DNA from: Sediminitomix flava
GTDB lineage: Bacteria > Bacteroidota > Bacteroidia > Cytophagales > Flammeovirgaceae
Direction: 5' to 3'
Length of the DNA: 64,000 nucleotides
Assembly (NCBI RefSeq): GCF_003149185.1
Contig: NZ_QGDO01000007.1
Location: forward strand, 1-64,000
This document shows, piece by piece, positions 1 to 64,000 of this stretch. The position numbers and the translations under genes are program-made. Under the pieces are notes generated by a model. The model made no database searches. It was not told the DNA's origin and was given only the letters and a program-made list of their open reading frames with translations. Numbering within the stretch: the stretch's first letter is position 1; the number at the start of each line of letters is the position of its first letter.

Positions 1-130
1 TAAACCTCCTTCTTGTTTGACTACTAAAGTAAAGGCTGACTACGTAAATGAATTACGGTCTACTACATTGGGCGACTTAAGTTGAGATACCTATATATAT
101 AAAAGTATTGATTCGAATTTTAATGGAATA

Positions 131-178
131 GAAAAAGAGGGTTGAATTAGGTTATTTACCTTGATTTAATCCTCTTTA
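131..178. other. Imperfect inverted repeat, weak hairpin
   Basis: An AAAGAGG arm and a CCTCTTT arm flank an imperfectly paired AT-rich interior. It could be a terminator for a gene to the left of the window or one end of a decayed element. Nothing else is recognisable in bases 1-200. Confidence 0.25.
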
Positions 179-215
179 ATTATGCTATTTTCTCTATAAT
201 TATAAATAATTCAAA

Positions 216-580
216 TAATTATTAAAGAAGATTACATACATATGTTTTAAGAAGTTGATGATTAAATCTTTCATGGTCGAGCTTCTATCCATGGCTTCAA
301 CTACTATGGTTTTTAAGGCTTCTTTGGATTTGTAGAGTTGATTTTTCAGTTCTACATTCTTAAGACGATTCTATATTTGTTCACTAGTATTAACTTCTGG
401 ATTATTAAGACAAGTTGTGAATCTCAAACTTGGAACTCGAAAAGCTAAAATGGTCAAAAAACTATGGACGTCTATACCGAAGAATTTAGAAGTAAAATAA
501 AGGTTTACTCAGATCATTATTCAGCTTATCAAAAGATATAACCCAAAGAGATTCATGAAACATGTGATCCCAAAAGAAAA
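216..580 (-). pseudogene. Decayed coding segment, family not recognised
   Basis: Read on the minus strand this gene-free stretch gives long protein-like runs broken by one nonsense codon and at least one frameshift. One run includes FFGIDVHSFLTILAFRVPSL. After an in-frame TAG the same frame continues NRLKNVELKNQLYKSKEAL and runs on for about 30 more residues. A neighbouring frame gives DHMFHESLWVISFDKLNND. This looks like a dead gene, possibly from another mobile element. It joins the IS3 remnant directly, but its sequence did not look like the IS3 OrfB product to me. No function is assigned. Confidence 0.4.
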
Positions 581-599
581 AAAATCATGTGGAACGATT

Positions 600-832
600 G
601 AATTGGTACTTGAGGTAAAGGGTAAGTAGATTAGTTTAAATGAGCTGAACTTTTTCTAAGAAACTCAAATGTAATTATTTAGCTATTAGATGTTTTATTG
701 GTAAATGCAATTTATTCCTTTGTACTAACTCTACTACTTGAGATGTTTTTTTCTCTGATTGAGTCGTTTTTTATCAAAAAACTAGACTTGTCTAATTATC
801 CTGATTAATTTACAAGTCTTGGTTAAGCTCAT
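600..832 (-). pseudogene. IS3-family OrfB (transposase) remnant, N-terminal part only
   Basis: An ATG at 830-832 directly follows the OrfA-like remnant and opens MSLTKTCKLIRIIRQV, which resembles the start of IS3-family OrfB. A TAG follows at once. Further fragments such as SQVVELVQRNKLHLPIKHL can be read in a shifted frame, and the signal fades near 600. The DDE catalytic region is not found, so this copy cannot transpose. The order OrfA then OrfB on the same strand is normal for IS3 elements. Confidence 0.5.
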
Positions 833-1250
833 TTATTTACTTTGCCTCTTTAAATTATTCGATTGTTAGGCTAAGGACTTTTTTCTAATAAGTATGTTAA
901 ATTTATCTTGATGAATATCAATCATCATATCGAAGAAGATCACTTTTTTATCCGTGTCATCTTATTGCGTCTCTTAGGGTGCTTTCTGTTTTTCTAGCTT
1001 TAGAACTTCTTGCTCAAGTGACTTCTCCAATTTCATATGAGCTTCATTTATCGAATTCAAGTTACCATATTATCGTAACCAAGTAAAAACAGCACACTTC
1101 CTTGAATGTTATATTTCCGTTTGGTTGTGTTAACCCCTATTAGGTCAGATTCAATTTCTTGTACCACTTGTAGTTTATAAGGGTCTCTGTATTTTCTTTG
1201 AGTTCGTGTCGTGTAACGTACTTATTTTCTTGATCTTTCCTTTTATAATG
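833..1250 (-). pseudogene. IS3-family OrfA (transposase helix-turn-helix subunit) remnant
   Basis: Minus-strand fragments join into a typical IS3 OrfA: KDQENKYVTRHELK, then in another frame YKLQVVQEIESDLIGV, then TWLR-stop-YGNLNSINEAH, then KLEKSLEQEVLKLEKQKA, and finally FNILIRKKSLA. These correspond to the HTH region and the leucine-zipper-like C-terminus of the family. At least three frameshifts and several nonsense codons interrupt it. About 20 bases with the look of an IS end lie near 1260-1286. The element is dead. Confidence 0.65.
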
Positions 1251-1298
1251 GTACTTATTGGGTAACGCTATTTTAGGACAAGATACAGTTTAAAATAA

Positions 1299-1333
1299 AA
1301 AAGTAACCCTCAATAATTATGAAGGTTACTTTT
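1299..1333 (-). terminator. Rho-independent terminator of the T9SS sortase gene
   Basis: Perfect 10-bp stem (1299-1308 with 1324-1333, AAAAGTAACC / GGTTACTTTT). On the minus strand it is followed by a T-rich run. It lies 26 bases beyond the sortase stop codon. Confidence 0.8.
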
Positions 1334-1358
1334 AGCAGTTTTAGGTTAGGAATATCTT

Positions 1359-4300
1359 CTATCGAAGTAAATACATTTTACCAATATTATTTTTGAATAG
1401 TTTGTCATCTGATTTAGTTTTAAATCCACTAAAACCATCACCCCAAATGACTCTGTAAAGGTATACTCCATTTGCAAGTTGATCTCCAAATTCGTCTTTC
1501 CCATCCCAAGCATAATCACTGATATTATCTCCAATACGAATTGGCCCTAACTCATCTTGAGTGATTTCTCTGACAATTTTCCCAGTCACTGTCATAATCT
1601 GTATTTTCATTTGAGTAGGAGCTTCAGAACCTGTTATTGTAAAAACAAATCTGACTTTATCAGAAAATGGATTAGGATAAGGATAAACTTGTGTAACCGT
1701 TTTTTCAGTATTTACTTCAAAAATAACAATATGTTCTTTTTCTTCTGGTCTAAGTGTATTGTCTGGATTTGTAATGCCATTTCCAGCTCTATCTTCAATG
1801 TTTTGGATCATAAGAGCATAAATACCAGTTTCTAAGTTTTGATCTGTTAGATCATATAAAACAGATAGCTCATCTTTTTCATTGCTATTATAGTCTGAGT
1901 AGCCAATAGAATTATCATCAAAAGTAAAGTCTTCTTTTAAAAATCCACTTGTGATATTTCCTAATTCTCCAGTATTAGCTCTGCCTAAGAATACCTTCAT
2001 ATTTTCTGGAACTTCTGTCATAGGCAGGTGCTCGTTATCATCTTTGATTAGAACATTTACAATGGCATTTGGAGACACAACTTCACCATTCATAATTCTT
2101 TTTCCATCAAAAAATACATCTGTATAAGGACTGTATGTATCTAGTTCTACTTCAAAGAAATAAGGTAAGCTATTGTTGATATACGTTTTTTCTAAAACAG
2201 TAGACTCATTATTGTCTGGATTCACTGTTACAGTCAATTCATTCAATTCTTTAAGTCCTTCAGTAGATCTTTCCCAAGCAAAAGTCGTAGAATCTCCTAC
2301 AGCAGGTGCTGCAATCTTTATTTCACTATCCAATTGGTTGTCAATACTAAATTGAACTAGGAGAGAATCAGAAGAAAAGCTTACATTTCCTGTATTATAA
2401 AAACTGAATTCGTTTGAAGCTATTTGTCCTTCTTTATAGCTTTCTTCAGATTTTGATACATAATTTAAAGATCCATCTGCAGCTTCATCAAATTCTACAT
2501 GCCATGAACGTAAATCTGATGGGGTACGATTAATACTATCTGTTGAAACCCATTTGAGTTGTAAATAAGGATATGTATCAGAGGGTATGTAACTTAAATC
2601 TAAATTATTAATATTGTTATTTAAAATAGTTTGTTGAATCAGTTCTGATGATCCGTCATTTTTAAAACCAAAGATATAGAGTTCATTAGAATCACTATTT
2701 TCTGCATCAATATTTACGATAGCTTGTTTCCAACCATTTGTATTTATAGCTGGTCCAATTATTTCAGATTCTAGTTCACCTTTATCAATGTTTAAGTTAA
2801 TCGTATATGTGTGTTCTATAGTTTGTTCTAATGGTGAAATATTTGAGTTCGTGTCAGCCTTGATTTCGAGAGCTTGAAAAGTAGAGTTAAACTCAAACTC
2901 TTTATTATTTTTGGCAAAAGCGATATAAGGTTCTCCTTTTTGTAATTGAGAAAAGCTATCTGAATCAATTCCTATCTGGTCAAGTGTATTTATATCATCT
3001 TGTCCAAGACTAGAAAAGTTTATGTTACCTTGGGCCAAAAATATAATATGATCGCCTAATTGTTTTGAGTATGCTGGAAAACCAGACTTTGGCCCGTCAA
3101 ATATTTTATTGAATTCAGTGGGAGCAAACGGTACTGATGCATATATATTTGCACCAAAGTCTGATCTATTAGCTTTTAAGCCACAGAAAACTCCTCGAAC
3201 AGACCAGTGTGTATTGGTTTGATACAATTCACCATTATCTTTATCTATGAAAATAGTTAAGAATCGATGATCTCTACAAGCACGATCTGGGCCACCATTT
3301 TCAAGGTAAGTTAGGCCGTCAATACTAAGCTCATATGAAGGTGAAGAAGAATTTACTCCAGATGATTTTACGTAAATTTCTTTTTCGTTAGGAAAGTACC
3401 ATTCTGGTGACAGCTGAGGAGAGATATTAATATTACTTCTCATTCTAAGAGCTGAGGTTGCAGTATTTTTAAACTGGTATTGAGAAAATTGTCCCCATCC
3501 ATTAGTTGAGTTATTTACCCATTGAAAATTTATTGTGTTTTCTAAAATATTATCTCCATCTTTATATTCAACTTTTAGATAATAGACTTGTTCTTGAAAA
3601 TTAAAATCATCTCTAGATATAGATAAACTTGCATACGTTCCTCCTGTTATTTGTTCAGTTAAAAGTGGAGTATCAAAGTTGTATGAATCATCTAAAGTAA
3701 ATGTGTACTCAACATTTGAAGCCCCAAGATAACCTACATTTTGGATTAAAATATTGAGATTGTCTTGATCGGTTACTTGATGGTTGAATGGTGAGATAAA
3801 AATAGGTTGACCATCAGGAATAAATATGTTAGAACTAATAGTATTATTTAAAACTGATTGTTCGTCTATATTTCCTAAGTAATTCAGATTTAAAGTAAAA
3901 TTATTAACTCCACTTCCTTTGGTCTTATCCTCATTGGTATTTGATACATAAATATTCAGAGTACTACTATGATTTAATGAATCTGTATTTGTATCTAGGT
4001 AAAAGTTATTGCTTCCTAGCTCACCAAAATATTCAGTGATACTATTGTCTGGAAATTTACGTACTAATTGTATATCGAGTTCTTGATTGTCATAAGTGAA
4101 ACCTAAATTTTGTATAGGTACTTTTAATATAAAGGCATCATCTGAAGCACTAACTTCACTAACAGATGATAAAGATTCAATCTCTAATTGATCAGTAACA
4201 GCAAAATCAGCTAGTACTTCATTTGTGTTAAAAAGTTTAACAGCTGGATCCCCGTTTAAAATATATTGTTGTAGGTGAGCTTTAAATGCAAGAGTTGAAG

Positions 4301-6521
4301 AACTATATTTCTGTTTGGTCATTTCAACCAATATTTTCCCTATTGGTTTATTTATGAAACCTTTGTTATTAAACTGATAATCATAAAGAAGATTCATATA
4401 ATCTTCAAGATTATTCAAAGTACCTGTTGAAGCCATTCCTAGAAATATGATAGATCCTTTTTGAGGAGTAAAGGTCCAATCTTCAGCCCAACTATGGTAT
4501 GCTGTAGAATTTAAACGGTCTTTAGTGAAAACGTTTCCTGCATTACATCCGTTAACAAAAACCAATGGGTATTTCGATCTGTTATTGAATCCATATTTGT
4601 CTTGAGATACATATCCAATATCCATATCAAGAAAACTAGCACTGGAATGTCCTAGATAAGAAATCATTGATCGTCCTTCATTAACTTGTTCAGAGATATT
4701 GACATATGAAATGAAATCCTCAAAAGTCTCTCTGGTTTTGTCATCTACATTTCCTCCCAAATATGCTGAAGTTGCCTTAGTTTTTAATTGATTCATTATT
4801 CTATCCATTAAAAATGCATCTTGAGTAGAAGAACCACCTCTTACATGAAGAACATTTTTCTTCCAAATCTGTGACATTGCGAGGAACTCATGCTCTTTCA
4901 CCTTATTGAAGTAATCAGCTAGTTGCTGAGCTGTCCAACAAGATATTCGTCCTACCCCTATAAGAGGAGTGCCATCTTCATTGGTTTTTGAGCCCAAAAG
5001 GTTGTCTGAAGAGTTTGTTCCATATGTAGGAACTAATGATTGGTACTTTGTATTTTTTAAGCTGTATTGTTTATTGTAGTAGTCAGATGCAACCTCAAGT
5101 CCCTGTCCAATTAGAAACAAATACTTATCATGATCTTCTTCATACATAAAGTTGACATAGTTTCTTATCGCTAAAGGAGTGATTTCACCATAAGAAAAAA
5201 GGTCATATATTTCTTCAATACTTTTAGATTCAACATTATATCCACCACCTTGAGCGCTTTCTCTATAACTCTTGTAAGCATCAATCACATCTGAGTAACC
5301 TGCAGCACTGCCTTTTAAGCTTTCATGGTAAATCATCAAGTAATCAAACCTTGTAGGATCTGTATTGATATTCCAATTTGTAGCTTTAATGGAAAACAGG
5401 TTTTTATACTCTGAACTAAGGTAAACCTTAGGATTTGTAGTGCTTGATTGCCAAGTTAATAGGTTTGCATTTTCTTGTTGTATAGATTTTATATTATAGA
5501 TATCACTGATATCCCATGCTGTGAAATCTGAATTCAGATCACTGATTTCTACGATATTATTTTGGTCATCTGATTGAGTAGAAAAATGAAGTGAATTGTT
5601 ACCACTAATGCTATTTGCACTGTTATACTCAATTTGGAAATAAGAAAGTGCAACAGCATTTAGAGTTGCTTCAAGTCTAAAAATAAAAGATCCATCCGTA
5701 TTTATGAGGTCGCTGTTCAGTTCATATTCATGCTGAGTGAGAGTGACATCATATTCTCTTTTACTATCGAGAAGAGTGAGTGAACTAGCATCCTTACCTA
5801 CGTAAATATTATACTCACCTGATGCATCAGTATCTACTGTAACAATGTTAGTTTCTAGTTTTACCTCAGAATTAGGGATGTAGTTTTCGAGTTGAATTGT
5901 ATAATCACGATGAGTTTCTCTAATTCCATTATTTACGAAACCTGCACCTCTTTTAAATGAACTAGCGTATACATTACTATTTGCAATAATACGCTCACCT
6001 TTGAAATAGACATTTCTATAACTGATATTTTCAGCTCTCTTAACTGTATTCTGAACAGGAGTACCGGCGGTTGCCTTAGGAGCATCTTCTATTCTTTTAC
6101 CTAAAATACCAGCATTATTGAATGTGAAAAAGTAAAATGATGAATGTGAATATAAACTTTCGTAAGGGTTCATTCGATTATCCTTACCTTGGTATAATTC
6201 ATCATCTAGAGCTCCATCATTTTTTACCCCGTAAAACTCAAAGTAATCTTCAGATTCAAACCTGTCATTCCCATTTTGGTCGTACACAAAAATCGCTAAT
6301 TCTTGACCTCTGTGATATACCTGTAATTCTGAAAGTTTTAAGCTTGAAAGTCCTAGTACTAAGTTGGAAACATCATCATATGACACTCGATAGCGTCCTG
6401 TTTCTCTAACTTCCATTTTATAATAAAAACTACTTCCAATCCAGTCAAAATTATTTTGAGCAACTACTGGGGTTGAAAGTAAAGATATTATTAGAAAAAT
6501 AAATGCCTTAATATATTTCAT
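1359..6521 (-). CDS. porU2: Type IX secretion sortase-like C25 cysteine peptidase, PorU2 type
   Basis: A 1720-residue exported protein. The chosen ATG at 6521 starts a clear signal peptide (MKYIKAFIFLIISLL..., ending VVAQ). The frame stays open to a TTG at 6560, which I reject. A gingipain/PorU-like peptidase C25 domain carries the catalytic pair: His in YLGHSS (about residue 625) and Cys in NGCNAG (about residue 659). Several beta-rich, CARDB/Ig-like stretches follow. The C-terminus resembles the T9SS sorting or FlgD-like fold (YPYPNPF, then WDGKDEFG and NGVYLYRV). PorU removes sorting domains from T9SS cargo and attaches the cargo to the cell surface. This protein is much longer than P. gingivalis PorU (about 1160 aa), which fits the PorU2 subgroup. 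It overlaps the porV-like gene by 14 bp, so the two are co-transcribed. Confidence 0.85.
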   Translation of the reverse strand: MKYIKAFIFLIISLLSTPVVAQNNFDWIGSSFYYKMEVRETGRYRVSYDDVSNLVLGLSSLKLSELQVYHRGQELAIFVYDQNGNDRFESEDYFEFYGVKNDGALDDELYQGKDNRMNPYESLYSHSSFYFFTFNNAGILGKRIEDAPKATAGTPVQNTVKRAENISYRNVYFKGERIIANSNVYASSFKRGAGFVNNGIRETHRDYTIQLENYIPNSEVKLETNIVTVDTDASGEYNIYVGKDASSLTLLDSKREYDVTLTQHEYELNSDLINTDGSFIFRLEATLNAVALSYFQIEYNSANSISGNNSLHFSTQSDDQNNIVEISDLNSDFTAWDISDIYNIKSIQQENANLLTWQSSTTNPKVYLSSEYKNLFSIKATNWNINTDPTRFDYLMIYHESLKGSAAGYSDVIDAYKSYRESAQGGGYNVESKSIEEIYDLFSYGEITPLAIRNYVNFMYEEDHDKYLFLIGQGLEVASDYYNKQYSLKNTKYQSLVPTYGTNSSDNLLGSKTNEDGTPLIGVGRISCWTAQQLADYFNKVKEHEFLAMSQIWKKNVLHVRGGSSTQDAFLMDRIMNQLKTKATSAYLGGNVDDKTRETFEDFISYVNISEQVNEGRSMISYLGHSSASFLDMDIGYVSQDKYGFNNRSKYPLVFVNGCNAGNVFTKDRLNSTAYHSWAEDWTFTPQKGSIIFLGMASTGTLNNLEDYMNLLYDYQFNNKGFINKPIGKILVEMTKQKYSSSTLAFKAHLQQYILNGDPAVKLFNTNEVLADFAVTDQLEIESLSSVSEVSASDDAFILKVPIQNLGFTYDNQELDIQLVRKFPDNSITEYFGELGSNNFYLDTNTDSLNHSSTLNIYVSNTNEDKTKGSGVNNFTLNLNYLGNIDEQSVLNNTISSNIFIPDGQPIFISPFNHQVTDQDNLNILIQNVGYLGASNVEYTFTLDDSYNFDTPLLTEQITGGTYASLSISRDDFNFQEQVYYLKVEYKDGDNILENTINFQWVNNSTNGWGQFSQYQFKNTATSALRMRSNINISPQLSPEWYFPNEKEIYVKSSGVNSSSPSYELSIDGLTYLENGGPDRACRDHRFLTIFIDKDNGELYQTNTHWSVRGVFCGLKANRSDFGANIYASVPFAPTEFNKIFDGPKSGFPAYSKQLGDHIIFLAQGNINFSSLGQDDINTLDQIGIDSDSFSQLQKGEPYIAFAKNNKEFEFNSTFQALEIKADTNSNISPLEQTIEHTYTINLNIDKGELESEIIGPAINTNGWKQAIVNIDAENSDSNELYIFGFKNDGSSELIQQTILNNNINNLDLSYIPSDTYPYLQLKWVSTDSINRTPSDLRSWHVEFDEAADGSLNYVSKSEESYKEGQIASNEFSFYNTGNVSFSSDSLLVQFSIDNQLDSEIKIAAPAVGDSTTFAWERSTEGLKELNELTVTVNPDNNESTVLEKTYINNSLPYFFEVELDTYSPYTDVFFDGKRIMNGEVVSPNAIVNVLIKDDNEHLPMTEVPENMKVFLGRANTGELGNITSGFLKEDFTFDDNSIGYSDYNSNEKDELSVLYDLTDQNLETGIYALMIQNIEDRAGNGITNPDNTLRPEEKEHIVIFEVNTEKTVTQVYPYPNPFSDKVRFVFTITGSEAPTQMKIQIMTVTGKIVREITQDELGPIRIGDNISDYAWDGKDEFGDQLANGVYLYRVIWGDGFSGFKTKSDDKLFKNNIGKMYLLR

Positions 6522-7677
6522 GGGATTTGTATCTAGGTTGATAAGATTTAGATCTCTCAAGGTTTACTTTTAAAGAAAAAATATGTGAATAGCCAACAGA
6601 TGATACTTCACCAATGTTAGTGAAAGCATAATCTATATTCCATCGGTCAAATGAGAAACCAATGCCAAAATTAGGTTGCATTTCCCATGATAAAGAACCA
6701 TCAAAATCTTTAACTTGTTGGAAGTTTCCGATTCCTCCTCTTAAGAATATTGTATTTAAATAATGTAATTCCATACCGAAGTGTGGAGCCACACTGACTA
6801 ACTCAGTACTAATTGGTGTATTTCTCTGCCCATCAAAAGTACCGTCTAATCCCAATGACATTAAAACGCCTAAAATGTCTTTTTGAGAAGACTCGGCATC
6901 TAAATGCTTAACTTTATTACGTTGTTTGTAAATAGAGAGATAACGACCAATACCAATTTGTAACTGAGGAACAGCGACTTCTATAGAGTTACTAGCCAAT
7001 TCACTACCAGTTTCAATGGCTGTTTCTTCCAATGCATCTTGGTTTATACTCCAAGCATTGAAGGTTCCAACGGCATCTTTTAAAGTCGCCCCAAATAGCC
7101 AATCATTCCATTTGGTTTGAACACCAAAGTCTAATCCAAAACCCCAAGAAGAAGCAAAATAACCTGCTGTTCGGTGTATGACTTTTAGGTTTCCTCCAAG
7201 TCTGAAGTCATCTAGTAAAGGTAATCTTCTGGCATAAGAAAATAAGAAGGCATAATCTGCAGATGAAAAAGACTCAACATTGTCATAGTTCAATTGCCCA
7301 TCAGCATCAAACAAGTATCTAGTATCTGGAATTCCATCTACTCCAAATCGGATAGCAGTGAAGCCTATCGCACTTACTGCATCTATTTTGCTTGCAAATC
7401 CAACATAGTTATAGTTGGAAGTTCCAGCAAAGTAAGAGGCATACATACCAGCTATTTCATACTTGCTTTGTACACCTAAAAGTCCTGCAGGATTCCAGTA
7501 ACTTGATGTTTCGTCATTAACATTTTCGACCATCGAGCCTGACATGGCTAATCCTCTAGCTCCAACTCCTATATTTAAGAATTCATTTACATATTTGGGG
7601 GCAGTTACTTGCCCAAGAGCAGAAGAATGGACTAAAATTAGAATAAATAAAAGTGAGATTAATTTCTTTATGATCAT
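6508..7677 (-). CDS. porV2: Type IX secretion outer-membrane barrel protein, PorV/PorV2 family
   Basis: 389 residues with a signal peptide (MIIKKLISLLFILILV..., cleavage near SALGQ). It then shows the conserved FadL-like/PorV opening FLNIGVGARGLAMSG, followed by DETSSYWNPAGL, and continues as alternating amphipathic strands of an outer-membrane barrel. PorV shuttles T9SS cargo from the translocon to the PorU sortase. The gene lies directly upstream of and overlapping the C25 sortase gene, so the two products probably form one attachment complex. I call it PorV2 type from its partner and its N-terminal motif. A canonical PorV cannot be excluded without a tree. Confidence 0.8.
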   Translation of the reverse strand: MIIKKLISLLFILILVHSSALGQVTAPKYVNEFLNIGVGARGLAMSGSMVENVNDETSSYWNPAGLLGVQSKYEIAGMYASYFAGTSNYNYVGFASKIDAVSAIGFTAIRFGVDGIPDTRYLFDADGQLNYDNVESFSSADYAFLFSYARRLPLLDDFRLGGNLKVIHRTAGYFASSWGFGLDFGVQTKWNDWLFGATLKDAVGTFNAWSINQDALEETAIETGSELASNSIEVAVPQLQIGIGRYLSIYKQRNKVKHLDAESSQKDILGVLMSLGLDGTFDGQRNTPISTELVSVAPHFGMELHYLNTIFLRGGIGNFQQVKDFDGSLSWEMQPNFGIGFSFDRWNIDYAFTNIGEVSSVGYSHIFSLKVNLERSKSYQPRYKSHEIY

Positions 7678-7832
7678 CAGGTTTTAGGTTTCGCTAGTTG
7701 ATCTGTGCAAATTTGTTATGATGAAAACGTTCATATTTGTAAAATTCGCATAAAATAAATGCAATTAAACGTGAATATAAACAGTTCTTTTTATTTAATT
7801 TCATTTTTCAATTGATCCTAAAGAGAAATTTC

Positions 7833-8327
7833 ATGAAAAACCTATATTTAATTCGTCATGCAAAATCATCTTGGAAAGATCCATCGTTAGATGATTACGA
7901 TCGCCCACTCAATAAAAGAGGGAAACTTGCAGCCTCTAAAATGGGAAGTTGGATGAATCAAAATCAATATTTTCCAGACCTAATTCTTACATCAAAAGCG
8001 ATTAGAGCAAAAAGAACCGCTAGATTGATTGCCGATGAATTAAAGTTGGATTTTTTGAATATTATAGAAGACCATTCATTGTATGATTGTCCCCAAGACC
8101 ATATCATGAAATATCTTCAAAAGTTAGATGATCGATATGATTCTGTTTATTTAGTTTTTCATAATCCTTCAATCACAAAATTAGCAAATGACTTTATTCA
8201 AGATTTTTACTTTGATAATATCGTGACGTCTGGTATTGTTGGATTAAAGTTTTCTATGGATTCCTGGTCAGACATTTCTAAAACTCAAGCAGATTTACTT
8301 TTTTATCAATTCCCCAAAAATTTTTAA
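7833..8327 (+). CDS. SixA-like histidine phosphatase
   Basis: 164 residues. The ATG at 7833 places the catalytic motif at the very N-terminus (KNLYLIRHAKSSW, His9 as the phospho-acceptor). The second catalytic His lies in VFHNPS. Short members of the histidine phosphatase superfamily like SixA remove phosphate from His-phosphorylated phosphotransfer proteins or from small molecules. An upstream in-frame TTG at 7812 would add seven residues before the conserved strand and is less likely. The stop codon touches the ATG of the next gene, so the two are translated together. Confidence 0.8.
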   Translation: MKNLYLIRHAKSSWKDPSLDDYDRPLNKRGKLAASKMGSWMNQNQYFPDLILTSKAIRAKRTARLIADELKLDFLNIIEDHSLYDCPQDHIMKYLQKLDDRYDSVYLVFHNPSITKLANDFIQDFYFDNIVTSGIVGLKFSMDSWSDISKTQADLLFYQFPKNF

Positions 8328-9101
8328 ATGTTATACTTTGCCTCCAAGGTCGCTTACATTGTCGTAATGCCTATATTTTGGGTGTTATTTTTATTAGCGT
8401 TAGCTCTATTCAAAAAAAAATATCGAGCATTATTCTTATTCTTAGGAATTGCACTTTTATTGCTTTTCTCTAACCCTGTTTTTGTAAACCATTTTATGTT
8501 GAAATGGGAGGTTCCTCCAACTCCTTTAACTGAGTTAGAAGATAAAAAATATGATGTAGGAATAGTATTAAGTGGTGTTACAAATAATACAAAATTACCT
8601 AGAGATAGAACTTATTTAAGGCATGGTGGTGATCGAGTCATGCATGCGGTCATGCTTTATAAGATGAAGAAAATCAAGAATATTATCATTACAGGTTCTT
8701 ATACAAAAGTATCAGGAGAAAAGTTGGGAGAATCTGAAGCAATGAAGAATCTGATGCTTTTATCTGGAGTAAAAGAGAAAGATATAATTATTGAGCAATC
8801 TTCAAGAAATACTTACGAAAGTGCAATTCAGACTAAGGAATTATTAAAGGGCCAATTTCCTGAAAAGCAATATCTATTAATTACTTCTGCTTTTCACATG
8901 AGAAGATCTCTTGCCTGTTATGAAAAACAAGGGATTAAGGTTGATGGTTTTAGTACTGATTTTTACACTTCAGATGCAGAATCTGATTGGTCAGATTGGA
9001 TAGGAGGAATGTTACCCTCAGAACATAGTTTCTTTGTTTTTAGTAAGCTAGTTCATGAGGTTTTCGGTTTCTACGTCTATAAAGCACTAGGTAGGTGCTA
9101 G
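8328..9101 (+). CDS. YdcF/ElyC-family (DUF218) membrane protein
   Basis: 257 residues. Two N-terminal membrane helices (about residues 5-25 and 32-50) precede a DUF218 domain: YDVGIVLSGV, ITGSYTKVSGEKLGESEAM, an NTYESA motif, and LLITSAFHMRRS. This is the SanA/YdcF/ElyC group. The E. coli members are linked to envelope integrity and undecaprenyl-phosphate metabolism, and the exact reaction is not established. There is no gap to the SixA-like gene, so the two form a two-gene operon ending at the hairpin after 9120. Confidence 0.8.
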   Translation: MLYFASKVAYIVVMPIFWVLFLLALALFKKKYRALFLFLGIALLLLFSNPVFVNHFMLKWEVPPTPLTELEDKKYDVGIVLSGVTNNTKLPRDRTYLRHGGDRVMHAVMLYKMKKIKNIIITGSYTKVSGEKLGESEAMKNLMLLSGVKEKDIIIEQSSRNTYESAIQTKELLKGQFPEKQYLLITSAFHMRRSLACYEKQGIKVDGFSTDFYTSDAESDWSDWIGGMLPSEHSFFVFSKLVHEVFGFYVYKALGRC

Positions 9102-9121
9102 TTTGATTCCTTAAAATATTT

Positions 9122-9156
9122 CAAAAAAGGCTTTCTGTTAGTAGGAAGCCTTTTTT
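9122..9156. terminator. Bidirectional terminator that encodes a gene end
   Basis: Stem CAAAAAAGGCTTTC / GGAAGCCTTTTTTG with a short loop and T-runs on both strands. It serves the YdcF-like gene (+). For the convergent minus-strand gene, which stops at 9138-9140, the hairpin also encodes the final residues KKASY. Confidence 0.8.
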
Positions 9157-9971
9157 GATAACTGACGATCTAGTTTTAGCTTTTGGTTATACTTTCTCAG
9201 CATTTTTTCCCTAAAGTTATTTTTGGCTAAAATCTCAGATTGAGCTTTTGACCAAGGAGCACTTTCTGGAACAAGATGCCATACCTGACTAGCATACTTT
9301 TTGAATCCTTGATAGCCTAAAACTTCAAATAATATATGACCAACTATCGCTTTGCAACCTTCCGGGTTATTTAAAACCTGCGCTTCTGTGAACCTGATAA
9401 CTACCCAGTTTTTTGATAAAAAATATTTGTTCCTTTTTTCATCAATGCTAATACCATTTTGATTTATAAAATGGATTGGTTTGCGACTATAGATTTCATA
9501 GGGTTCATCTATTTCTATATCAAACCAAATTCCAGATTTTGGGTCATGAAGTATTAAATCAGGTTGATAAGGCTTCGCATTTCTGAATTTTTCGATTATG
9601 CGGTCAAAGACAATTAAATCTTCAAATTCTAAGGCTAAGTGTTTTAGAAGAATATCTTCAGAAATCCCTCGCCTTTGATTCGGGTAATAAATTTCTGCAG
9701 GAGTACTTTTAAGCCTATATTTTTTCTTAGTTGGTGTTTTTACTACTCTTTTTTTATTCTTCAGAGATGCAAGAATTAATAATATGAGAGAGAAAATGAT
9801 AGTAATAAATAATCCTTCAAATCTGTTTTGTGAAATTGAATAGCAGAATGCTAATGAATTAATTCCTATTAAAAAATAAGTCAGTTTTTGTTTGGGCTTC
9901 TTTATAACTTTTTGAGTATCGGTATCGCGATTTAAGTTTGTTGGAAAGAATATTTGAGGATAGTGGTTCAT
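9138..9971 (-). CDS. Membrane protein with a PD-(D/E)XK-like nuclease domain, uncharacterised
   Basis: 277 residues, ATG at 9971. Two hydrophobic helices lie near residues 28-45 and 50-68, followed by a basic linker (KKRVVKTPTKKKYR). The soluble C-terminal half has PDLILHD, then WFDIEIDEPYE, then NKYFLSKNWVVIRFTEAQV. This spacing of Asp and Glu residues and the 'wVVIRFtE' strand resemble the Vsr/DUF559 branch of the PD-(D/E)XK fold. The usual catalytic Lys is not obvious (EID in place of ExK), so activity is uncertain. It is monocistronic and convergent with the YdcF-like gene. The family is seen widely in Bacteroidota as hypothetical proteins. Confidence 0.6.
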   Translation of the reverse strand: MNHYPQIFFPTNLNRDTDTQKVIKKPKQKLTYFLIGINSLAFCYSISQNRFEGLFITIIFSLILLILASLKNKKRVVKTPTKKKYRLKSTPAEIYYPNQRRGISEDILLKHLALEFEDLIVFDRIIEKFRNAKPYQPDLILHDPKSGIWFDIEIDEPYEIYSRKPIHFINQNGISIDEKRNKYFLSKNWVVIRFTEAQVLNNPEGCKAIVGHILFEVLGYQGFKKYASQVWHLVPESAPWSKAQSEILAKNNFREKMLRKYNQKLKLDRQLSKKASY

Positions 9972-10082
9972 AACAAATTTAATAATGGACTAGGTTTTAG
10001 TAATTCCCGTAAAAAAACTCCAAATTATACATATCAACTTTCTGCAAGTTAATACATTCATAGAACCCTTTATTATTTTTTC

Positions 10083-11672
10083 ATGAATCGAGAAGAACAA
10101 TTACAAGAAATAGCGTCTTTGAAAGAATGGGATTTAATAGTGATTGGTGGAGGAGCGACAGGACTAGGTTGTGCCTTAGATGCGACCATGAGAGGTTTGA
10201 AAACCTTGGTCGTTGAACAAGCCGACTTTGCTAAAGGGACATCGAGTAGAAGTACAAAATTGATTCATGGAGGAGTTCGCTATTTAGAGCAAGGGGATGT
10301 TGGTTTAGTTCAAGAAGCTTTGTATGAAAGAGGATTATTGAAAGAAAATGCCCCACATTTAGTACGAAATCAACGTTTCGTAATTCCTGTTTACGATTGG
10401 TGGTATCAGCCATATTATACGATAGGTCTTAAAGTTTATGATCTGATGTCAGGCAAATTAGGTTTAGGGCCATCTGAAAGCATTTCTAAGGAAGAAACAA
10501 TAAACGCTATCCCTAATATTCAGCAAGAAGGTTTAAGTGGAGGTGTTGTTTATTATGATGGACAATTTGATGATGCCAGACTGGCGATTACGCTTGCGCA
10601 TTCTATTACCGACTTTGGTGGTAATGTCATTAATTATATGAAAGTGACAGGACTTTCAAAAGATCTTAAAGGCTATGTGAATGGAGTGAAAGTAGAAGAT
10701 CTTGAAAAGGGAGAAGAATATCATCTGAATTCAAAAATGGTAGTCAATGCGACAGGTATTTTTGTGGATCAGATTAATAAAATGGATTTGCCAGACTCTC
10801 ATGATATTATAAAACCAAGTCAAGGAACACATATTGTTTTAGACAAGAGCTTTTTACCAAGTAATGATGCGATTATGGTTCCTAAGACTGACGATGGAAG
10901 AGTGTTATTTGCAGTGCCTTGGTATAATAGGGTAGTGGTTGGGACTACAGATATTCCATTAAAAGAATCGCAGTTAGAGCCAAGGCCAAAGGAAGAAGAA
11001 GTTGATTTTATTCTTTCAACAGCAGGTAAGTACTTGACAAAATCGCCTAAAAGATCAGATATAAAGAGTTATTTTGCTGGTATTCGACCACTTGTACAGC
11101 CAAACAAAGATGTAAATACTAAAGAAATATCAAGATCTCATACAATTTTAGTTTCCGATTCTAATCTAGTAACAGTAACAGGAGGGAAATGGACAACTTA
11201 TAGAAGTATGGGGGAAGAAACAATCGATAAAGTTTTAGAGGTTGGAAACTTTCCTAAGTTGAAATGTATGACCAAAAACTTATTGCTTCATGGTTTCTTA
11301 AAACAAGGGGAGGATGAAGGAGATTTATCACCATACGGTAAAGATTTGCAGAAAATAAGAGCTCTTATAGAAGATGATGAGACGCTTTCTGATGAGTTAG
11401 GAACAGAGGTCAAGATTAGCAAAGCTGAAATTGTGTGGGCTACCAGATTTGAAATGGCTCGGAAGCTGGAAGATGTTTTAGCTAGAAGAACGAGAGTTCT
11501 TTTCTTAGATGCACAAACAGCGATAGATATTGCGCCAAAAGTAGCAGATGTAATGGCTAAAGAATTGAAGGAGGGCCAGCCTTGGATAGAGAGTCAAATA
11601 AAAGAGTTTAGAACACTTGCTTTAAGGTATTTACCAAGTGTAGATTTGAGTGAAAAAGAGGTCAGTGTGTAA
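10083..11672 (+). CDS. glpD: Aerobic glycerol-3-phosphate dehydrogenase (FAD-dependent)
   Basis: 529 residues, the usual length for GlpD. The Rossmann FAD-binding motif VIGGGATGLGCALDA is near residue 20. It is followed by the family signature TSSRSTKLIHGGVRYLEQGD and, later, GGKWTTYRSMGEE near the end of the FAD domain. A C-terminal DAO_C region follows. The enzyme oxidises sn-glycerol-3-phosphate to dihydroxyacetone phosphate at the membrane and passes electrons to quinone. No glpK or glpF lies beside it. The gene stands alone and its 3' end is built into a terminator stem. Confidence 0.95.
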   Translation: MNREEQLQEIASLKEWDLIVIGGGATGLGCALDATMRGLKTLVVEQADFAKGTSSRSTKLIHGGVRYLEQGDVGLVQEALYERGLLKENAPHLVRNQRFVIPVYDWWYQPYYTIGLKVYDLMSGKLGLGPSESISKEETINAIPNIQQEGLSGGVVYYDGQFDDARLAITLAHSITDFGGNVINYMKVTGLSKDLKGYVNGVKVEDLEKGEEYHLNSKMVVNATGIFVDQINKMDLPDSHDIIKPSQGTHIVLDKSFLPSNDAIMVPKTDDGRVLFAVPWYNRVVVGTTDIPLKESQLEPRPKEEEVDFILSTAGKYLTKSPKRSDIKSYFAGIRPLVQPNKDVNTKEISRSHTILVSDSNLVTVTGGKWTTYRSMGEETIDKVLEVGNFPKLKCMTKNLLLHGFLKQGEDEGDLSPYGKDLQKIRALIEDDETLSDELGTEVKISKAEIVWATRFEMARKLEDVLARRTRVLFLDAQTAIDIAPKVADVMAKELKEGQPWIESQIKEFRTLALRYLPSVDLSEKEVSV

Positions 11673-11690
11673 ACTAACCTCTTTTGTTTT
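11654..11690 (+). terminator. Terminator overlapping the end of glpD
   Basis: A 9-bp perfect stem, AAAAGAGGT (11654-11662) with ACCTCTTTT (11677-11685), and a T-rich tail. The left arm encodes the last residues of GlpD (KEV) and the stop codon lies in the loop. Confidence 0.7.
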
Positions 11691-11709
11691 TATTCAAATA
11701 CTGCAATTA

Positions 11710-13977
11710 TCATTTAGTACATTTCAGTTCTTCATCTATTTCTAATCTGAAATTATTCTCATTAACTTCTTTTTTAACTTTTGTAATTTTTGAGACTCCC
11801 GAGATGTTTAAGTTCGCCCCTTGATCACCTATAATTTTAAGGGTTATATAGTCTTTTTTATTTCTAACGAAAACATCTACTTCGTTGGAGAATTCCACTT
11901 TTATTCCATTTAAACTAAAGTATTTCACCCCAAATAAGATTGACTTCTCATCATCTACTAGGCTTACTAAATTATTGCCTTTAGCTTCATAGTTAAGCTC
12001 ATTGAGTTTCCAATCGTCTATTTTTAAGTGTTCTGAAGTTTCATCTAATCGTTTTGAATAACTATTGTATGGATAAATAATACTGATAAAGTTTTCTTCA
12101 ATCCCATTTTTTGAGATTATTGACCATTCCTTTCCTCTACTACCATCTTTTGATATGCTATCTATCACATTTAATTGTAGAATATCACATCCAGCTCCAT
12201 TACTAAAACTAGATCGAATCAAACCTTCTTTTGATTCTTTAGTATAATGCCCCTGCCAAACCTGTTTGTAAGTATGTTCAGTGTCTGATTTGAAATTATC
12301 CTTTACAATCCAAAATTTGTCTTTGATATATATGACTTGTCTACTGTAATGGACCCCATTTTCTTCAAATCCATCATGTTTTCCTACAAATAAATCAAAG
12401 TATTTGTTGCTGTCCCATTTTAAAACACTTGGTTTAGGTAGTTTTTTAAATTTACCAAAACCACTTCCTCCTTTATTTGAAGTCCATTGTTGACCTTGAA
12501 GAATATCATCGACTAGAGCAACATTTTTTACTTTCGAATTTTTAAATAGTTCATAGTCATCTAAAGAATATCGAACTTGGTAGTTTGGTAAAATAACATT
12601 TCCATTTGCCATAGCCTGTATTCCAAGAATATCACCATGCTGATGGTCCGGTTTTTTGGAATCAACTCCAGCACTGATGATCATCATCTTATCATCCTTT
12701 TCCCATCCCTCACGCATGATGTAGTAATGAGTTTTATCGAAATTCACTGCGCCAAAGGAGGGACTATCTTTTCTGATATTTTTGAGATCTTCTAATTGAC
12801 TTTCTTTTAAGAACCAATAGAGTTTGTCATCTACTTTATTATTTGCAAAATATCCAAATTGTGGTTCTTCAAAAAGAAGATAGCCTAGAGTCATTGTTCC
12901 TGAAATGTCATTTTTTTCAGCCCAAGGTTTATCCGTATCATCTTGTAAGACAGGTGCTGTTTTATCTGGGTATGCTATTTTAACTAGTGTCGTAAATAAA
13001 GATTTAAGCTTTACCAACCATTCTTGACTTAATTCTATTTCATTTATTCGAGCCAACTGGTATACATAGAAATAATTTGAGATATCACTCATGTGGTAGT
13101 GAACACTTCTTTCAAACTGGAACCCATCTTCATTAATTTCATTAGACAGGTGTTCGTTTAGTCTTGTCATTGCTCTATCAAACCAAGCTTCTGAACCTTT
13201 GAAATCGCTGAATATGATTGATAGCATGGCTAGAGCAGACATGCCTCTTGTTTGATGATTTCCAGATTTGAATTTTGCATTAGTCTCATAGAGATGTTGA
13301 GCGTGTTGAATAAAAGTCGCTACAGTTCTGAGTTGATCTTCATCAGAGTACTCAGATTCACCTAAGAATAGATTATGAATACTAAGCCAATTTAAAACTC
13401 TGTAACCTGAGCGAAATGCTTCGTAGACACCATTTCCATCTTCTATTTTCTCGTATTGATCTTTATCCAGTGATGAATTCAAGGATTGAAGTTGTTTGGT
13501 GAAGTAGTCTACGTATTTAGGGTTTTTATCATCATAAAAGTATAAGAAAGCTATATCTAACATTTTATGCTGCCTTGCTAAATGACGCAGTGCATAAGCA
13601 TTTACTTCTTTACCATTTTGATACTTAAAAGGAAGCTTCCAATGTGTGTCAGCATTAAATTTCTTAAGATGATCCTTAGCCCGATTTGTGTGTTTTGACT
13701 GAACTTGGTATAAGTTTTCATATTGCTTAAAACGTGCGTCAACATTTTTCCAATCATAAAAGAATTTTTCAGCAAAGACTTCTCTAAAATACTTTGCTAA
13801 AGCCTCTTCGCTAATTCCATCTTCAGCATTTAGATTCTTTCTTACATCTGTTTTTAAGTAAGCATAAAGATTTTCATTAGAAATAACTTTCCTTGATGGG
13901 ATTTTATCATTAGCAGATACAGCCTCATTGAAAAAGAAGAGAGTGAGGATTCCTAAAAATACTTTGACCAATTTCAT
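11710..13977 (-). CDS. Heparinase II/III-like polysaccharide lyase, exported
   Basis: 755 residues with a signal peptide (MKLVKVFLGILTLFFF..., ending AVSA). The N-terminal half is an alpha/alpha toroid typical of alginate, heparin and chondroitin lyases, with KSGNHQTRGMSALAM and FQFERSVHYHMSD carrying candidate Asn/His/Tyr catalytic residues. The C-terminal half is the heparinase II/III beta-sandwich, with KKPDHQHGDILGIQAMANG. It should cleave uronate-containing polysaccharides by beta-elimination outside the cytoplasm. The exact PL family and substrate cannot be read. It is not part of a polysaccharide utilisation locus here: no SusC/SusD or sulfatase is adjacent, and the SusC-like receptor at 53 kb is far away. 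Confidence 0.75.
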   Translation of the reverse strand: MKLVKVFLGILTLFFFNEAVSANDKIPSRKVISNENLYAYLKTDVRKNLNAEDGISEEALAKYFREVFAEKFFYDWKNVDARFKQYENLYQVQSKHTNRAKDHLKKFNADTHWKLPFKYQNGKEVNAYALRHLARQHKMLDIAFLYFYDDKNPKYVDYFTKQLQSLNSSLDKDQYEKIEDGNGVYEAFRSGYRVLNWLSIHNLFLGESEYSDEDQLRTVATFIQHAQHLYETNAKFKSGNHQTRGMSALAMLSIIFSDFKGSEAWFDRAMTRLNEHLSNEINEDGFQFERSVHYHMSDISNYFYVYQLARINEIELSQEWLVKLKSLFTTLVKIAYPDKTAPVLQDDTDKPWAEKNDISGTMTLGYLLFEEPQFGYFANNKVDDKLYWFLKESQLEDLKNIRKDSPSFGAVNFDKTHYYIMREGWEKDDKMMIISAGVDSKKPDHQHGDILGIQAMANGNVILPNYQVRYSLDDYELFKNSKVKNVALVDDILQGQQWTSNKGGSGFGKFKKLPKPSVLKWDSNKYFDLFVGKHDGFEENGVHYSRQVIYIKDKFWIVKDNFKSDTEHTYKQVWQGHYTKESKEGLIRSSFSNGAGCDILQLNVIDSISKDGSRGKEWSIISKNGIEENFISIIYPYNSYSKRLDETSEHLKIDDWKLNELNYEAKGNNLVSLVDDEKSILFGVKYFSLNGIKVEFSNEVDVFVRNKKDYITLKIIGDQGANLNISGVSKITKVKKEVNENNFRLEIDEELKCTK

Positions 13978-14154
13978 GTTAATGTCTGTGAGTTTAATAG
14001 TCTACTTTTTATGTCTTTGGGTAATATAAAAAGCTACTAAAACACATGAGATTATAACCTTAACCTTAGTCTGTTTTTTATATGTAAAGGAATAGGATTG
14101 TTAGTGGAAGTAGGTTGTGTACTAGATTTTACTATATCTGATTCAAGTACAAAT

Positions 14155-14196
14155 AAAAAAACCTTCTTGTACATTTTAAATGCATAAGAAGGATTT
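14155..14196 (-). terminator. Terminator of the lone receiver gene
   Basis: Stem CCTTCTT (14162-14168) with AAGAAGG (14186-14192), followed on the minus strand by a run of seven Ts. It lies about 20 bases after the stop codon at 14216. Confidence 0.7.
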
Positions 14197-14215
14197 TCAA
14201 AGAACTTTGATAGCT

Positions 14216-14629
14216 CTAAACTAGTGAAGATTCATATTTTTCAATGATGTCAATGAACATCTCTTTTGTCATTGGTTTTGACCTAAATTCATCTAAGCTA
14301 GTATATTGTTTTGCTCTAGCAATATCATCTGGGTTAAGGGATGTGGTTAGCATGATGATTACTTTTCCTCCTTGCTTATCCTTATCCAACTGATCGTAAG
14401 CCTCAAGGAATTCCCAACCATTCATGATGGGCATATTAATATCTAAAAAAATTATGTCTGGCTTTGGGTAATTATCATCGTCACCTTTTGTAGAAAGGTA
14501 ATCAATTGCATCTTTACCATTTTTGCAAGAATCAATAATTTCTACAAGTCCAGTATCTTGACAGATGAGAGTATTAATGTAATTATCCACTTCTCTATCA
14601 TCTACAAGTAAAATACGCTTCAAAACCAT
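14216..14629 (-). CDS. Single-domain response regulator (CheY/Rcp1-like)
   Basis: 137 residues, receiver domain only. The acidic pair is Asp10-Asp11, the phospho-acceptor is Asp63 in IIFLDINMP, the switch Thr is in MLTTS, and the conserved Lys is in RSKPM. The loop after residue 45 is slightly long, as in Rcp1-type receivers that partner phytochrome- or PAS-type kinases. It has no output domain. It is the last gene on the minus strand after a CheR-like gene and a CheB-CheR-PAS-kinase gene. The nearby kinase has no receiver of its own, so this protein is its likely partner (inference). Confidence 0.85.
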   Translation of the reverse strand: MVLKRILLVDDREVDNYINTLICQDTGLVEIIDSCKNGKDAIDYLSTKGDDDNYPKPDIIFLDINMPIMNGWEFLEAYDQLDKDKQGGKVIIMLTTSLNPDDIARAKQYTSLDEFRSKPMTKEMFIDIIEKYESSLV

Positions 14630-14763
14630 AAATAATACCTAAAAATTTAATTGGAACAATAAGTTTAATAAAATTGATTTAAGTAAATAATAGGTCATTA
14701 GTAGAGAAAAAGAGAACTAAAACCTTGACGGAGCCAACTTAATGTCGGTAAAGTGCAAAAGGG

Positions 14764-15993
14764 TTAATTTATCATAATTTTAAGATAAAATGAGTTTTGG
14801 TTTGTGCTATTTCTTTTGTTCTGAACCTTAAAACTTATAGGAAAAAATAAGTTGTTTAATTTAATGTTTCTGATGAGAATTTCGTTTGACCCAATCTTAG
14901 ATAAACTCACGAAAGACGTATAAATAAGCTCATTGTATTCGTTTAACAATTTTGAAAATACTTGGTAGTTTATATCCTTTAGTTTAGCCTGATTGCTCAC
15001 ATTCTCTCTCACAGATTTTGAAGGTATATCTAGGGTTACTTCATATAAATTTGAACCTTTCGTTTCATCTAAATCTTTGAAGTTTATAGCTGTAGTAGCA
15101 GAGTGATTCATATAAAATCTGTAATCACTGATTTTATAACTAATCACACTTATTTTTTTGTGATTGATGAAAATGTGATTCGGTGTGATATCATCTGCTT
15201 TTAAACCGCAATTCTTTAAACTTCTATGATATCCATCCTTACTTAAAAAAAGAAGCCCTTCTTTTCTGAGTGAGAAATGAATGGAGCGATTCATGAGTCC
15301 ATGGTGTTTCAAATCAATTTGATGATGAATCCCTTGACAAATCACTAAGTCCATATTGTTGTAAGGTGGATTTTTGATTGGACAGTGATTACTAAAAAAT
15401 ATCTTAGATTTCACCTTATTCGCTATTGAATACATGCCATTTTTAGATTCAAAGAAACGGTCGATATCCTTTTTCTCTACATTCTTAATTTGTTCAGAAG
15501 AATATGTGGCACTTCTAGCTATTTTGATATTGCCTAGTAATTGATCCGTACCAAAAAGTTGATATTCCTTTTTAAGCTTGAGTTTTTCTAATAGAATAGA
15601 TAGCGAATAGACACTTTCTCCTTGATTTGCACCTAATACCCAAATCCGGATAGGGGCTGAACTCTTCAGATTATCTAATTCTACTATTTTCTTTTGGAGT
15701 AATTGCCAATCTATGTTTGGTGAAAAGAATTCTGTTGAAGCATTTTCAAGGTTATTTATGATGTTATAAAGCTCTTCTGGATAGTTTTCATAAAATGTAT
15801 TGATTTCAGCAATACTCTCAAATGTTGATTTGGCTAAAAATTCAGGAAACCACTTTTCAAAATACTTATATGACCAACAGAAGTTAGATAGATTTTGAAA
15901 TAGTTTGATGATTTCCTTTTGGTGATGATTCTCTTCTAAAGAGGTATTCTTAGTTGATGGTGTTGAATAAGAATTGTAAGACTTCGCAAGCAT
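14764..15993 (-). CDS. Degenerate CheR-like methyltransferase paralogue
   Basis: 409 residues. The middle aligns by eye with the CheR half of the neighbouring fusion. ASTEFFSPNIDW stands for VTEFFRDLEVW, IRIWVLGANQGESVYSLSI for IKVWCAGVSTGEEAYTIAM, LFGTDQ for IFATDL, and NPPYNNMDLVICQGIHH for QPPFNKMDLVFCRNLIIYL. The SAM-binding GxSTGEE is changed to GANQGES and the CRN motif to CQG, so catalysis is doubtful. There is no CheB domain. The last 150 residues match nothing I know. A binding or regulatory role derived from a duplicated CheR is my inference. It is co-oriented with the kinase fusion upstream (160-bp gap) and the receiver downstream. Confidence 0.6.
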   Translation of the reverse strand: MLAKSYNSYSTPSTKNTSLEENHHQKEIIKLFQNLSNFCWSYKYFEKWFPEFLAKSTFESIAEINTFYENYPEELYNIINNLENASTEFFSPNIDWQLLQKKIVELDNLKSSAPIRIWVLGANQGESVYSLSILLEKLKLKKEYQLFGTDQLLGNIKIARSATYSSEQIKNVEKKDIDRFFESKNGMYSIANKVKSKIFFSNHCPIKNPPYNNMDLVICQGIHHQIDLKHHGLMNRSIHFSLRKEGLLFLSKDGYHRSLKNCGLKADDITPNHIFINHKKISVISYKISDYRFYMNHSATTAINFKDLDETKGSNLYEVTLDIPSKSVRENVSNQAKLKDINYQVFSKLLNEYNELIYTSFVSLSKIGSNEILIRNIKLNNLFFPISFKVQNKRNSTNQNSFYLKIMIN

Positions 15994-16153
15994 AATAAAG
16001 CAATCATAAATTCTATGTTAATAAAGAATTTACAATTAGAATATCTTACATCTGTAATGTTTCTATAGATAAATCTAAATGTATTTAAATATTACAATTG
16101 TTGCTTACTAGTTTTATATTGAATTACTGTATAGGTATTAATGATGAAAATCT

Positions 16154-19100
16154 TTACTTTTTGATACTAAAAGTAAATGTAGAACCTTCTCCAACTTTAG
16201 ATTTTACATTGATACTTCCACCGTGGAATTCTACTATTTTCTGACAACTTGAAAGCCCGATTCCAGAACCCTCATATTCATCTTGTGTATGAAGGCGTTG
16301 GAATACTAAGAATATTTTTTCTTGATATTTTTCAGAAATTCCGATTCCGTTATCTTCAATACTAAAGTTGTAGAAACGTTTAGTCTCTTCTCCAGTGATA
16401 ATTACCTTCGGTTGAACTCCTTCCTTGTGAAACTTTAAAGCATTTGAAAGAAGATTTTGAATCAGCTGTCTAAACTCTGTTTCGTAAGCATTTACTTGTA
16501 GAGGAATTCCACGAATAACTATATCTGCATTCAAGTCATTTATTAATTGTTCTAAGTCGTGTACAACATCTTGAATAACTTTTCTAGGAGAAACGACAGA
16601 TAGTTTATTGTTTTTTCCTAGTCTCGAATATGAAAGCAAGTCTTTGATCAGTGTACTCATACGATTTACTGCTTGTACTAAAAAGCCAAGATATATGTCG
16701 GCTTTCTGATCAAGTTGGTCTTCATATTCTGTTTTCATACGTTTTGCAATAGTCGAAATTGTACGGAGTGGTTCTTGAAGATCATGAGAAGCGACGTATG
16801 CAAATTGTTTAAGTTCTGCATTCTTCTTCTCAAGTTTATGTTTTTCATCCAACCAAGTGATATCAACAATGCTGCCTATAATTCGTGTAGCTTTACCTTC
16901 AATATTTCTTTCAATCACTTTACATTTGCAGTAGGTGTAAATGATTTCACCATCCGAATCATAGAATCTTAGCTCAATACTTTTACTTTCTTCTTCACTT
17001 TCCCATTTGAGCAGTTGATGGAGTTTGAAAATGTCTTCATCATGAACATAAGATGCCCAAACATCAAAACTTTCAAATTCTTTATTCTCATCTCTACCAA
17101 GCATTTTCTTGAAAGTATGACTACTCGTAAGTGTCTTTTGTTCAAGATTAACTTCCCAATACCCAGCCATTGTTTCCTCCAAGATTTGCTCAAAAACAAT
17201 ATTCTGTTGATGGTACTTTTGCTCTACAAGTTTTTGCGAAGTGATTTCAATAAATGAAATTACCACTCCTTCTTTCTTGCCATCTTCATCTATAAATGGC
17301 ATACTCCTGTTGAGATACCATTTATCTGATAATGTCTGGAGTTCATGCTGTTGAGGCTTCCCTTCAGCAATAACCTTTGAGATATTTTCTAAAAAGACGC
17401 GGTTGTATTTACTTTTAAAACTAGAAGTGAAGTGTGAAATTGGTCTGCCAATATCATTTTCAGTGATGTGGAACTGATCTTGAATGGCAGGGGTGAACTT
17501 CAAAATACACATTTCACGATCTATAAAGATGGTACCAATTTGGGTACTCTTTAAAAGGTTACTTACTTCAGCATTAAGCTCACTAAGCTGATTTACTTTA
17601 TACTGATGTTCCGCATTTACAGTATAAAGTTCTTCATTCAAACTTTGTAATTCCTCATTAGAGCTTTCAAGTTCTTCATTTGTAATCTGTAGCTTTTCAT
17701 GATTGAGTAATTCTTTCGCAATTACATCATTCATCCTTTTTCTGAGCAATGAAAGTTCTTTGGTGAGGGAGTTTATTTTCTCTTGTGCATTATGATGAAT
17801 ATTTTCTTCATCGAAGCTATTTTTTGAAGACAGTTTTTTCTCTTTAGGGATTAAATAAATAAGATATTGATTGCTTTGCCTTGGTCCTGATTTAATTTCT
17901 TTTAAAAGTATTTTTAAGCTGATTTGTTCTTCATCTGAAATTGTGAAAAAAGTTTCTACTTCTGCTTTTGCAGTCAGCTTATTCATTTCAAAGAATAGAG
18001 ATTGAATCTGAAGATTAAGTTCTTCTGGAAGTAGCTCGAATAGATTGATACTAAATCCTTTCTCCTTTAAAGAAATGAATTGAGTTAAATCTCCAATGGT
18101 GTGTAATATATTTCCGTTGAAGTCTATCTTAATAACCGCACCATTTACCATCTGAATAAGGTCAGAGCTGATGTTCTCGTGCATTTCCAGCTCATGTCTT
18201 GTCTTATTTGGAGCAGTAACAGGACGTAGGTCAAATTTTCGGGATGGTGAAAGTTGTTTGTGCCCAAGAACAGGGGATTTATTTATACTTTTAAAGATAT
18301 TTAAACCTGTTCCTTCTTCTTGGATATCTCCCTTTAAGTGATCTACTGTTTCACTTTTTCCTAAAACCAAATAACCATTTATTTTCAATGCATAATGCAG
18401 TCGCTCTAATGCGGTTTGTTGTGCAGAAGCATTCAAATAAATGATGAGGTTTCGGCAAAATACCAAATCCATTTTGTTGAACGGAGGCTGAGAAATGATA
18501 TTATGCTCAGAAAATATAATCTGAGAGCGAAGTTCTTCACTTACTTCATAAAATCCATGTGTATTGTGACGGAAATATTTTCTCTTTAAATCTAATGGTA
18601 CTTTATCAACAGATTCTGAAGAGTAAATGCCTTCTCTTGCAATCAGTAAACTTTCTTTGTTTAAATCTGTGGCAAAGATTTTTATTTTGATGAATAGATT
18701 TCTTCTTTCAAGCTCCTCATTAATAAGCATTGCTATGGTGTAAGCTTCTTCGCCTGTACTTACACCTGCACACCATACTTTGATTTGCTCACTGTCAGAG
18801 TTTTTATAATCGTCAACTATTTTGGGAATTATATATTCAGATAGATAATTCCAAACTTCTAAATCTCTAAAAAATTCAGTGACTCCAATTAAGAAAAATC
18901 GTTCAAGAGAGAGAACTTCATTGGGTTCACTTTTTAGGTATTCGTAATAATACTCTGGTGTAGGGATTTTTTTCTTTTTGAGTATTTCTTTAAGCCTTCT
19001 GTAAAGATTTCCTTGTAAATAGTAATTGAAGTTGTTTCCTGTGTGGTTGTGAATTAGTTGTAAAATCCGATTAAAAGTATCTTCAACTTTCGTTACTGTT

Positions 19101-19753
19101 TTCTGTTCTTCTTTTACGGTATTATATCGTCCGTTTTTGAGGATATTTTGAAGCTCAATAGCCAATAATTCAACAGGTAAAATATGGTCGGCTGTTTTTG
19201 TATTTAGAGCAGCTTTAGGCATACCATCGAACAGCGCTTGCTCAATGAGTTGTATCATCACTTTTCCCCCATGGTTTTTTGTTTCAATGACACCCATACT
19301 TCCATCGGTACCCGAACCACTCATGATGATGGAAATGTTATTTTTTTTGAAGTATTGAGCTGCTGAGATTAAAAAAATATCGATAGGGTGATGAGGTGTT
19401 TCTGCTTCTATTCGTTCTTCAAGAATGAATTTTCCATCTTTTACTTGAACTAGGTTTCCTTTAGGGATAAGGTATATTTTATGCGGAAGAATCGCTGAAT
19501 TATTCTCAATCATTTCAACAGGAAGGTTGGTTTCCTTCTTGATGATATTCAGCATATTACTTTTACTGAATGGAGAGAGATGATGGATTAGTACAAAAGC
19601 GCAGGGTAGTGCTTTGTCTTTCGGTATATAGTTAAAAAACTGTTGTAATGCTTCTATTCCTCCAGCACTTGTCCCGATTGTTACAAGGTTAAAGTCATGG
19701 CTTGCTTCTAAAATCTCTTTTCTAGAATCAAACTTTTTAGCATCGTTATTCAT
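16154..19753 (-). CDS. CheB-CheR-coiled coil-PAS-histidine kinase fusion
   Basis: 1199 residues. Domains in order: CheB methylesterase (about 18-205) with the triad Ser29 (GTSAGG), His58 (IHHLSP) and Asp150 (SGTDG region); CheR methyltransferase (about 220-490) with GVTEFFRD, GVSTGEEAYT and FCRNLIIYL; an NEEL-type coiled coil (about 650-715); two PAS domains (about 720-830 and 850-955); HisKA with His990 in SHDLQEP; and HATPase_c to the end (DNGIGIS, GSGIGLSSC). There is no receiver domain and no membrane segment, so it is a cytoplasmic sensor. Methylation and demethylation domains are intact by motif, yet no MCP or CheA is encoded nearby. It faces the second CheB-CheR fusion across a 202-bp divergent spacer. 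Confidence 0.88.
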   Translation of the reverse strand: MNNDAKKFDSRKEILEASHDFNLVTIGTSAGGIEALQQFFNYIPKDKALPCAFVLIHHLSPFSKSNMLNIIKKETNLPVEMIENNSAILPHKIYLIPKGNLVQVKDGKFILEERIEAETPHHPIDIFLISAAQYFKKNNISIIMSGSGTDGSMGVIETKNHGGKVMIQLIEQALFDGMPKAALNTKTADHILPVELLAIELQNILKNGRYNTVKEEQKTVTKVEDTFNRILQLIHNHTGNNFNYYLQGNLYRRLKEILKKKKIPTPEYYYEYLKSEPNEVLSLERFFLIGVTEFFRDLEVWNYLSEYIIPKIVDDYKNSDSEQIKVWCAGVSTGEEAYTIAMLINEELERRNLFIKIKIFATDLNKESLLIAREGIYSSESVDKVPLDLKRKYFRHNTHGFYEVSEELRSQIIFSEHNIISQPPFNKMDLVFCRNLIIYLNASAQQTALERLHYALKINGYLVLGKSETVDHLKGDIQEEGTGLNIFKSINKSPVLGHKQLSPSRKFDLRPVTAPNKTRHELEMHENISSDLIQMVNGAVIKIDFNGNILHTIGDLTQFISLKEKGFSINLFELLPEELNLQIQSLFFEMNKLTAKAEVETFFTISDEEQISLKILLKEIKSGPRQSNQYLIYLIPKEKKLSSKNSFDEENIHHNAQEKINSLTKELSLLRKRMNDVIAKELLNHEKLQITNEELESSNEELQSLNEELYTVNAEHQYKVNQLSELNAEVSNLLKSTQIGTIFIDREMCILKFTPAIQDQFHITENDIGRPISHFTSSFKSKYNRVFLENISKVIAEGKPQQHELQTLSDKWYLNRSMPFIDEDGKKEGVVISFIEITSQKLVEQKYHQQNIVFEQILEETMAGYWEVNLEQKTLTSSHTFKKMLGRDENKEFESFDVWASYVHDEDIFKLHQLLKWESEEESKSIELRFYDSDGEIIYTYCKCKVIERNIEGKATRIIGSIVDITWLDEKHKLEKKNAELKQFAYVASHDLQEPLRTISTIAKRMKTEYEDQLDQKADIYLGFLVQAVNRMSTLIKDLLSYSRLGKNNKLSVVSPRKVIQDVVHDLEQLINDLNADIVIRGIPLQVNAYETEFRQLIQNLLSNALKFHKEGVQPKVIITGEETKRFYNFSIEDNGIGISEKYQEKIFLVFQRLHTQDEYEGSGIGLSSCQKIVEFHGGSINVKSKVGEGSTFTFSIKK

Positions 19754-19955
19754 TATAATTTATTTATGTCGAAAAAATATGGTCTTTGGGTGTATATACA
19801 ATCTCCTAAAATAATTCCTATTCGTGAAAAATAGAAAGCATAAGTAAAGAAATATAACTTTTTTCAGTGAAGCCTTTTTCCGATGAAGATTTCAGAAAGT
19901 TTAAATATTATACTATTTTTAAAAAAATATCATTTTTAATTTTTCAAGCATAAAA

Positions 19956-22847
19956 ATGGAAGTTCAACAAAATTTCAGCATTGTAGGAATAGGAACTAGT
20001 GCAGGTGGGTTAGAGGCTTTAAAAGAATTTTTTGAGAATGTTCCATTAGATTCTGATATCGCTTTTGTAGTTATTCAACACCTTTCACCTGACTATAAAA
20101 GTTTGATGGCTGAATTGCTTGCAAAAAGCACTGAGTTGCCAATCCATGTAGTGAGTGACCAAATGAAGGTAGAGGCAGGGAATATTTATCTTATTCCTCC
20201 AGGTAAAAATATGACAATTACTTCTGGAGAGCTGAACCTCACACAAAAGCCAATTCTAAATGATCTAAACCATTTACCAATTGATATTTTCTTCCATTCA
20301 CTTGCTGAATACAAAAAAGAATCTGCCGTAGGTATTATTCTTAGTGGAACAGGAAGTGATGGAACTAAGGGTATAAAATCATTGAAGGAGCATGGTGGAA
20401 TGGTCATGTGTCAAGACCCTCTACAGGCAAAGTTTGATGGTATGCCTCAGTCGGCAATAAATACCGGCTTAGTAGATTATATTTTGCCAGTTGAAGAGCT
20501 TCCAGTAGAGCTTAATAATTATCTATTGAACCCTGGAGAGATAGATGCTCCAGCAAGAGAGTTAGAAAATAATGAAAGTTTAGTTCTTGAAATTTTAAAC
20601 CAAATCAATAAGGTTGTAGAACTAGATTTTAAACAATATAAAAGACCAACCCAAATCCGACGTATTACCCGAAGAATGGGGATTGGTAAGTTTTTAAGTG
20701 TCTCAGATTATTTGAAGCACTTAAAGGAAAATACGAATGAGGTTGAAGAACTTGCCAATGAATTCTTAATTGGAGTTACTCGATTTTTTAGAGACCCAAG
20801 TGTGTGGGAAGCATTTGCAGGAAAAGTAATTCGTGAGTTAGTAGATAAGAATAGAAACAGTCATGATATCATTAAAATATGGTCTATTGGTTGTAGTACA
20901 GGTGAAGAGGTGTATACCACAGCCATTCTTCTTTTGGAAGAAATGGAGAAAATAGGAGTGAAGTTCACTATAAAAATCTTTGCTACTGACTTGTCTAATA
21001 ATCACCTTGACGAAGCCAGAAAAGCAATCTATTCTAATGGGATTGAAGAGCAGGTTCCGGATCAATTTCTGAAAAAATACTTTATCAAGGAAGGGGGTAA
21101 CTATCAAGTGATTGATAGAGTCCGTAAGATGGTAATCTTCTCTGAGCATAATGTACTGGAAGACCCTCCATTTAATAAAATGGATATTGTTACCTGTAGA
21201 AATATGCTCATCTATTTCCAACGAGAAGCACAGTTTAAGGCACTAAGCATGATTCATTATGCTCTTAAATTGGGAGGCTATCTTTTATTGGGAAGTAGTG
21301 AAACTGTAGGTGATTACAAAAAGGTATTTAAAGAAATTGATCGAAAGGCTAAGATTTATCAGAATAAAGATCAAGCTAAATATTTAGAAGTTAATACTCT
21401 TTTTCAGCAAAGCCATGTAGGCTCGCATAGAGTTGGTGGAGGAAGTAAAAATCAGAACATGGAACATCGAATGATTCAGGTGATGATGGATGAGATGACA
21501 TCAGAACTTGATGTGGCTGGAGTTTATATAGATGAAAACTTTGATATTCTACATGCGATTGGTGAATTTAAACAATTTGTAGTTCTCCCAGATCGAGGAT
21601 TTAGTATCAATTTGCTGCAGATGATGCCTAATAACATTTCTGTAGCTATCAATTCATCAGTAAGAAAAGTCTTAAAGACAAAAGAGAAAGTTAGTTTTAC
21701 AGGACTTACATTTGAGAAAAATACCAAGCATCTTTCGCTAAACCTTCTTGTAAAGCAAGTAGAGGTGAGATCTGGTACTTTAAGACCTTGTTTCTTAGTC
21801 CTGTTTTTACCCGATACGAAAAGAAAGCTTACTGATAAACAGGTAAGTAGTATTCCTTCGCCTGAGTATCCGTTTGACTCTCGTTATGCAGAATTAGAAC
21901 AAGAACTTAAAAATACGCGTGAAAATCTTCAAGCTACCTTAGAGGAAGTAGAAACGAGTAATGAAGAATTGCAGGCTACAAATGAAGAACTATTGGCCGC
22001 TAATGAAGAACTTCAAAGTACAAATGAAGAACTTCAGAGTGTGAATGAAGAGCTGCATACTGTGAACGCTGAGTATCAGTTGAAGGTGGAAGAACTTTCT
22101 AGAGTAAATATTGAAATGGACAATCTGTTTAAGAGTACTCGTATTGGTACGATATTCTTAGATAGACATATGAATATTCGTAAGATTACTCCAGCGATCA
22201 AGGAACAATTCAACTTGAGGGAAAATGATATCGGGAGACCAATTACCCATTTTACTTCTAACTTTGGTGAGGAAGATAATCAAGTAATTATGGATCAGTC
22301 TCTTAATGTGCTTCACACAGGTATACCTGCTGAAAGAGAGATTCATACCAAAAATATGCATTGGTATTTGAAAAGGATTATGCCTTATTTGGATGCTGAA
22401 GGTAAAATTGACGGTGTAGTTATTTCCTTTGTCGATATCAATGAACAGAAGACTTCTAAAGACTTATTAAATTCAAATCAAAAGTCTTTTGAAAATGTCT
22501 TAGAAAGCGTAAATGCAGGATATTGGGACTGGAATATAAATGAAGGTATTGAGTATTTTAGTCCTTCACTCAAGAAAATTTTGGGTTATGAGGTGACTGA
22601 AGTAATTGGAAGCTTGGATGCCTTAAACACAATTATAGATTCAGATAGTCAAGGTGAGTATAAAAAAGCTTTGGATCAGTTTATTGCAGAAAACAATCAA
22701 GAAACATTTGGAGCAAAAATACTTCTAAAGACTAAAGACGGGCAAAAAATTCCGATGTATAGAAAGGCTGCCATAGCTGAAAGAGATAGTGAAGGAAAAC
22801 CTACTAGACTTGTAGGTTTCCATTTTGATTTAAGCTCATTAGTTTAA
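19956..22847 (+). CDS. CheB-CheR-coiled coil-PAS fusion without kinase
   Basis: 963 residues. The CheB triad is Ser15 (GTSAGG), His42 (IQHLSP) and Asp135 (GTGSDG). CheR follows with GVTRFFRD, GCSTGEEVYT and TCRNMLIYF. A long 7-residue-periodic coiled coil (about 650-715, repeated NEELQ) leads to two PAS domains, the last with its PAC end at EGKPTRLVGF. The protein then stops three residues after FDLSS, where the minus-strand paralogue continues into HisKA/HATPase. It therefore has input and adaptation modules but no kinase. Whether the kinase was lost or never present is unknown. Partnership with the divergent kinase fusion is an inference from shared architecture and a shared promoter region. 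Confidence 0.85.
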   Translation: MEVQQNFSIVGIGTSAGGLEALKEFFENVPLDSDIAFVVIQHLSPDYKSLMAELLAKSTELPIHVVSDQMKVEAGNIYLIPPGKNMTITSGELNLTQKPILNDLNHLPIDIFFHSLAEYKKESAVGIILSGTGSDGTKGIKSLKEHGGMVMCQDPLQAKFDGMPQSAINTGLVDYILPVEELPVELNNYLLNPGEIDAPARELENNESLVLEILNQINKVVELDFKQYKRPTQIRRITRRMGIGKFLSVSDYLKHLKENTNEVEELANEFLIGVTRFFRDPSVWEAFAGKVIRELVDKNRNSHDIIKIWSIGCSTGEEVYTTAILLLEEMEKIGVKFTIKIFATDLSNNHLDEARKAIYSNGIEEQVPDQFLKKYFIKEGGNYQVIDRVRKMVIFSEHNVLEDPPFNKMDIVTCRNMLIYFQREAQFKALSMIHYALKLGGYLLLGSSETVGDYKKVFKEIDRKAKIYQNKDQAKYLEVNTLFQQSHVGSHRVGGGSKNQNMEHRMIQVMMDEMTSELDVAGVYIDENFDILHAIGEFKQFVVLPDRGFSINLLQMMPNNISVAINSSVRKVLKTKEKVSFTGLTFEKNTKHLSLNLLVKQVEVRSGTLRPCFLVLFLPDTKRKLTDKQVSSIPSPEYPFDSRYAELEQELKNTRENLQATLEEVETSNEELQATNEELLAANEELQSTNEELQSVNEELHTVNAEYQLKVEELSRVNIEMDNLFKSTRIGTIFLDRHMNIRKITPAIKEQFNLRENDIGRPITHFTSNFGEEDNQVIMDQSLNVLHTGIPAEREIHTKNMHWYLKRIMPYLDAEGKIDGVVISFVDINEQKTSKDLLNSNQKSFENVLESVNAGYWDWNINEGIEYFSPSLKKILGYEVTEVIGSLDALNTIIDSDSQGEYKKALDQFIAENNQETFGAKILLKTKDGQKIPMYRKAAIAERDSEGKPTRLVGFHFDLSSLV
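21951..22074 (+). repeat. 21-nt periodic coding repeat (NEEL heptads)
   Basis: Six to seven tandem units of about 21 nt within the CheB-CheR-PAS gene, each with a core like AATGAAGAACTTCA and encoding (S/A)xNEELQ. It is the signalling-helix coiled coil between the CheR and PAS modules. The minus-strand paralogue has a shorter copy (about 17590-17690). Confidence 0.8.
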
Positions 22848-22860
22848 AAAAACTATAAAA

Positions 22861-22895
22861 ATAAATACCCTTTTGTTATGCAAAAGGGTATTTAT
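22861..22895. terminator. Bidirectional terminator that encodes the BLUF protein end
   Basis: Perfect 15-bp stem, ATAAATACCCTTTTG (22861-22875) with CAAAAGGGTATTTAT (22881-22895), and a 5-nt loop. It lies 13 bases after the CheB-CheR-PAS stop and contains the last codons (KYPFA) and the stop of the convergent BLUF gene. Confidence 0.85.
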
Positions 22896-23325
22896 ATACC
22901 ATTGTTCTCAACTTTGCCATTCGGTCAATCATTTCCCAAGCCATCCGATCCCATTCATTTTCTTTATCTACCGTTTTATTACGTTTCAACAGTAACAAAT
23001 CTGTAATGAGATGTTCCATTTTGGTTCTGACAAAATCTTCTTTTTTAAGCTGATTCATTTGCCAAGCAGGAAAACGTCTTTTATTAATTTCTTGGCTTAT
23101 AACATTGATAACATTGTGTCTTTGATCCTTCTTTATATTTTCAAAAAGGGCATCAATACTTAAATCATCTCCTTCGATGTACTGAATAAATCGATTCTTT
23201 TCATAATACAGATATCCTGTAATCTTGAGGAGCTTATTTTTATTAGACGCTTTGAGTGTAAGATTTGCAAGTTTGGTTTGGTCGAATTTCATTGTAGCCT
23301 CACTCACATAAACAAGACCTTTCAT
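22876..23325 (-). CDS. BLUF-domain blue-light photoreceptor
   Basis: 149 residues. The BLUF domain fills the first 95. Residues matching the FAD-binding and photoactive positions of AppA are present with the right spacing: Tyr6 (LVYVS), Asn30 (NKNKLLKITG), Gln48 (FIQYIEG) and Trp88 (FPAWQM). The C-terminal 50 residues are a helical cap without a recognised output domain, so signalling must go through a partner protein. It is cytoplasmic. It ends convergently with the CheB-CheR-PAS fusion, and a photolyase lies 3.3 kb further on. Confidence 0.9.
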   Translation of the reverse strand: MKGLVYVSEATMKFDQTKLANLTLKASNKNKLLKITGYLYYEKNRFIQYIEGDDLSIDALFENIKKDQRHNVINVISQEINKRRFPAWQMNQLKKEDFVRTKMEHLITDLLLLKRNKTVDKENEWDRMAWEMIDRMAKLRTMVYKYPFA

Positions 23326-23866
23326 ATTTTAGCTGCTTATTGTTTAATTATTATTCGAGTAGAAAATAAGTATCTGTAAAATATGAATTTTTCTCTTTTG
23401 AGTCTAGACCTAATCTGTTTTTAATTAAATATAATTACCTGAATTTCTATTGTTTACTATACTCCATATTTAGAAAATGCAACAAGTCCTTTTTGTTGTA
23501 TTGGTGTTCTTATGAGAATTGTAGTTTGATTTAAAAATAAATTTAGATTGTTATGTGTAAGTAAAACAGTGAGTTATGACGTGTCTTTAATTGTTTTTAA
23601 TACATTCAATGTTGTTTATTAAATATTCAGAAAACAATTATTAATAGTAAATACAAGCTGTGTTTATTTACTGCAAATTTGTATTTGGGTTTTTATTTCT
23701 GTAGTAAAAATCTAGTGTGGATTGCTTAAATGAGAATTCCAATTCATTTCGGTGGGTATCGAAATATTATTGAAGATTACAGGTATAATAGACCTACTTA
23801 TACCTTTTGAAAACTAGGATTTTAAGCTTTGCATACGTAAAGAAAAGTTAGCATACAGAGGAGTAT
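23326..23866. other. Gene-free spacer between the BLUF and BCCT genes
   Basis: About 540 bp, very AT-rich. I see no protein-like frame, tRNA or strong hairpin. A small GCAACAA/TTGTTGT inverted repeat lies near 23480-23500. It must hold the promoters of two divergent genes, but no clear TAnnTTTG box was found. Confidence 0.5.
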
Positions 23867-23920
23867 TTGAAGGGATTTATCTACTCTACGCTAATCAAAC
23901 TTTCATCAACAAACTTGTAT

Positions 23921-25576
23921 ATGTCTAAGCTTAATAAAGCTAATTCGAAAAGGAAACTATTCGATGTTCACGCGCCTGTCTTTTGGCCTGCTGTGATCTT
24001 ATTAACTCTTTTCATTTCAGTCACGCTAGTGGTTGGAGCCCCTATGAAAGAATTTTTTGCAGATGTACAAAATGCCATTTCTGAGTACTTCGGTGGTTTT
24101 ATGATTCTTTCAATCAACTTTTTCTTGATTTTCTGTCTCTATATGGCCTTCGGAAGATTTGGTCATGTGAGGCTAGGAGGTAAAAATGCAAAACCTGAGT
24201 TTAGTACTTCGGCTTGGTTCGCGATGCTTTTTGGAGCAGGAATGGGTATCGGTTTGATGTTCTGGAGTGTAGCAGAACCTATGTTTAACTACGTTACTCC
24301 AGCCAAACCAGGTGTCGTTACTCCTGAGACTATTGAAGCTTATGCAGAAGGGATGAAGTACGTATTTCTTCACTGGGGATTTCACCCTTGGGCTGTTTAT
24401 GCTTTGGTAGGTATGGCATTGGCATATTTCACTTTCAATAGACGTCTACCTCTGGCTGTTCGTTCTGTATTCTATCCAATTCTTGGGGAAAGAATCCACG
24501 GACGTATCGGTGATTTAATTGATATTCTAGCTGTTTTAGCAACCTTATTTGGTTTGGCTTCCTCTTTAGGTTTAGGTGTACAACAAATCGGAGCTGGTTT
24601 CGAATACCTTTTTGGAATAAAAAATACAACTGAGGTTCAGATGCTTGTCATTGGAGCAGTGACCTTGGCAGCAACGGTTTCTGTGGTAACAGGATTGGAT
24701 AAAGGTGTGAAAATGCTGAGTGAGTTAAACCTTTATTTAGCAGGTTTATTCTTACTTTTTGTTTTGGTAGTAGGGCCTACAATGTTCATTTTCGATGGTT
24801 TTATTGAAAACCTAGGAAATTATGTAGGAAACTTTATCGAATTGAGTTTTTGGACGGAATCTTATGTGAATGGTAAATTCAGTGAGTCACATGTAGATTG
24901 GCAAAACGGATGGACATTGATGTATGATGCTTGGTGGATTGCTTGGTCTCCATTCGTAGGTATTTTCATTGCTAGGATTTCCAAAGGAAGAACCATCCGT
25001 GAGTTTGTACTCGGGGTATTATTTGTTCCTTCCCTTGTGACTTTCTTCTGGATTTCAGCATTTGGTGGTACAGCAATTTTCTATGAGTTGACAGGTGTAG
25101 ATATTTCAAATACAATTATGGAAGATGTTTCAACCTCATTGTATTTCTTAATGGAGCAACTTCCACTTTCAGAAATATCTTCAGTAATATCTATAATTCT
25201 TGTGATCAGCTTCTTTGTAACATCATCCGATTCGGGTTCTTTAGTGGTAGATTCTATCACCTCAGGAGGTAAGTTAGATGCACCAGTCGGTCAACGTATT
25301 TTTTGGGCGCTGACAGAAGGTTTGGTTGCAGCTATGCTTTTATACGGAGGAGGATTACAAGCGATACAAGCTGCCGTAATTACCACAGGATTGCCGTTTA
25401 CAATTGTCTTAATCTTTATGGCTTTTAGTTTGAGAAAGTCTTTGAAAGATGAAGCTGAAGCCAAGAGTGATATTTCTGATTATGAAAGAAGAATTATTGA
25501 GATGGCTCGACAGCGAAAGCAGAAAAAGAAGACGAAAGAAGATGGTTCTGCGCTAGAAAACGAAGTTAAAATCTAA
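23921..25576 (+). CDS. BCCT-family betaine/choline/carnitine transporter
   Basis: 551 residues from the ATG at 23921, with twelve predicted membrane helices. BCCT signatures are present: GAGMGIGLMFWSVAEPM in helix 3 and WWIAWSPFVGIFIARISKGR in helix 8, with WAVYAL and TSSDSGSLVVD between and after. The Trp-rich motif places it with Na+- or H+-coupled uptake of compatible solutes such as glycine betaine. The C-terminal tail is charged (ARQRKQKKKTKEDG), as in osmosensing members. A TTG at 23867 with a GAGGAG just before it could add 18 residues; I prefer the ATG because family members start close to it. The stop is 12 bp from the universal stress gene. Confidence 0.9.
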   Translation: MSKLNKANSKRKLFDVHAPVFWPAVILLTLFISVTLVVGAPMKEFFADVQNAISEYFGGFMILSINFFLIFCLYMAFGRFGHVRLGGKNAKPEFSTSAWFAMLFGAGMGIGLMFWSVAEPMFNYVTPAKPGVVTPETIEAYAEGMKYVFLHWGFHPWAVYALVGMALAYFTFNRRLPLAVRSVFYPILGERIHGRIGDLIDILAVLATLFGLASSLGLGVQQIGAGFEYLFGIKNTTEVQMLVIGAVTLAATVSVVTGLDKGVKMLSELNLYLAGLFLLFVLVVGPTMFIFDGFIENLGNYVGNFIELSFWTESYVNGKFSESHVDWQNGWTLMYDAWWIAWSPFVGIFIARISKGRTIREFVLGVLFVPSLVTFFWISAFGGTAIFYELTGVDISNTIMEDVSTSLYFLMEQLPLSEISSVISIILVISFFVTSSDSGSLVVDSITSGGKLDAPVGQRIFWALTEGLVAAMLLYGGGLQAIQAAVITTGLPFTIVLIFMAFSLRKSLKDEAEAKSDISDYERRIIEMARQRKQKKKTKEDGSALENEVKI

Positions 25577-25588
25577 TATTTATAGCTC

Positions 25589-26533
25589 ATGAAGATTATT
25601 AAGCATATTGTTGTCGGATTGGATTTGTCTACCATGGACAAATATCTTTTGAATTATGCTGCTTTTATTTTCAGAAGATTAGGACCTGAAAAAATCAGTT
25701 TTATTCATGTGACACCTTCTTTCACTTTATTGGAAGAACTTCAAGAGATAGACGATGATGAATATGAACCTTTGGATGTTCTTATTCAGAATGAAATGGA
25801 AGAAATAATTGATGCAGAGTTTACTCCTCATGTACAAGGTGATATTGAAAAGAATATAGTTGTATTGGAAGGCGAGACAAGTGAGCAGTTTATCCGTTTC
25901 TCTGTTAAATCTGATGCGGATTTGATTCTTTTAGGTAAGAAATCCGGCCTTAGAGGTGCTGGAGCTACTTTAAAACAAATCATTTCTCTTTCGCCTTGTT
26001 CTGTGATGTTGGCTTCTGAGCTTGCTCCTCATAGCATTGATAATATTCTTTTGCCAATGAATTTCTCAAAACATGCTAGATTGGCATTTGAAAGAGCTAA
26101 CATGCTTTCTAAGTATTTTGGCGCAAAGTACTTTATGCAATATGTCAATACAGAAGTTTCTTTTAATGGCTTATTACAAAATCAATTCTTCAACAACTTT
26201 AACTACGATAAATCAAAGTTTAAAGAAGAAGTTGTAAAGAAAGCAAAAGAGAAGTTTAAGTCTTTCTTGAAGAAAGTAGAAAAAACAGAAGATGAGTTAC
26301 CTGCAATCAAGTTTAGTGTGAACACAGATGGAGATCCTTCTTACACAATCTATAGATATGCAGTAAAGCAGAAGGCAGATTTGATTCTTCTAGGAGCGGG
26401 AATTAGAAGTAGTTATTCTAATCTTTTCTTGGATAGCGTTTCTGAAAAACTTGCAGGATATGATATGACAATTCCAATTTATATCGTGAAAGATAAAGAG
26501 CGTAACTTGAAGAAAATCAACTCTATTTTTTAA
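25589..26533 (+). CDS. Tandem universal stress protein (UspA family)
   Basis: 314 residues with two UspA domains. The first (about 1-150) has IVVGLDLSTMDKY and ends with DLILLGKKSG. The second (about 155-305) ends with DLILLGAGIRSS, matching the nucleotide-binding loop region, though the canonical G-2x-G-9x-G(S/T) is imperfect. Usp pairs behind transporters are often bound to or regulate them. Because the gene sits 12 bp after the BCCT stop, a role in osmotic or salt stress is likely (inference). Confidence 0.85.
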   Translation: MKIIKHIVVGLDLSTMDKYLLNYAAFIFRRLGPEKISFIHVTPSFTLLEELQEIDDDEYEPLDVLIQNEMEEIIDAEFTPHVQGDIEKNIVVLEGETSEQFIRFSVKSDADLILLGKKSGLRGAGATLKQIISLSPCSVMLASELAPHSIDNILLPMNFSKHARLAFERANMLSKYFGAKYFMQYVNTEVSFNGLLQNQFFNNFNYDKSKFKEEVVKKAKEKFKSFLKKVEKTEDELPAIKFSVNTDGDPSYTIYRYAVKQKADLILLGAGIRSSYSNLFLDSVSEKLAGYDMTIPIYIVKDKERNLKKINSIF

Positions 26534-26554
26534 AAAAGAATCTCTATTAAAAAT

Positions 26555-26602
26555 AAAATCCTCAGTTGAAGTACTCTAAAAGTACTAACTGAGGTTTTCT
26601 TT
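26555..26602. terminator. Bidirectional terminator between usp and photolyase genes
   Basis: Long two-part stem. CCTCAGTT (26560-26567) pairs with AACTGAGG (26587-26594), with inner AGTACT arms at 26570-26575 and 26581-26586. It has A-rich and T-rich flanks on the two sides, between convergent genes. Confidence 0.85.
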
Positions 26603-26620
26603 GATAGAATGAAAATCAGC

Positions 26621-27904
26621 TTAAGATAAAGCAGTTTTATAAGTATCTAAAGCTCTTTCTCGGGCATATGAATGTTCTACTATAGGTTGAGGGTAAGTCA
26701 AGCTTTGAAATTCTGGACACCACTTTCGGATATAATCCATTTTTGGATCAAACTTTTTGACTTGACTAGTAGGGTTGAAAATTCTAAAGTAAGGAACAGC
26801 GTCACAACCTGTTGATGCAGCCCATTGCCAATTTCCAACATTAGAAGATAACTCAAAATCTAAGAGTTTTTTGGCAAAATAAGCTTCACCCCATCGCCAA
26901 TCAATCAGAAGATGTTTACAAAGGAAACTAGCAACAATCATTCTAACTCGATTGTGCATATACCCAGTCGTGTTTAATTCTTTCATTCCTGCATCTACAA
27001 TTGGATAGCCAGTTTCACCTTTACACCATTTTTCAAACTCAGCTTCATTATTTCGCCATTTCACAGTATCATATTTTGGCTTGAAATTACTAGATACAGT
27101 ATTCGGGAAATGATACAATATTTGCATAAAAAACTCTCTCCAAATCAATTCACTTAAGAAAGTCTCTGAGCGATCTAGTGCATAATTAACTATTTTACGC
27201 ACACTAACTGTCCCAAATCTTAAGTGAGGACTGAGTAAGGATGTTCCATTGATGGAAGGTTTGTCTCTAATATTTTCGTAATCTTCTACAATATCAAGGT
27301 GATAGGGCAGGACTTTTATTTCTGAAGGCTGAATTCCAATGTCGTCTTTTAATGAAAATTCAAAATCTGTTTTCAATAAATTGAGTTCTTCTAAGCTATA
27401 TGTAAGTTCTTGACTATGCTGTCTGGTGAATTTTTTAAGCCACTTTCTCTTAAATGGAGAAAAGACCGTATATGGTTTTCCATCATCTTTTAAGACATCA
27501 TTTCCTTCGAAAATCACTTGATCTTTAAAGCTTTCTGACGCAATACCATGTTTTTCTAAAAAAGTAGTAATTTCTTGATCTCGATTTATAGCGTAGGGTT
27601 CATAATCGTGATTCCAGAATACTTTATTGATATCATAATCAGCATTCAGCTTTTCAAAGATTTCATTTGGTTTCCCTTTTTGAAGAAGAACACCACTATC
27701 TGCCTTTTTTATCTCGGTATTTATTTTCTCTAATTCATCGTAGATAAAGTTGACTCTAGGGTCATCACGTTCCAGATCATCAATGATTTGGGAGTCAAAA
27801 ATAAATAATAGCAGCGTGGGGAAGTCAGGGTTAATTGCATTGTAAATTGCTGTATTGTCTTCTAACCTTAAATCTCTTCTAAGCCAAACAATATTAATTT
27901 TCAT
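26621..27904 (-). CDS. phrB: Deoxyribodipyrimidine photolyase (cryptochrome/photolyase family)
   Basis: 427 residues. The N-terminal photolyase alpha/beta domain (INIVWLRRDLRLEDN) would bind the antenna cofactor. The C-terminal FAD domain has MHNRVRMIVASFL, DWRWGEAYFAKKLLDFELS and NWQWAASTGCDAVPYFRIFNP, the class I CPD-photolyase signatures. It repairs cyclobutane pyrimidine dimers using blue light. A cryptochrome-like or (6-4) function is possible but less likely given NWQWAASTG. Monocistronic. Confidence 0.92.
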   Translation of the reverse strand: MKINIVWLRRDLRLEDNTAIYNAINPDFPTLLLFIFDSQIIDDLERDDPRVNFIYDELEKINTEIKKADSGVLLQKGKPNEIFEKLNADYDINKVFWNHDYEPYAINRDQEITTFLEKHGIASESFKDQVIFEGNDVLKDDGKPYTVFSPFKRKWLKKFTRQHSQELTYSLEELNLLKTDFEFSLKDDIGIQPSEIKVLPYHLDIVEDYENIRDKPSINGTSLLSPHLRFGTVSVRKIVNYALDRSETFLSELIWREFFMQILYHFPNTVSSNFKPKYDTVKWRNNEAEFEKWCKGETGYPIVDAGMKELNTTGYMHNRVRMIVASFLCKHLLIDWRWGEAYFAKKLLDFELSSNVGNWQWAASTGCDAVPYFRIFNPTSQVKKFDPKMDYIRKWCPEFQSLTYPQPIVEHSYARERALDTYKTALS

Positions 27905-28021
27905 AGTTATTTCAAGTTGTTCATGATATTAACTTTTGTGATAATAGATAGTTTGTTTTAGTATTTAAAATCTTCGGTATTTATCCGCAATAAAATGATA
28001 TATAGAAATTAAATTTTCAAA

Positions 28022-28058
28022 TAAAAAAGGTCTTTGTTCCATAGTAGAACAAAGACCT
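28022..28058 (-). terminator. ackA terminator
   Basis: Perfect 12-bp stem, AGGTCTTTGTTC (28028-28039) with GAACAAAGACCT (28047-28058), with a T-run on the minus strand, 30 bases after the ackA stop. Confidence 0.9.
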
Positions 28059-28087
28059 AATTATTAATTTATATCGAATAAAGAACC

Positions 28088-29290
28088 TTATTTAATAAGA
28101 TCTTGTGCTTGTCTAGCAATTTCTAGTTCCTCATTTGTAGGAACGATCAATACTTTTACATTTGAATCTTCAGCTTGGATTTCTCTGATTCCAGGTTTAC
28201 GTAAGCTGTTTTCTTCTTTATTCAATTTGATGCCACAGAAATCAAGTCCTTCAATAACTTCTTCACGTACAGCAGTATCATTTTCACCTACACCAGCAGT
28301 AAAAACAATTGCATCTACACCGTTAAGTGCTGCAATGTATGAACCGATATATTTCTTGATTCTGTAAGTATAAAGATCTCTAGCCATACGAGTCTGAGCA
28401 TCACCCGCATTGATTTTGTCTTCTACATCACGCATATCGCTGAAGCCTGTAAGTCCAAGCATACCTGACTTCTTGTTCAATAGGTTGTAGATTTCGTCAG
28501 TCTTCATATTTAGTTTTTCCTCCAAGAAGAAAATAACTGCAGGGTCAATATCTCCAGAACGAGTACCCATCATAAGACCAGCTAATGGAGAGAATCCCAT
28601 TGAAGTATCGATACACTTACCATCTTTTACTGCAGACATCGAACATCCGTTACCCAAGTGTACTGTGATGATTTTACTACCTTCTTTTGGCAGATTTAAA
28701 TATTCAAGTGTTTTTGCACTTACATATTTATGAGAAGTACCGTGCATACCGTAAGAACGTACATGATGCTCTTTGTACAATTCCTCAGGAATAGCGTAAC
28801 GGTAAGCGTGAGCAGGCATAGTTTGGTGGAATGCCGTATCGAAAACAGCCACTTGCTTTGCAGAGCTAAAGATTTCTGTACAAACTTTGATACCCTCTAA
28901 GTTGGCAGGGTTATGCAAAGGTGCTAAAGGAATAACTTCTTCAATTTTCGCCTCAACTTCTGGAGTAATCAAAGTAGTTTCATTGAAGTATTCGCCTCCA
29001 TGAACAACTCTATGACCTACAGCACTAACCTCATCTGGGTTTTGGATAACTCCAATTTCAGCATCAGTCAATAAGTTTACCACTTCAGAAAGTCCTACTT
29101 TATGGTTCGGGATTGGAAACTCTTTTACCACTTTCTTCTCCTCACCGTTAATGAAAGTTTTGTGAGAAATATTCCCTACTTCCAAACCGATTCTTTCCAC
29201 AATACCACTAGTAAGTACAAGCTCACCATTCATATCAAACATTTGGTATTTGATAGATGAACTACCTGAGTTGATAACAAGAATTTTCAT
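28088..29290 (-). CDS. ackA: Acetate kinase
   Basis: 400 residues, the standard length. It opens with the phosphate-binding MKILVINSGSSSIKYQMF. Family motifs AVGHRVVHGGE, AVFDTAFHQTMP, HLGNGCSMSAV and TAGVGENDTAVREEV follow. It interconverts acetyl phosphate + ADP with acetate + ATP in the cytoplasm. It lies downstream of pta on the same strand with an 84-bp gap that contains a hairpin. Confidence 0.97.
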   Translation of the reverse strand: MKILVINSGSSSIKYQMFDMNGELVLTSGIVERIGLEVGNISHKTFINGEEKKVVKEFPIPNHKVGLSEVVNLLTDAEIGVIQNPDEVSAVGHRVVHGGEYFNETTLITPEVEAKIEEVIPLAPLHNPANLEGIKVCTEIFSSAKQVAVFDTAFHQTMPAHAYRYAIPEELYKEHHVRSYGMHGTSHKYVSAKTLEYLNLPKEGSKIITVHLGNGCSMSAVKDGKCIDTSMGFSPLAGLMMGTRSGDIDPAVIFFLEEKLNMKTDEIYNLLNKKSGMLGLTGFSDMRDVEDKINAGDAQTRMARDLYTYRIKKYIGSYIAALNGVDAIVFTAGVGENDTAVREEVIEGLDFCGIKLNKEENSLRKPGIREIQAEDSNVKVLIVPTNEELEIARQAQDLIK

Positions 29291-29331
29291 ATATGATTTA
29301 TAATTTTAAAATACTCGGCTAATTAAAAAAA

Positions 29332-29354
29332 GGACAGTTCTTTAAGAACTGTCC
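29332..29354 (-). terminator. Hairpin between pta and ackA
   Basis: GGACAGTTC (29332-29340) pairs with GAACTGTCC (29346-29354) around a TTTAA loop. On the minus strand it is followed by a run of T (TTTTTTTAATTAG). It has the form of an intrinsic terminator just after the pta stop, so ackA may be transcribed only in part from the pta promoter. Confidence 0.75.
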
Positions 29355-29374
29355 GTGATATATGTTTTACTCCC

Positions 29375-31474
29375 TTATTCAGCATTTTGTGCTTGAATAG
29401 CAGTAATCACTACTGTATTGATGATGTCATCAACTAGACATCCACGGCTAAGGTCGTTTACTGGTTTGTTCAAACCTTGAAGAACAGGACCAATTGCAAT
29501 AGCACCTGTTTCTCTTTGAACGGCCTTATAAGTGTTGTTACCTGTGTTCAAATCAGGGAAAATCAATACTGAAGCTTGACCAGCTACTGGTGAACCTGGC
29601 ATCTTTTGAGCACCTACTTTTGCATCTACAGCAGCGTCATATTGGATAGGACCATCCAATTTCACTTCAGGATTACGTTCTTTGGCAATCTTTGTAGCGT
29701 TTCTTACTTTTTCTACATCTTCACCTTTACCTGAAGCTCCAGAAGAGTATGAAAGAAGAGCTACTTTCGGCTCAACATTAAATGCCGCAGCAGTTTCTGC
29801 AGAAGTCAATGCAATTTCAGCCAATTGCTCTGAGTTCGGGTTAGGGTTAACAGCACAGTCACCATAAACCAAAACTCTGTCTTCCAATGCCATAAAGAAT
29901 ACTGAAGATACTACTGAACACCCAGGTTTAGTTTTGATCAACTGAAGTGCAGGACGGATAGTTGCAGAAGTTGTATTGATAGCACCAGATACCATACCAT
30001 CAGCATCTCCTGTCATTACCATCATTGTACCGTAGTATGACTCATCTGCTGCCAAATCTCTAGCAACATCCATAGTTACTCCTTTATGCTTTCTCATCTC
30101 GAAGATTTGTTCGGCATAAGACTCAAATTTAGGAGACTCTGTAGGATTTACTACGTTTACTTTATCTAGGTCTAAAAGGATACCGTTTTTAGTGATAACC
30201 TCTTGTAGTTCTTCTTTATTTCCTAGTAGAGTAAGGTTTACAATTTCTCTTTCAAGAAGGTCAGCTGTAGCCATCAAGATACGAGGATCTTTACCTTCTG
30301 GAAGTACGATATGTTGTTTGTTTGCTTTTGCTTTTTGTACAAGGTTGTACGTAAACATCTTAGGCGTAATACCATTTGATGTAATTGAAGTAAACCTGTT
30401 GTCCATTTTTTCAATGTCAACATGCTCTTCAAAAGCTTTTAAGCAAATCGCAATTTTTTCTTTATCTCTAGCTTTAAGACTAGCTTCAATATCTTTTACC
30501 AAAGCAGAAGTCTCATACGTATTTGTCTCTACAGAAAGAATTGGAAGTGGATCAGGAAGACCTTCCAGTAGTTTATAAATTGAGCTTTGAGGCTCTAAAC
30601 CAGTTGAAAGTAGAATACCTGAAATATTAGGATAATTCTTTGATAAGCTAGCTTGAAGACAACCAGTAATGATATCACCTCTATCTCCAGGAGTGATTAC
30701 AAGACAATCTTCACGAAGTCGGCCAAGGAAGTTTTGCATTTCCATGGCAGCTACAGAGTAATCATGAACTAAAGTATCCAGTCTTTCTTCACCCCAAAGT
30801 ACTTTTGCGTTCAATTCTTCTGCTACATCGCGTAGAGAAGGGCTATTTAGTCTTGGGATACATGGAATAACCGATAAAGTATAATCTCTATTGTCATAGA
30901 GTTTATTCAATTCTGTAATTAGCTCTTCACGAATTTCATTTGAAGCTCTGTTAATTACCACGCCAGCAACCTGACACTCTCTTTCTAAGTAAGAGTCTAC
31001 TGTTAACCTTGTAGGAGTAAGGGCATCTTGTACATTCTTTTGGTGTGCGTTACCCAAAACAAGTACTGGAATACCTAAGTTTTTAGCGATATCTGCGTTG
31101 TGATTGAACTCAAAAGCAGAACCTTCACCACTAAAATCAGAGCTTGTCAATAAGATAAAATCACACTTACTTTCTAGCGCTTTATATTTCTCTATGATTT
31201 TGCTGAGCATTTCATTGTATTGCCCTTTAGCAATCATAGCGTGCGCTTCAGTTTTAGTGAAAGCGTATGATTCTTCGTAAGTCTGGTTTAAGTTGAAGTG
31301 TGAAATGATTAGGTCAATGTCTACGTCCTTCTTGCCTGCAGCAGGCTCAGAAATCAATGGACGGAAGAAACCTACTTTTGAAGTTTTGCGAAGTACATGG
31401 TCAATAATACCAAGTGCCAAAAGTGATTTACCACTTTTAGTCTCTGCTGTACTAATGAAGATGGATTTAGCCAT
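29375..31474 (-). CDS. pta: Phosphate acetyltransferase, long form
   Basis: 699 residues. It has an N-terminal P-loop/CobB-like domain (FISTAETKSGKSLLALG), a central DRTGG domain (about 215-330), and the catalytic PTA_PTB domain from about 370 (HIVLPEGKDPRILMAT, ending with KPVNDLSRGCLVDDI). It converts acetyl-CoA + phosphate to acetyl phosphate. The long form is usually allosterically regulated through its N-terminal half. With ackA it forms the overflow-acetate and acetate-assimilation route; acs lies 16 kb away. Confidence 0.95.
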   Translation of the reverse strand: MAKSIFISTAETKSGKSLLALGIIDHVLRKTSKVGFFRPLISEPAAGKKDVDIDLIISHFNLNQTYEESYAFTKTEAHAMIAKGQYNEMLSKIIEKYKALESKCDFILLTSSDFSGEGSAFEFNHNADIAKNLGIPVLVLGNAHQKNVQDALTPTRLTVDSYLERECQVAGVVINRASNEIREELITELNKLYDNRDYTLSVIPCIPRLNSPSLRDVAEELNAKVLWGEERLDTLVHDYSVAAMEMQNFLGRLREDCLVITPGDRGDIITGCLQASLSKNYPNISGILLSTGLEPQSSIYKLLEGLPDPLPILSVETNTYETSALVKDIEASLKARDKEKIAICLKAFEEHVDIEKMDNRFTSITSNGITPKMFTYNLVQKAKANKQHIVLPEGKDPRILMATADLLEREIVNLTLLGNKEELQEVITKNGILLDLDKVNVVNPTESPKFESYAEQIFEMRKHKGVTMDVARDLAADESYYGTMMVMTGDADGMVSGAINTTSATIRPALQLIKTKPGCSVVSSVFFMALEDRVLVYGDCAVNPNPNSEQLAEIALTSAETAAAFNVEPKVALLSYSSGASGKGEDVEKVRNATKIAKERNPEVKLDGPIQYDAAVDAKVGAQKMPGSPVAGQASVLIFPDLNTGNNTYKAVQRETGAIAIGPVLQGLNKPVNDLSRGCLVDDIINTVVITAIQAQNAE

Positions 31475-31496
31475 TCTCTTATTTTATTCTATTTAA

Positions 31497-31879
31497 CAGT
31501 GCTATTATCAGAATCGTTTATACAGAATGAAGAGTACATAATTTAAATGTCATTCTGACATTAATTATGCGCACACTTTTCCTCTATATAAATTATCAAT
31601 TTTCGTTTTCGAGATAAAAATAACCTTAAATAAGTCGCATCAACAAGTTTTGAAATGTTGTTGTTTGTTTATCCTTTTAAATATCAATGTAATTTTTAAT
31701 TAGTTTGTTCGTATGTGGTAGTAAATGAGTCTCTTAGATGTTAATGATAATAATTGTTAATGTTAAATTTCAACTGTTTACAAAAGTGAATGGAAATTCA
31801 TCCATTCAAAATATTAAGTGTTTTAAGTACTGTTTATGTGCTGTGATTACACAGAATCTTCAATGGTGAAAAAGCAGGA
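31497..31879. other. Gene-free spacer upstream of pta
   Basis: About 380 bp, AT-rich, with no protein-like frame, RNA gene or clear promoter box recognised. It should contain the pta promoter on the minus strand and the end of the transcript of the small membrane-protein gene. Confidence 0.5.
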
Positions 31880-32323
31880 CTACTCGAAGAGTTTTTTGTT
31901 GAAAAGCCTCTTTATTCTTTTAACCTCTTTTCTAAAAAGGATATGTGCAACAAGAGAGTGCAAGGGGAGAAGTAGTAAAATAATGACTGTATATAAGGAA
32001 TATTGATGAGCAGTAAAAAGTAAAAAGAAGATAAAGGATAATCCAAATAGCCAAGAACCGATCATGATTCTACTGCTTTGTAATAATTTATAGTCAAGAA
32101 AAAGCAAGCAACCTCTTCTTGTATCTTCTATTTTACCTTTTATAATAGGAGCGTAGTTAGCTTGTTTATTGGCTAATTCCTGTAAGGAAAAACCATCCGC
32201 ATCTATCACTCCTTGAAAATAGAAATCTTCAGAATCTGTCAATTGTTCTATTTTATATAGTAGCTCTTCCCTTTCATATGGGAGAATGATTGTTTGGCTT
32301 GTTTCTGGGAAAATAGTCATCAT
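31880..32323 (-). CDS. Small two-helix membrane protein, uncharacterised
   Basis: 147 residues. A soluble N-terminal half (ILPYEREELLYKIEQLT, FQGVIDADGFSLQ, YAPIIKGKIEDTRRGCLLFLDY) is followed by two hydrophobic helices (about 88-106 and 110-130) and a very basic tail (RKEVKRIKRLFNKK). Similar short proteins with an 'F.G.I....F.I' and 'P.I.GKIE.T..G' pattern occur across Bacteroidota without known function. The start is uncertain by one codon because two ATGs are adjacent. Confidence 0.6.
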   Translation of the reverse strand: MMTIFPETSQTIILPYEREELLYKIEQLTDSEDFYFQGVIDADGFSLQELANKQANYAPIIKGKIEDTRRGCLLFLDYKLLQSSRIMIGSWLFGLSFIFFLLFTAHQYSLYTVIILLLLPLHSLVAHILFRKEVKRIKRLFNKKLFE

Positions 32324-32356
32324 TCTTCAATTTACTTAACATCTATATAACAGAAA

Positions 32357-32400
32357 AGCGGATGTTTTCTCCCGAGAACATCCGCTATTTTTTTTTTTTT
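32357..32400. terminator. Terminator with a 14-T run, between tolC paralogue and membrane-protein gene
   Basis: AGCGGATGTT (32357-32366) pairs with AACATCCGCT (32377-32386). The plus strand continues with about 14 T and the minus strand with TTTT. For the minus-strand TolC gene it lies about 30 bp after the stop. The long T-run points the other way, although no plus-strand gene precedes it. Confidence 0.6.
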
Positions 32401-32417
32401 CGATACAAGTAAATTTA

Positions 32418-33845
32418 TTAACTGGCAGCTATTTTTTCATTGCGTTCAAAATCATAAAGTGTAAGCATTCTTAGTTGGTAGTAAGCTACCCAGAATTCTT
32501 TCAAAGCATATAAATAGTTCCTTTTCGCAACGTCTTTTGAGTTTTGGGCAAAGTTCCAGTCTGTAACTGAAATTTCACTATTTAAATATTGCTCTTTTGC
32601 TACTTGAAAACGTCTTTCAGCTCTTTCTTCTGTTTTTTTAGAGATTCTGACCTTGGTTCTTAAAATCGGAATTTGTTTGGCTAGAATATATACTTGTTGC
32701 GTGAAATCTAGTTCTTCTTGTTTAATAGAACTCTCAGTCAGTTCTTGACTTGAAATCGCTCTTTGCAATTTCGCCTTTCTTTCTCCCCAATCTACAATTG
32801 GTATTGTAAGGCTCAAGTTTACTTTTTGAAAAGCATCTGGAGCATAGTACATATCATCAACATGTTCTGCATTGTTGTAGAATCTTACACTAGCGCCAAG
32901 ATTTATATTTGGTCTCACATCTGCTCTTGCCTGTTTTACATTTCTTTCGGCCTCCAAGCGTCTTCTAGTAAAGGCTAAATATTTTTCTCGATTCCTTTTT
33001 GCTTGAGTGATAGCTTCTTCAGGGGGAACTGAGAAGTTTGGTATTTCATCAGGGACATAGAGTGTTATCTGATCATTCTTTGGCAATCCTAAATAGTTAT
33101 TCAAAGTGATCATGGCTTTTTCCGACTCTAATTTTGCCGTTGCATAATCTCTTTGAGCGGTCATTACGTTGATTTCCATTTGCAGCAATTCATCCTCGTT
33201 CAGTTCATCTTTTTTCTGAGCATAGATTAATTGGTTGGAACGGTAGTTCTTTCCTGCAATGTCTAGATTAATTTGCGAAATCAACAAGTTGAAGAATAGT
33301 TGAGTGCTTGAATAAGACACATATTCTAATTCTTCTGCATATTTTTTTAATGCTTCTTGGTACTTCATTGGGATAATTTTCTGATCCCATTTCATTGCGT
33401 TAAAACCAAAAAGACGTTGATTAAAACCAAATTCAAATACGTCACCAGCAAAAGAAGGTGCACTTTCTATTAACTGATACCTATTTAAAGAGGTACTCAT
33501 ATAAATAGAACCTCCCGTTTGTGGGATTTCCTGATAAATATTGAGTTTAGAAAATGTATTTATATTTTGAGTAACTGTAGACGAAAGCGTATCATTTTGA
33601 ATATCATAAGCTTTTGTCCTTGAATACTCAGGTAAAGTAGTTGTTAAAGAGATTTTTGGTTTAAATCTAGGAGTGAAGGTTCTGTAATCCCAGTATTTAT
33701 TTTTCTTACGAGAACGAGCTTGTTGGGCAGCCAATGAGTTATCTTTCGCAAGTAAGATAACTTCGGATAAATGGAAGTTAAATTCTTGCGCAAAAGAGAC
33801 TTGACATATTAAAATGATTACTAAGGTTACTAGGCACTTTTTCAT
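32418..33845 (-). CDS. TolC-family outer-membrane efflux protein (orphan)
   Basis: 475 residues with a signal peptide ending VSFAQ. Two OEP repeats of long coiled helices are separated by PIVDWGERKAKLQ, the TolC hallmark before the second repeat. It shares many features with the TolC-family protein in the efflux operon at 55 kb: PIVDWG, the ending YQLR-LTL-DFE, and the same overall length. They are therefore paralogues. No adaptor or pump gene is adjacent here, so it may serve pumps encoded elsewhere. Confidence 0.9.
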   Translation of the reverse strand: MKKCLVTLVIILICQVSFAQEFNFHLSEVILLAKDNSLAAQQARSRKKNKYWDYRTFTPRFKPKISLTTTLPEYSRTKAYDIQNDTLSSTVTQNINTFSKLNIYQEIPQTGGSIYMSTSLNRYQLIESAPSFAGDVFEFGFNQRLFGFNAMKWDQKIIPMKYQEALKKYAEELEYVSYSSTQLFFNLLISQINLDIAGKNYRSNQLIYAQKKDELNEDELLQMEINVMTAQRDYATAKLESEKAMITLNNYLGLPKNDQITLYVPDEIPNFSVPPEEAITQAKRNREKYLAFTRRRLEAERNVKQARADVRPNINLGASVRFYNNAEHVDDMYYAPDAFQKVNLSLTIPIVDWGERKAKLQRAISSQELTESSIKQEELDFTQQVYILAKQIPILRTKVRISKKTEERAERRFQVAKEQYLNSEISVTDWNFAQNSKDVAKRNYLYALKEFWVAYYQLRMLTLYDFERNEKIAAS

Positions 33846-34109
33846 CTTCCCACAAAAACTCTTTTACCAATCGTTTGCTTTAAAAGTGTCTTGAATATTC
33901 AATAAAAATTCAAGTAAGAATACAAATTTAAAAATACTGTTTCATAATATCAGTATTTCTTTAGTATTTGACTATAATCTTTAAATTTTTTACCAAATAT
34001 TTGAAAATCATTAAAAGTTCAACATCTACTTAAGAACAATAAAAAGTGGAGATGTCCTTTTTCTAAGAAGATTAACTTCATTAAGCCGTAAAAAATTGTT
34101 TTTTATCCG

Positions 34110-34117
34110 TATATTTG
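34110..34117 (+). promoter_or_regulatory. Promoter -7 box for infC
   Basis: TATATTTG matches the Bacteroidota -7 consensus TAnnTTTG. No good TTG lies 19-21 bases upstream. It overlaps the TTG that would be an alternative infC start, which argues for translation from the ATG at 34166. Confidence 0.5.
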
Positions 34118-34165
34118 TTCCCAAATTTCAAAAATACGTCTTCATACATTTCAAAAAAAGAATTA

Positions 34166-34699
34166 ATGGCAGAAATCCGTTATAGGGTAAACGAACAAAT
34201 CCGCGCTAGAGAGGTGAGGGTTGTAGGAGAAAATGATAATATAGAAAATGGTGTCTATTCTAGAGATGAGGCTCTTCGTCTTGCCAACGAGGAAGGATTA
34301 GACCTAGTTGAGATTTCTCCAAATGCTAAACCACCAGTTTGTAAGGTTACTGATTACACTAAATTTAAGTACGACCTTAAGAAGCGCCAAAAAGAATTAA
34401 AAGCTAAAGCTGCTAAAACTGTAGTTAAAGAGATTCGTTTCGGACCTAACACCGATGACCACGATTTGAACTTTAAGCAAAACCATGCGATCAAGTTCTT
34501 AAAAGAAGGTTTTAAAGTAAAGGCATACGTACAATTCTACGGACGTTCAATTATCTATAAAGATAGAGGACGTGAGTTGTTAGAGCGTTTTGCTCAAAAC
34601 TTGGAAGAATACGGAAAAGTTGAACAATCTATCCGTCAGGAAGGTCGCCGAATGATCTTGTTTATTGCTCCAAATAAAGCACCAGGAGCGAAAAAATAA
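34166..34699 (+). CDS. infC: Translation initiation factor IF-3
   Basis: 177 residues from the ATG. The N-domain begins [17 protein letters not shown] and contains [29 protein letters not shown]. The linker is Lys-rich ([23 protein letters not shown]), and the C-domain ends [14 protein letters not shown]-3 binds the 30S subunit and proofreads start-codon selection. The frame is open upstream to a TTG at 34115, but that codon lies in a promoter-like box. Many bacteria start infC at AUU for autoregulation; this one appears to use AUG. It is the first gene of infC-rpmI-rplT. Confidence 0.96.
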
Positions 34700-34701
34700 A
34701 T

Positions 34702-34732
34702 TTGATATTCGAAAAATTATTATTTATATTTG
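34702..34732 (+). promoter_or_regulatory. Promoter inside infC-rpmI spacer
   Basis: TTG at 34702-34704, a 20-bp spacer, then TATATTTG at 34725-34732. This is a good fit to the Bacteroidota -33/-7 consensus. It would start a transcript about 120 nt upstream of rpmI, just before the structured leader. Confidence 0.65.
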
Positions 34733-34859
34733 CACGCCCATTTGAGAAAATGGGTGTTGTTTGTTGAAAAAGGTTTTGCCGAGGCCCTTTTGGCTGCCGT
34801 AGGCTGGCTGGTTTTTCAACTATGTTTAATTATCGGTTTTCCGATTAAATTTTACAAAA
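34733..34859 (+). promoter_or_regulatory. Structured 5' leader of rpmI-rplT, candidate L20 autoregulatory element
   Basis: Three foldable parts are visible. A 9-bp stem at 34735-34743 / 34748-34756 is capped by a GAGA (GNRA) tetraloop. A long-range 9-bp stem, GTTGAAAAA (34763-34771) with TTTTTCAAC (34812-34820), encloses a GC-rich 40-nt core with GGCC/GGCT-type pairings. A small ATCGG-TTTT-CCGAT hairpin lies at 34832-34845, just before the rpmI ATG. The core is strikingly GC-rich for this genome. L20 is known to bind rpmI leader RNAs in other phyla to repress its own operon; that this one does so is inference. Confidence 0.6.
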
Positions 34860-35054
34860 ATGCCAAAAGTAAAAACTAAATCAGGCGCTAAAAAGCGCTT
34901 TAAGTTGACAGGTACAGGTAAAATCAAAAGAAAGCACGCTTTCAAAAGCCACATCTTGACTAAAAAAGAAACTAAGCAGAAGAGAAATCTTACTAAAACT
35001 GGCTTGGTAGATAAGTCTGACGTGAAAAACGTAAAAGCAATGTTGAATATCTAA
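34860..35054 (+). CDS. rpmI: 50S ribosomal protein L35
   Basis: 64 residues, highly basic, with the L35 start [20 protein letters not shown], then [16 protein letters not shown]. It has the standard length and the conserved infC-rpmI-rplT order. It lies behind a separate promoter and leader, which suggests ribosomal-protein control independent of infC. Confidence 0.98.
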
Positions 35055-35108
35055 TCCAGATATTTTACAGTATTTCTAATTATTTGATTTTAAAAACATT
35101 TATATAAA

Positions 35109-35453
35109 ATGCCTAGATCGGTCAATCACGTAGCTTCAAGAGCTAGAAGAAAAAAGATCCTAAAACTTGCGAAGGGTTATTGGGGTAGAAGAAAGAACGT
35201 TTGGACAGTATCTAAAAATGCTGTTGAAAAAGGTCTTGTTTATGCTTACAGAGACAGAAAGCAAAAGAAAAGAGAATTCAGATCTCTTTGGATTGTAAGA
35301 ATCAATGCTGCTGCTCGTTTGCACGGAATGTCTTACTCTCAATTGATGGGTAAATTGAACAAGTCTGAAATTGAATTGAACAGAAAAGTTCTTGCTGACT
35401 TGGCGATGAACCACCCTGAAGCATTCAAAGCTGTTGTTGAAAAAGTAAAATAA
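35109..35453 (+). CDS. rplT: 50S ribosomal protein L20
   Basis: 114 residues, with [20 protein letters not shown] in the long N-terminal extension and [16 protein letters not shown] in the globular part. It is an assembly protein of the large subunit and, in studied bacteria, a translational repressor of rpmI-rplT. It is 54 bp after rpmI and ends at a strong terminator. Confidence 0.98.
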
Positions 35454-35475
35454 TTTACTCTTTCTCTAACAAAAT

Positions 35476-35514
35476 AAAAGGCTGTTTTCTTAATGAAAAC
35501 AGCCTTTTTTATTA
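35476..35514. terminator. Terminator of infC-rpmI-rplT
   Basis: AAAAGGCTGTTTTC (35476-35489) pairs with GAAAACAGCCTTTT (35495-35508), followed by a T-run. It has A-rich DNA on the other side, so it can also stop the convergent GH3-like gene. Confidence 0.9.
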
Positions 35515-35528
35515 TCTCTTTGTTTAGT

Positions 35529-37037
35529 TTATATCATCTCAAGAATACTATCGAGGTATTCTCTACTGTTTGCAAGCCTTGGTACTTTGTGTTGCCCTCC
35601 AAGTTTGCCTCTTCCTGCCATCCATTTGTAAAAGAGTCCTTGTTCAGCACAATGGATTTTAGGTCTAATTAGCGCAATATCTTTATAACGTTTGGCTTCA
35701 TAATCAGAATTAATTTCTTGAAGTCTTTGGTCTAAGATTTTGCTGAATTTATCGAAGTCATTTGGAAGCTTCTCAAACTCAATAATCCATTCGTGTCCAC
35801 CTTTTTTACCTTGTTCCAAATAAATTGGTCCAGCAGTAAAATTCGTGATCTGAGCTTCGGTAGCTTTACAAGCCTTTGTGATTGCATCTTCGGCATTTTC
35901 AACAATCAGTTCTTCTCCAAATGCATTGATGAATTGCTTTGTTCTACCTGAAATTTTAATCCTGTGAGGAGCCAATGAGGTAAACCTTACTGTATCTCCA
36001 ATCTGATATCTCCAAAGTCCTGCATTGGTCGTAATTAGCATTGCGTAGTTTTTACCCAATTCAACCTCACCAACCCCCACTGCTTTAGGATGATCTTTTC
36101 CCCATTCGCTGCTTGGGATGAATTCATAATAAATCCCATGATCAAGCAGAAGGAGCATTTCATCTTCTACATTACGATCTTGTAAACCGAAATATCCTTC
36201 AGAGGCATTATAAACCTCTAAATAATTCATGCGAGGGTTATTAATCAGTTTTTTGAATGTATCTCGATATGGGCCGAAAGCTACAGCTCCATGCGCAAAT
36301 AATTCCAAGTCTGGCCATACTTCAGCAATGCTTGATTTTCCTGTAATCTCTAGTATTCTTTCAAGTAATACGAGTGTCCAAGTGGGAACCCCTGCCATAC
36401 TTACGACATATTCGTCAATAACTGAATGTGCCATTTTCTCAATTTTAGCTTCCCATTCTTCCATAAGCGCTACTTCTATGGAAGGAGTTCGCATATATTG
36501 CGCCCAAAAAGGAAGGTTTTTCATGAGAATGGCTGAAACATCTCCACAAACCAAATCTTGGTTCATGAAATTTTTCTGATATGAGCCTCCTATAGCCAAA
36601 CATTTACCTTTAAATAAATTTGTTTCGGGGTAAAGAGCAGAATAGAGAGAAAGCATATCTTTTCCAGCCTGATAATGGCAATCAAATAATGACTCTTCTG
36701 ATACGGGGATAAATTTACTTTTTGCGTTTGTGGTTCCTGATGATTTAGAAAAAAAGTTGATAGGTTCTGGCCAGAGAATGTTTTGTTCTCCTTTCATAAT
36801 TCGATCTATAAATGGGAATAGATCTTCATAGGTTGATACTGGGACGCGCTCGCGGAATATTTCTGGAGATGTGATAGAAGAATATCCATATTTCTTACCC
36901 CATTCCGTATAAACAGCCTTCTCAATTAAATAAGTGAATACCTCCTGTTGAATGTCAGCAGGAGATGACATCATGTATTCTAGGCGTTTCATTCGGGAAG
37001 AAGTAGCCCAACCAAAAATTCGATTCAATACCTTCAT
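35529..37037 (-). CDS. GH3-family acyl-adenylating enzyme
   Basis: 502 residues. It matches bacterial members of the GH3 auxin-responsive family: an N-terminal TYLIEKAVYTEWGKKYGY region, the phosphate-binding FFSKSSGTTNAKSKFIPVS, LEVYNASEGYFGLQD for the adenylate site, and LWRYQIGDTVRFTS with ISGRTKQFINAFGEEL toward the C-terminal domain. Plant GH3 enzymes join amino acids to acyl acids through an acyl-adenylate. The substrate of the widespread Bacteroidota version is not known. Monocistronic, cytoplasmic. Confidence 0.85.
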   Translation of the reverse strand: MKVLNRIFGWATSSRMKRLEYMMSSPADIQQEVFTYLIEKAVYTEWGKKYGYSSITSPEIFRERVPVSTYEDLFPFIDRIMKGEQNILWPEPINFFSKSSGTTNAKSKFIPVSEESLFDCHYQAGKDMLSLYSALYPETNLFKGKCLAIGGSYQKNFMNQDLVCGDVSAILMKNLPFWAQYMRTPSIEVALMEEWEAKIEKMAHSVIDEYVVSMAGVPTWTLVLLERILEITGKSSIAEVWPDLELFAHGAVAFGPYRDTFKKLINNPRMNYLEVYNASEGYFGLQDRNVEDEMLLLLDHGIYYEFIPSSEWGKDHPKAVGVGEVELGKNYAMLITTNAGLWRYQIGDTVRFTSLAPHRIKISGRTKQFINAFGEELIVENAEDAITKACKATEAQITNFTAGPIYLEQGKKGGHEWIIEFEKLPNDFDKFSKILDQRLQEINSDYEAKRYKDIALIRPKIHCAEQGLFYKWMAGRGKLGGQHKVPRLANSREYLDSILEMI

Positions 37038-37245
37038 GAATAATTACTTAAAACTCCCGAGTTATTAGACTGAAGGACAGATGATAAACTCAGCTATCCT
37101 TAAATGAAATATTCTAAAATTAATGATACTAACATTTAATCTCGTATAGTTAGACTTGAAAAAACACAAAATGTATCTTTTATCAAAGTTTCTTACAGAC
37201 CTTTTTTAAAAGATAGTACATTAATAGAAAACCTGTTTTATAAAA

Positions 37246-37280
37246 AAAGGTCACCTTCGTCTATAAAAGGTGACCTTTCG
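37246..37280 (-). terminator. lptB terminator
   Basis: AAAGGTCACCTT (37246-37257) pairs with AAGGTGACCTTT (37267-37278), with a T-run on the minus strand, about 20 bases after the lptB stop. Confidence 0.9.
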
Positions 37281-37296
37281 GTTTAAGTAAGTAAAA

Positions 37297-38040
37297 TTAA
37301 TCAGCAGAAAAATCTTTCTTTTTAAGCTCTGCATACTCTCCAAAATATGCTTTTCTTACTTCCGGATCATCGATCATTTGTTCTGGAGTACCTTCTCTAA
37401 ACAGTTTTCCACTCTGAAGAATGTAAACTCTATCTGTAATCGAAAGTGTTTCCGTAACATTGTGATCTGTGATCAAAACGCCAATATTTCTTTGCTTAAG
37501 TTTATATACAATACGTTGTATCTCTTCTACAGCAATAGGGTCTACACCAGCAAAAGGCTCATCCAATAGAACAAATTTAGGGTCTGTAGCTAATGTACGA
37601 GCAATTTCAGTACGACGACGCTCACCTCCAGATAATTGAACTCCTAAGCTCTTACGAACATGAGAAAGGCTAAACTCTTCAATAAGTTCTTCCATTTTCT
37701 GCTTTTGTTCAGCTTTTGAAAGTCCCATCATTTCAAGTGGAGCCAAAATATTTTCCTCAACGGTTAGTTGTCTAAAAACTGAAGGTTCTTGTGCCAAATA
37801 ACCGATGCCTTTTTTGGCTCTTCTAAACATAGGAAGTTTTGTTAGAGGCTCTTCATCAAGAAATATCTTACCTTGATTAGGCTTTACAAGTCCTACGATC
37901 ATGTAAAAACATGTTGTTTTACCTGCACCGTTTGGTCCAAGAAGTCCCACAATTTCACCTTGTTTCACCTCTACAGACATGTCGTTCACTACTGTACGGG
38001 AACCATATTTCTTAACAAGATTATCGGCCTTCAGTATCAT
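37297..38040 (-). CDS. lptB: LPS export ABC transporter ATPase LptB
   Basis: 247 residues. Walker A is [16 protein letters not shown], the Q-loop region is [12 protein letters not shown], the signature is [13 protein letters not shown], and Walker B is [13 protein letters not shown], followed by the H-loop LITDHNV. The AQEPSVFR and [14 protein letters not shown] stretches are typical of LptB rather than of amino-acid importers (LivG/F). It powers movement of lipopolysaccharide from the inner membrane through LptFG and the Lpt bridge. The other lpt genes are not in the window. Confidence 0.93.
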
Positions 38041-38350
38041 AAGATTCTATATTTAATGACTCTTTATTCAAAAAAACACCTCTCAAAAATAATATAAAAA
38101 TCTATTCATAAGAAGTTATTTTGAAAACTAACACATTTTAACAGGGGAAGATTTTATTGTATTGATTTTAGTTGTCTCGAAGTCCGTTTATTAAGGTTAT
38201 TTTTAGTGAAAAATAAGACAATTTTCATAAAAAATTTAGTATTCAGTTGGGGTATTATAACTTTGTACTACTAAGAATATTATTAGACAAAGAATTTTCA
38301 TATTCTATTGTTTCATGACCTGATCTGCAAGAATAGCGTTTTACCATATT
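38041..38350. other. Divergent spacer with candidate promoter boxes
   Basis: About 310 bp between lptB and the receiver-kinase gene. TATTTTTG on the minus strand (38084-38091) lies 44 bases upstream of lptB. TAACTTTG on the plus strand (38258-38265) lies 85 bases before the kinase gene. Both fit TAnnTTTG, but neither has a well-placed TTG upstream. Nothing else is recognised. Confidence 0.4.
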
Positions 38351-39613
38351 ATGGAAATCAACACTACGAACAACGAAAAATCAACTGTACTTTACGTAGA
38401 TGACGAACCTCAAAACCTGGTTTCTTTCAGAGCTAGTTTTAGAAAGATTTATCATGTACTTACGGCACAAAGTGGGCCAGAAGCACTTGAAATCTTGGAA
38501 GAAAAACACCAGGAAATAAGTGTAATTGTCAGTGACCAGCTTATGCCTAAAATGACTGGGGTAGAACTTCTCGAAAAAGCGAGAGAATTGTATCCTGATA
38601 TCATGAGGATTGTACTGACAGGCTATAGTGATGTTCAAGATATTATTAACTCCATTAGTAGAGGTGAGGTATATAGATATATTACAAAACCATGGAATAG
38701 AGACGAGCTTCAAGTAACTTTAGATAATGCAATTGAAGCCTTTAATTTGAAGGTAGAAAATAAACGCCTATTTGCAGACTTGAAGAAAGCATATGGTCAA
38801 CTAGAGGAAGAGGCTAAACTTTTGGATCAGAAAGTAAAAGAGCGTACAAAAGAATTAGAGGAGCAGAAAGAGGAAGTTGAACGTAAGAGAATTATTCTAC
38901 CAAAGCAGAACGAGGAATTAAACGCCTTAGATGGTGAGAAAAATTATTTGATCGGTGTGGTAGCTCATGATCTTAAAAGTCCTTTGAATCAAATTTCTGG
39001 ATTTTTAGAGTTAATTTCACTTTCAGATGAAAATCTGACAGATGAACAACAAGAGTATATCAAAATGATTTCGCAGTCAATAGACCGACAGTCTGATATG
39101 ATTACCCAAATATTGGATTTGAAAGCTATTGAATCTAACTCGTCTAATAAAAACACCCAAAAACTCGATCTAGCATTACTACTCAGAGAAACAGCAGAAA
39201 GATATTTCCTGACAGCTCAAAAGAAGAATATTGTGATTGAAACAGATATTCCTGATGAGAAAATGGAGGCTATGCTAGATGAAAATTATACTCACCAAAT
39301 CTATCAAAACCTAATATCTAACGCTATTAAGTTTTCCCCTAAAAACAAAAAGCTATTTATCCGTTTGAATAATGTAGATGGTGTACTTAAGACAGAGGTA
39401 AAAGATGAAGGGCCAGGTTTAAGTGAAGAAGATAAAGCAAAACTCTTTGGGCGTTTTCAAAAGTTATCTGCTAGACCTACAGATGGAGAACATTCTACGG
39501 GTTTAGGTTTGTCCATCGTAAAACGTTTAGTGGAAGATATGGATGGGAAAGTTTATTGTGAGAGTAAAGAAGGAGAGGGAGCAAATTTTATAGTAGAATT
39601 TCCTAAAGTATAA
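38351..39613 (+). CDS. Response regulator-histidine kinase hybrid (receiver first)
   Basis: 420 residues. An N-terminal receiver has Asp17/Asp18 and phospho-acceptor Asp62 in VIVSDQLMP, with the RpfG-like tail YRYITKPWNRDEL. A charged coiled coil (about 140-195) leads to HisKA with His206 in VVAHDLKSPLNQ and HATPase_c (NLISNAIKFSP, DEGPGL, STGLGLSIVKRL). It has no membrane segment. It probably takes phosphate from or passes it to another kinase or Hpt; partners are not visible nearby. The receiver could gate the kinase, as in other receiver-first hybrids. Confidence 0.9.
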   Translation: MEINTTNNEKSTVLYVDDEPQNLVSFRASFRKIYHVLTAQSGPEALEILEEKHQEISVIVSDQLMPKMTGVELLEKARELYPDIMRIVLTGYSDVQDIINSISRGEVYRYITKPWNRDELQVTLDNAIEAFNLKVENKRLFADLKKAYGQLEEEAKLLDQKVKERTKELEEQKEEVERKRIILPKQNEELNALDGEKNYLIGVVAHDLKSPLNQISGFLELISLSDENLTDEQQEYIKMISQSIDRQSDMITQILDLKAIESNSSNKNTQKLDLALLLRETAERYFLTAQKKNIVIETDIPDEKMEAMLDENYTHQIYQNLISNAIKFSPKNKKLFIRLNNVDGVLKTEVKDEGPGLSEEDKAKLFGRFQKLSARPTDGEHSTGLGLSIVKRLVEDMDGKVYCESKEGEGANFIVEFPKV

Positions 39614-39617
39614 TATT

Positions 39618-39650
39618 AAGCCTTGGTATAAGTACTAAGGCTTTTTTATT
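39618..39650 (+). terminator. Terminator after receiver-kinase gene
   Basis: AAGCCTTGGTA (39618-39628) pairs with TACTAAGGCTT (39633-39643), with G-U wobble, followed by six Ts. It ends less than 20 bases before the ATG of the CPXCG gene. Confidence 0.75.
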
Positions 39651-39658
39651 TCAATTCA

Positions 39659-39847
39659 ATGTTTGAAACAGAGTATTTCTTCACTTGCCCTTATTGTTGG
39701 GAAAACATTTCTTTTATACTTGATTTGACAGTATCGTCACAAACATACATAGAAGATTGTGAGGTGTGTTGTAATCCTATTGAGGTAACTTACAGTTGTT
39801 TAGATGGTGAAGTTGTAGCTTTTGATGCTCAGGAAATAGGGCAATGA
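39659..39847 (+). CDS. CPXCG-motif cysteine-rich protein
   Basis: 62 residues. Two Cys pairs, Cys10-Cys13 (TCPYCWENI) and Cys34-Cys37 (DCEVCC), form a small zinc-ribbon-like unit, followed by the family ending (VTYSCLDGEV). Length and pattern match the CPXCG/DUF2007-neighbour family found in many bacteria, of unknown role. The gene starts directly behind the kinase-gene terminator, so it depends on read-through or on a promoter overlapping the T-run. Confidence 0.8.
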   Translation: MFETEYFFTCPYCWENISFILDLTVSSQTYIEDCEVCCNPIEVTYSCLDGEVVAFDAQEIGQ

Positions 39848-40016
39848 TTTTTTTGAGTAAACTTATCTTTTCCGTTTTAGTTTGATTTTTACACTTCTGT
39901 AATACCTGTTAGTCATATTTATTTTATTATCAATTAGGTGGTTTCAAGTGTCTTTAAGACGTTTTTATTTCTTCAAAAAAAGTTCATTTGAAGGTAAAAA
40001 AATTGTGTTAAGGAGG

Positions 40017-40046
40017 TTGAAGTTTAGTTCAGACTTGGTAGATTTG
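40017..40046 (+). promoter_or_regulatory. Promoter of the lipoprotein gene
   Basis: TTG (40017-40019), a 19-bp spacer and TAGATTTG (40039-40046) exactly fit the Bacteroidota -33/-7 pattern. The expected transcript start is about 25 nt before the ATG at 40079. Confidence 0.7.
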
Positions 40047-40078
40047 AATTATTAAATTTTACAAATATCTATAAAAAC

Positions 40079-40864
40079 ATGAACAAAGCTTTATCCCTGT
40101 TAACAAGTCTGCTACTTTCTGTAGCATTTTTCTCATGTGATACTCTTTTAGATGAGGAAGGAAATCCAATTGCTCCAGAAATCACATTTAAAGCTAAATC
40201 TGGTTATATCACTTCAGATGCTACCATCACTGAAGGAGATTCAATTAACTTTAGCTGGGAAGTTGTTGCAAAAACTTCAAAAATTGCAAGTTTCGTAATT
40301 CGTTTGGATAACGATGATATTTTTGCTCCAGATGATATTGATAAGAATGAGTATCAAGATGAGTTTGGGATTACAATGAGCGAAGAAGGTGTATTCACTT
40401 TTGCATTTATTGCAACTGATAAAGATGGACTTTCTACAAAAGAAGAAATTACAATTACTGTTGAAGCTGATGAAACTCCTCTTTCAGAAGCGCAAGCTTT
40501 AGAGTGGGTGAGAACAGGTGGAAATGATGCTACTGGTTTAGAAATGTTTGGTCTTACTTGGACAAGTAACACTTCTACTAGTGCTATTATTAATAAAGCT
40601 GCTGATAAGTTTGTAGAGTTACCAAGTGCTGCTTGGGCTGACTTGGCTTCACAAGAAGCATTGATGGAAGCTATTGATGTTGCTTCAGATATTTCTTCTT
40701 TCGAAGGAATTTCGGTAACTGCTTCTAAAGATGACTATGATGTAGTATTGGGTACTAAGAAAGACGATATGTATTACTTGATTCACATCACTTCTGCAGA
40801 TGTAGATGCTTCAGATAGTAATGTAGGAACTGTAATTACAATCTCTGGAGAGTATAAGAACTAA
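40079..40864 (+). CDS. Lipoprotein with an Ig/PKD-like domain, uncharacterised
   Basis: 261 residues. The signal peptide ends in a lipobox-like VAFFSC (Cys20). Residues about 30-125 look like a beta-sandwich (GDSINFSWEVVAKTSK, GVFTFAFIATDKDGLSTKEE), similar to PKD/cadherin-like repeats of Bacteroidota surface proteins. The C-terminal half (TPLSEAQALEWVRTGGNDATGLE, then IHITSADVDASDSNVGTVITISGEYK) is not recognised. It is strongly acidic. It is probably anchored in the outer membrane. It has its own promoter and terminator. Confidence 0.65.
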   Translation: MNKALSLLTSLLLSVAFFSCDTLLDEEGNPIAPEITFKAKSGYITSDATITEGDSINFSWEVVAKTSKIASFVIRLDNDDIFAPDDIDKNEYQDEFGITMSEEGVFTFAFIATDKDGLSTKEEITITVEADETPLSEAQALEWVRTGGNDATGLEMFGLTWTSNTSTSAIINKAADKFVELPSAAWADLASQEALMEAIDVASDISSFEGISVTASKDDYDVVLGTKKDDMYYLIHITSADVDASDSNVGTVITISGEYKN

Positions 40865-40885
40865 TATATAATACTCCAAGAGTAC

Positions 40886-40920
40886 AATAGCCGAGACCTA
40901 AGTCTCGGCTATTTTTTTTA
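40886..40920. terminator. Terminator of the lipoprotein gene, touching the DUF5686 stop codon
   Basis: AATAGCCGAGAC (40886-40897) pairs perfectly with GTCTCGGCTATT (40902-40913), then a T-run whose end forms the stop codon of the convergent gene (40918-40920). Confidence 0.9.
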
Positions 40921-43572
40921 GAAAATATTTAAGCCAAAAATCACTTTAGTTCCTTCTACTTTTTTATCTCTAAACTGAGAAACAACATCTATGTCTAATA
41001 TTCCAAAAATCCCACTCAGTCCGTATCCAAATTCAATATAGTTACCCAGAGTCGGAGTGTATAAGTAGTGTGTAAATACTCTTTCTTTTAACATCACTCT
41101 TTCCTTTAAAATAGGAAGACGTTTTAACAGCAATCGACTTGAACGTATGCCCAATCCTGCTTCTAGAAATTGATCACTTGTACTCTGTTCGTATAAATCT
41201 GTGAAAAAGAATTGGCTCGCATTATATCCTGTTGAAATCGAAATAGGATTATTATTGAAGTGCTGGAAATCTATAAAAGTCATTTTGGCATTATTAAAGA
41301 ATTTCCCTGCTTTGGTATAATACGTTATATCATTTCTAAAATTAAGAGGACTTGTTCCATTTAAACCTGCGTAAACTAAATCATAGTCAATATCAGAGAG
41401 TTGGCTCCATCCTTTACGATGGCCAATGAAAAAAGTAGGGTACTTAGAATAAAGATTTCGTTTATGTCCTTTCTTGGTGATATGATAGAATTGCCTAGGA
41501 GTGTATTCAAGTTTAAGGTCAGAAGTTAGAGCTCTATGTTCCTCAAAGTTAGGCTCAGTTAATTCAATATTATCGATTTCATTACTGTAGCGTTCAGAAA
41601 AAGAAGGTATCTGAGTCCGGTTTGCATATTTGATTTTAGTAGTGAAAACTAACCCATGGATCAAATCAATTCTATTTACACCAGATAGATATTCTTCTTG
41701 GTATAACCTTAAAGGTGTTGAAGCACCAAATAATCCTAAAGATGTATTTAGTAGTGGACTAAAACCTCTGTAATTATTATAGTCTTGAGATGTACTTCCT
41801 ATTTCAAGTTTTAATTGACCACGTTTAAGAGGAGAGTAGTTACTCTTAAATCCTAAGTTGAACATGAATCGCTCACGTCTTTCTGCATAACTTAGTTTAC
41901 CATATAAATTTTGTCTAGAGGAGTTTTTCTTACTTAAAAAAGTATAGTTTAAACGAGTACCAATATTATAGCCGTCAACATTATTAATTGAAGAGCCAAA
42001 AAGAAGCCCATCAATCATTAATTTTCTATTTTTAGATTCATCATGATATAGTTTACCTCCAGATAGAAGTACTTTTCCCAATACTTCAGATGTTTTATCC
42101 CAACTTTTTTGAAATGCGCTTTTTGGTGTTGCATTTTTTATACTGTCCTCAATCTCCTTTTTTTGTTGTTCATCTTCTATTACAATTGCTATCGAATCGA
42201 AGAATAAGTCGCTTTCTAATTCGGAGTTTGTAAGTGGTACAAGTCGATTCTGATCCCAATAGCTACTATCTCGTTTATTTGCCATAGAGTCATAAGTCAT
42301 GAGGTCTTCCATAAATTTTACTTGAAGATCTTCCTTTGGGCTATTCTCTTTGACTTCTTTTTGCGTAAGTCTGTAAAGCTTGCGCATTTCCCGGTTATTC
42401 AGATTATCTTTTTGCTCAAGTTCAATCAACTTCTGTTGTCTCTTTGTGATTGTACGTTGCTCTATTAAACTATCGAACTCGGTTTTTTCACTAGAATTAG
42501 AAAGTTTAGGTTTTCTAAGTTTATCATTGAGTTCTAGTTTATAATCTTGAACAGAAGTTACGTATCTAAAGCTCATTTCAGCCCCCATGAGTTTTGCATC
42601 TCCGCTTTGGTCAAAAGTTACTGGCATCCATATTTTTTCTTCAACAGGTGCATAAGTTTGAATGAGTTTGATGTTACCCATCGGATATTTAAAAGAGAGT
42701 TCTGCACTATGAATATTCCATATATCTTCATTGATATAAATTATACCTGTAAAGAGTTGAATTCCCCCTTTTCTAGGAGTTACCCTAATTTTATTTACCA
42801 TCGCACCTTGGTCTTGAAACATCCCGAGGTATTCAAATTTGTAATATGAAAAAGCGTTTGGGGCTAGTGGACTTAGCACTTCCATAGACTTTTGATCATA
42901 GAGGTTGACCATATATATAGGAATTCCTGATTCCAAACTATCTGCAAATGGGATATTGGTCCGATTGGAAAGAATGTGATAGGTAAAGCCATCTTGCTGG
43001 TTATAATTGAGTTCCATAAAACTCTCCATAACCATTTTCTTATTTAGAAAGATATCTAAAGAGTCTTTGAACTTGTCTCCAATTTCTCCTGCAATCAAAG
43101 ATGCCATTAGTTTAGGAAACTTGTGTACTTCAAAGTTCATTTTTGAATAACCTTCAGCTTCATAAGCTAATATCTGCTTCTGATAATAAGTTCTTAAACC
43201 TATTGCTTTACGCATAATGGGATAAGCAGGGTCTTCTTTTTTTCCATTAACCTCAACTTCGCCGAGTATAATTGCACTTTGCTTTAGTTGGATATTCAGT
43301 TCTAGTTCATTACTGCCGAGATTAACCTCTTTTTCTAGAGTTTCCATGCCCATATATTTGAATACAAGCGTGTGTTTTCCTTTAGAAAGACGGATTGTGT
43401 AATTCCCTTCAGGGTTACTTATTGTACTCTTTAAGTTTGCTTTAGAGTAAATACTAACAAAAGGTAAAGCTTCTCCATTTTCATCGGTGATTTTCCCCTT
43501 AATTTCTTGTGAGAAGGAATAAGTAGATGAGAGTAGTAGAATAGTAAAGTAGAAGTAAAGTTTTAGTTTCAT
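40918..43572 (-). CDS. DUF5686 outer-membrane protein with carboxypeptidase-like regulatory domain
   Basis: 884 residues. A signal peptide (ends YSFSQ) is followed by a CarboxypepD_reg-like domain (EIKGKITDENGEALPFVSIYS, then KGKHTLVFKYMGM). A long DUF5686 region runs to the end with barrel-like strands (YIEFGYGLSGIFG) and a Phe C-terminus (IFGLNIF), as in beta-barrel proteins. The central segment (about 350-480) is highly charged. Members are common in Bacteroidota outer membranes, with no established function; roles in envelope biogenesis or surface display have been suggested. Confidence 0.85.
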   Translation of the reverse strand: MKLKLYFYFTILLLSSTYSFSQEIKGKITDENGEALPFVSIYSKANLKSTISNPEGNYTIRLSKGKHTLVFKYMGMETLEKEVNLGSNELELNIQLKQSAIILGEVEVNGKKEDPAYPIMRKAIGLRTYYQKQILAYEAEGYSKMNFEVHKFPKLMASLIAGEIGDKFKDSLDIFLNKKMVMESFMELNYNQQDGFTYHILSNRTNIPFADSLESGIPIYMVNLYDQKSMEVLSPLAPNAFSYYKFEYLGMFQDQGAMVNKIRVTPRKGGIQLFTGIIYINEDIWNIHSAELSFKYPMGNIKLIQTYAPVEEKIWMPVTFDQSGDAKLMGAEMSFRYVTSVQDYKLELNDKLRKPKLSNSSEKTEFDSLIEQRTITKRQQKLIELEQKDNLNNREMRKLYRLTQKEVKENSPKEDLQVKFMEDLMTYDSMANKRDSSYWDQNRLVPLTNSELESDLFFDSIAIVIEDEQQKKEIEDSIKNATPKSAFQKSWDKTSEVLGKVLLSGGKLYHDESKNRKLMIDGLLFGSSINNVDGYNIGTRLNYTFLSKKNSSRQNLYGKLSYAERRERFMFNLGFKSNYSPLKRGQLKLEIGSTSQDYNNYRGFSPLLNTSLGLFGASTPLRLYQEEYLSGVNRIDLIHGLVFTTKIKYANRTQIPSFSERYSNEIDNIELTEPNFEEHRALTSDLKLEYTPRQFYHITKKGHKRNLYSKYPTFFIGHRKGWSQLSDIDYDLVYAGLNGTSPLNFRNDITYYTKAGKFFNNAKMTFIDFQHFNNNPISISTGYNASQFFFTDLYEQSTSDQFLEAGLGIRSSRLLLKRLPILKERVMLKERVFTHYLYTPTLGNYIEFGYGLSGIFGILDIDVVSQFRDKKVEGTKVIFGLNIF

Positions 43573-43893
43573 AAAAATCTAAGTGTAATTAATTACTGAA
43601 TCTTAGGGATATAGAAAAAGTATTCTTCAGAAATGTAACAATCTCATTCTAATTTATAGAAAGCTTTCATAATACTTAACAAAAGCTAAGGGCTGTTAAG
43701 AAAGATATCTAACAGTTTATTAAAATGCCCTAAAATTTAAAGATGTACTTTCTTCAAAATAGATGCTTATTTAGTATAAAACTTTAGGCCTAAATGTGTC
43801 ATTTTCTTCTTTTCACGTCTTATTTGGAAAAGTTACAGTGAATTGTCATTTTACAATTTGCATTCAAAATAAAATCACAGACAGACTAATTTT
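43573..43893. other. Divergent spacer, nothing recognised
   Basis: About 320 bp between the DUF5686 gene and the gamma-glutamyltransferase gene. It must carry both promoters, but I see no convincing TAnnTTTG box, hairpin or small gene. Confidence 0.4.
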
Positions 43894-43902
43894 TTGATTC
43901 GA

Positions 43903-45600
43903 ATGAGAGTTATTACAAATATTCTTTTTAGCCTTTTAATCTTTTTGGTGGCTTGTAAGCAAGAAGTTACAAAAGATGTAGAAAGGGGGACAATTGCGAT
44001 GAATGGAGCAGTTTCTAGTGCTCATCCGCTAGCTTCACAAATAGGAGTTGATATTTTAAGGAAAGGTGGAAATGCCTATGATGCAGGGGTAGCGGTTCAG
44101 TTTGCTTTGGCTGTGGCTTACCCTAGAGCAGGTAATATTGGTGGTGGAGGATTCGCTGTTATTCGAACATCTGAAGGAGAAGTAAATACTTTAGACTTTA
44201 GAGAAAAAGCTCCTCTAGCAGCACATGAGAAAATGTATTTGGATGAAAAAGACCAACCGATAAAGAACTTATCAGTAAAAGGGCATTTGGCAGTTGGTGT
44301 ACCTGGTTCTGTAGCGGGAATGGTTACTCTACATGAAAAATATGGTAGACTCCCATTTAAAGTACTGCTAAAGCCTGCTATTGAACTCGCCGAAAATGGG
44401 GTCGTACTTACTGATGCTGAAGCCAAAACGATCAATAGATATCATGATCTTTTTAGAGAGGTTAATCCTCAAGGTTTTGTGTTTACTACAAAAGATGTGT
44501 GGGAGCAAGGAGACCATGTAACTTATCCTGCATTGGCTAAAACTCTGAAGCTTATTCAAGAGAATGGACGAGATGGATTCTATAAGGGCAAAACAGCAGA
44601 AGGGATTGTTGGTGAAATGAAACAAGGTGGTGGTATTATTACCTTAGAAGATCTAGAGAAGTATGAAGCCGTTTGGAGGAAACCTTTAAAAAGTTCTTTT
44701 AGAGTATATAATATAATTTCAATGGGGCCTCCTTCAAGTGGGGGAGTAGCTCTTTTGCAATTACTTGAAGGATGGGAGCAATTAAGTAATCCGAAATGGA
44801 AACATAATTCAACAGAATCCATCCACCTTATGACAGAATTAGAAAGGAGAGTTTATGCGGATAGAGCAACTTTTATGGGAGATGCGGATTTTGTAGATAT
44901 TCCTATCACTCATCTTTTAGATTCATCATACCTCGAAAACCGATTTGCCTCTATTTCTAATGAAAAAGCAACAGATTCTCAAATCATTAAAGCTGGAGAG
45001 GTAGAAAGAATCGAAAGTTATGAAACCACTCACTTTTCTATAGTAGACAAAGAAGGAAATGCGTTGAGTATCACAACTACCTTGAATGGTAATTTTGGGT
45101 CTAAAGTTTTTGTAAAAGAAGGTGGGTTCTTCTTAAACAATGAAATGGATGACTTTAGTATTAAACCAGGAGTCCCAAATCAGTTTGGATTAGTTGGAGG
45201 AAAAGCAAATGCTATCTCACCAGAGAAAAGAATGTTAAGTAGCATGACTCCTACGATTGTAGAAAAAGGTGATGATCTTTTTATGGTTGTAGGAACTCCA
45301 GGAGGTTCAACAATCATAACTTCTGTTTTCCAAACTATCTTGAATGTAACCGATTTTGGTATGACAATGCAAGAGGCTGTAAATGCTCCTAAATTACATT
45401 CTCAGTGGTTACCAGATAAGATTGTTTATGAGAAAGGAAAAATGAAAAGAGTAGTTTTAGATGAATTAAAAGCAATGGGTCATGTGCTCGATTCTACAAC
45501 TCAAATAGGTCGAATGGACTGTATTCTCAGATTAGAGGATGGAAGTCTAGAAGGCGCCTCAGATAGAACGCGATCAGATGGTGTCGCATTAGGGTATTAA
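43903..45600 (+). CDS. ggt: Gamma-glutamyltransferase, predicted lipoprotein
   Basis: 565 residues from the ATG at 43903; a TTG three codons upstream is rejected. The N-terminal signal ends in a lipobox (IFLVAC), so the enzyme is probably lipid-anchored. The large-subunit part includes SSAHPLASQIG and GNIGGGGFAVIRT. The autoprocessing and catalytic Thr375 lies in YETTHFSIVDKEGNA. The small-subunit part has FFLNNEMDDFS and TPGGSTIITSVFQ. It hydrolyses or transfers the gamma-glutamyl group of glutathione and related peptides outside the cytoplasm. Monocistronic. Confidence 0.93.
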   Translation: MRVITNILFSLLIFLVACKQEVTKDVERGTIAMNGAVSSAHPLASQIGVDILRKGGNAYDAGVAVQFALAVAYPRAGNIGGGGFAVIRTSEGEVNTLDFREKAPLAAHEKMYLDEKDQPIKNLSVKGHLAVGVPGSVAGMVTLHEKYGRLPFKVLLKPAIELAENGVVLTDAEAKTINRYHDLFREVNPQGFVFTTKDVWEQGDHVTYPALAKTLKLIQENGRDGFYKGKTAEGIVGEMKQGGGIITLEDLEKYEAVWRKPLKSSFRVYNIISMGPPSSGGVALLQLLEGWEQLSNPKWKHNSTESIHLMTELERRVYADRATFMGDADFVDIPITHLLDSSYLENRFASISNEKATDSQIIKAGEVERIESYETTHFSIVDKEGNALSITTTLNGNFGSKVFVKEGGFFLNNEMDDFSIKPGVPNQFGLVGGKANAISPEKRMLSSMTPTIVEKGDDLFMVVGTPGGSTIITSVFQTILNVTDFGMTMQEAVNAPKLHSQWLPDKIVYEKGKMKRVVLDELKAMGHVLDSTTQIGRMDCILRLEDGSLEGASDRTRSDGVALGY

Positions 45601-45615
45601 TCTTTGGAATAAAGA

Positions 45616-45645
45616 AGCCCTTTCAAGAGTTCTTGAAAGGGCTAA
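45616..45645. terminator. Terminator between ggt and acs
   Basis: AGCCCTTTCAAGA (45616-45628) pairs with TCTTGAAAGGGCT (45631-45643). The minus strand continues TCTTTATT, while the plus strand has no T-run, so it works best for acs. Confidence 0.7.
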
Positions 45646-45666
45646 CATATAAGCGAGAGAAAGAAA

Positions 45667-47592
<1,926 letters not shown>

Positions 47593-47911
47593 GGTAATAC
47601 TAGTCTATTGTTGTTGTTTAAAGTTATTGGTATTCTAAAGGGTGATTCAGTACCGAATTTTATATCTTGAACATATATTGAGGGACAAGAGGTCGTGACT
47701 CGTTTCTCAGTTTAAGAAATAGAATTTTAAAGACTGAAAGCCCTTTGAGTTATAAGATTTTCATTGTTTAATTTCATTAACATTACGGATAATTTTATAA
47801 AAACCCAATTAAATAGTATATTCTTCCAAGAACTGTCGACGAAATAATGGTTTTCAGTGACCAATAGATGAACACAGTGATTTTTAGTATAAACAACACA
47901 CAAAAACACGT
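47593..47911. other. Divergent spacer, nothing recognised
   Basis: About 320 bp between acs and the carboxylase gene, AT-rich. There is an open frame on the minus strand without protein character. No clear promoter box or hairpin. Confidence 0.4.
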
Positions 47912-49552
47912 ATGAACGACCAAAAACTAGCTGCTTTTCACCTCAATCAAGAAAAAATCAAACAGCTTTGTTCGGAACTAGAAGCAAAGAAAGAAGAAGT
48001 TTTTCTAGGAGGAGGAAAGAAGAAAATAGAGAAGCATCACGCAAAAGGAAAGATGACCGCTAGAGAAAGAATTGATTACCTCATTGATGATGGATCAGAC
48101 TTTCTAGAGTTTGGTACTTTTGCAGGTGATCAAATGTATAAAGAGCACGGAGGATGCCCTTCTGGTGGTGTAGTAACTGGAGTTGGAAGTGTACAAGGCC
48201 GTTTATGTGTCATTGTAGCGAATGATGCGACAGTAAAAGCTGGTGCATGGTTTCCAATTACAGCTAAGAAAAACCTTAGAGCACAAGAAATTTCGATCGA
48301 AAATAAACTCCCAATCATTTACCTGGTAGACAGTGCGGGTGTTTACCTACCAATGCAAGATGAGATTTTCCCCGATAAAGAACATTTTGGGCGAATCTTT
48401 AGAAATAACGCAGTAATGTCTTCGGAAGGCATCGTTCAAATCTCTGCAATTATGGGAAGTTGTGTAGCTGGAGGTGCTTATTTACCTATAATGTCTGACG
48501 AGGCAATGATTGTAGAAGGTACAGGTTCTGTTTTTCTAGCAGGCTCTTACCTTGTGCGTTCAGCAATTGGAGAAAGTGTAGATAATGAAACCTTAGGCGG
48601 AGCAGAAACGCATTGTGAAATTTCTGGTGTGACGGATTACAAATGTAAAGATGATAAAGATTGTCTTGATCGAATCCGTAATATCATGGATAAGTTGGGG
48701 AGTAATCAGAAAGCAGGCTATGATCGTACAACGCCAATTCCACCAGCTAAAGACCCCGAAGAGCTTCTTGGTTTATTCCCTGAAGATAGGGTGAAGCCTT
48801 ATGAGATGCTAGAGGTAATCGAGCGTTTAGTTGACAATTCGGAGTTTGAACAATATAAAGAAGGCTACGGTCAAAGCATTCTTTGTGGCTATGCTCGAAT
48901 AGATGGTTGGGCTGTCGGGATTGTAGCAAACCAACGTACAGTTCAGAAATCTAAAAAAGGAGAGATGCAAATGGGCGGAGTTATTTATTCTGATTCAGCG
49001 GATAAAGCTTCTCGTTTTATCATGAATTGTAATCAGAAGAAGATACCATTAGTTTTCCTACAAGATGTTTCTGGGTTTATGGTAGGAAGCCGTTCTGAGC
49101 ATGGAGGAATCATAAAAGATGGTGCTAAAATGGTAAGTGCAATGGCTAATTCTGTGGTTCCTAAATTTACAATCGTATTAGGGAATTCATATGGGGCAGG
49201 GAATTATGCTATGTGTGGAAAAGCTTATGACCCAAGACTGATTATGGCTTGGCCTACAGCAAAAATGGCTGTGATGAGTGGTAATTCAGCTGCTCAGACT
49301 TTACTTCAGATAAAAGTATCCTCTTTGAAAGCTCAAGGAAAAGAAATTACAGAAGAGGAAAAGAAAGCATTGCTTGAAGAAATAAAAGCTAAATACGAAG
49401 AACAGCTTTCTCCGTATTATGCTGCAGCTCGTTTATGGGTTGATGATGTGATTCAACCTTTAGGTACACGGAAAGTAATTTCTATTGGAATAGCAGCTGC
49501 AAATGAGTCGCCTATTGATAAACGTTATAATGTAGGTGTTATTCAAACTTAA
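47912..49552 (+). CDS. Acyl-CoA carboxylase beta (carboxyltransferase) subunit
   Basis: 546 residues. N-half motifs are GKMTARERIDYLIDDGS and HGGCPSGGVVTGVGSV, then VYLPMQDEIFPDKEHFGRIF and MGSCVAGGAYLPIMSDE. The C-half has FLQDVSGFMVGSRSEHGGI and VLGNSYGAGNYAMCGKAY. The order and the MQDEIFPDKEHFGRIF stretch are closest to methylcrotonyl-CoA carboxylase beta subunits; propionyl- or geranyl-CoA are alternatives. It transfers carboxyl from biotin to an acyl-CoA. The biotin carboxylase/BCCP subunit is not adjacent. Confidence 0.88.
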   Translation: MNDQKLAAFHLNQEKIKQLCSELEAKKEEVFLGGGKKKIEKHHAKGKMTARERIDYLIDDGSDFLEFGTFAGDQMYKEHGGCPSGGVVTGVGSVQGRLCVIVANDATVKAGAWFPITAKKNLRAQEISIENKLPIIYLVDSAGVYLPMQDEIFPDKEHFGRIFRNNAVMSSEGIVQISAIMGSCVAGGAYLPIMSDEAMIVEGTGSVFLAGSYLVRSAIGESVDNETLGGAETHCEISGVTDYKCKDDKDCLDRIRNIMDKLGSNQKAGYDRTTPIPPAKDPEELLGLFPEDRVKPYEMLEVIERLVDNSEFEQYKEGYGQSILCGYARIDGWAVGIVANQRTVQKSKKGEMQMGGVIYSDSADKASRFIMNCNQKKIPLVFLQDVSGFMVGSRSEHGGIIKDGAKMVSAMANSVVPKFTIVLGNSYGAGNYAMCGKAYDPRLIMAWPTAKMAVMSGNSAAQTLLQIKVSSLKAQGKEITEEEKKALLEEIKAKYEEQLSPYYAAARLWVDDVIQPLGTRKVISIGIAAANESPIDKRYNVGVIQT

Positions 49553-49560
49553 TAAAGTTA

Positions 49561-49596
49561 AAAACTCTGCTCATTTCGAGCAGAGTTTTATTTTTG
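49561..49596 (+). terminator. Terminator of the carboxylase gene
   Basis: AAAACTCTGCTC (49561-49572) pairs perfectly with GAGCAGAGTTTT (49578-49589), followed by ATTTTTG. Confidence 0.9.
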
Positions 49597-49609
49597 TTTT
49601 AAATCACTT

Positions 49610-49617
49610 TATCTTTG
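49610..49617 (+). promoter_or_regulatory. Candidate -7 box for the zinc-ribbon membrane-protein gene
   Basis: TATCTTTG fits TAnnTTTG and lies 41 bases before the ATG at 49658. The matching TTG is not at the ideal distance. Confidence 0.4.
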
Positions 49618-49657
49618 TATTTCAGACAATAAACTTGACTAAACACTTCAAACTCGT

Positions 49658-50533
49658 ATGATTCATACAAGAATTAAATCTGTCGCTCAACGTCTAAACT
49701 GGTATAGAACAAAGGATAAAACTTTTGGGCTTTATCAAGGATATGTTTTTCACATGGGAGATGGAAACGGTATGAAGTTTATTTTTTGCATACTGAAAAA
49801 TATTGACAACATTACAATTGCCAATCTTCAAGCCACGCTAGAGCTTCGTAAGTCAGAATTTAAAAATGTAAATATCAAATTACAGGATCGGATTTTATAC
49901 CTCAGTTTTGAAGAAGGTATTTTTCCATCTATAAGAAGATCAAAATTTGTAAGAGCTTTAGATTCTTTAGTTGAAATCTTTGAAAACCTAGATATACCTA
50001 AACAAGATAGCTGTTTTGAGTGCGGGGCTGAAGAGGATCTAGATTATTACAACTATCAGCAAATGGGAATGTTGCTATGTGATAGCTGTTCGTCTAAGAT
50101 GGAAGAAAAGGTTGAGCTTTCTCTTTTGGAATGGAAAAGTGAGGAAAAAAATTACTTAAAAGGTTCTTTAAGTGCAGGATTTGCCGCTACTCTTATCAGT
50201 GCTATTTGGATACTTTCAAGTTACTATTCAAATAAAGTCTTTCCTGGCTTTTCATTACTCATCCCTTATTTTGTGAATAAAGGCTATGAATGGGGAGGAG
50301 GAAGAATTGGAAAATGGACAATTCTTATTTTGGCTCTTATAATTACCTTTTTTGAAGGCATGTGTTTAGCATTTATTTTTGATAAATTCCACAATAGTCC
50401 AGATGTGCCTTTAAGCTCTTTATTGAATGGAGGAGCAATTTCACTTTGGGTTTGTATGATATCTGTGATATGGTTTTTCTTCTTTTATAAAGAAAATCTT
50501 CCAGAGTTTTATTCAGCCGAAAAAGTTAATTAA
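49658..50533 (+). CDS. Zinc-ribbon membrane protein, uncharacterised
   Basis: 291 residues. A soluble N-terminal region of about 125 residues (RLNWYRTKDKTFGLYQGYVF, a strand-rich FCILKNIDN section) is followed by a four-Cys ribbon (CFECGAEEDL, then LLCDSCSSKM). Three membrane helices follow, near 170-190, 220-240 and 255-275, with a GYEWGGGRIGKW loop. The ribbon and membrane layout resembles small Bacteroidota proteins of unknown function. No enzyme motif is seen. It stands alone between two terminators. Confidence 0.65.
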   Translation: MIHTRIKSVAQRLNWYRTKDKTFGLYQGYVFHMGDGNGMKFIFCILKNIDNITIANLQATLELRKSEFKNVNIKLQDRILYLSFEEGIFPSIRRSKFVRALDSLVEIFENLDIPKQDSCFECGAEEDLDYYNYQQMGMLLCDSCSSKMEEKVELSLLEWKSEEKNYLKGSLSAGFAATLISAIWILSSYYSNKVFPGFSLLIPYFVNKGYEWGGGRIGKWTILILALIITFFEGMCLAFIFDKFHNSPDVPLSSLLNGGAISLWVCMISVIWFFFFYKENLPEFYSAEKVN

Positions 50534-50572
50534 AAAACAAAGCCCAAGTCCTAGACTTGGGCTTTGTTTTTT
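50532..50572. terminator. Long bidirectional terminator at a convergent junction
   Basis: Perfect 19-bp stem (50532-50550 with 50554-50572, core ACAAAGCCCAAGTC) with A-run and T-run arms. It begins within the plus-gene stop region and its last two bases belong to the DUF4249 gene stop codon (50571-50573). Confidence 0.9.
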
Positions 50573-51446
50573 ATTCTATTACGATATCGTATTGACTATA
50601 AGCAGTAAAAATACCTATTCCACCATCAATATTTGAATGTGAATTTTTAGGCTCAATGAAAGGGTTATCCTCAAACTCTAGCAAGTTTCTTCGATCTTCT
50701 TGATTCAAGTAAAATGATTCATCGAGTGTATATAAGGTACAAATATATTGTTCTAGTAAAGAGTCTTGATGTTGGTTTAGATTTGTTGTAAATGATGCCA
50801 CTCTTGTTTTGAAAGGATTAGCTTCATCTTTTGTATTTATATCTTCTCCAAACAAACCGTACACCGGAGAGTGACTGTGTTCAAAAGTTACTGTATCTAC
50901 TTTAGTCCGTAGATAGGTGATTTGAAATGAATAATAATAGTGACCGTCAGATGGCGTAAATTTATAGTTTGATTCCCCATTGTATTTATAGAACATGTGA
51001 TCAGATTCTATATCTGTTTTGAATTTCTCTATAATAAGTGATGTATTACTGAAAGGGACAGTGCATTGAGCTGATACTATTTTGTTTTTATAATTGATAT
51101 CCAAATAGTAAGTTTTGCCTTCTTCTATTGAAAATAGATTTGGAATAGCTTCATAAAGAGCATAAGTCTCATTAAATAGGAGTTGAACCGTTTGTCCATT
51201 TTCATCTGAAATAAAAACATCAGCATCTTCAATAGTTCGACTAGATTCATCACTCAATTCGTAAGGATTATCAGTTTTGGCGACATAAACTCTTAAGATG
51301 TCAGTCTGTGGTTTTAGGTATCCGTAAACTACAATATCTTGTTGAAATTCTGGGAGATGCTTTTCTTCAACGTCTTTATATAAATACAGTTCATCACAAG
51401 AAATAATAAGTATTGAGAAAAGTAATAGTATATGAATAGTTTTCAT
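50571..51446 (-). CDS. DUF4249 lipoprotein, partner of the TonB-dependent receptor
   Basis: 291 residues with a lipobox (ILIISC, Cys17). DUF4249 pattern: an early FQQDIVVYGYLKPQ strand with DILRVYVAKTDNP, a middle beta-rich region (EEGKTYYLDINYKN, IVSAQCTVPF), and a C-terminal NPFIEPKNSHSNIDGGIGIFTAYS. These proteins sit next to TonB receptors in Bacteroidota and are thought to be surface-exposed substrate-binding lipoproteins. Here the gap to the receptor gene is 13 bp. Confidence 0.85.
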   Translation of the reverse strand: MKTIHILLLFSILIISCDELYLYKDVEEKHLPEFQQDIVVYGYLKPQTDILRVYVAKTDNPYELSDESSRTIEDADVFISDENGQTVQLLFNETYALYEAIPNLFSIEEGKTYYLDINYKNKIVSAQCTVPFSNTSLIIEKFKTDIESDHMFYKYNGESNYKFTPSDGHYYYSFQITYLRTKVDTVTFEHSHSPVYGLFGEDINTKDEANPFKTRVASFTTNLNQHQDSLLEQYICTLYTLDESFYLNQEDRRNLLEFEDNPFIEPKNSHSNIDGGIGIFTAYSQYDIVIE

Positions 51447-51459
51447 AGATTAATCTTAG

Positions 51460-53877
51460 TTAAAATTCAAGTTTATAGCTGAAAGAGGGGATCCATCTAA
51501 ATAGACTGACTTGTACGATATTTCTAGAAGTTGATTGACTACGATTTTGAGGGTTATAGATTACCTCAGAATTAAGTCTATAATAAAACGGATTTTGTCG
51601 TCCATAGACATTAAATAGAGAAACTTCCCAAGTTCTTTTCCTATTTCTTCTTTTAGCTTTATGAAACTGAATTGAGAAGTCCAAACGATGAAAAGCTAAT
51701 GACCTGAAATTATTTCTTTCATCATAATAGTAATTATCCCCACCGGGAAAGATAAAAACTTCCTCAACATTGAAGTCTTTTCCAATAGACGTTTTATTAG
51801 GTATAAAATCAGTGCGATATGAACTATGAACATCGGTGGGTATGGTATAAGGTGTACCTGAGCCAAATACCCAAACACCCGATAGTGTAATATTTTGGCG
51901 TAGTTTATAAATTCCGACAAGTGAAAGATCATGTCTTCTATCCCAACTAGCCCAAAATTCTTTACCATTATTTAGTTCATCAAATTTAAGTTTAGCCCAA
52001 GCTAAAGTATAAGCTGCCCAGCCAGAGAAACGCCCATATTTTTTTTGCAGTAAGACTTCAAATCCATAAGATTTTGCATCACCTCTTGTAATATTATTTT
52101 GCCAATCAATTACTTTAAGATCAGTTACATCTTCAAAGTCAACCATCAAAAAGTTAGCACCTTCCTTATACTGAATAACATTTTCTGACCATTTGTAATA
52201 GCCTTCTAAAGTGAAATTTATATCATTAGGTAAATCTTTAGCAAAGCCTAAGGCTATTTGATTTGAGGTTTGTGGGATTACATTTTTAGTAGAAGTCACC
52301 CAAAGGTCAGTAGGGAGGCCAACACCCGTATTACTTAGTTTATGTACATACTGATTCATTGTAGCAAATGAAGCTTTTAAGGCTGTTGATTTATTTAGCT
52401 TTAAAGATGATGAAAGCCTCGGTTCAAAATAATCGTAATAGGTATCATCATGTCTGAATAAACTATACCTAATTCCTAAGTTGAAATGTAATTTTTTACT
52501 CAATTTGAAGTCATCTTCTATGTATATGGCACTTTCTTGAGTATATGTATTCTGAGTCGTATTTACAGGTATATTATCGTCTAAAGAAGATGCATAGACA
52601 AATGCCGCAGGTGCAAATTTATAAAAAGTAGAAGTTACACCGAGTTTTATAGCGTGTTTTGGATTTGGTAAATAATCTAAGTTAAACTTTATGGTGTAGT
52701 CATCTATTAGAGATTTGTAATTGAGATTATAAGTTTTAACCTCGTCATCCTCATTTTTATCTTTTGAGTTTACATTGAAATTATAATTGCTGGTAATTAG
52801 CGCTAAGTTTGAAAATAGTTTGTTACTAAAAATGTGATTCCACCTCAATGTACCTGTTAAGTTTCCCCAATACAAATTTTCATTGTGCTGGTTCTGATCT
52901 ACAGTTTCATTCAAATAGTAATTATCTCTTCCAGAAAATCCACTTAAAAATATTCGGTCTTTCTTGCCAAGTTCAAAATTTACTTTAGCATTTATGTCAT
53001 AGAAATAATATCCTGAATTGAATTCGTCTGTCATTAGAGGGCGAGAAACCACATCAAAATATGTTCTCCGTCCAGAAAGAAGAAATGAAGATTTCCCTTT
53101 TTGTATAGGGCCTTCAAGGGTCAGATTAGAGGAGATAAGTCCTAAGCCTATTTTACCATGAAATTCCTCTTGATGTCCATCTTTCATTTGCATATCTAAA
53201 ACAGAAGATAATCTACCTCCGAAACGGGCAGGGAAACCACCTTTATACAGGTCAACACTTTTAATAGCATCGCCATTGAAAACAGAAAAGAAACCAAATA
53301 AGTGTTGCGCATTATAGACATTGGCATCATCAAGAATTAAAAGATTCTGATCGTCACTTCCTCCTCTCACAAATAATCCAGCACTTCCTTCTCTTCCTGA
53401 CTGAACGCCAGGCATGAGTTGAATGACTTTTATAATGTCTTTTTCACCAAGGAAAACGGGTATTTCTTGTATTTGGCTTGTCGGAATGTTTATAACACTC
53501 ATTTGAACCTCATCACTAACCTTATTTATTTTTTGAGCATTAACTTCAATCTCTTGTAATTCAATGTAAGAAGGAACCAAAGTCATATTTTTATCTACAT
53601 TCTCAGATAGATTTATCTTAATAGTTTGGCTGCCATATCCTACAAATGAATATGTGATGTCGTATTCTCCTTTTGGGAGAGTGATAGAATAAAAACCATA
53701 AGCGTTTGTGCTTACTCCTGTAGAAGTACCCAATAAATAAATTGACACACCAGGCAATCTTTCTCCACTACTTTTTTCTTTTACAAAACCACTGATTGTG
53801 AATTTTTCTCCTTGAGCAAAGTTTGTTGTGAGTTTAAAAAGTAGTAATGATAATAGAATAAAAAACTTTTGTTTCAT
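51460..53877 (-). CDS. TonB-dependent outer-membrane receptor with CarboxypepD_reg-like domain
   Basis: 805 residues. A signal peptide (ends TNFAQ) is followed by a CarboxypepD_reg-like domain (ISGFVKEKSSGERLPGVSIYLLG) and a plug domain (VIQLMPGVQSGREGSAGLFVRGG, then SVDLYKGGFPARFGGRLSSVLDM). The beta-barrel ends in a Phe (SFSYKLEF). The substrate is unknown. The organisation is receptor first, then the DUF4249 lipoprotein, as in other nutrient-uptake pairs. It is transcribed divergently from the efflux operon. Confidence 0.9.
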   Translation of the reverse strand: MKQKFFILLSLLLFKLTTNFAQGEKFTISGFVKEKSSGERLPGVSIYLLGTSTGVSTNAYGFYSITLPKGEYDITYSFVGYGSQTIKINLSENVDKNMTLVPSYIELQEIEVNAQKINKVSDEVQMSVINIPTSQIQEIPVFLGEKDIIKVIQLMPGVQSGREGSAGLFVRGGSDDQNLLILDDANVYNAQHLFGFFSVFNGDAIKSVDLYKGGFPARFGGRLSSVLDMQMKDGHQEEFHGKIGLGLISSNLTLEGPIQKGKSSFLLSGRRTYFDVVSRPLMTDEFNSGYYFYDINAKVNFELGKKDRIFLSGFSGRDNYYLNETVDQNQHNENLYWGNLTGTLRWNHIFSNKLFSNLALITSNYNFNVNSKDKNEDDEVKTYNLNYKSLIDDYTIKFNLDYLPNPKHAIKLGVTSTFYKFAPAAFVYASSLDDNIPVNTTQNTYTQESAIYIEDDFKLSKKLHFNLGIRYSLFRHDDTYYDYFEPRLSSSLKLNKSTALKASFATMNQYVHKLSNTGVGLPTDLWVTSTKNVIPQTSNQIALGFAKDLPNDINFTLEGYYKWSENVIQYKEGANFLMVDFEDVTDLKVIDWQNNITRGDAKSYGFEVLLQKKYGRFSGWAAYTLAWAKLKFDELNNGKEFWASWDRRHDLSLVGIYKLRQNITLSGVWVFGSGTPYTIPTDVHSSYRTDFIPNKTSIGKDFNVEEVFIFPGGDNYYYDERNNFRSLAFHRLDFSIQFHKAKRRNRKRTWEVSLFNVYGRQNPFYYRLNSEVIYNPQNRSQSTSRNIVQVSLFRWIPSFSYKLEF

Positions 53878-53933
53878 ATCGAATTTTTAATGTAATCGAA
53901 TAATAAGACATTTATTTCTATAAAGTTGACATT

Positions 53934-53941
53934 CAAATTTA
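53934..53941 (-). promoter_or_regulatory. Candidate -7 box of the TonB receptor gene
   Basis: TAAATTTG on the minus strand fits TAnnTTTG and lies 57 bases upstream of the receptor ATG. The inverted repeat at 53961-53977 sits just upstream of it, where a regulator could act. Confidence 0.45.
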
Positions 53942-53960
53942 TTTTTTTCTTTAAAAATTC

Positions 53961-53977
53961 TGTTCCACAACGGAACA
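53961..53977. repeat. Inverted repeat TGTTCC-N5-GGAACA in the divergent promoter region
   Basis: Perfect 6-bp arms (53961-53966 and 53972-53977) around ACAAC. The half-site GGAACA appears again at 54106-54111, directly before the adaptor gene, with CGAACA ten bases earlier (54096-54101). This is a plausible operator; the sigma-54-type regulator of the operon is a candidate binder (inference). Confidence 0.4.
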
Positions 53978-54111
53978 CTCTGCTATTTTTTGAAGCACTT
54001 TTAGTGCTGTTTATTTTTGTGGTTATTGATTCAAGTTATTGATAATTAGCACCCTGTGTTGTTTGGTTCATTCTTTTCATAATAAATGGCATAACCGAAC
54101 AGAATGGAACA

Positions 54112-55368
54112 ATGGATAAAGTTATTTCACAGGAAATTCAGCATAAGGAAAAAAGAAAAAGATATATAAAACTTGGGATTGGTGTAGTGGCTATCATAGG
54201 AATAGGAATTACAACCCTTGATTTTTTAACCAAGTCTGTGTCTCGAAAAGATATTTTGATTGGGGTAGTTGAACGAGGAGAAGTGTCACTTGAAATATCT
54301 GCACGAGGAAGAGTTGAACCTGTTTATCAGAAAGCATTGACAGCACCTTTTTCAACCGTTTTAGAGTCAGTAGTAAAAACAATAGGAGATAAAGTAGATA
54401 AGGAAAGTCAAATACTTATTCTGGATAGAGAGGCTGAGTTGAGTAAACTCAAGCAGATGGAAGATGAGGCTGAAGTAAAAAGGAGTCAATTAAAAAAAGA
54501 AGAACTCAGACTGAATAAAGAATTATTTGATTTGGAAACGGATGCATCAGTTACAGCACTCGAAATCAATAATCTGAAAGCGAATTTGAGCAGTGAGAAA
54601 AAGTTATTGGAGGTTGGTGGAACAACAGAAGAATCTGTCCAAAAAGCGGAAACAGCTTTGCAGGTCGCAGAATTGAATAATAAGAAACTACAGAATGATT
54701 TAGCCTATAAAAAGCTATCTATTCAAGAAGAGCTGAAACTTCTTAAAATCAATCTTCAGATAGAGCTTGAAAATATAGAAGAACAAAAACGAAAGTTAGT
54801 GAAAGCGGAAGTAAAAGCAGGGATAGATGGCGCAATTACTTTTGTGAATGACAATGTAGGTTCTTCAGTTCAAACGGGAGAAGTATTAGCAAGAGTTGCA
54901 AATTTGGATGCTTTCAGAATCAAAGGAATGGTAGCCGAAAGTTACAGTCATCAGGTAGCAGTTGGTATGGAAGCTCGGATAGAAACAAGTAGTGAAGCTT
55001 TTACAGGTCAGGTAACAAGTATGGCACCTTCATCGGATAAAGGAATGGTTACTTTTTACCTTTCTATTGATGCTGATAGTACAACATTAAGTAAGCTCAG
55101 ACCGGATATGATTGCGGATGTTTCTTTAAAGCTCGAAAGTAATAAAGGGACTTTGAGAGTGAGAAATAGAGGTGCTTTCTTAGGGAAATCAACGGAAGAG
55201 ATTTTTGTGATACGAGGGGGAAGTGCTGAAAAGATTGATGTAAAAACAGGCTTTAGAAATACAGATTGGATAGAAATACAATCGGGTTTGTATGAAGGAG
55301 ATTCTATCATTATTTCGAATACAGCTAAGTTTATCAACTCGCCTGTAGTCAACCTTAAAAGTGAATAA
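54112..55368 (+). CDS. Periplasmic adaptor of an ABC efflux pump (HlyD/MacA-like)
   Basis: 418 residues. It has an N-terminal membrane helix (about 22-42, LGIGVVAIIGIGITTL), then a lipoyl-like half (EISARGRVEPVYQKALTAPF). A long coiled-coil hairpin (about 105-245) and the second lipoyl half (AGIDGAITFVNDNVGSSVQ) follow, and then a beta-barrel region (RIKGMVAESYSHQVAVGM). It joins the inner-membrane ABC pump to TolC. It starts the operon; the TolC gene follows 3 bp after its stop. Confidence 0.88.
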   Translation: MDKVISQEIQHKEKRKRYIKLGIGVVAIIGIGITTLDFLTKSVSRKDILIGVVERGEVSLEISARGRVEPVYQKALTAPFSTVLESVVKTIGDKVDKESQILILDREAELSKLKQMEDEAEVKRSQLKKEELRLNKELFDLETDASVTALEINNLKANLSSEKKLLEVGGTTEESVQKAETALQVAELNNKKLQNDLAYKKLSIQEELKLLKINLQIELENIEEQKRKLVKAEVKAGIDGAITFVNDNVGSSVQTGEVLARVANLDAFRIKGMVAESYSHQVAVGMEARIETSSEAFTGQVTSMAPSSDKGMVTFYLSIDADSTTLSKLRPDMIADVSLKLESNKGTLRVRNRGAFLGKSTEEIFVIRGGSAEKIDVKTGFRNTDWIEIQSGLYEGDSIIISNTAKFINSPVVNLKSE

Positions 55369-55371
55369 GTT

Positions 55372-56814
55372 ATGAGGTATTTATATACGATATATTTCTG
55401 CTTTCTTGGCTTTTCAGTTTTTGGTCAGAACGTACTTAGTTTAAAAGAAGCAATTGAAATTGCACAATCTAATTCGTTGCAAGGAAAAGAATTTACGGCT
55501 ACGCAAGAAGCTGCTGAATGGGAGTTTAAATCTTTTAGAGCTTCATTCTTACCTCAGCTTTCCCTTGAGGCTAGCCCTGCTTCTTATTCAAATACTTTTA
55601 ATCCAATTACTCAGCCCGATGGCGGTGTAGAATATCAATCCATCGAGCAAAACAACGGAAGTATTCAACTAAATCTTTCACAAGAAATCGTAAGTACAGG
55701 TGGACAACTTTATGTTGGGAGTCAACTCGTGCGATTTGACGATTTCTTACAGAGTCAGCATCAATATAATGCTCAGCCATTTTTCATTGGATATTCACAA
55801 CCAATTCTTAAGTACAATGAATTGAAGTGGCAGAGAAAACTTCAACCTTTACAATTAGAAGAAGCTCAGAAGGGGTACTCAGAAGATATGGAGTGGTTGG
55901 GCTTACAGACAACCAATTTATTTTTTGTGGCTTTGAAAGCACAAATTCAATCAAAAATTGCTCAGAATAATTTATCCGATAACCAAAAAATTCTCAAAAT
56001 AACAGAAGAGAAGTTGGCATTGGGTAGAGCAAGCAAAAATGATCTTTTACAAGTCAAACTCAACGTGCTGAATGCTGGGAAGCAATTTTCGGATGCAGAA
56101 CTAAATAATATGATGGCATTGAGAGCCTTGTGTGATTTTTTAAACCTTGACCCTGAAGATAGAAGTTTAAGTCTCCAATTGCCTCAAATATTGGACTTGA
56201 AAGAAGTAAGTGCGGATTTAGCTTGGAAGAAAGCACAAACAAATCGAAAAGATTTTGTGACTTATCACAAGAAAATGATAGAGGCAGAAAGTGAAGTAGC
56301 GAGAGTAAAACGCAATAATCGCTTTCAAGCAGATTTGAATGTTGCTATCGGATTTAACAATCAAGCTAATTCTTTAGATCAGACCTATTCCAATACAGTT
56401 CAATCACAACAAGTAAATCTCAGTTTGAGTATGCCGATTGTAGACTGGGGCAAAGGAAAAGGAGTAATCAAAGCAGCTCAACTCAAACGAAAAAGAATAG
56501 AGGCAAATGTAGAGCGAGATAAAATGACTTTTGAAAGGGATGTCATCAATACGGTACAACAGCTTTCCAATGCGAGTATTCAGGTAGATCGGAATATGGA
56601 GGCTCAAGAAATAGCTTCAGAAAAATACGAAATCGCTTTGAGCAAATTCAGTCTCGGAGAATTATCAATGCGAGAATTGGTTTGGAATACTTCAGAAAAA
56701 GATGCCGCTCAAAATGAATATATACTTGCCTTAGAATCTTATTGGTTAAGCTTTTATCAGTTAAGAACACTTACCCTCTTCGATTTTGAAACTCAACAAG
56801 ACATACACTACTAA
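55372..56814 (+). CDS. TolC-family outer-membrane efflux protein
   Basis: 480 residues with a signal peptide (ends VFGQ). The OEP fold has two repeats, with LSMPIVDWGKGKGVIKAAQ marking the second repeat. The ending YQLRTLTLFDFE is shared with the orphan paralogue at 32-34 kb. It is translationally linked to the adaptor gene (3-bp gap) and 83 bp before the ATPase gene. It forms the outer-membrane exit duct of the pump. Confidence 0.92.
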   Translation: MRYLYTIYFCFLGFSVFGQNVLSLKEAIEIAQSNSLQGKEFTATQEAAEWEFKSFRASFLPQLSLEASPASYSNTFNPITQPDGGVEYQSIEQNNGSIQLNLSQEIVSTGGQLYVGSQLVRFDDFLQSQHQYNAQPFFIGYSQPILKYNELKWQRKLQPLQLEEAQKGYSEDMEWLGLQTTNLFFVALKAQIQSKIAQNNLSDNQKILKITEEKLALGRASKNDLLQVKLNVLNAGKQFSDAELNNMMALRALCDFLNLDPEDRSLSLQLPQILDLKEVSADLAWKKAQTNRKDFVTYHKKMIEAESEVARVKRNNRFQADLNVAIGFNNQANSLDQTYSNTVQSQQVNLSLSMPIVDWGKGKGVIKAAQLKRKRIEANVERDKMTFERDVINTVQQLSNASIQVDRNMEAQEIASEKYEIALSKFSLGELSMRELVWNTSEKDAAQNEYILALESYWLSFYQLRTLTLFDFETQQDIHY

Positions 56815-56897
56815 AATTTAGAATGATATAGACTGCATTCATGAAATATTTTCATTCTAAAAAACTTATTTAATTTTATATTTTAAACACTATTTCC

Positions 56898-57584
56898 ATG
56901 ATTCAGATTCAAAACATTAGTAAAGTTTTTAAAACTAAAACCATCGAAACTTGGGCCTTAGATGATATTTCTTTAGAAGTCAATAAAGGAGAATTTATTT
57001 CCATAATGGGGCCTTCAGGTTGTGGGAAAAGTACCTTGCTCAGTATTATGGGACTTTTAGATCGCTCTACTTCGGGTTCAGTTCAGATTGAAGGGATTGA
57101 TCCAACGAATTATTCTGACAAGAAACTAGCGCATTTTAGAAACGAGCATTTAGGTTTTGTATTTCAGAGTTTTCACTTAATCAATGATCTGAATGTAAAA
57201 GAGAATGTTGCGATGCCACTGATGTATCGTAAAGTTGGAAGTAAAGAAACCAAACAACGAGTAGAAGAGGCTTTAGAAAGAGTTGGGCTTTCACACCGAA
57301 TGAGTCATTTACCATCGCAACTATCGGGAGGGCAAAGACAAAGAGTAGCTATTGCTAGAGCAATTGTAGGTAGACCATCCATTATTTTTGCCGATGAGCC
57401 AACAGGTAATCTTGACTCAGTAATGGGAGAGGAAGTGATGAAACTTTTGATGGAACTAAATAAAGAAGGGGCTACCATTGTGATGGTTACTCACGATGAA
57501 CAACAAGCTAAAATGACAGATCGAATTATCCGAATTTTTGATGGAAAACAAGTCTCAGTTCAAGCCTCAAACCTAGCTTACTAG
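56898..57584 (+). CDS. ABC transporter ATPase (MacB/LolD type)
   Basis: 228 residues. Walker A is GPSGCGKSTLLSIMG, the Q-loop is LGFVFQSFHLI, the signature is LSGGQRQRVAIAR, Walker B is IIFADEPTGNLDS, and the H-loop is MVTHDE. The FQSFHLINDLNVKENVAMPL pattern belongs to the MacB/LolD/FtsE group that drives FtsX-like permeases. The permease follows 5 bp downstream. Confidence 0.93.
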   Translation: MIQIQNISKVFKTKTIETWALDDISLEVNKGEFISIMGPSGCGKSTLLSIMGLLDRSTSGSVQIEGIDPTNYSDKKLAHFRNEHLGFVFQSFHLINDLNVKENVAMPLMYRKVGSKETKQRVEEALERVGLSHRMSHLPSQLSGGQRQRVAIARAIVGRPSIIFADEPTGNLDSVMGEEVMKLLMELNKEGATIVMVTHDEQQAKMTDRIIRIFDGKQVSVQASNLAY

Positions 57585-57589
57585 AAACC

Positions 57590-58822
57590 ATGAAGACATA
57601 TATAAAACTTGCACTCACTTCTATGAAGGCAAAACCTTTTTTTACCTTCATCACCCTTTTTGGAATTAGCCTTACGATTGCATTTTTGGTAGTAGTTGGC
57701 TCAATCATCGACACATCTTATGGGAGTTATGGATTAGAAAAAAGAATGGATCAGATTCTAATCGCCAAAAAATTAGAAGTTGATAGAGAGAATGGTTATT
57801 CGTCATCTTTATATTCCTATTCAGCTTACAAAGATTACTTCAGTAAAATGAAAACACCTGAAGAAATCGTATTGATGAATGATAAGGGTTGGCAAAAGTT
57901 ATACTACCAGAATTTAGCTGAAAAAGTACACAGAAAAGCTGTGGGAGCAAACTTCTTCAAAATCTTTGACTTTGAGTTGATTAATGGTCGTTTTTTTACT
58001 GAAGAAGATCGAAAGCAAGAAAGAGCTTTGGCGATTATTACAGACGAACTTGCTTCTACACTTTTTGGAACAGAAGATCCAATAGGGAAGACCTTAAGGA
58101 TTAGTTCTCGTGATTTTGAAGTGTTTGGAGTGGTTGAGAAAGGAAATAGTTTGAGAAATTTTTCTTACGCAGATGTTTATACTCCGTATCAGATTGAACC
58201 TTCATGGGGTGGAAATATGAGTCCATTTTTAGGGAACTATACCATGTTTCTGTATTTCAAAGATAAAGAATCTGTAGAAAATGGCAGGGCAGAATTTGAG
58301 TCGGTTGTAAAGACTTTACCATTGAATAAAGACAATGAGGAGGTAGGAATAAAAGGAATTTGTTTAAAGTATACAGAAGATCCACTTTATAATCTATTTC
58401 AGATACAATCTTCGTCTGCTTTTTATGGAGTGATATTTACAGTGATTATCCTTTTTATGTCTTTACCAGCTTTCAACCTGATCAATATCAATATCACAAG
58501 AATGTTAGAACGTTCGGGTGAAATTGGGGTAAGAAAAGCATTTGGGGCTTCCATTTCAGACTTGGTAGTTCAGCTTATGGTTGAGAATACCGTAATCACG
58601 TTAATCGGAGGAATAATAGGTTTCGTTTTAGCTACGATTGGTGTGGTAGTCATCAATTACTATCAACTGCTAAATGCGGATGAGTTTTTAGAAATGAATC
58701 CGATGCTATTTGTATTTGGACTTTCTATTACACTTCTTTTTAGCCTTTTTTCTGGAGCTTACCCAGCCTTCAAAATGTCTAGTTTCGAAATTATTTCTTC
58801 TCTTAAATCTGCAAAACAATGA
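57590..58822 (+). CDS. FtsX/MacB-like permease 1
   Basis: 410 residues. It has an N-terminal helix (about 18-40, ITLFGISLTIAFLVVVG), a periplasmic MacB-PCD-like domain (about 45-270), and three C-terminal helices (about 275-400) with ITRMLERSGEIGVRKAFGAS between. The GEIGVRKAFGAS coupling motif contacts the ATPase. Its 3' end overlaps the start of permease 2 by 4 bp (ATGA), so the two probably form a heterodimer in the pump. Confidence 0.9.
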   Translation: MKTYIKLALTSMKAKPFFTFITLFGISLTIAFLVVVGSIIDTSYGSYGLEKRMDQILIAKKLEVDRENGYSSSLYSYSAYKDYFSKMKTPEEIVLMNDKGWQKLYYQNLAEKVHRKAVGANFFKIFDFELINGRFFTEEDRKQERALAIITDELASTLFGTEDPIGKTLRISSRDFEVFGVVEKGNSLRNFSYADVYTPYQIEPSWGGNMSPFLGNYTMFLYFKDKESVENGRAEFESVVKTLPLNKDNEEVGIKGICLKYTEDPLYNLFQIQSSSAFYGVIFTVIILFMSLPAFNLININITRMLERSGEIGVRKAFGASISDLVVQLMVENTVITLIGGIIGFVLATIGVVVINYYQLLNADEFLEMNPMLFVFGLSITLLFSLFSGAYPAFKMSSFEIISSLKSAKQ

Positions 58823-60006
58823 TCAAACATAGCTTTTTACTTTTGTGGGCTCGAAAGCAAAAGAATTTCATGATGATTCTTCAGCTCGCTTTCTCGTTTT
58901 TCTTACTCTTTGGTGTTTTTACGGTTCTTTTTGATTTCTATGATAACTATAAAAGACCAAGAGGTTTTGATGTTGAAAATATAATGGCTCTTTACGTTGA
59001 TGATACTCGCCTTCGAGTTAGCAGTGAAGATTTTGACAAAGATAAAATGAAGAGTTTCGAAAGCATTGATCAACTTCTTTTATCCTTAGATGAGATTGAA
59101 GGATTTGGTGGAGTCGATTCAAGTTTTCCTTTTGCAGGCTCTTGGAATTCAGAATCAATTGATTTGGATAGTGGAATTGGATATCAATATACCCGTCAGG
59201 TCATGACCATAGAAGCCATGAGTTTATTGAATCTTAACTTTATTTCGGGTAGAAATTTTAATCCTTCAGATTTTGACAAAGATTCAAAATCAATGATCGT
59301 GAATGAATACATGTATGAAGAAATAAAACCTTATCTGAATGAAAAAGAAGAATTACTGTTTTTAGATGGCAGTGTACGCATGAGAATTGTTGGTGTAGTA
59401 GAGGGTTTTAAGAAAAAGAATGAATTTGAAGACCCTTTAAGTATCGGATTTTGGCCAAGTAATCCAGAGAATTTTCGTCAGCCCCATATCTTAATTAAGA
59501 CAAAGAATGATCCAAGAGTCATTGAGGCTCAACTGATCAGAGATTTAGAAAAGGTCAGTCCAGATTTGGCATTTGTTCCTAGGTATTTTGATGATATGAA
59601 GGATTCTGCAAACAAGGAAGTTTTAATGCCTTTGATCTTACTTTGTGTGATCAGTCTATTCTTGGTAATTAATATTGCGTTGGGGCTTTACGGTGTGCTT
59701 TGGTACAATATCAGTCAAAGAAAAAGTGAAATAGGGCTTCGAAGAGCGGTAGGTGCAGATAAGACGAGCATAACTCTTCAAATATTATCTGAAGTTGGCG
59801 CACTGTTTACTGTAGCTGTATTCTTAGGAAGTATATTTGCAATTCAGTTCCCTTTGTTAGGGATCTTTAACTTTACCAATTCCGAATATATTGTGGGGGC
59901 TTTATTATCATTTATATTTGTTGGGGTGATAACTATATTCTGTGGTTACTATCCAAGTAAGTTAGCCTCTCGTATTACGCCTGTTGAAGCACTTCATGAA
60001 TTATAA
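58819..60006 (+). CDS. FtsX/MacB-like permease 2
   Basis: 395 residues. It has the same layout as permease 1: a first helix (about 15-38), a periplasmic domain, and three C-terminal helices with SQRKSEIGLRRAVGAD as the coupling motif. It begins inside the permease 1 stop. Together with the ATPase, adaptor and TolC this forms a complete tripartite pump. The cargo cannot be read; MacB-like pumps export peptides, lipids or antibiotics. Confidence 0.9.
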   Translation: MIKHSFLLLWARKQKNFMMILQLAFSFFLLFGVFTVLFDFYDNYKRPRGFDVENIMALYVDDTRLRVSSEDFDKDKMKSFESIDQLLLSLDEIEGFGGVDSSFPFAGSWNSESIDLDSGIGYQYTRQVMTIEAMSLLNLNFISGRNFNPSDFDKDSKSMIVNEYMYEEIKPYLNEKEELLFLDGSVRMRIVGVVEGFKKKNEFEDPLSIGFWPSNPENFRQPHILIKTKNDPRVIEAQLIRDLEKVSPDLAFVPRYFDDMKDSANKEVLMPLILLCVISLFLVINIALGLYGVLWYNISQRKSEIGLRRAVGADKTSITLQILSEVGALFTVAVFLGSIFAIQFPLLGIFNFTNSEYIVGALLSFIFVGVITIFCGYYPSKLASRITPVEALHEL

Positions 60007-60015
60007 TTTAGAGAT

Positions 60016-61419
60016 ATGATTAAGCCTAAGCCGTTTATTTTGATTGTAGATGATGACCCCGCAGTGTGTAAGTCATTAGGTTTTTTCTTTAAACAAAAAG
60101 GATTTAATCCTGTCTTAGCCTCCAATCCAAAGGAGGCTTTTGATGCTTTGCCCGAGTTTCAATTTTCTTGTGTGATTTTAGATATGAATTTCAAGATCGA
60201 AACCACAGGTGAAGATGGCTTAAAAACACTTTCTAAGATCAAAAAAGATTACCCTAAATTGCCTGTTATCTTATTTACAGGTTGGGGAACAATGGAACTT
60301 GCAATTGAGGGGATGAAACGAGGAGCTTCTGATTTTGTGAGTAAACCTTGGGAAAATGACCATCTTTTGAAAACTGTAAATACTGCAATCGAATTGGCGA
60401 AAGAGAAGCCGCAAAAGCAAAAGTTTTCTAAAAGCTCAGAACGAAAAAAACTAGACCTTGAATATAACTTCTCTAAAATAATTGGGCAAGACTCAAAGCT
60501 ATTGGAAGTTCTTGAAACCGTAGGGAGAGTGGCTCAAACAGATGCGCCAATCCTCATCATGGGAGAGAGTGGGACAGGAAAAGAATTGATTGCTGAAGCT
60601 ATACATTTGAATAGTCCAAGAAAGGCAAATGAATTTGTAAAAGTAAATCTTGGAGGAATTTCACAATCATTATTTGAAAGTGAAATGTTTGGACATAAAA
60701 AAGGAGCTTTTACGGGTGCTCATACAGATCGGATCGGAAGATTTGCATTGGCTGATAAAGGCAGTATTTTCTTGGATGAAATGGGCGAGTTGGACTTGTC
60801 TTCTCAAGTAAAATTGCTGAGAGTATTACAAGAACGAAAGTTTGAGGTTTTAGGAAGTAGTAAAACAGAAAAAGCTGATTTTAGGGTGATTTCTGCGACA
60901 AATAAAGTACTGCCAGAGTTGGTGAGTGAAGGGAAGTTTAGAGAAGATTTATTTTTCAGAATTAATCTGATTACGGTTTATTTACCATCTCTGCGTGAGC
61001 GAAAAGAAGATGTTCCGTTATTAGCTCAACACTTTTTAGATCAGCTTTCTGAATCTTATGGCATACCTTCCAAAGGAATTTCAGAAGAAGCAATGAATTG
61101 GCTAAAAAATCAACCACTAAAAGGGAATATCCGAGAACTAAAGAATTGGGTTGAAAGTACGGTTCTGATGTCAAAAAATGAAACTTTAGAAGTTGAGGAT
61201 TTTAAGACAAACCCAACTTATGTAAATGCATTTAAGGACGATGAATTAGAAACTGAATTTCTTCCCGAAGGATTTAATTTGGAGCAAATGGAAGAACTTA
61301 TGGTGAAAAAGGCTTTAGAAGCTCACGACTATAAAATTGCTCCAGCAGCCAAAGCTTTAGGCATTTCGAGAAATGCTCTTTACAGAAAAATTGAGAAGTA
61401 TAATTTATCAGATGCTTAG
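60016..61419 (+). CDS. Sigma-54-dependent response regulator (NtrC family)
   Basis: 467 residues. The receiver (1-120) has Asp12-Asp14 and phospho-acceptor Asp56 in VILDMNF, with an insert (KIETTGEDG) after it. The AAA+ domain has Walker A GESGTGKE (about 183-190), the sigma-54 contact GAFTGA (about 230-235) and Walker B SIFLDEMGE. A C-terminal Fis-type HTH has AAKALGISRNALYRKIEKY. It activates sigma-54 promoters when phosphorylated. It is 9 bp after permease 2, and its target is probably this operon (inference). Confidence 0.93.
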   Translation: MIKPKPFILIVDDDPAVCKSLGFFFKQKGFNPVLASNPKEAFDALPEFQFSCVILDMNFKIETTGEDGLKTLSKIKKDYPKLPVILFTGWGTMELAIEGMKRGASDFVSKPWENDHLLKTVNTAIELAKEKPQKQKFSKSSERKKLDLEYNFSKIIGQDSKLLEVLETVGRVAQTDAPILIMGESGTGKELIAEAIHLNSPRKANEFVKVNLGGISQSLFESEMFGHKKGAFTGAHTDRIGRFALADKGSIFLDEMGELDLSSQVKLLRVLQERKFEVLGSSKTEKADFRVISATNKVLPELVSEGKFREDLFFRINLITVYLPSLRERKEDVPLLAQHFLDQLSESYGIPSKGISEEAMNWLKNQPLKGNIRELKNWVESTVLMSKNETLEVEDFKTNPTYVNAFKDDELETEFLPEGFNLEQMEELMVKKALEAHDYKIAPAAKALGISRNALYRKIEKYNLSDA

Positions 61420-62719
61420 ACTAGAATACATTTTTTTAACCCTACTTATCGTAGGAACTCTACTTGGGATAACTTTTCCTTTACGATTAGAACATCCACA
61501 TTTATTTATCATAGCTGAAGTTGTCTCTGTAATTGTACTGTTTTGGCATCTAAGGTTATGGTATTTTTTTCATAGGCCACTCAAAGAATTGAATAATGCA
61601 CTAAACCTTCTCAAGCATAATGATTTCCAATCTCGATTAATTACGAGCCCGCATCCTGTTGTAAACAAGTTAGTTGTAGTTTATAACAAGATCATGGAAC
61701 GTTTGCAACAGGAACGTGTAAAACAACAAGAACAGCGATACTTTTTGGAACATCTGATCAATGCATCTCCAAACGGTATTGTTGTATTGGATTATGATGG
61801 AAATGTGTTGCAAGTGAACCCTTCAGCTTTGCAGATGACAGAATCTAAGCTTGAGGAACTGAAGGGAAAGGCACTAGGTGAAATCAAGAATGATTTCTTA
61901 AAGAAATTAGTTAGTATTCCTCTAGATGAAGTCATTGAAATAAATCTATCGGGAGGTCGGAGATATAGGTGTCAGAAAACAAGTTTTATTTTTAAAGGCT
62001 TTCCACAGCAGTTTCTTATCATTCAAGACAGTCTAGCTCTTGATATGAAGAAAGAAAAACAAGCTTACAGCAAAGTGATCAGAATGATGAGCCATGAAGT
62101 AAATAATACGGTTGGTGCAGTCAATTCGTATTTAGATACCTTGAAGATATTTGCACCCGAAGAGGATGAAGTGAAGGATGATTATTTGGAAGCGATTGAT
62201 GTCGTGCAAGGACGAAATACGGCAATGGCTGATTTTATGAAGGCTTTTGCTTCTGTGGTGAAAATACCTGATGTAGATTTAAAAGAGGTTGATTTAGGAA
62301 AACTTATTGATCAGGTGCTTTTACTTTTTGCTCAAAATATAGATGAAGCAGACATTCAAATAGTAAAATCTTATCAAAACTATAAAATTCCTGTACTAGC
62401 AGATCGAATGCTATTGGAACAGGTATTTATTAATATTTTCAAGAATGCTGTGGAAGCTATTCAAGAAGCCTCAGAAGATGGGGGTAAATTGATAAATGTG
62501 TCATGGAACCCTAAAAAGAAAACACTTGAAGTTTGGAACTCAGGGAATAAAATTCCTAGGGAGATAGAAGAGCAGCTATTTACTCCTTTCTTTAGTTCTA
62601 AAGCAAATGGGCAAGGTATTGGTTTAACGATTTGTAGGGATATTTTAATGAAACATCATTGGGATTATAAGCTTTATTCTCCAGAAAAAGGAGGAGCTAT
62701 TTTTGAAATTAAAATTTAG
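61412..62719 (+). CDS. Sensor histidine kinase of the efflux operon
   Basis: 435 residues. The ATG at 61412 overlaps the regulator stop by 8 bp, and I prefer it to the ATG at 61373, because a membrane helix starts at once. Two helices (about 3-20 and 25-45) have almost no periplasmic loop between them. A HAMP-like linker and a PAS domain follow (LINASPNGIVVLDYDGNVLQVNPSA), then the phospho-acceptor His228 in MMSHEVNNTVGAV and HATPase_c (GQGIGLTICRDIL). It is an NtrB/NtrY-like cytoplasmic-sensing kinase, with the regulator as its cognate partner. Confidence 0.9.
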   Translation: MLRLEYIFLTLLIVGTLLGITFPLRLEHPHLFIIAEVVSVIVLFWHLRLWYFFHRPLKELNNALNLLKHNDFQSRLITSPHPVVNKLVVVYNKIMERLQQERVKQQEQRYFLEHLINASPNGIVVLDYDGNVLQVNPSALQMTESKLEELKGKALGEIKNDFLKKLVSIPLDEVIEINLSGGRRYRCQKTSFIFKGFPQQFLIIQDSLALDMKKEKQAYSKVIRMMSHEVNNTVGAVNSYLDTLKIFAPEEDEVKDDYLEAIDVVQGRNTAMADFMKAFASVVKIPDVDLKEVDLGKLIDQVLLLFAQNIDEADIQIVKSYQNYKIPVLADRMLLEQVFINIFKNAVEAIQEASEDGGKLINVSWNPKKKTLEVWNSGNKIPREIEEQLFTPFFSSKANGQGIGLTICRDILMKHHWDYKLYSPEKGGAIFEIKI

Positions 62720-62802
62720 CTTAGATTAATAGTGATCTAATGAAAACCATAGTCTATTTTATGTGTTTTCATTTTACAACTTATGGTTTTAAATCTTTAA
62801 AA

Positions 62803-63195
62803 ATGGAAAGTGTAATTCTCTTTGATGGTGTTTGTAATCTTTGCAATTCGAGTGTGAATTTTATCATTGATCATGATAAATCTAATCGTTTTGTATTTGC
62901 TTCTTTACAATCAGAAGAAGGAGAGAAGATACTTCAAAAAACAGGACTTTCTTCAGATTATTTGGATAGCTTAGTTTTAGTTGAAGGAGAAAAAGTCTTC
63001 ACAAAATCGACTGCAGCTCTAAAAATCGCAAGTGGGTTAGCTTTCCCGTGGAATTTGTTTAAACCTTTGTTGTTTTTGCCTAAGGCTTTTAGAGATTTCT
63101 TTTACGATATCATTGCAAGAAACCGTTACAATTGGTTTGGGAAAGAAGATCAATGCCGTATCCCAACACCTGAGCTACGGCAAAAATTTTTATAA
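62803..63195 (+). CDS. DCC-family (DUF393) thiol-disulfide oxidoreductase-like protein
   Basis: 130 residues from the ATG at 62803; an ATG at 62740 would add 21 residues of no family character. The N-terminal DGVCNLCNSSVNFI holds the DxxCxxC motif that names the family. RFVFASLQSEEGE and the ending RYNWFGKEDQCRIPT are also typical. A redox role is assumed from the fold. The last six bases overlap the stop of the convergent reductase gene (TTATAA). Confidence 0.85.
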   Translation: MESVILFDGVCNLCNSSVNFIIDHDKSNRFVFASLQSEEGEKILQKTGLSSDYLDSLVLVEGEKVFTKSTAALKIASGLAFPWNLFKPLLFLPKAFRDFFYDIIARNRYNWFGKEDQCRIPTPELRQKFL

Positions 63196-64000
63196 AAAGG
63201 AATATTCTTTTAACGCTCGATCAATGGCATCGGGACTTTCTAAAAAGAAAATGCCATTCTCATTTATTTTCTCCATAGAAAGCCTAATATCTCGGCTTTT
63301 ATGAATTTTTTGAACGGTTGTAATAGCAGGATTAACTCCAATCTTTTCCAAAACTTGGATTACATTCTGATATCTGCTGAATGGGTTTTCACTACCAAAA
63401 TGATATAATCCATGTGGAAGATCAAAGACTTTGGTGAGATTCTCTATAAACTCATAGACATATGTTAGCCCCCTGTATTCCATATCCGATACATTCATGA
63501 CATTTCCTTTTAATTGATCATGAATGGTAGACCATAAAATATTTGGGTTAATCTTTAAGCCTCTTTCAGGCATACCGAACAACCAAGTCAGTCGAAGAAT
63601 CCAAAAATTATCTAGAGTTTCGGCAATCGCCTTTTCAGCTTCTAGTTTTGTAGTTCCGTAATAAGTATTTGGGCTAGGTAGTGTTTCTTCAGAATACGGA
63701 CCTTCTTCTTCATTCCCGTTAAAAACTTGTTCTGTACTTAGGAAAACTAGCTCAATGCCATATTCTTTACAGCATTCAGCAATGTTTTTACTGCCTAACA
63801 CATTTACTTCATATGCTAATTCTTTATTTTCTTCACAAAGTTGTGTGCTTGTAATAGCTGCTCCGTGAATGACATAATCGGGCTGATGAACATCAAAATA
63901 ATTATTGATGGCAGTAAAATCTCTGACATCTAATTCTTTACTACTAGGGTTTAGTACAATATATTGGTCTTTGACAAAATCTTTGAATCGAGTACCAATA
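63190..64000 (-). CDS. dTDP-4-dehydrorhamnose reductase-like sugar-nucleotide reductase (RmlD family), cut by window edge
   Basis: Partial: the frame stays open to the right edge, where it reads KDFVKDQYIVLNPSSKELDV, so the N-terminal NAD(P)-binding Gly motif is missing. Visible motifs are PDYVIHGAAITSTQLCEEN, then VFLSTEQVFNGNEEEGPYSE, and the active-site YxxxK in YYGTTKLEAEKAI. This is the RmlD/short-chain dehydrogenase branch acting on dTDP-linked sugars. A GTG at 63801 lies in mid-domain and is not the start. The substrate may differ from rhamnose. Confidence 0.75.
   Translation of the reverse strand, partial: IGTRFKDFVKDQYIVLNPSSKELDVRDFTAINNYFDVHQPDYVIHGAAITSTQLCEENKELAYEVNVLGSKNIAECCKEYGIELVFLSTEQVFNGNEEEGPYSEETLPSPNTYYGTTKLEAEKAIAETLDNFWILRLTWLFGMPERGLKINPNILWSTIHDQLKGNVMNVSDMEYRGLTYVYEFIENLTKVFDLPHGLYHFGSENPFSRYQNVIQVLEKIGVNPAITTVQKIHKSRDIRLSMEKINENGIFFLESPDAIDRALKEYSFL

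Follow-up and report, generated by a model that had tools for sequence, protein, structure and literature searches.

The spacer between infC and rpmI in Sediminitomix flava harbours a conserved cis-acting RNA element, an assignment that we regard as close to certain. Judged from sequence comparison, this RNA rather probably forms the 5' leader of the rpmI-rplT transcript and is a candidate translational operator for ribosomal protein L20. It was studied in a window of 64,000 nucleotides, i.e. the whole stretch of DNA that was analysed, from the 6.6 Mb genome (39 contigs) of this member of a family that includes Flammeovirga (genus g3).

In the window the genes infC, rpmI and rplT surround the leader in this order and a terminator follows after rplT. 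All features given below lie on the forward strand. infC stops at 34699, which leaves a spacer of 160 bases to rpmI (34860-35054; Pfam Ribosomal_L35p, E = 3.7e-28), the gene for L35 and presumably the first regulated gene. rplT, encoding L20 and thus the presumed regulator as well as a regulated gene (35109-35453; Pfam Ribosomal_L20, E = 3.6e-46), starts 54 bases downstream of rpmI on the same mRNA. The L20 of the window is 55% identical to that of E. coli and has kept R92 and K93, the C-terminal pair that was mutated in E. coli L20 (PMC6962249). The intrinsic terminator at 35476-35508 consists of a 14-bp stem and a subsequent T-run. This strong terminator sits between rplT and a converging gene at 35529-37037, and it is bidirectional, being terminator-like on both strands.

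The sequence-only reading had described a structured, GC-rich leader with its own promoter at 34733-34859. The promoter could indeed be read directly from the sequence: a TTG at 34702-34704 is followed by a 20-base spacer and TATATTTG at 34725-34732, such that the motif (34702-34732) starts just outside these positions. We take the TTG-N20-TATATTTG arrangement to be the Bacteroidota type of promoter. A TAnnTTTG box followed by GCA(C/T)GC was present in all 11 genomes that carry the element. Downstream of the promoter the leader is about 120 bases long. Folding of 34737-34862 provided -37.4 kcal/mol compared to -26.8 ± 3.7 kcal/mol for shuffled sequences (z = -2.87; 1 of 200 shuffles was as good). 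The GC-rich core was confirmed: it comprises the richest 40 bases of the 64 kb, with 65% G+C at a window average of 34%, and no other 40-base window comes as high.

The predicted fold begins with a 5' hairpin, HP1, at the presumed transcript start (approximately 34735-34756). In the window this hairpin carries a GAGA loop, so that the GNRA-capped stem that had been claimed is present; its cap is not conserved, as the 5' hairpin of relatives has other loops. Within Flammeovirga HP1 shows one compensatory pair (C-G to U-A). The run after HP1 reads ATTTTTT in the Flammeovirga leaders and TGTTTGTTG in the window (HP1 taken as 34734-34757). Due to this T-rich run HP1 could double as a terminator of infC, overlapping the start site of the rpmI promoter. 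The core element P1-P3 follows at 34763-34820, of which the genome holds a single copy. Its outer stem P1 pairs GTTGAAAAA (34763-34771) with TTTTTCAAC (34812-34820) over 9 bp, as the sequence-only reading had it, with a length that turned out to be lineage-specific (4 bp in Flammeovirga). P1 is extended by pairing of 34772-34775 with 34806-34809 and is succeeded by P2 (34778-34780 with 34802-34804), an asymmetric internal loop of GA (34781-34782) and GUA (34799-34801), and P3 (34783-34785 with 34796-34798). The small hairpin noticed earlier next to the start codon, ATCGGTTTTCCGAT (34832-34845; AUCGG-UUUU-CCGAU), was also recovered. Its Flammeovirga equivalent (P4) differs from that of the window and has one compensatory pair. 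The leader of the window further contains a short upstream ORF at 34822-34848 (ATG TTT AAT TAT CGG TTT TCC GAT TAA), and Flammeovirga has ATG TTT CAC CTT... at a comparable spot, which is lost in genome G014 and absent in genome G003. Since it is not conserved in these two genomes, the upstream ORF was dropped as a candidate attenuator.

The element was found in 11 of the 18 genomes of the family, namely in the genus of the window, in genus g4 (G003) and in nine Flammeovirga, with Flammeovirga aprica represented by locus L159. In close relatives the element is missing, a point against the operator reading. Every carrier has a single copy in the order infC-core-rpmI-rplT. The core sequence, CCGRGGC, a few bases and UUGGCUGCCGUAGG, is nearly invariant across carriers, with the variant UCGAGGC in G003. 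The flanks of the core are largely unalignable between the genera, and the L35 proteins of the other carrier genera are 82-89% identical to that of the window. Model R2, which was built without the window, returned the window core as the top match in the 64 kb; the E value of this match, 0.12, is modest. In a concatenated IF3-L35-L20 tree the carriers were adjacent, with weak support (31-32) at the key nodes. This placement is consistent with one origin of the element.

Covariation was evaluated on an alignment of eight cores that together represent three genera. Of its cells 97.7% pair, and 5 pairs with 12 cells were changed on both sides, where cells count sequences and not events and 9 of the 11 carriers belong to one genus. 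None of 500 shuffles equalled the double-changed cells or the covariation score, and the number of pairs was equalled in 3 of 500. Sliding the partners along the alignment abolished the signal. The covariation in the core falls on P1 and P2, with part of P2 being invariant, while the pairing of the innermost 3 bp, P3, is unsupported by variation because P3 is invariant. An alignment of the whole leader within Flammeovirga provided 20 double-changed cells over HP1, HP2, P1 and P4. Paired arms without covariation among relatives had been named beforehand as a reason to give up the leader; they do covary, both in P1/P2 and over the four Flammeovirga helices, and the idea survived. A chance structure or leftover sequence appears hardly credible on these grounds. 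The fold z-score taken alone is modest, as would be expected for it, but the structure is conserved across genera despite the L35 divergence given above, shuffles do not reach the covariation, and the whole-leader covariation in Flammeovirga contradicts this explanation as well.

Outside the family, model R1 revealed no credible further member across 391 genomes of the order, 395 of the class and 396 of the phylum (about 1,170 with slight overlap), where distant members could be missed because these wider searches had stricter filters. Weak R1 matches in genomes G094, G217 and G939 were rejected: none lies near rpmI, the match in G939 is internal to a long open reading frame, and at the loci in G094 and G217 infC, rpmI and rplT are all missing. 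A loose pattern scan of genome contigs returned at least 119 matches, mostly chance, and among the matches listed only that of Flammeovirga aprica adjoins rpmI. Two Prevotella matches (17.6-19.5 bits) were discarded as they are not adjacent to rpmI, rplT or infC. The strict pattern had no match in viral contigs. With carriers found in just three genera of one family, the element does not represent a general trait of Cytophagales or Bacteroidota. In other Cytophagales (loci L003, L004, L011, L025 and L028) many core-less spacers have a TTTG-type promoter together with unrelated hairpins, which may be different leaders.

The apical loop of the core offers a link to the rpmI start. Its strand CUUUUGGC (34787-34794) is a perfect 8-bp complement of GCCAAAAG (34862-34869), which comprises the G of the rpmI AUG, codons 2 and 3 and the first base of codon 4; we propose the two strands as 5' and 3' arms of a pseudoknot. 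The carriers share the loop sequence UUGGCU without variation, a constraint that is not required of a plain loop. For all 10 leaders tested the best complement of the loop within about 460 transcript bases was the rpmI start codon. The window has the longest complement with 8 bp, followed by G003 (g4) with 7 bp and Flammeovirga with 5 bp; in the latter an A-A mismatch breaks a longer pairing and the 5 bp alone correspond to p of approximately 0.04-0.05. In the window the pseudoknot could form alongside an intact P1-P3 and amounts to about -6.8 kcal/mol before loop penalties. An 8-base complement of the start region occurs anywhere in a shuffled leader with a probability of 0.04, and the fact that it falls into the apical loop lowers the likelihood of chance further. 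The motif UUUUGGC was absent from the (up to) 200 bases upstream of 39 element-less rpmI loci in the order. Codon 2 of rpmI is CCA in all carriers and in less than half of these 39 loci; non-carriers in the order have CCA, CCT, CCG or CCC. The pseudoknot itself has no room for covariation, as its 3' arm lies in coding sequence and the 5 bp shared by all carriers are constant. Overall the complementarity of the loop suggests a pseudoknot over the rpmI start codon, as in the L20 control of E. coli. In two Flammeovirga genomes, G012 (locus L053) and G002 (locus L059), the 5' strand of P1, UGGCAU, likewise matches AUGCCA at the start of rpmI as a complement; for G012 folding predicts this pairing at high probability.

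These data also bear on whether the leader could be a 5' UTR that stabilises the mRNA or enhances translation and involves no regulator. Hairpins that, like HP1, are located where a transcript begins are usual stabilisers, and promoters in the infC-rpmI spacer are widespread in the order. We nevertheless find this quite improbable, because such a UTR accounts neither for some 20 core bases, loops included, that hardly vary nor for the complementarity between loop and start codon.

The C-terminal domain of L20 binds the H40-H41 junction of 23S rRNA (PMC6962249). The leader core was compared with the 23S rRNA of relatives because the genome's own 23S rRNA gene is absent from the assembly: it was not found in the 39 contigs, probably since collapsed repeats were left out. 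In relatives the junction reads ACC-GAA-G / C-UAA-GGU (Rfam structure), and the leader core in most carriers ACC-GA-G / C-GUA-GGU. Core variants are GCC/GGC outer pairs in the window and ACC-GG-G in G002 and G012. Tested against structure-preserving shuffles, the similarity to H40/H41 had p values of 0.005-0.06 for the cores of relatives, with 0.005-0.05 in most comparisons of carriers, and of 0.07-0.19 for the window core, and in an unconstrained scan other rRNA places scored as high as H40/H41 against the leader core. Given these weak p values and the equal scores elsewhere, the rRNA resemblance supports L20 without establishing it. Together, the proposed start-codon pseudoknot and the likeness to the 23S site suggest L20 as the putative ligand.

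A real translational operator may also respond to another ligand, i.e. to L35, IF3, a small RNA or temperature. L20 is named just by proximity and the weak rRNA resemblance, L35 is the product of the first gene and infC lies directly upstream. Still, we consider a different ligand unlikely, given that the same operon is regulated by L20 in E. coli and B. subtilis (PMC10931766), that the core resembles the L20 site and that L20 has retained the two C-terminal residues.

With L20 as the ligand, control could operate as follows. L20 left over from 23S rRNA binding would attach to the leader core, where the H40/H41-like internal loop P2/GA-GUA/P3 is the probable site. Binding would stabilise the pseudoknot of the apical loop (34787-34794) with the start region (34862-34869), such that ribosomes could not initiate on rpmI. 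The output of rplT would then fall via its translational coupling to rpmI.

The L20 protein of E. coli attaches to a pseudoknot close to the start of rpmI; it represses this gene and, by way of coupling, rplT (PMC6962249, PMC10931766). The E. coli operator likewise occupies the interval from infC to rpmI, adjoining the rpmI start, and controls rpmI-rplT but not infC (PMC10931766). A pseudoknot close to the rpmI start, here a proposed one, and a proposed mimicry of H40/H41 may be further common features (PMC6962249). In contrast, no similarity of sequence or scaffold was seen, and the Flammeovirgaceae element is compact and has a promoter sequence of its own, placed after infC. In E. coli six bases lie between the end of the pseudoknot and the downstream rpmI start (PMC6962249), whereas the proposed arm in Flammeovirgaceae includes the start codon. 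E. coli also has a second L20 site, an irregular hairpin, of which no counterpart was identified here, short of a systematic search.

The Firmicutes L20 leader (RF00558) belongs to the same operon and has the same presumed ligand; the B. subtilis leader precedes infC and has at its end a terminator that forms upon L20 binding (PMC6097659, PMC10931766). Across the 64-kb window all Rfam 15 families stayed below their cut-offs. At relaxed thresholds RF00558, which detects leaders of known shape in Firmicutes genomes, had no match in the leader and hit only the rplT terminator (26.3 bits vs a cut-off of 58.7). The leader is not a member of RF00558. This agrees with the initial impression that its fold differs from the Bacillus and E. 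coli leaders: the Rfam L20 model leaves it undetected and its scaffold is unlike the Firmicutes one. Transcription attenuation by L20 in the B. subtilis manner, with binding forming a terminator before rpmI, could draw on two weak terminator-like hairpins in the leader (34734-34757 and 34832-34845) and on the ATTTTTT after HP1 in Flammeovirga. However, HP1 precedes the core and is placed where the transcript begins, only a poor T-run accompanies the hairpin downstream of the core in the window, P4 of Flammeovirga is followed by AAAAUG, and the Firmicutes L20 model finds nothing in the leader. A conserved terminator hairpin with a U-tract that would serve as expression platform was not found after the core in the window and in Flammeovirga. 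Attenuation is therefore less likely than a translational operator, and we regard it as improbable.

A well-described Bacteroidota L20 leader was not known to the sequence-only reading, and none is listed in the table of Eckert and Weinberg 2020 (PMC7247131); our literature search, incomplete in its coverage, found no report of one either. The Deltaproteobacteria L20 motif of the same study (PMC7247131), compared by description only, is similarly a computational L20 r-leader with its own scaffold and proposed rRNA mimicry, in a different lineage. The Bacteroidota r-leaders for L13, S4, S15 and S16 (PMC7247131) share the phylum and the lineage-restricted occurrence with the element but belong to other operons and proteins. 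As for an r-leader class, a structured 5' UTR RNA is conserved before the same operon (11 genomes, 3 genera) and its helices covary, with slid controls being far lower.

Tentatively, we thus put forward a candidate, previously undescribed L20 r-leader class confined to Flammeovirgaceae, for which the chances seem close to balanced and which would combine an H40/H41-like site and an anti-start-codon loop in one compact hairpin. Most likely, the element is a lineage-specific L20 translational operator, in which regulation of a known kind uses a new scaffold. L20 leaders evolved on several unrelated scaffolds, and another independent one would therefore show how readily L20 regulation arises. Translation initiation in Bacteroidota mostly proceeds without Shine-Dalgarno pairing, so that repressors in this phylum cannot simply hide a Shine-Dalgarno site. 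If the proposal is true, pairing of a loop with the start codon would be an alternative and testable way to block initiation.
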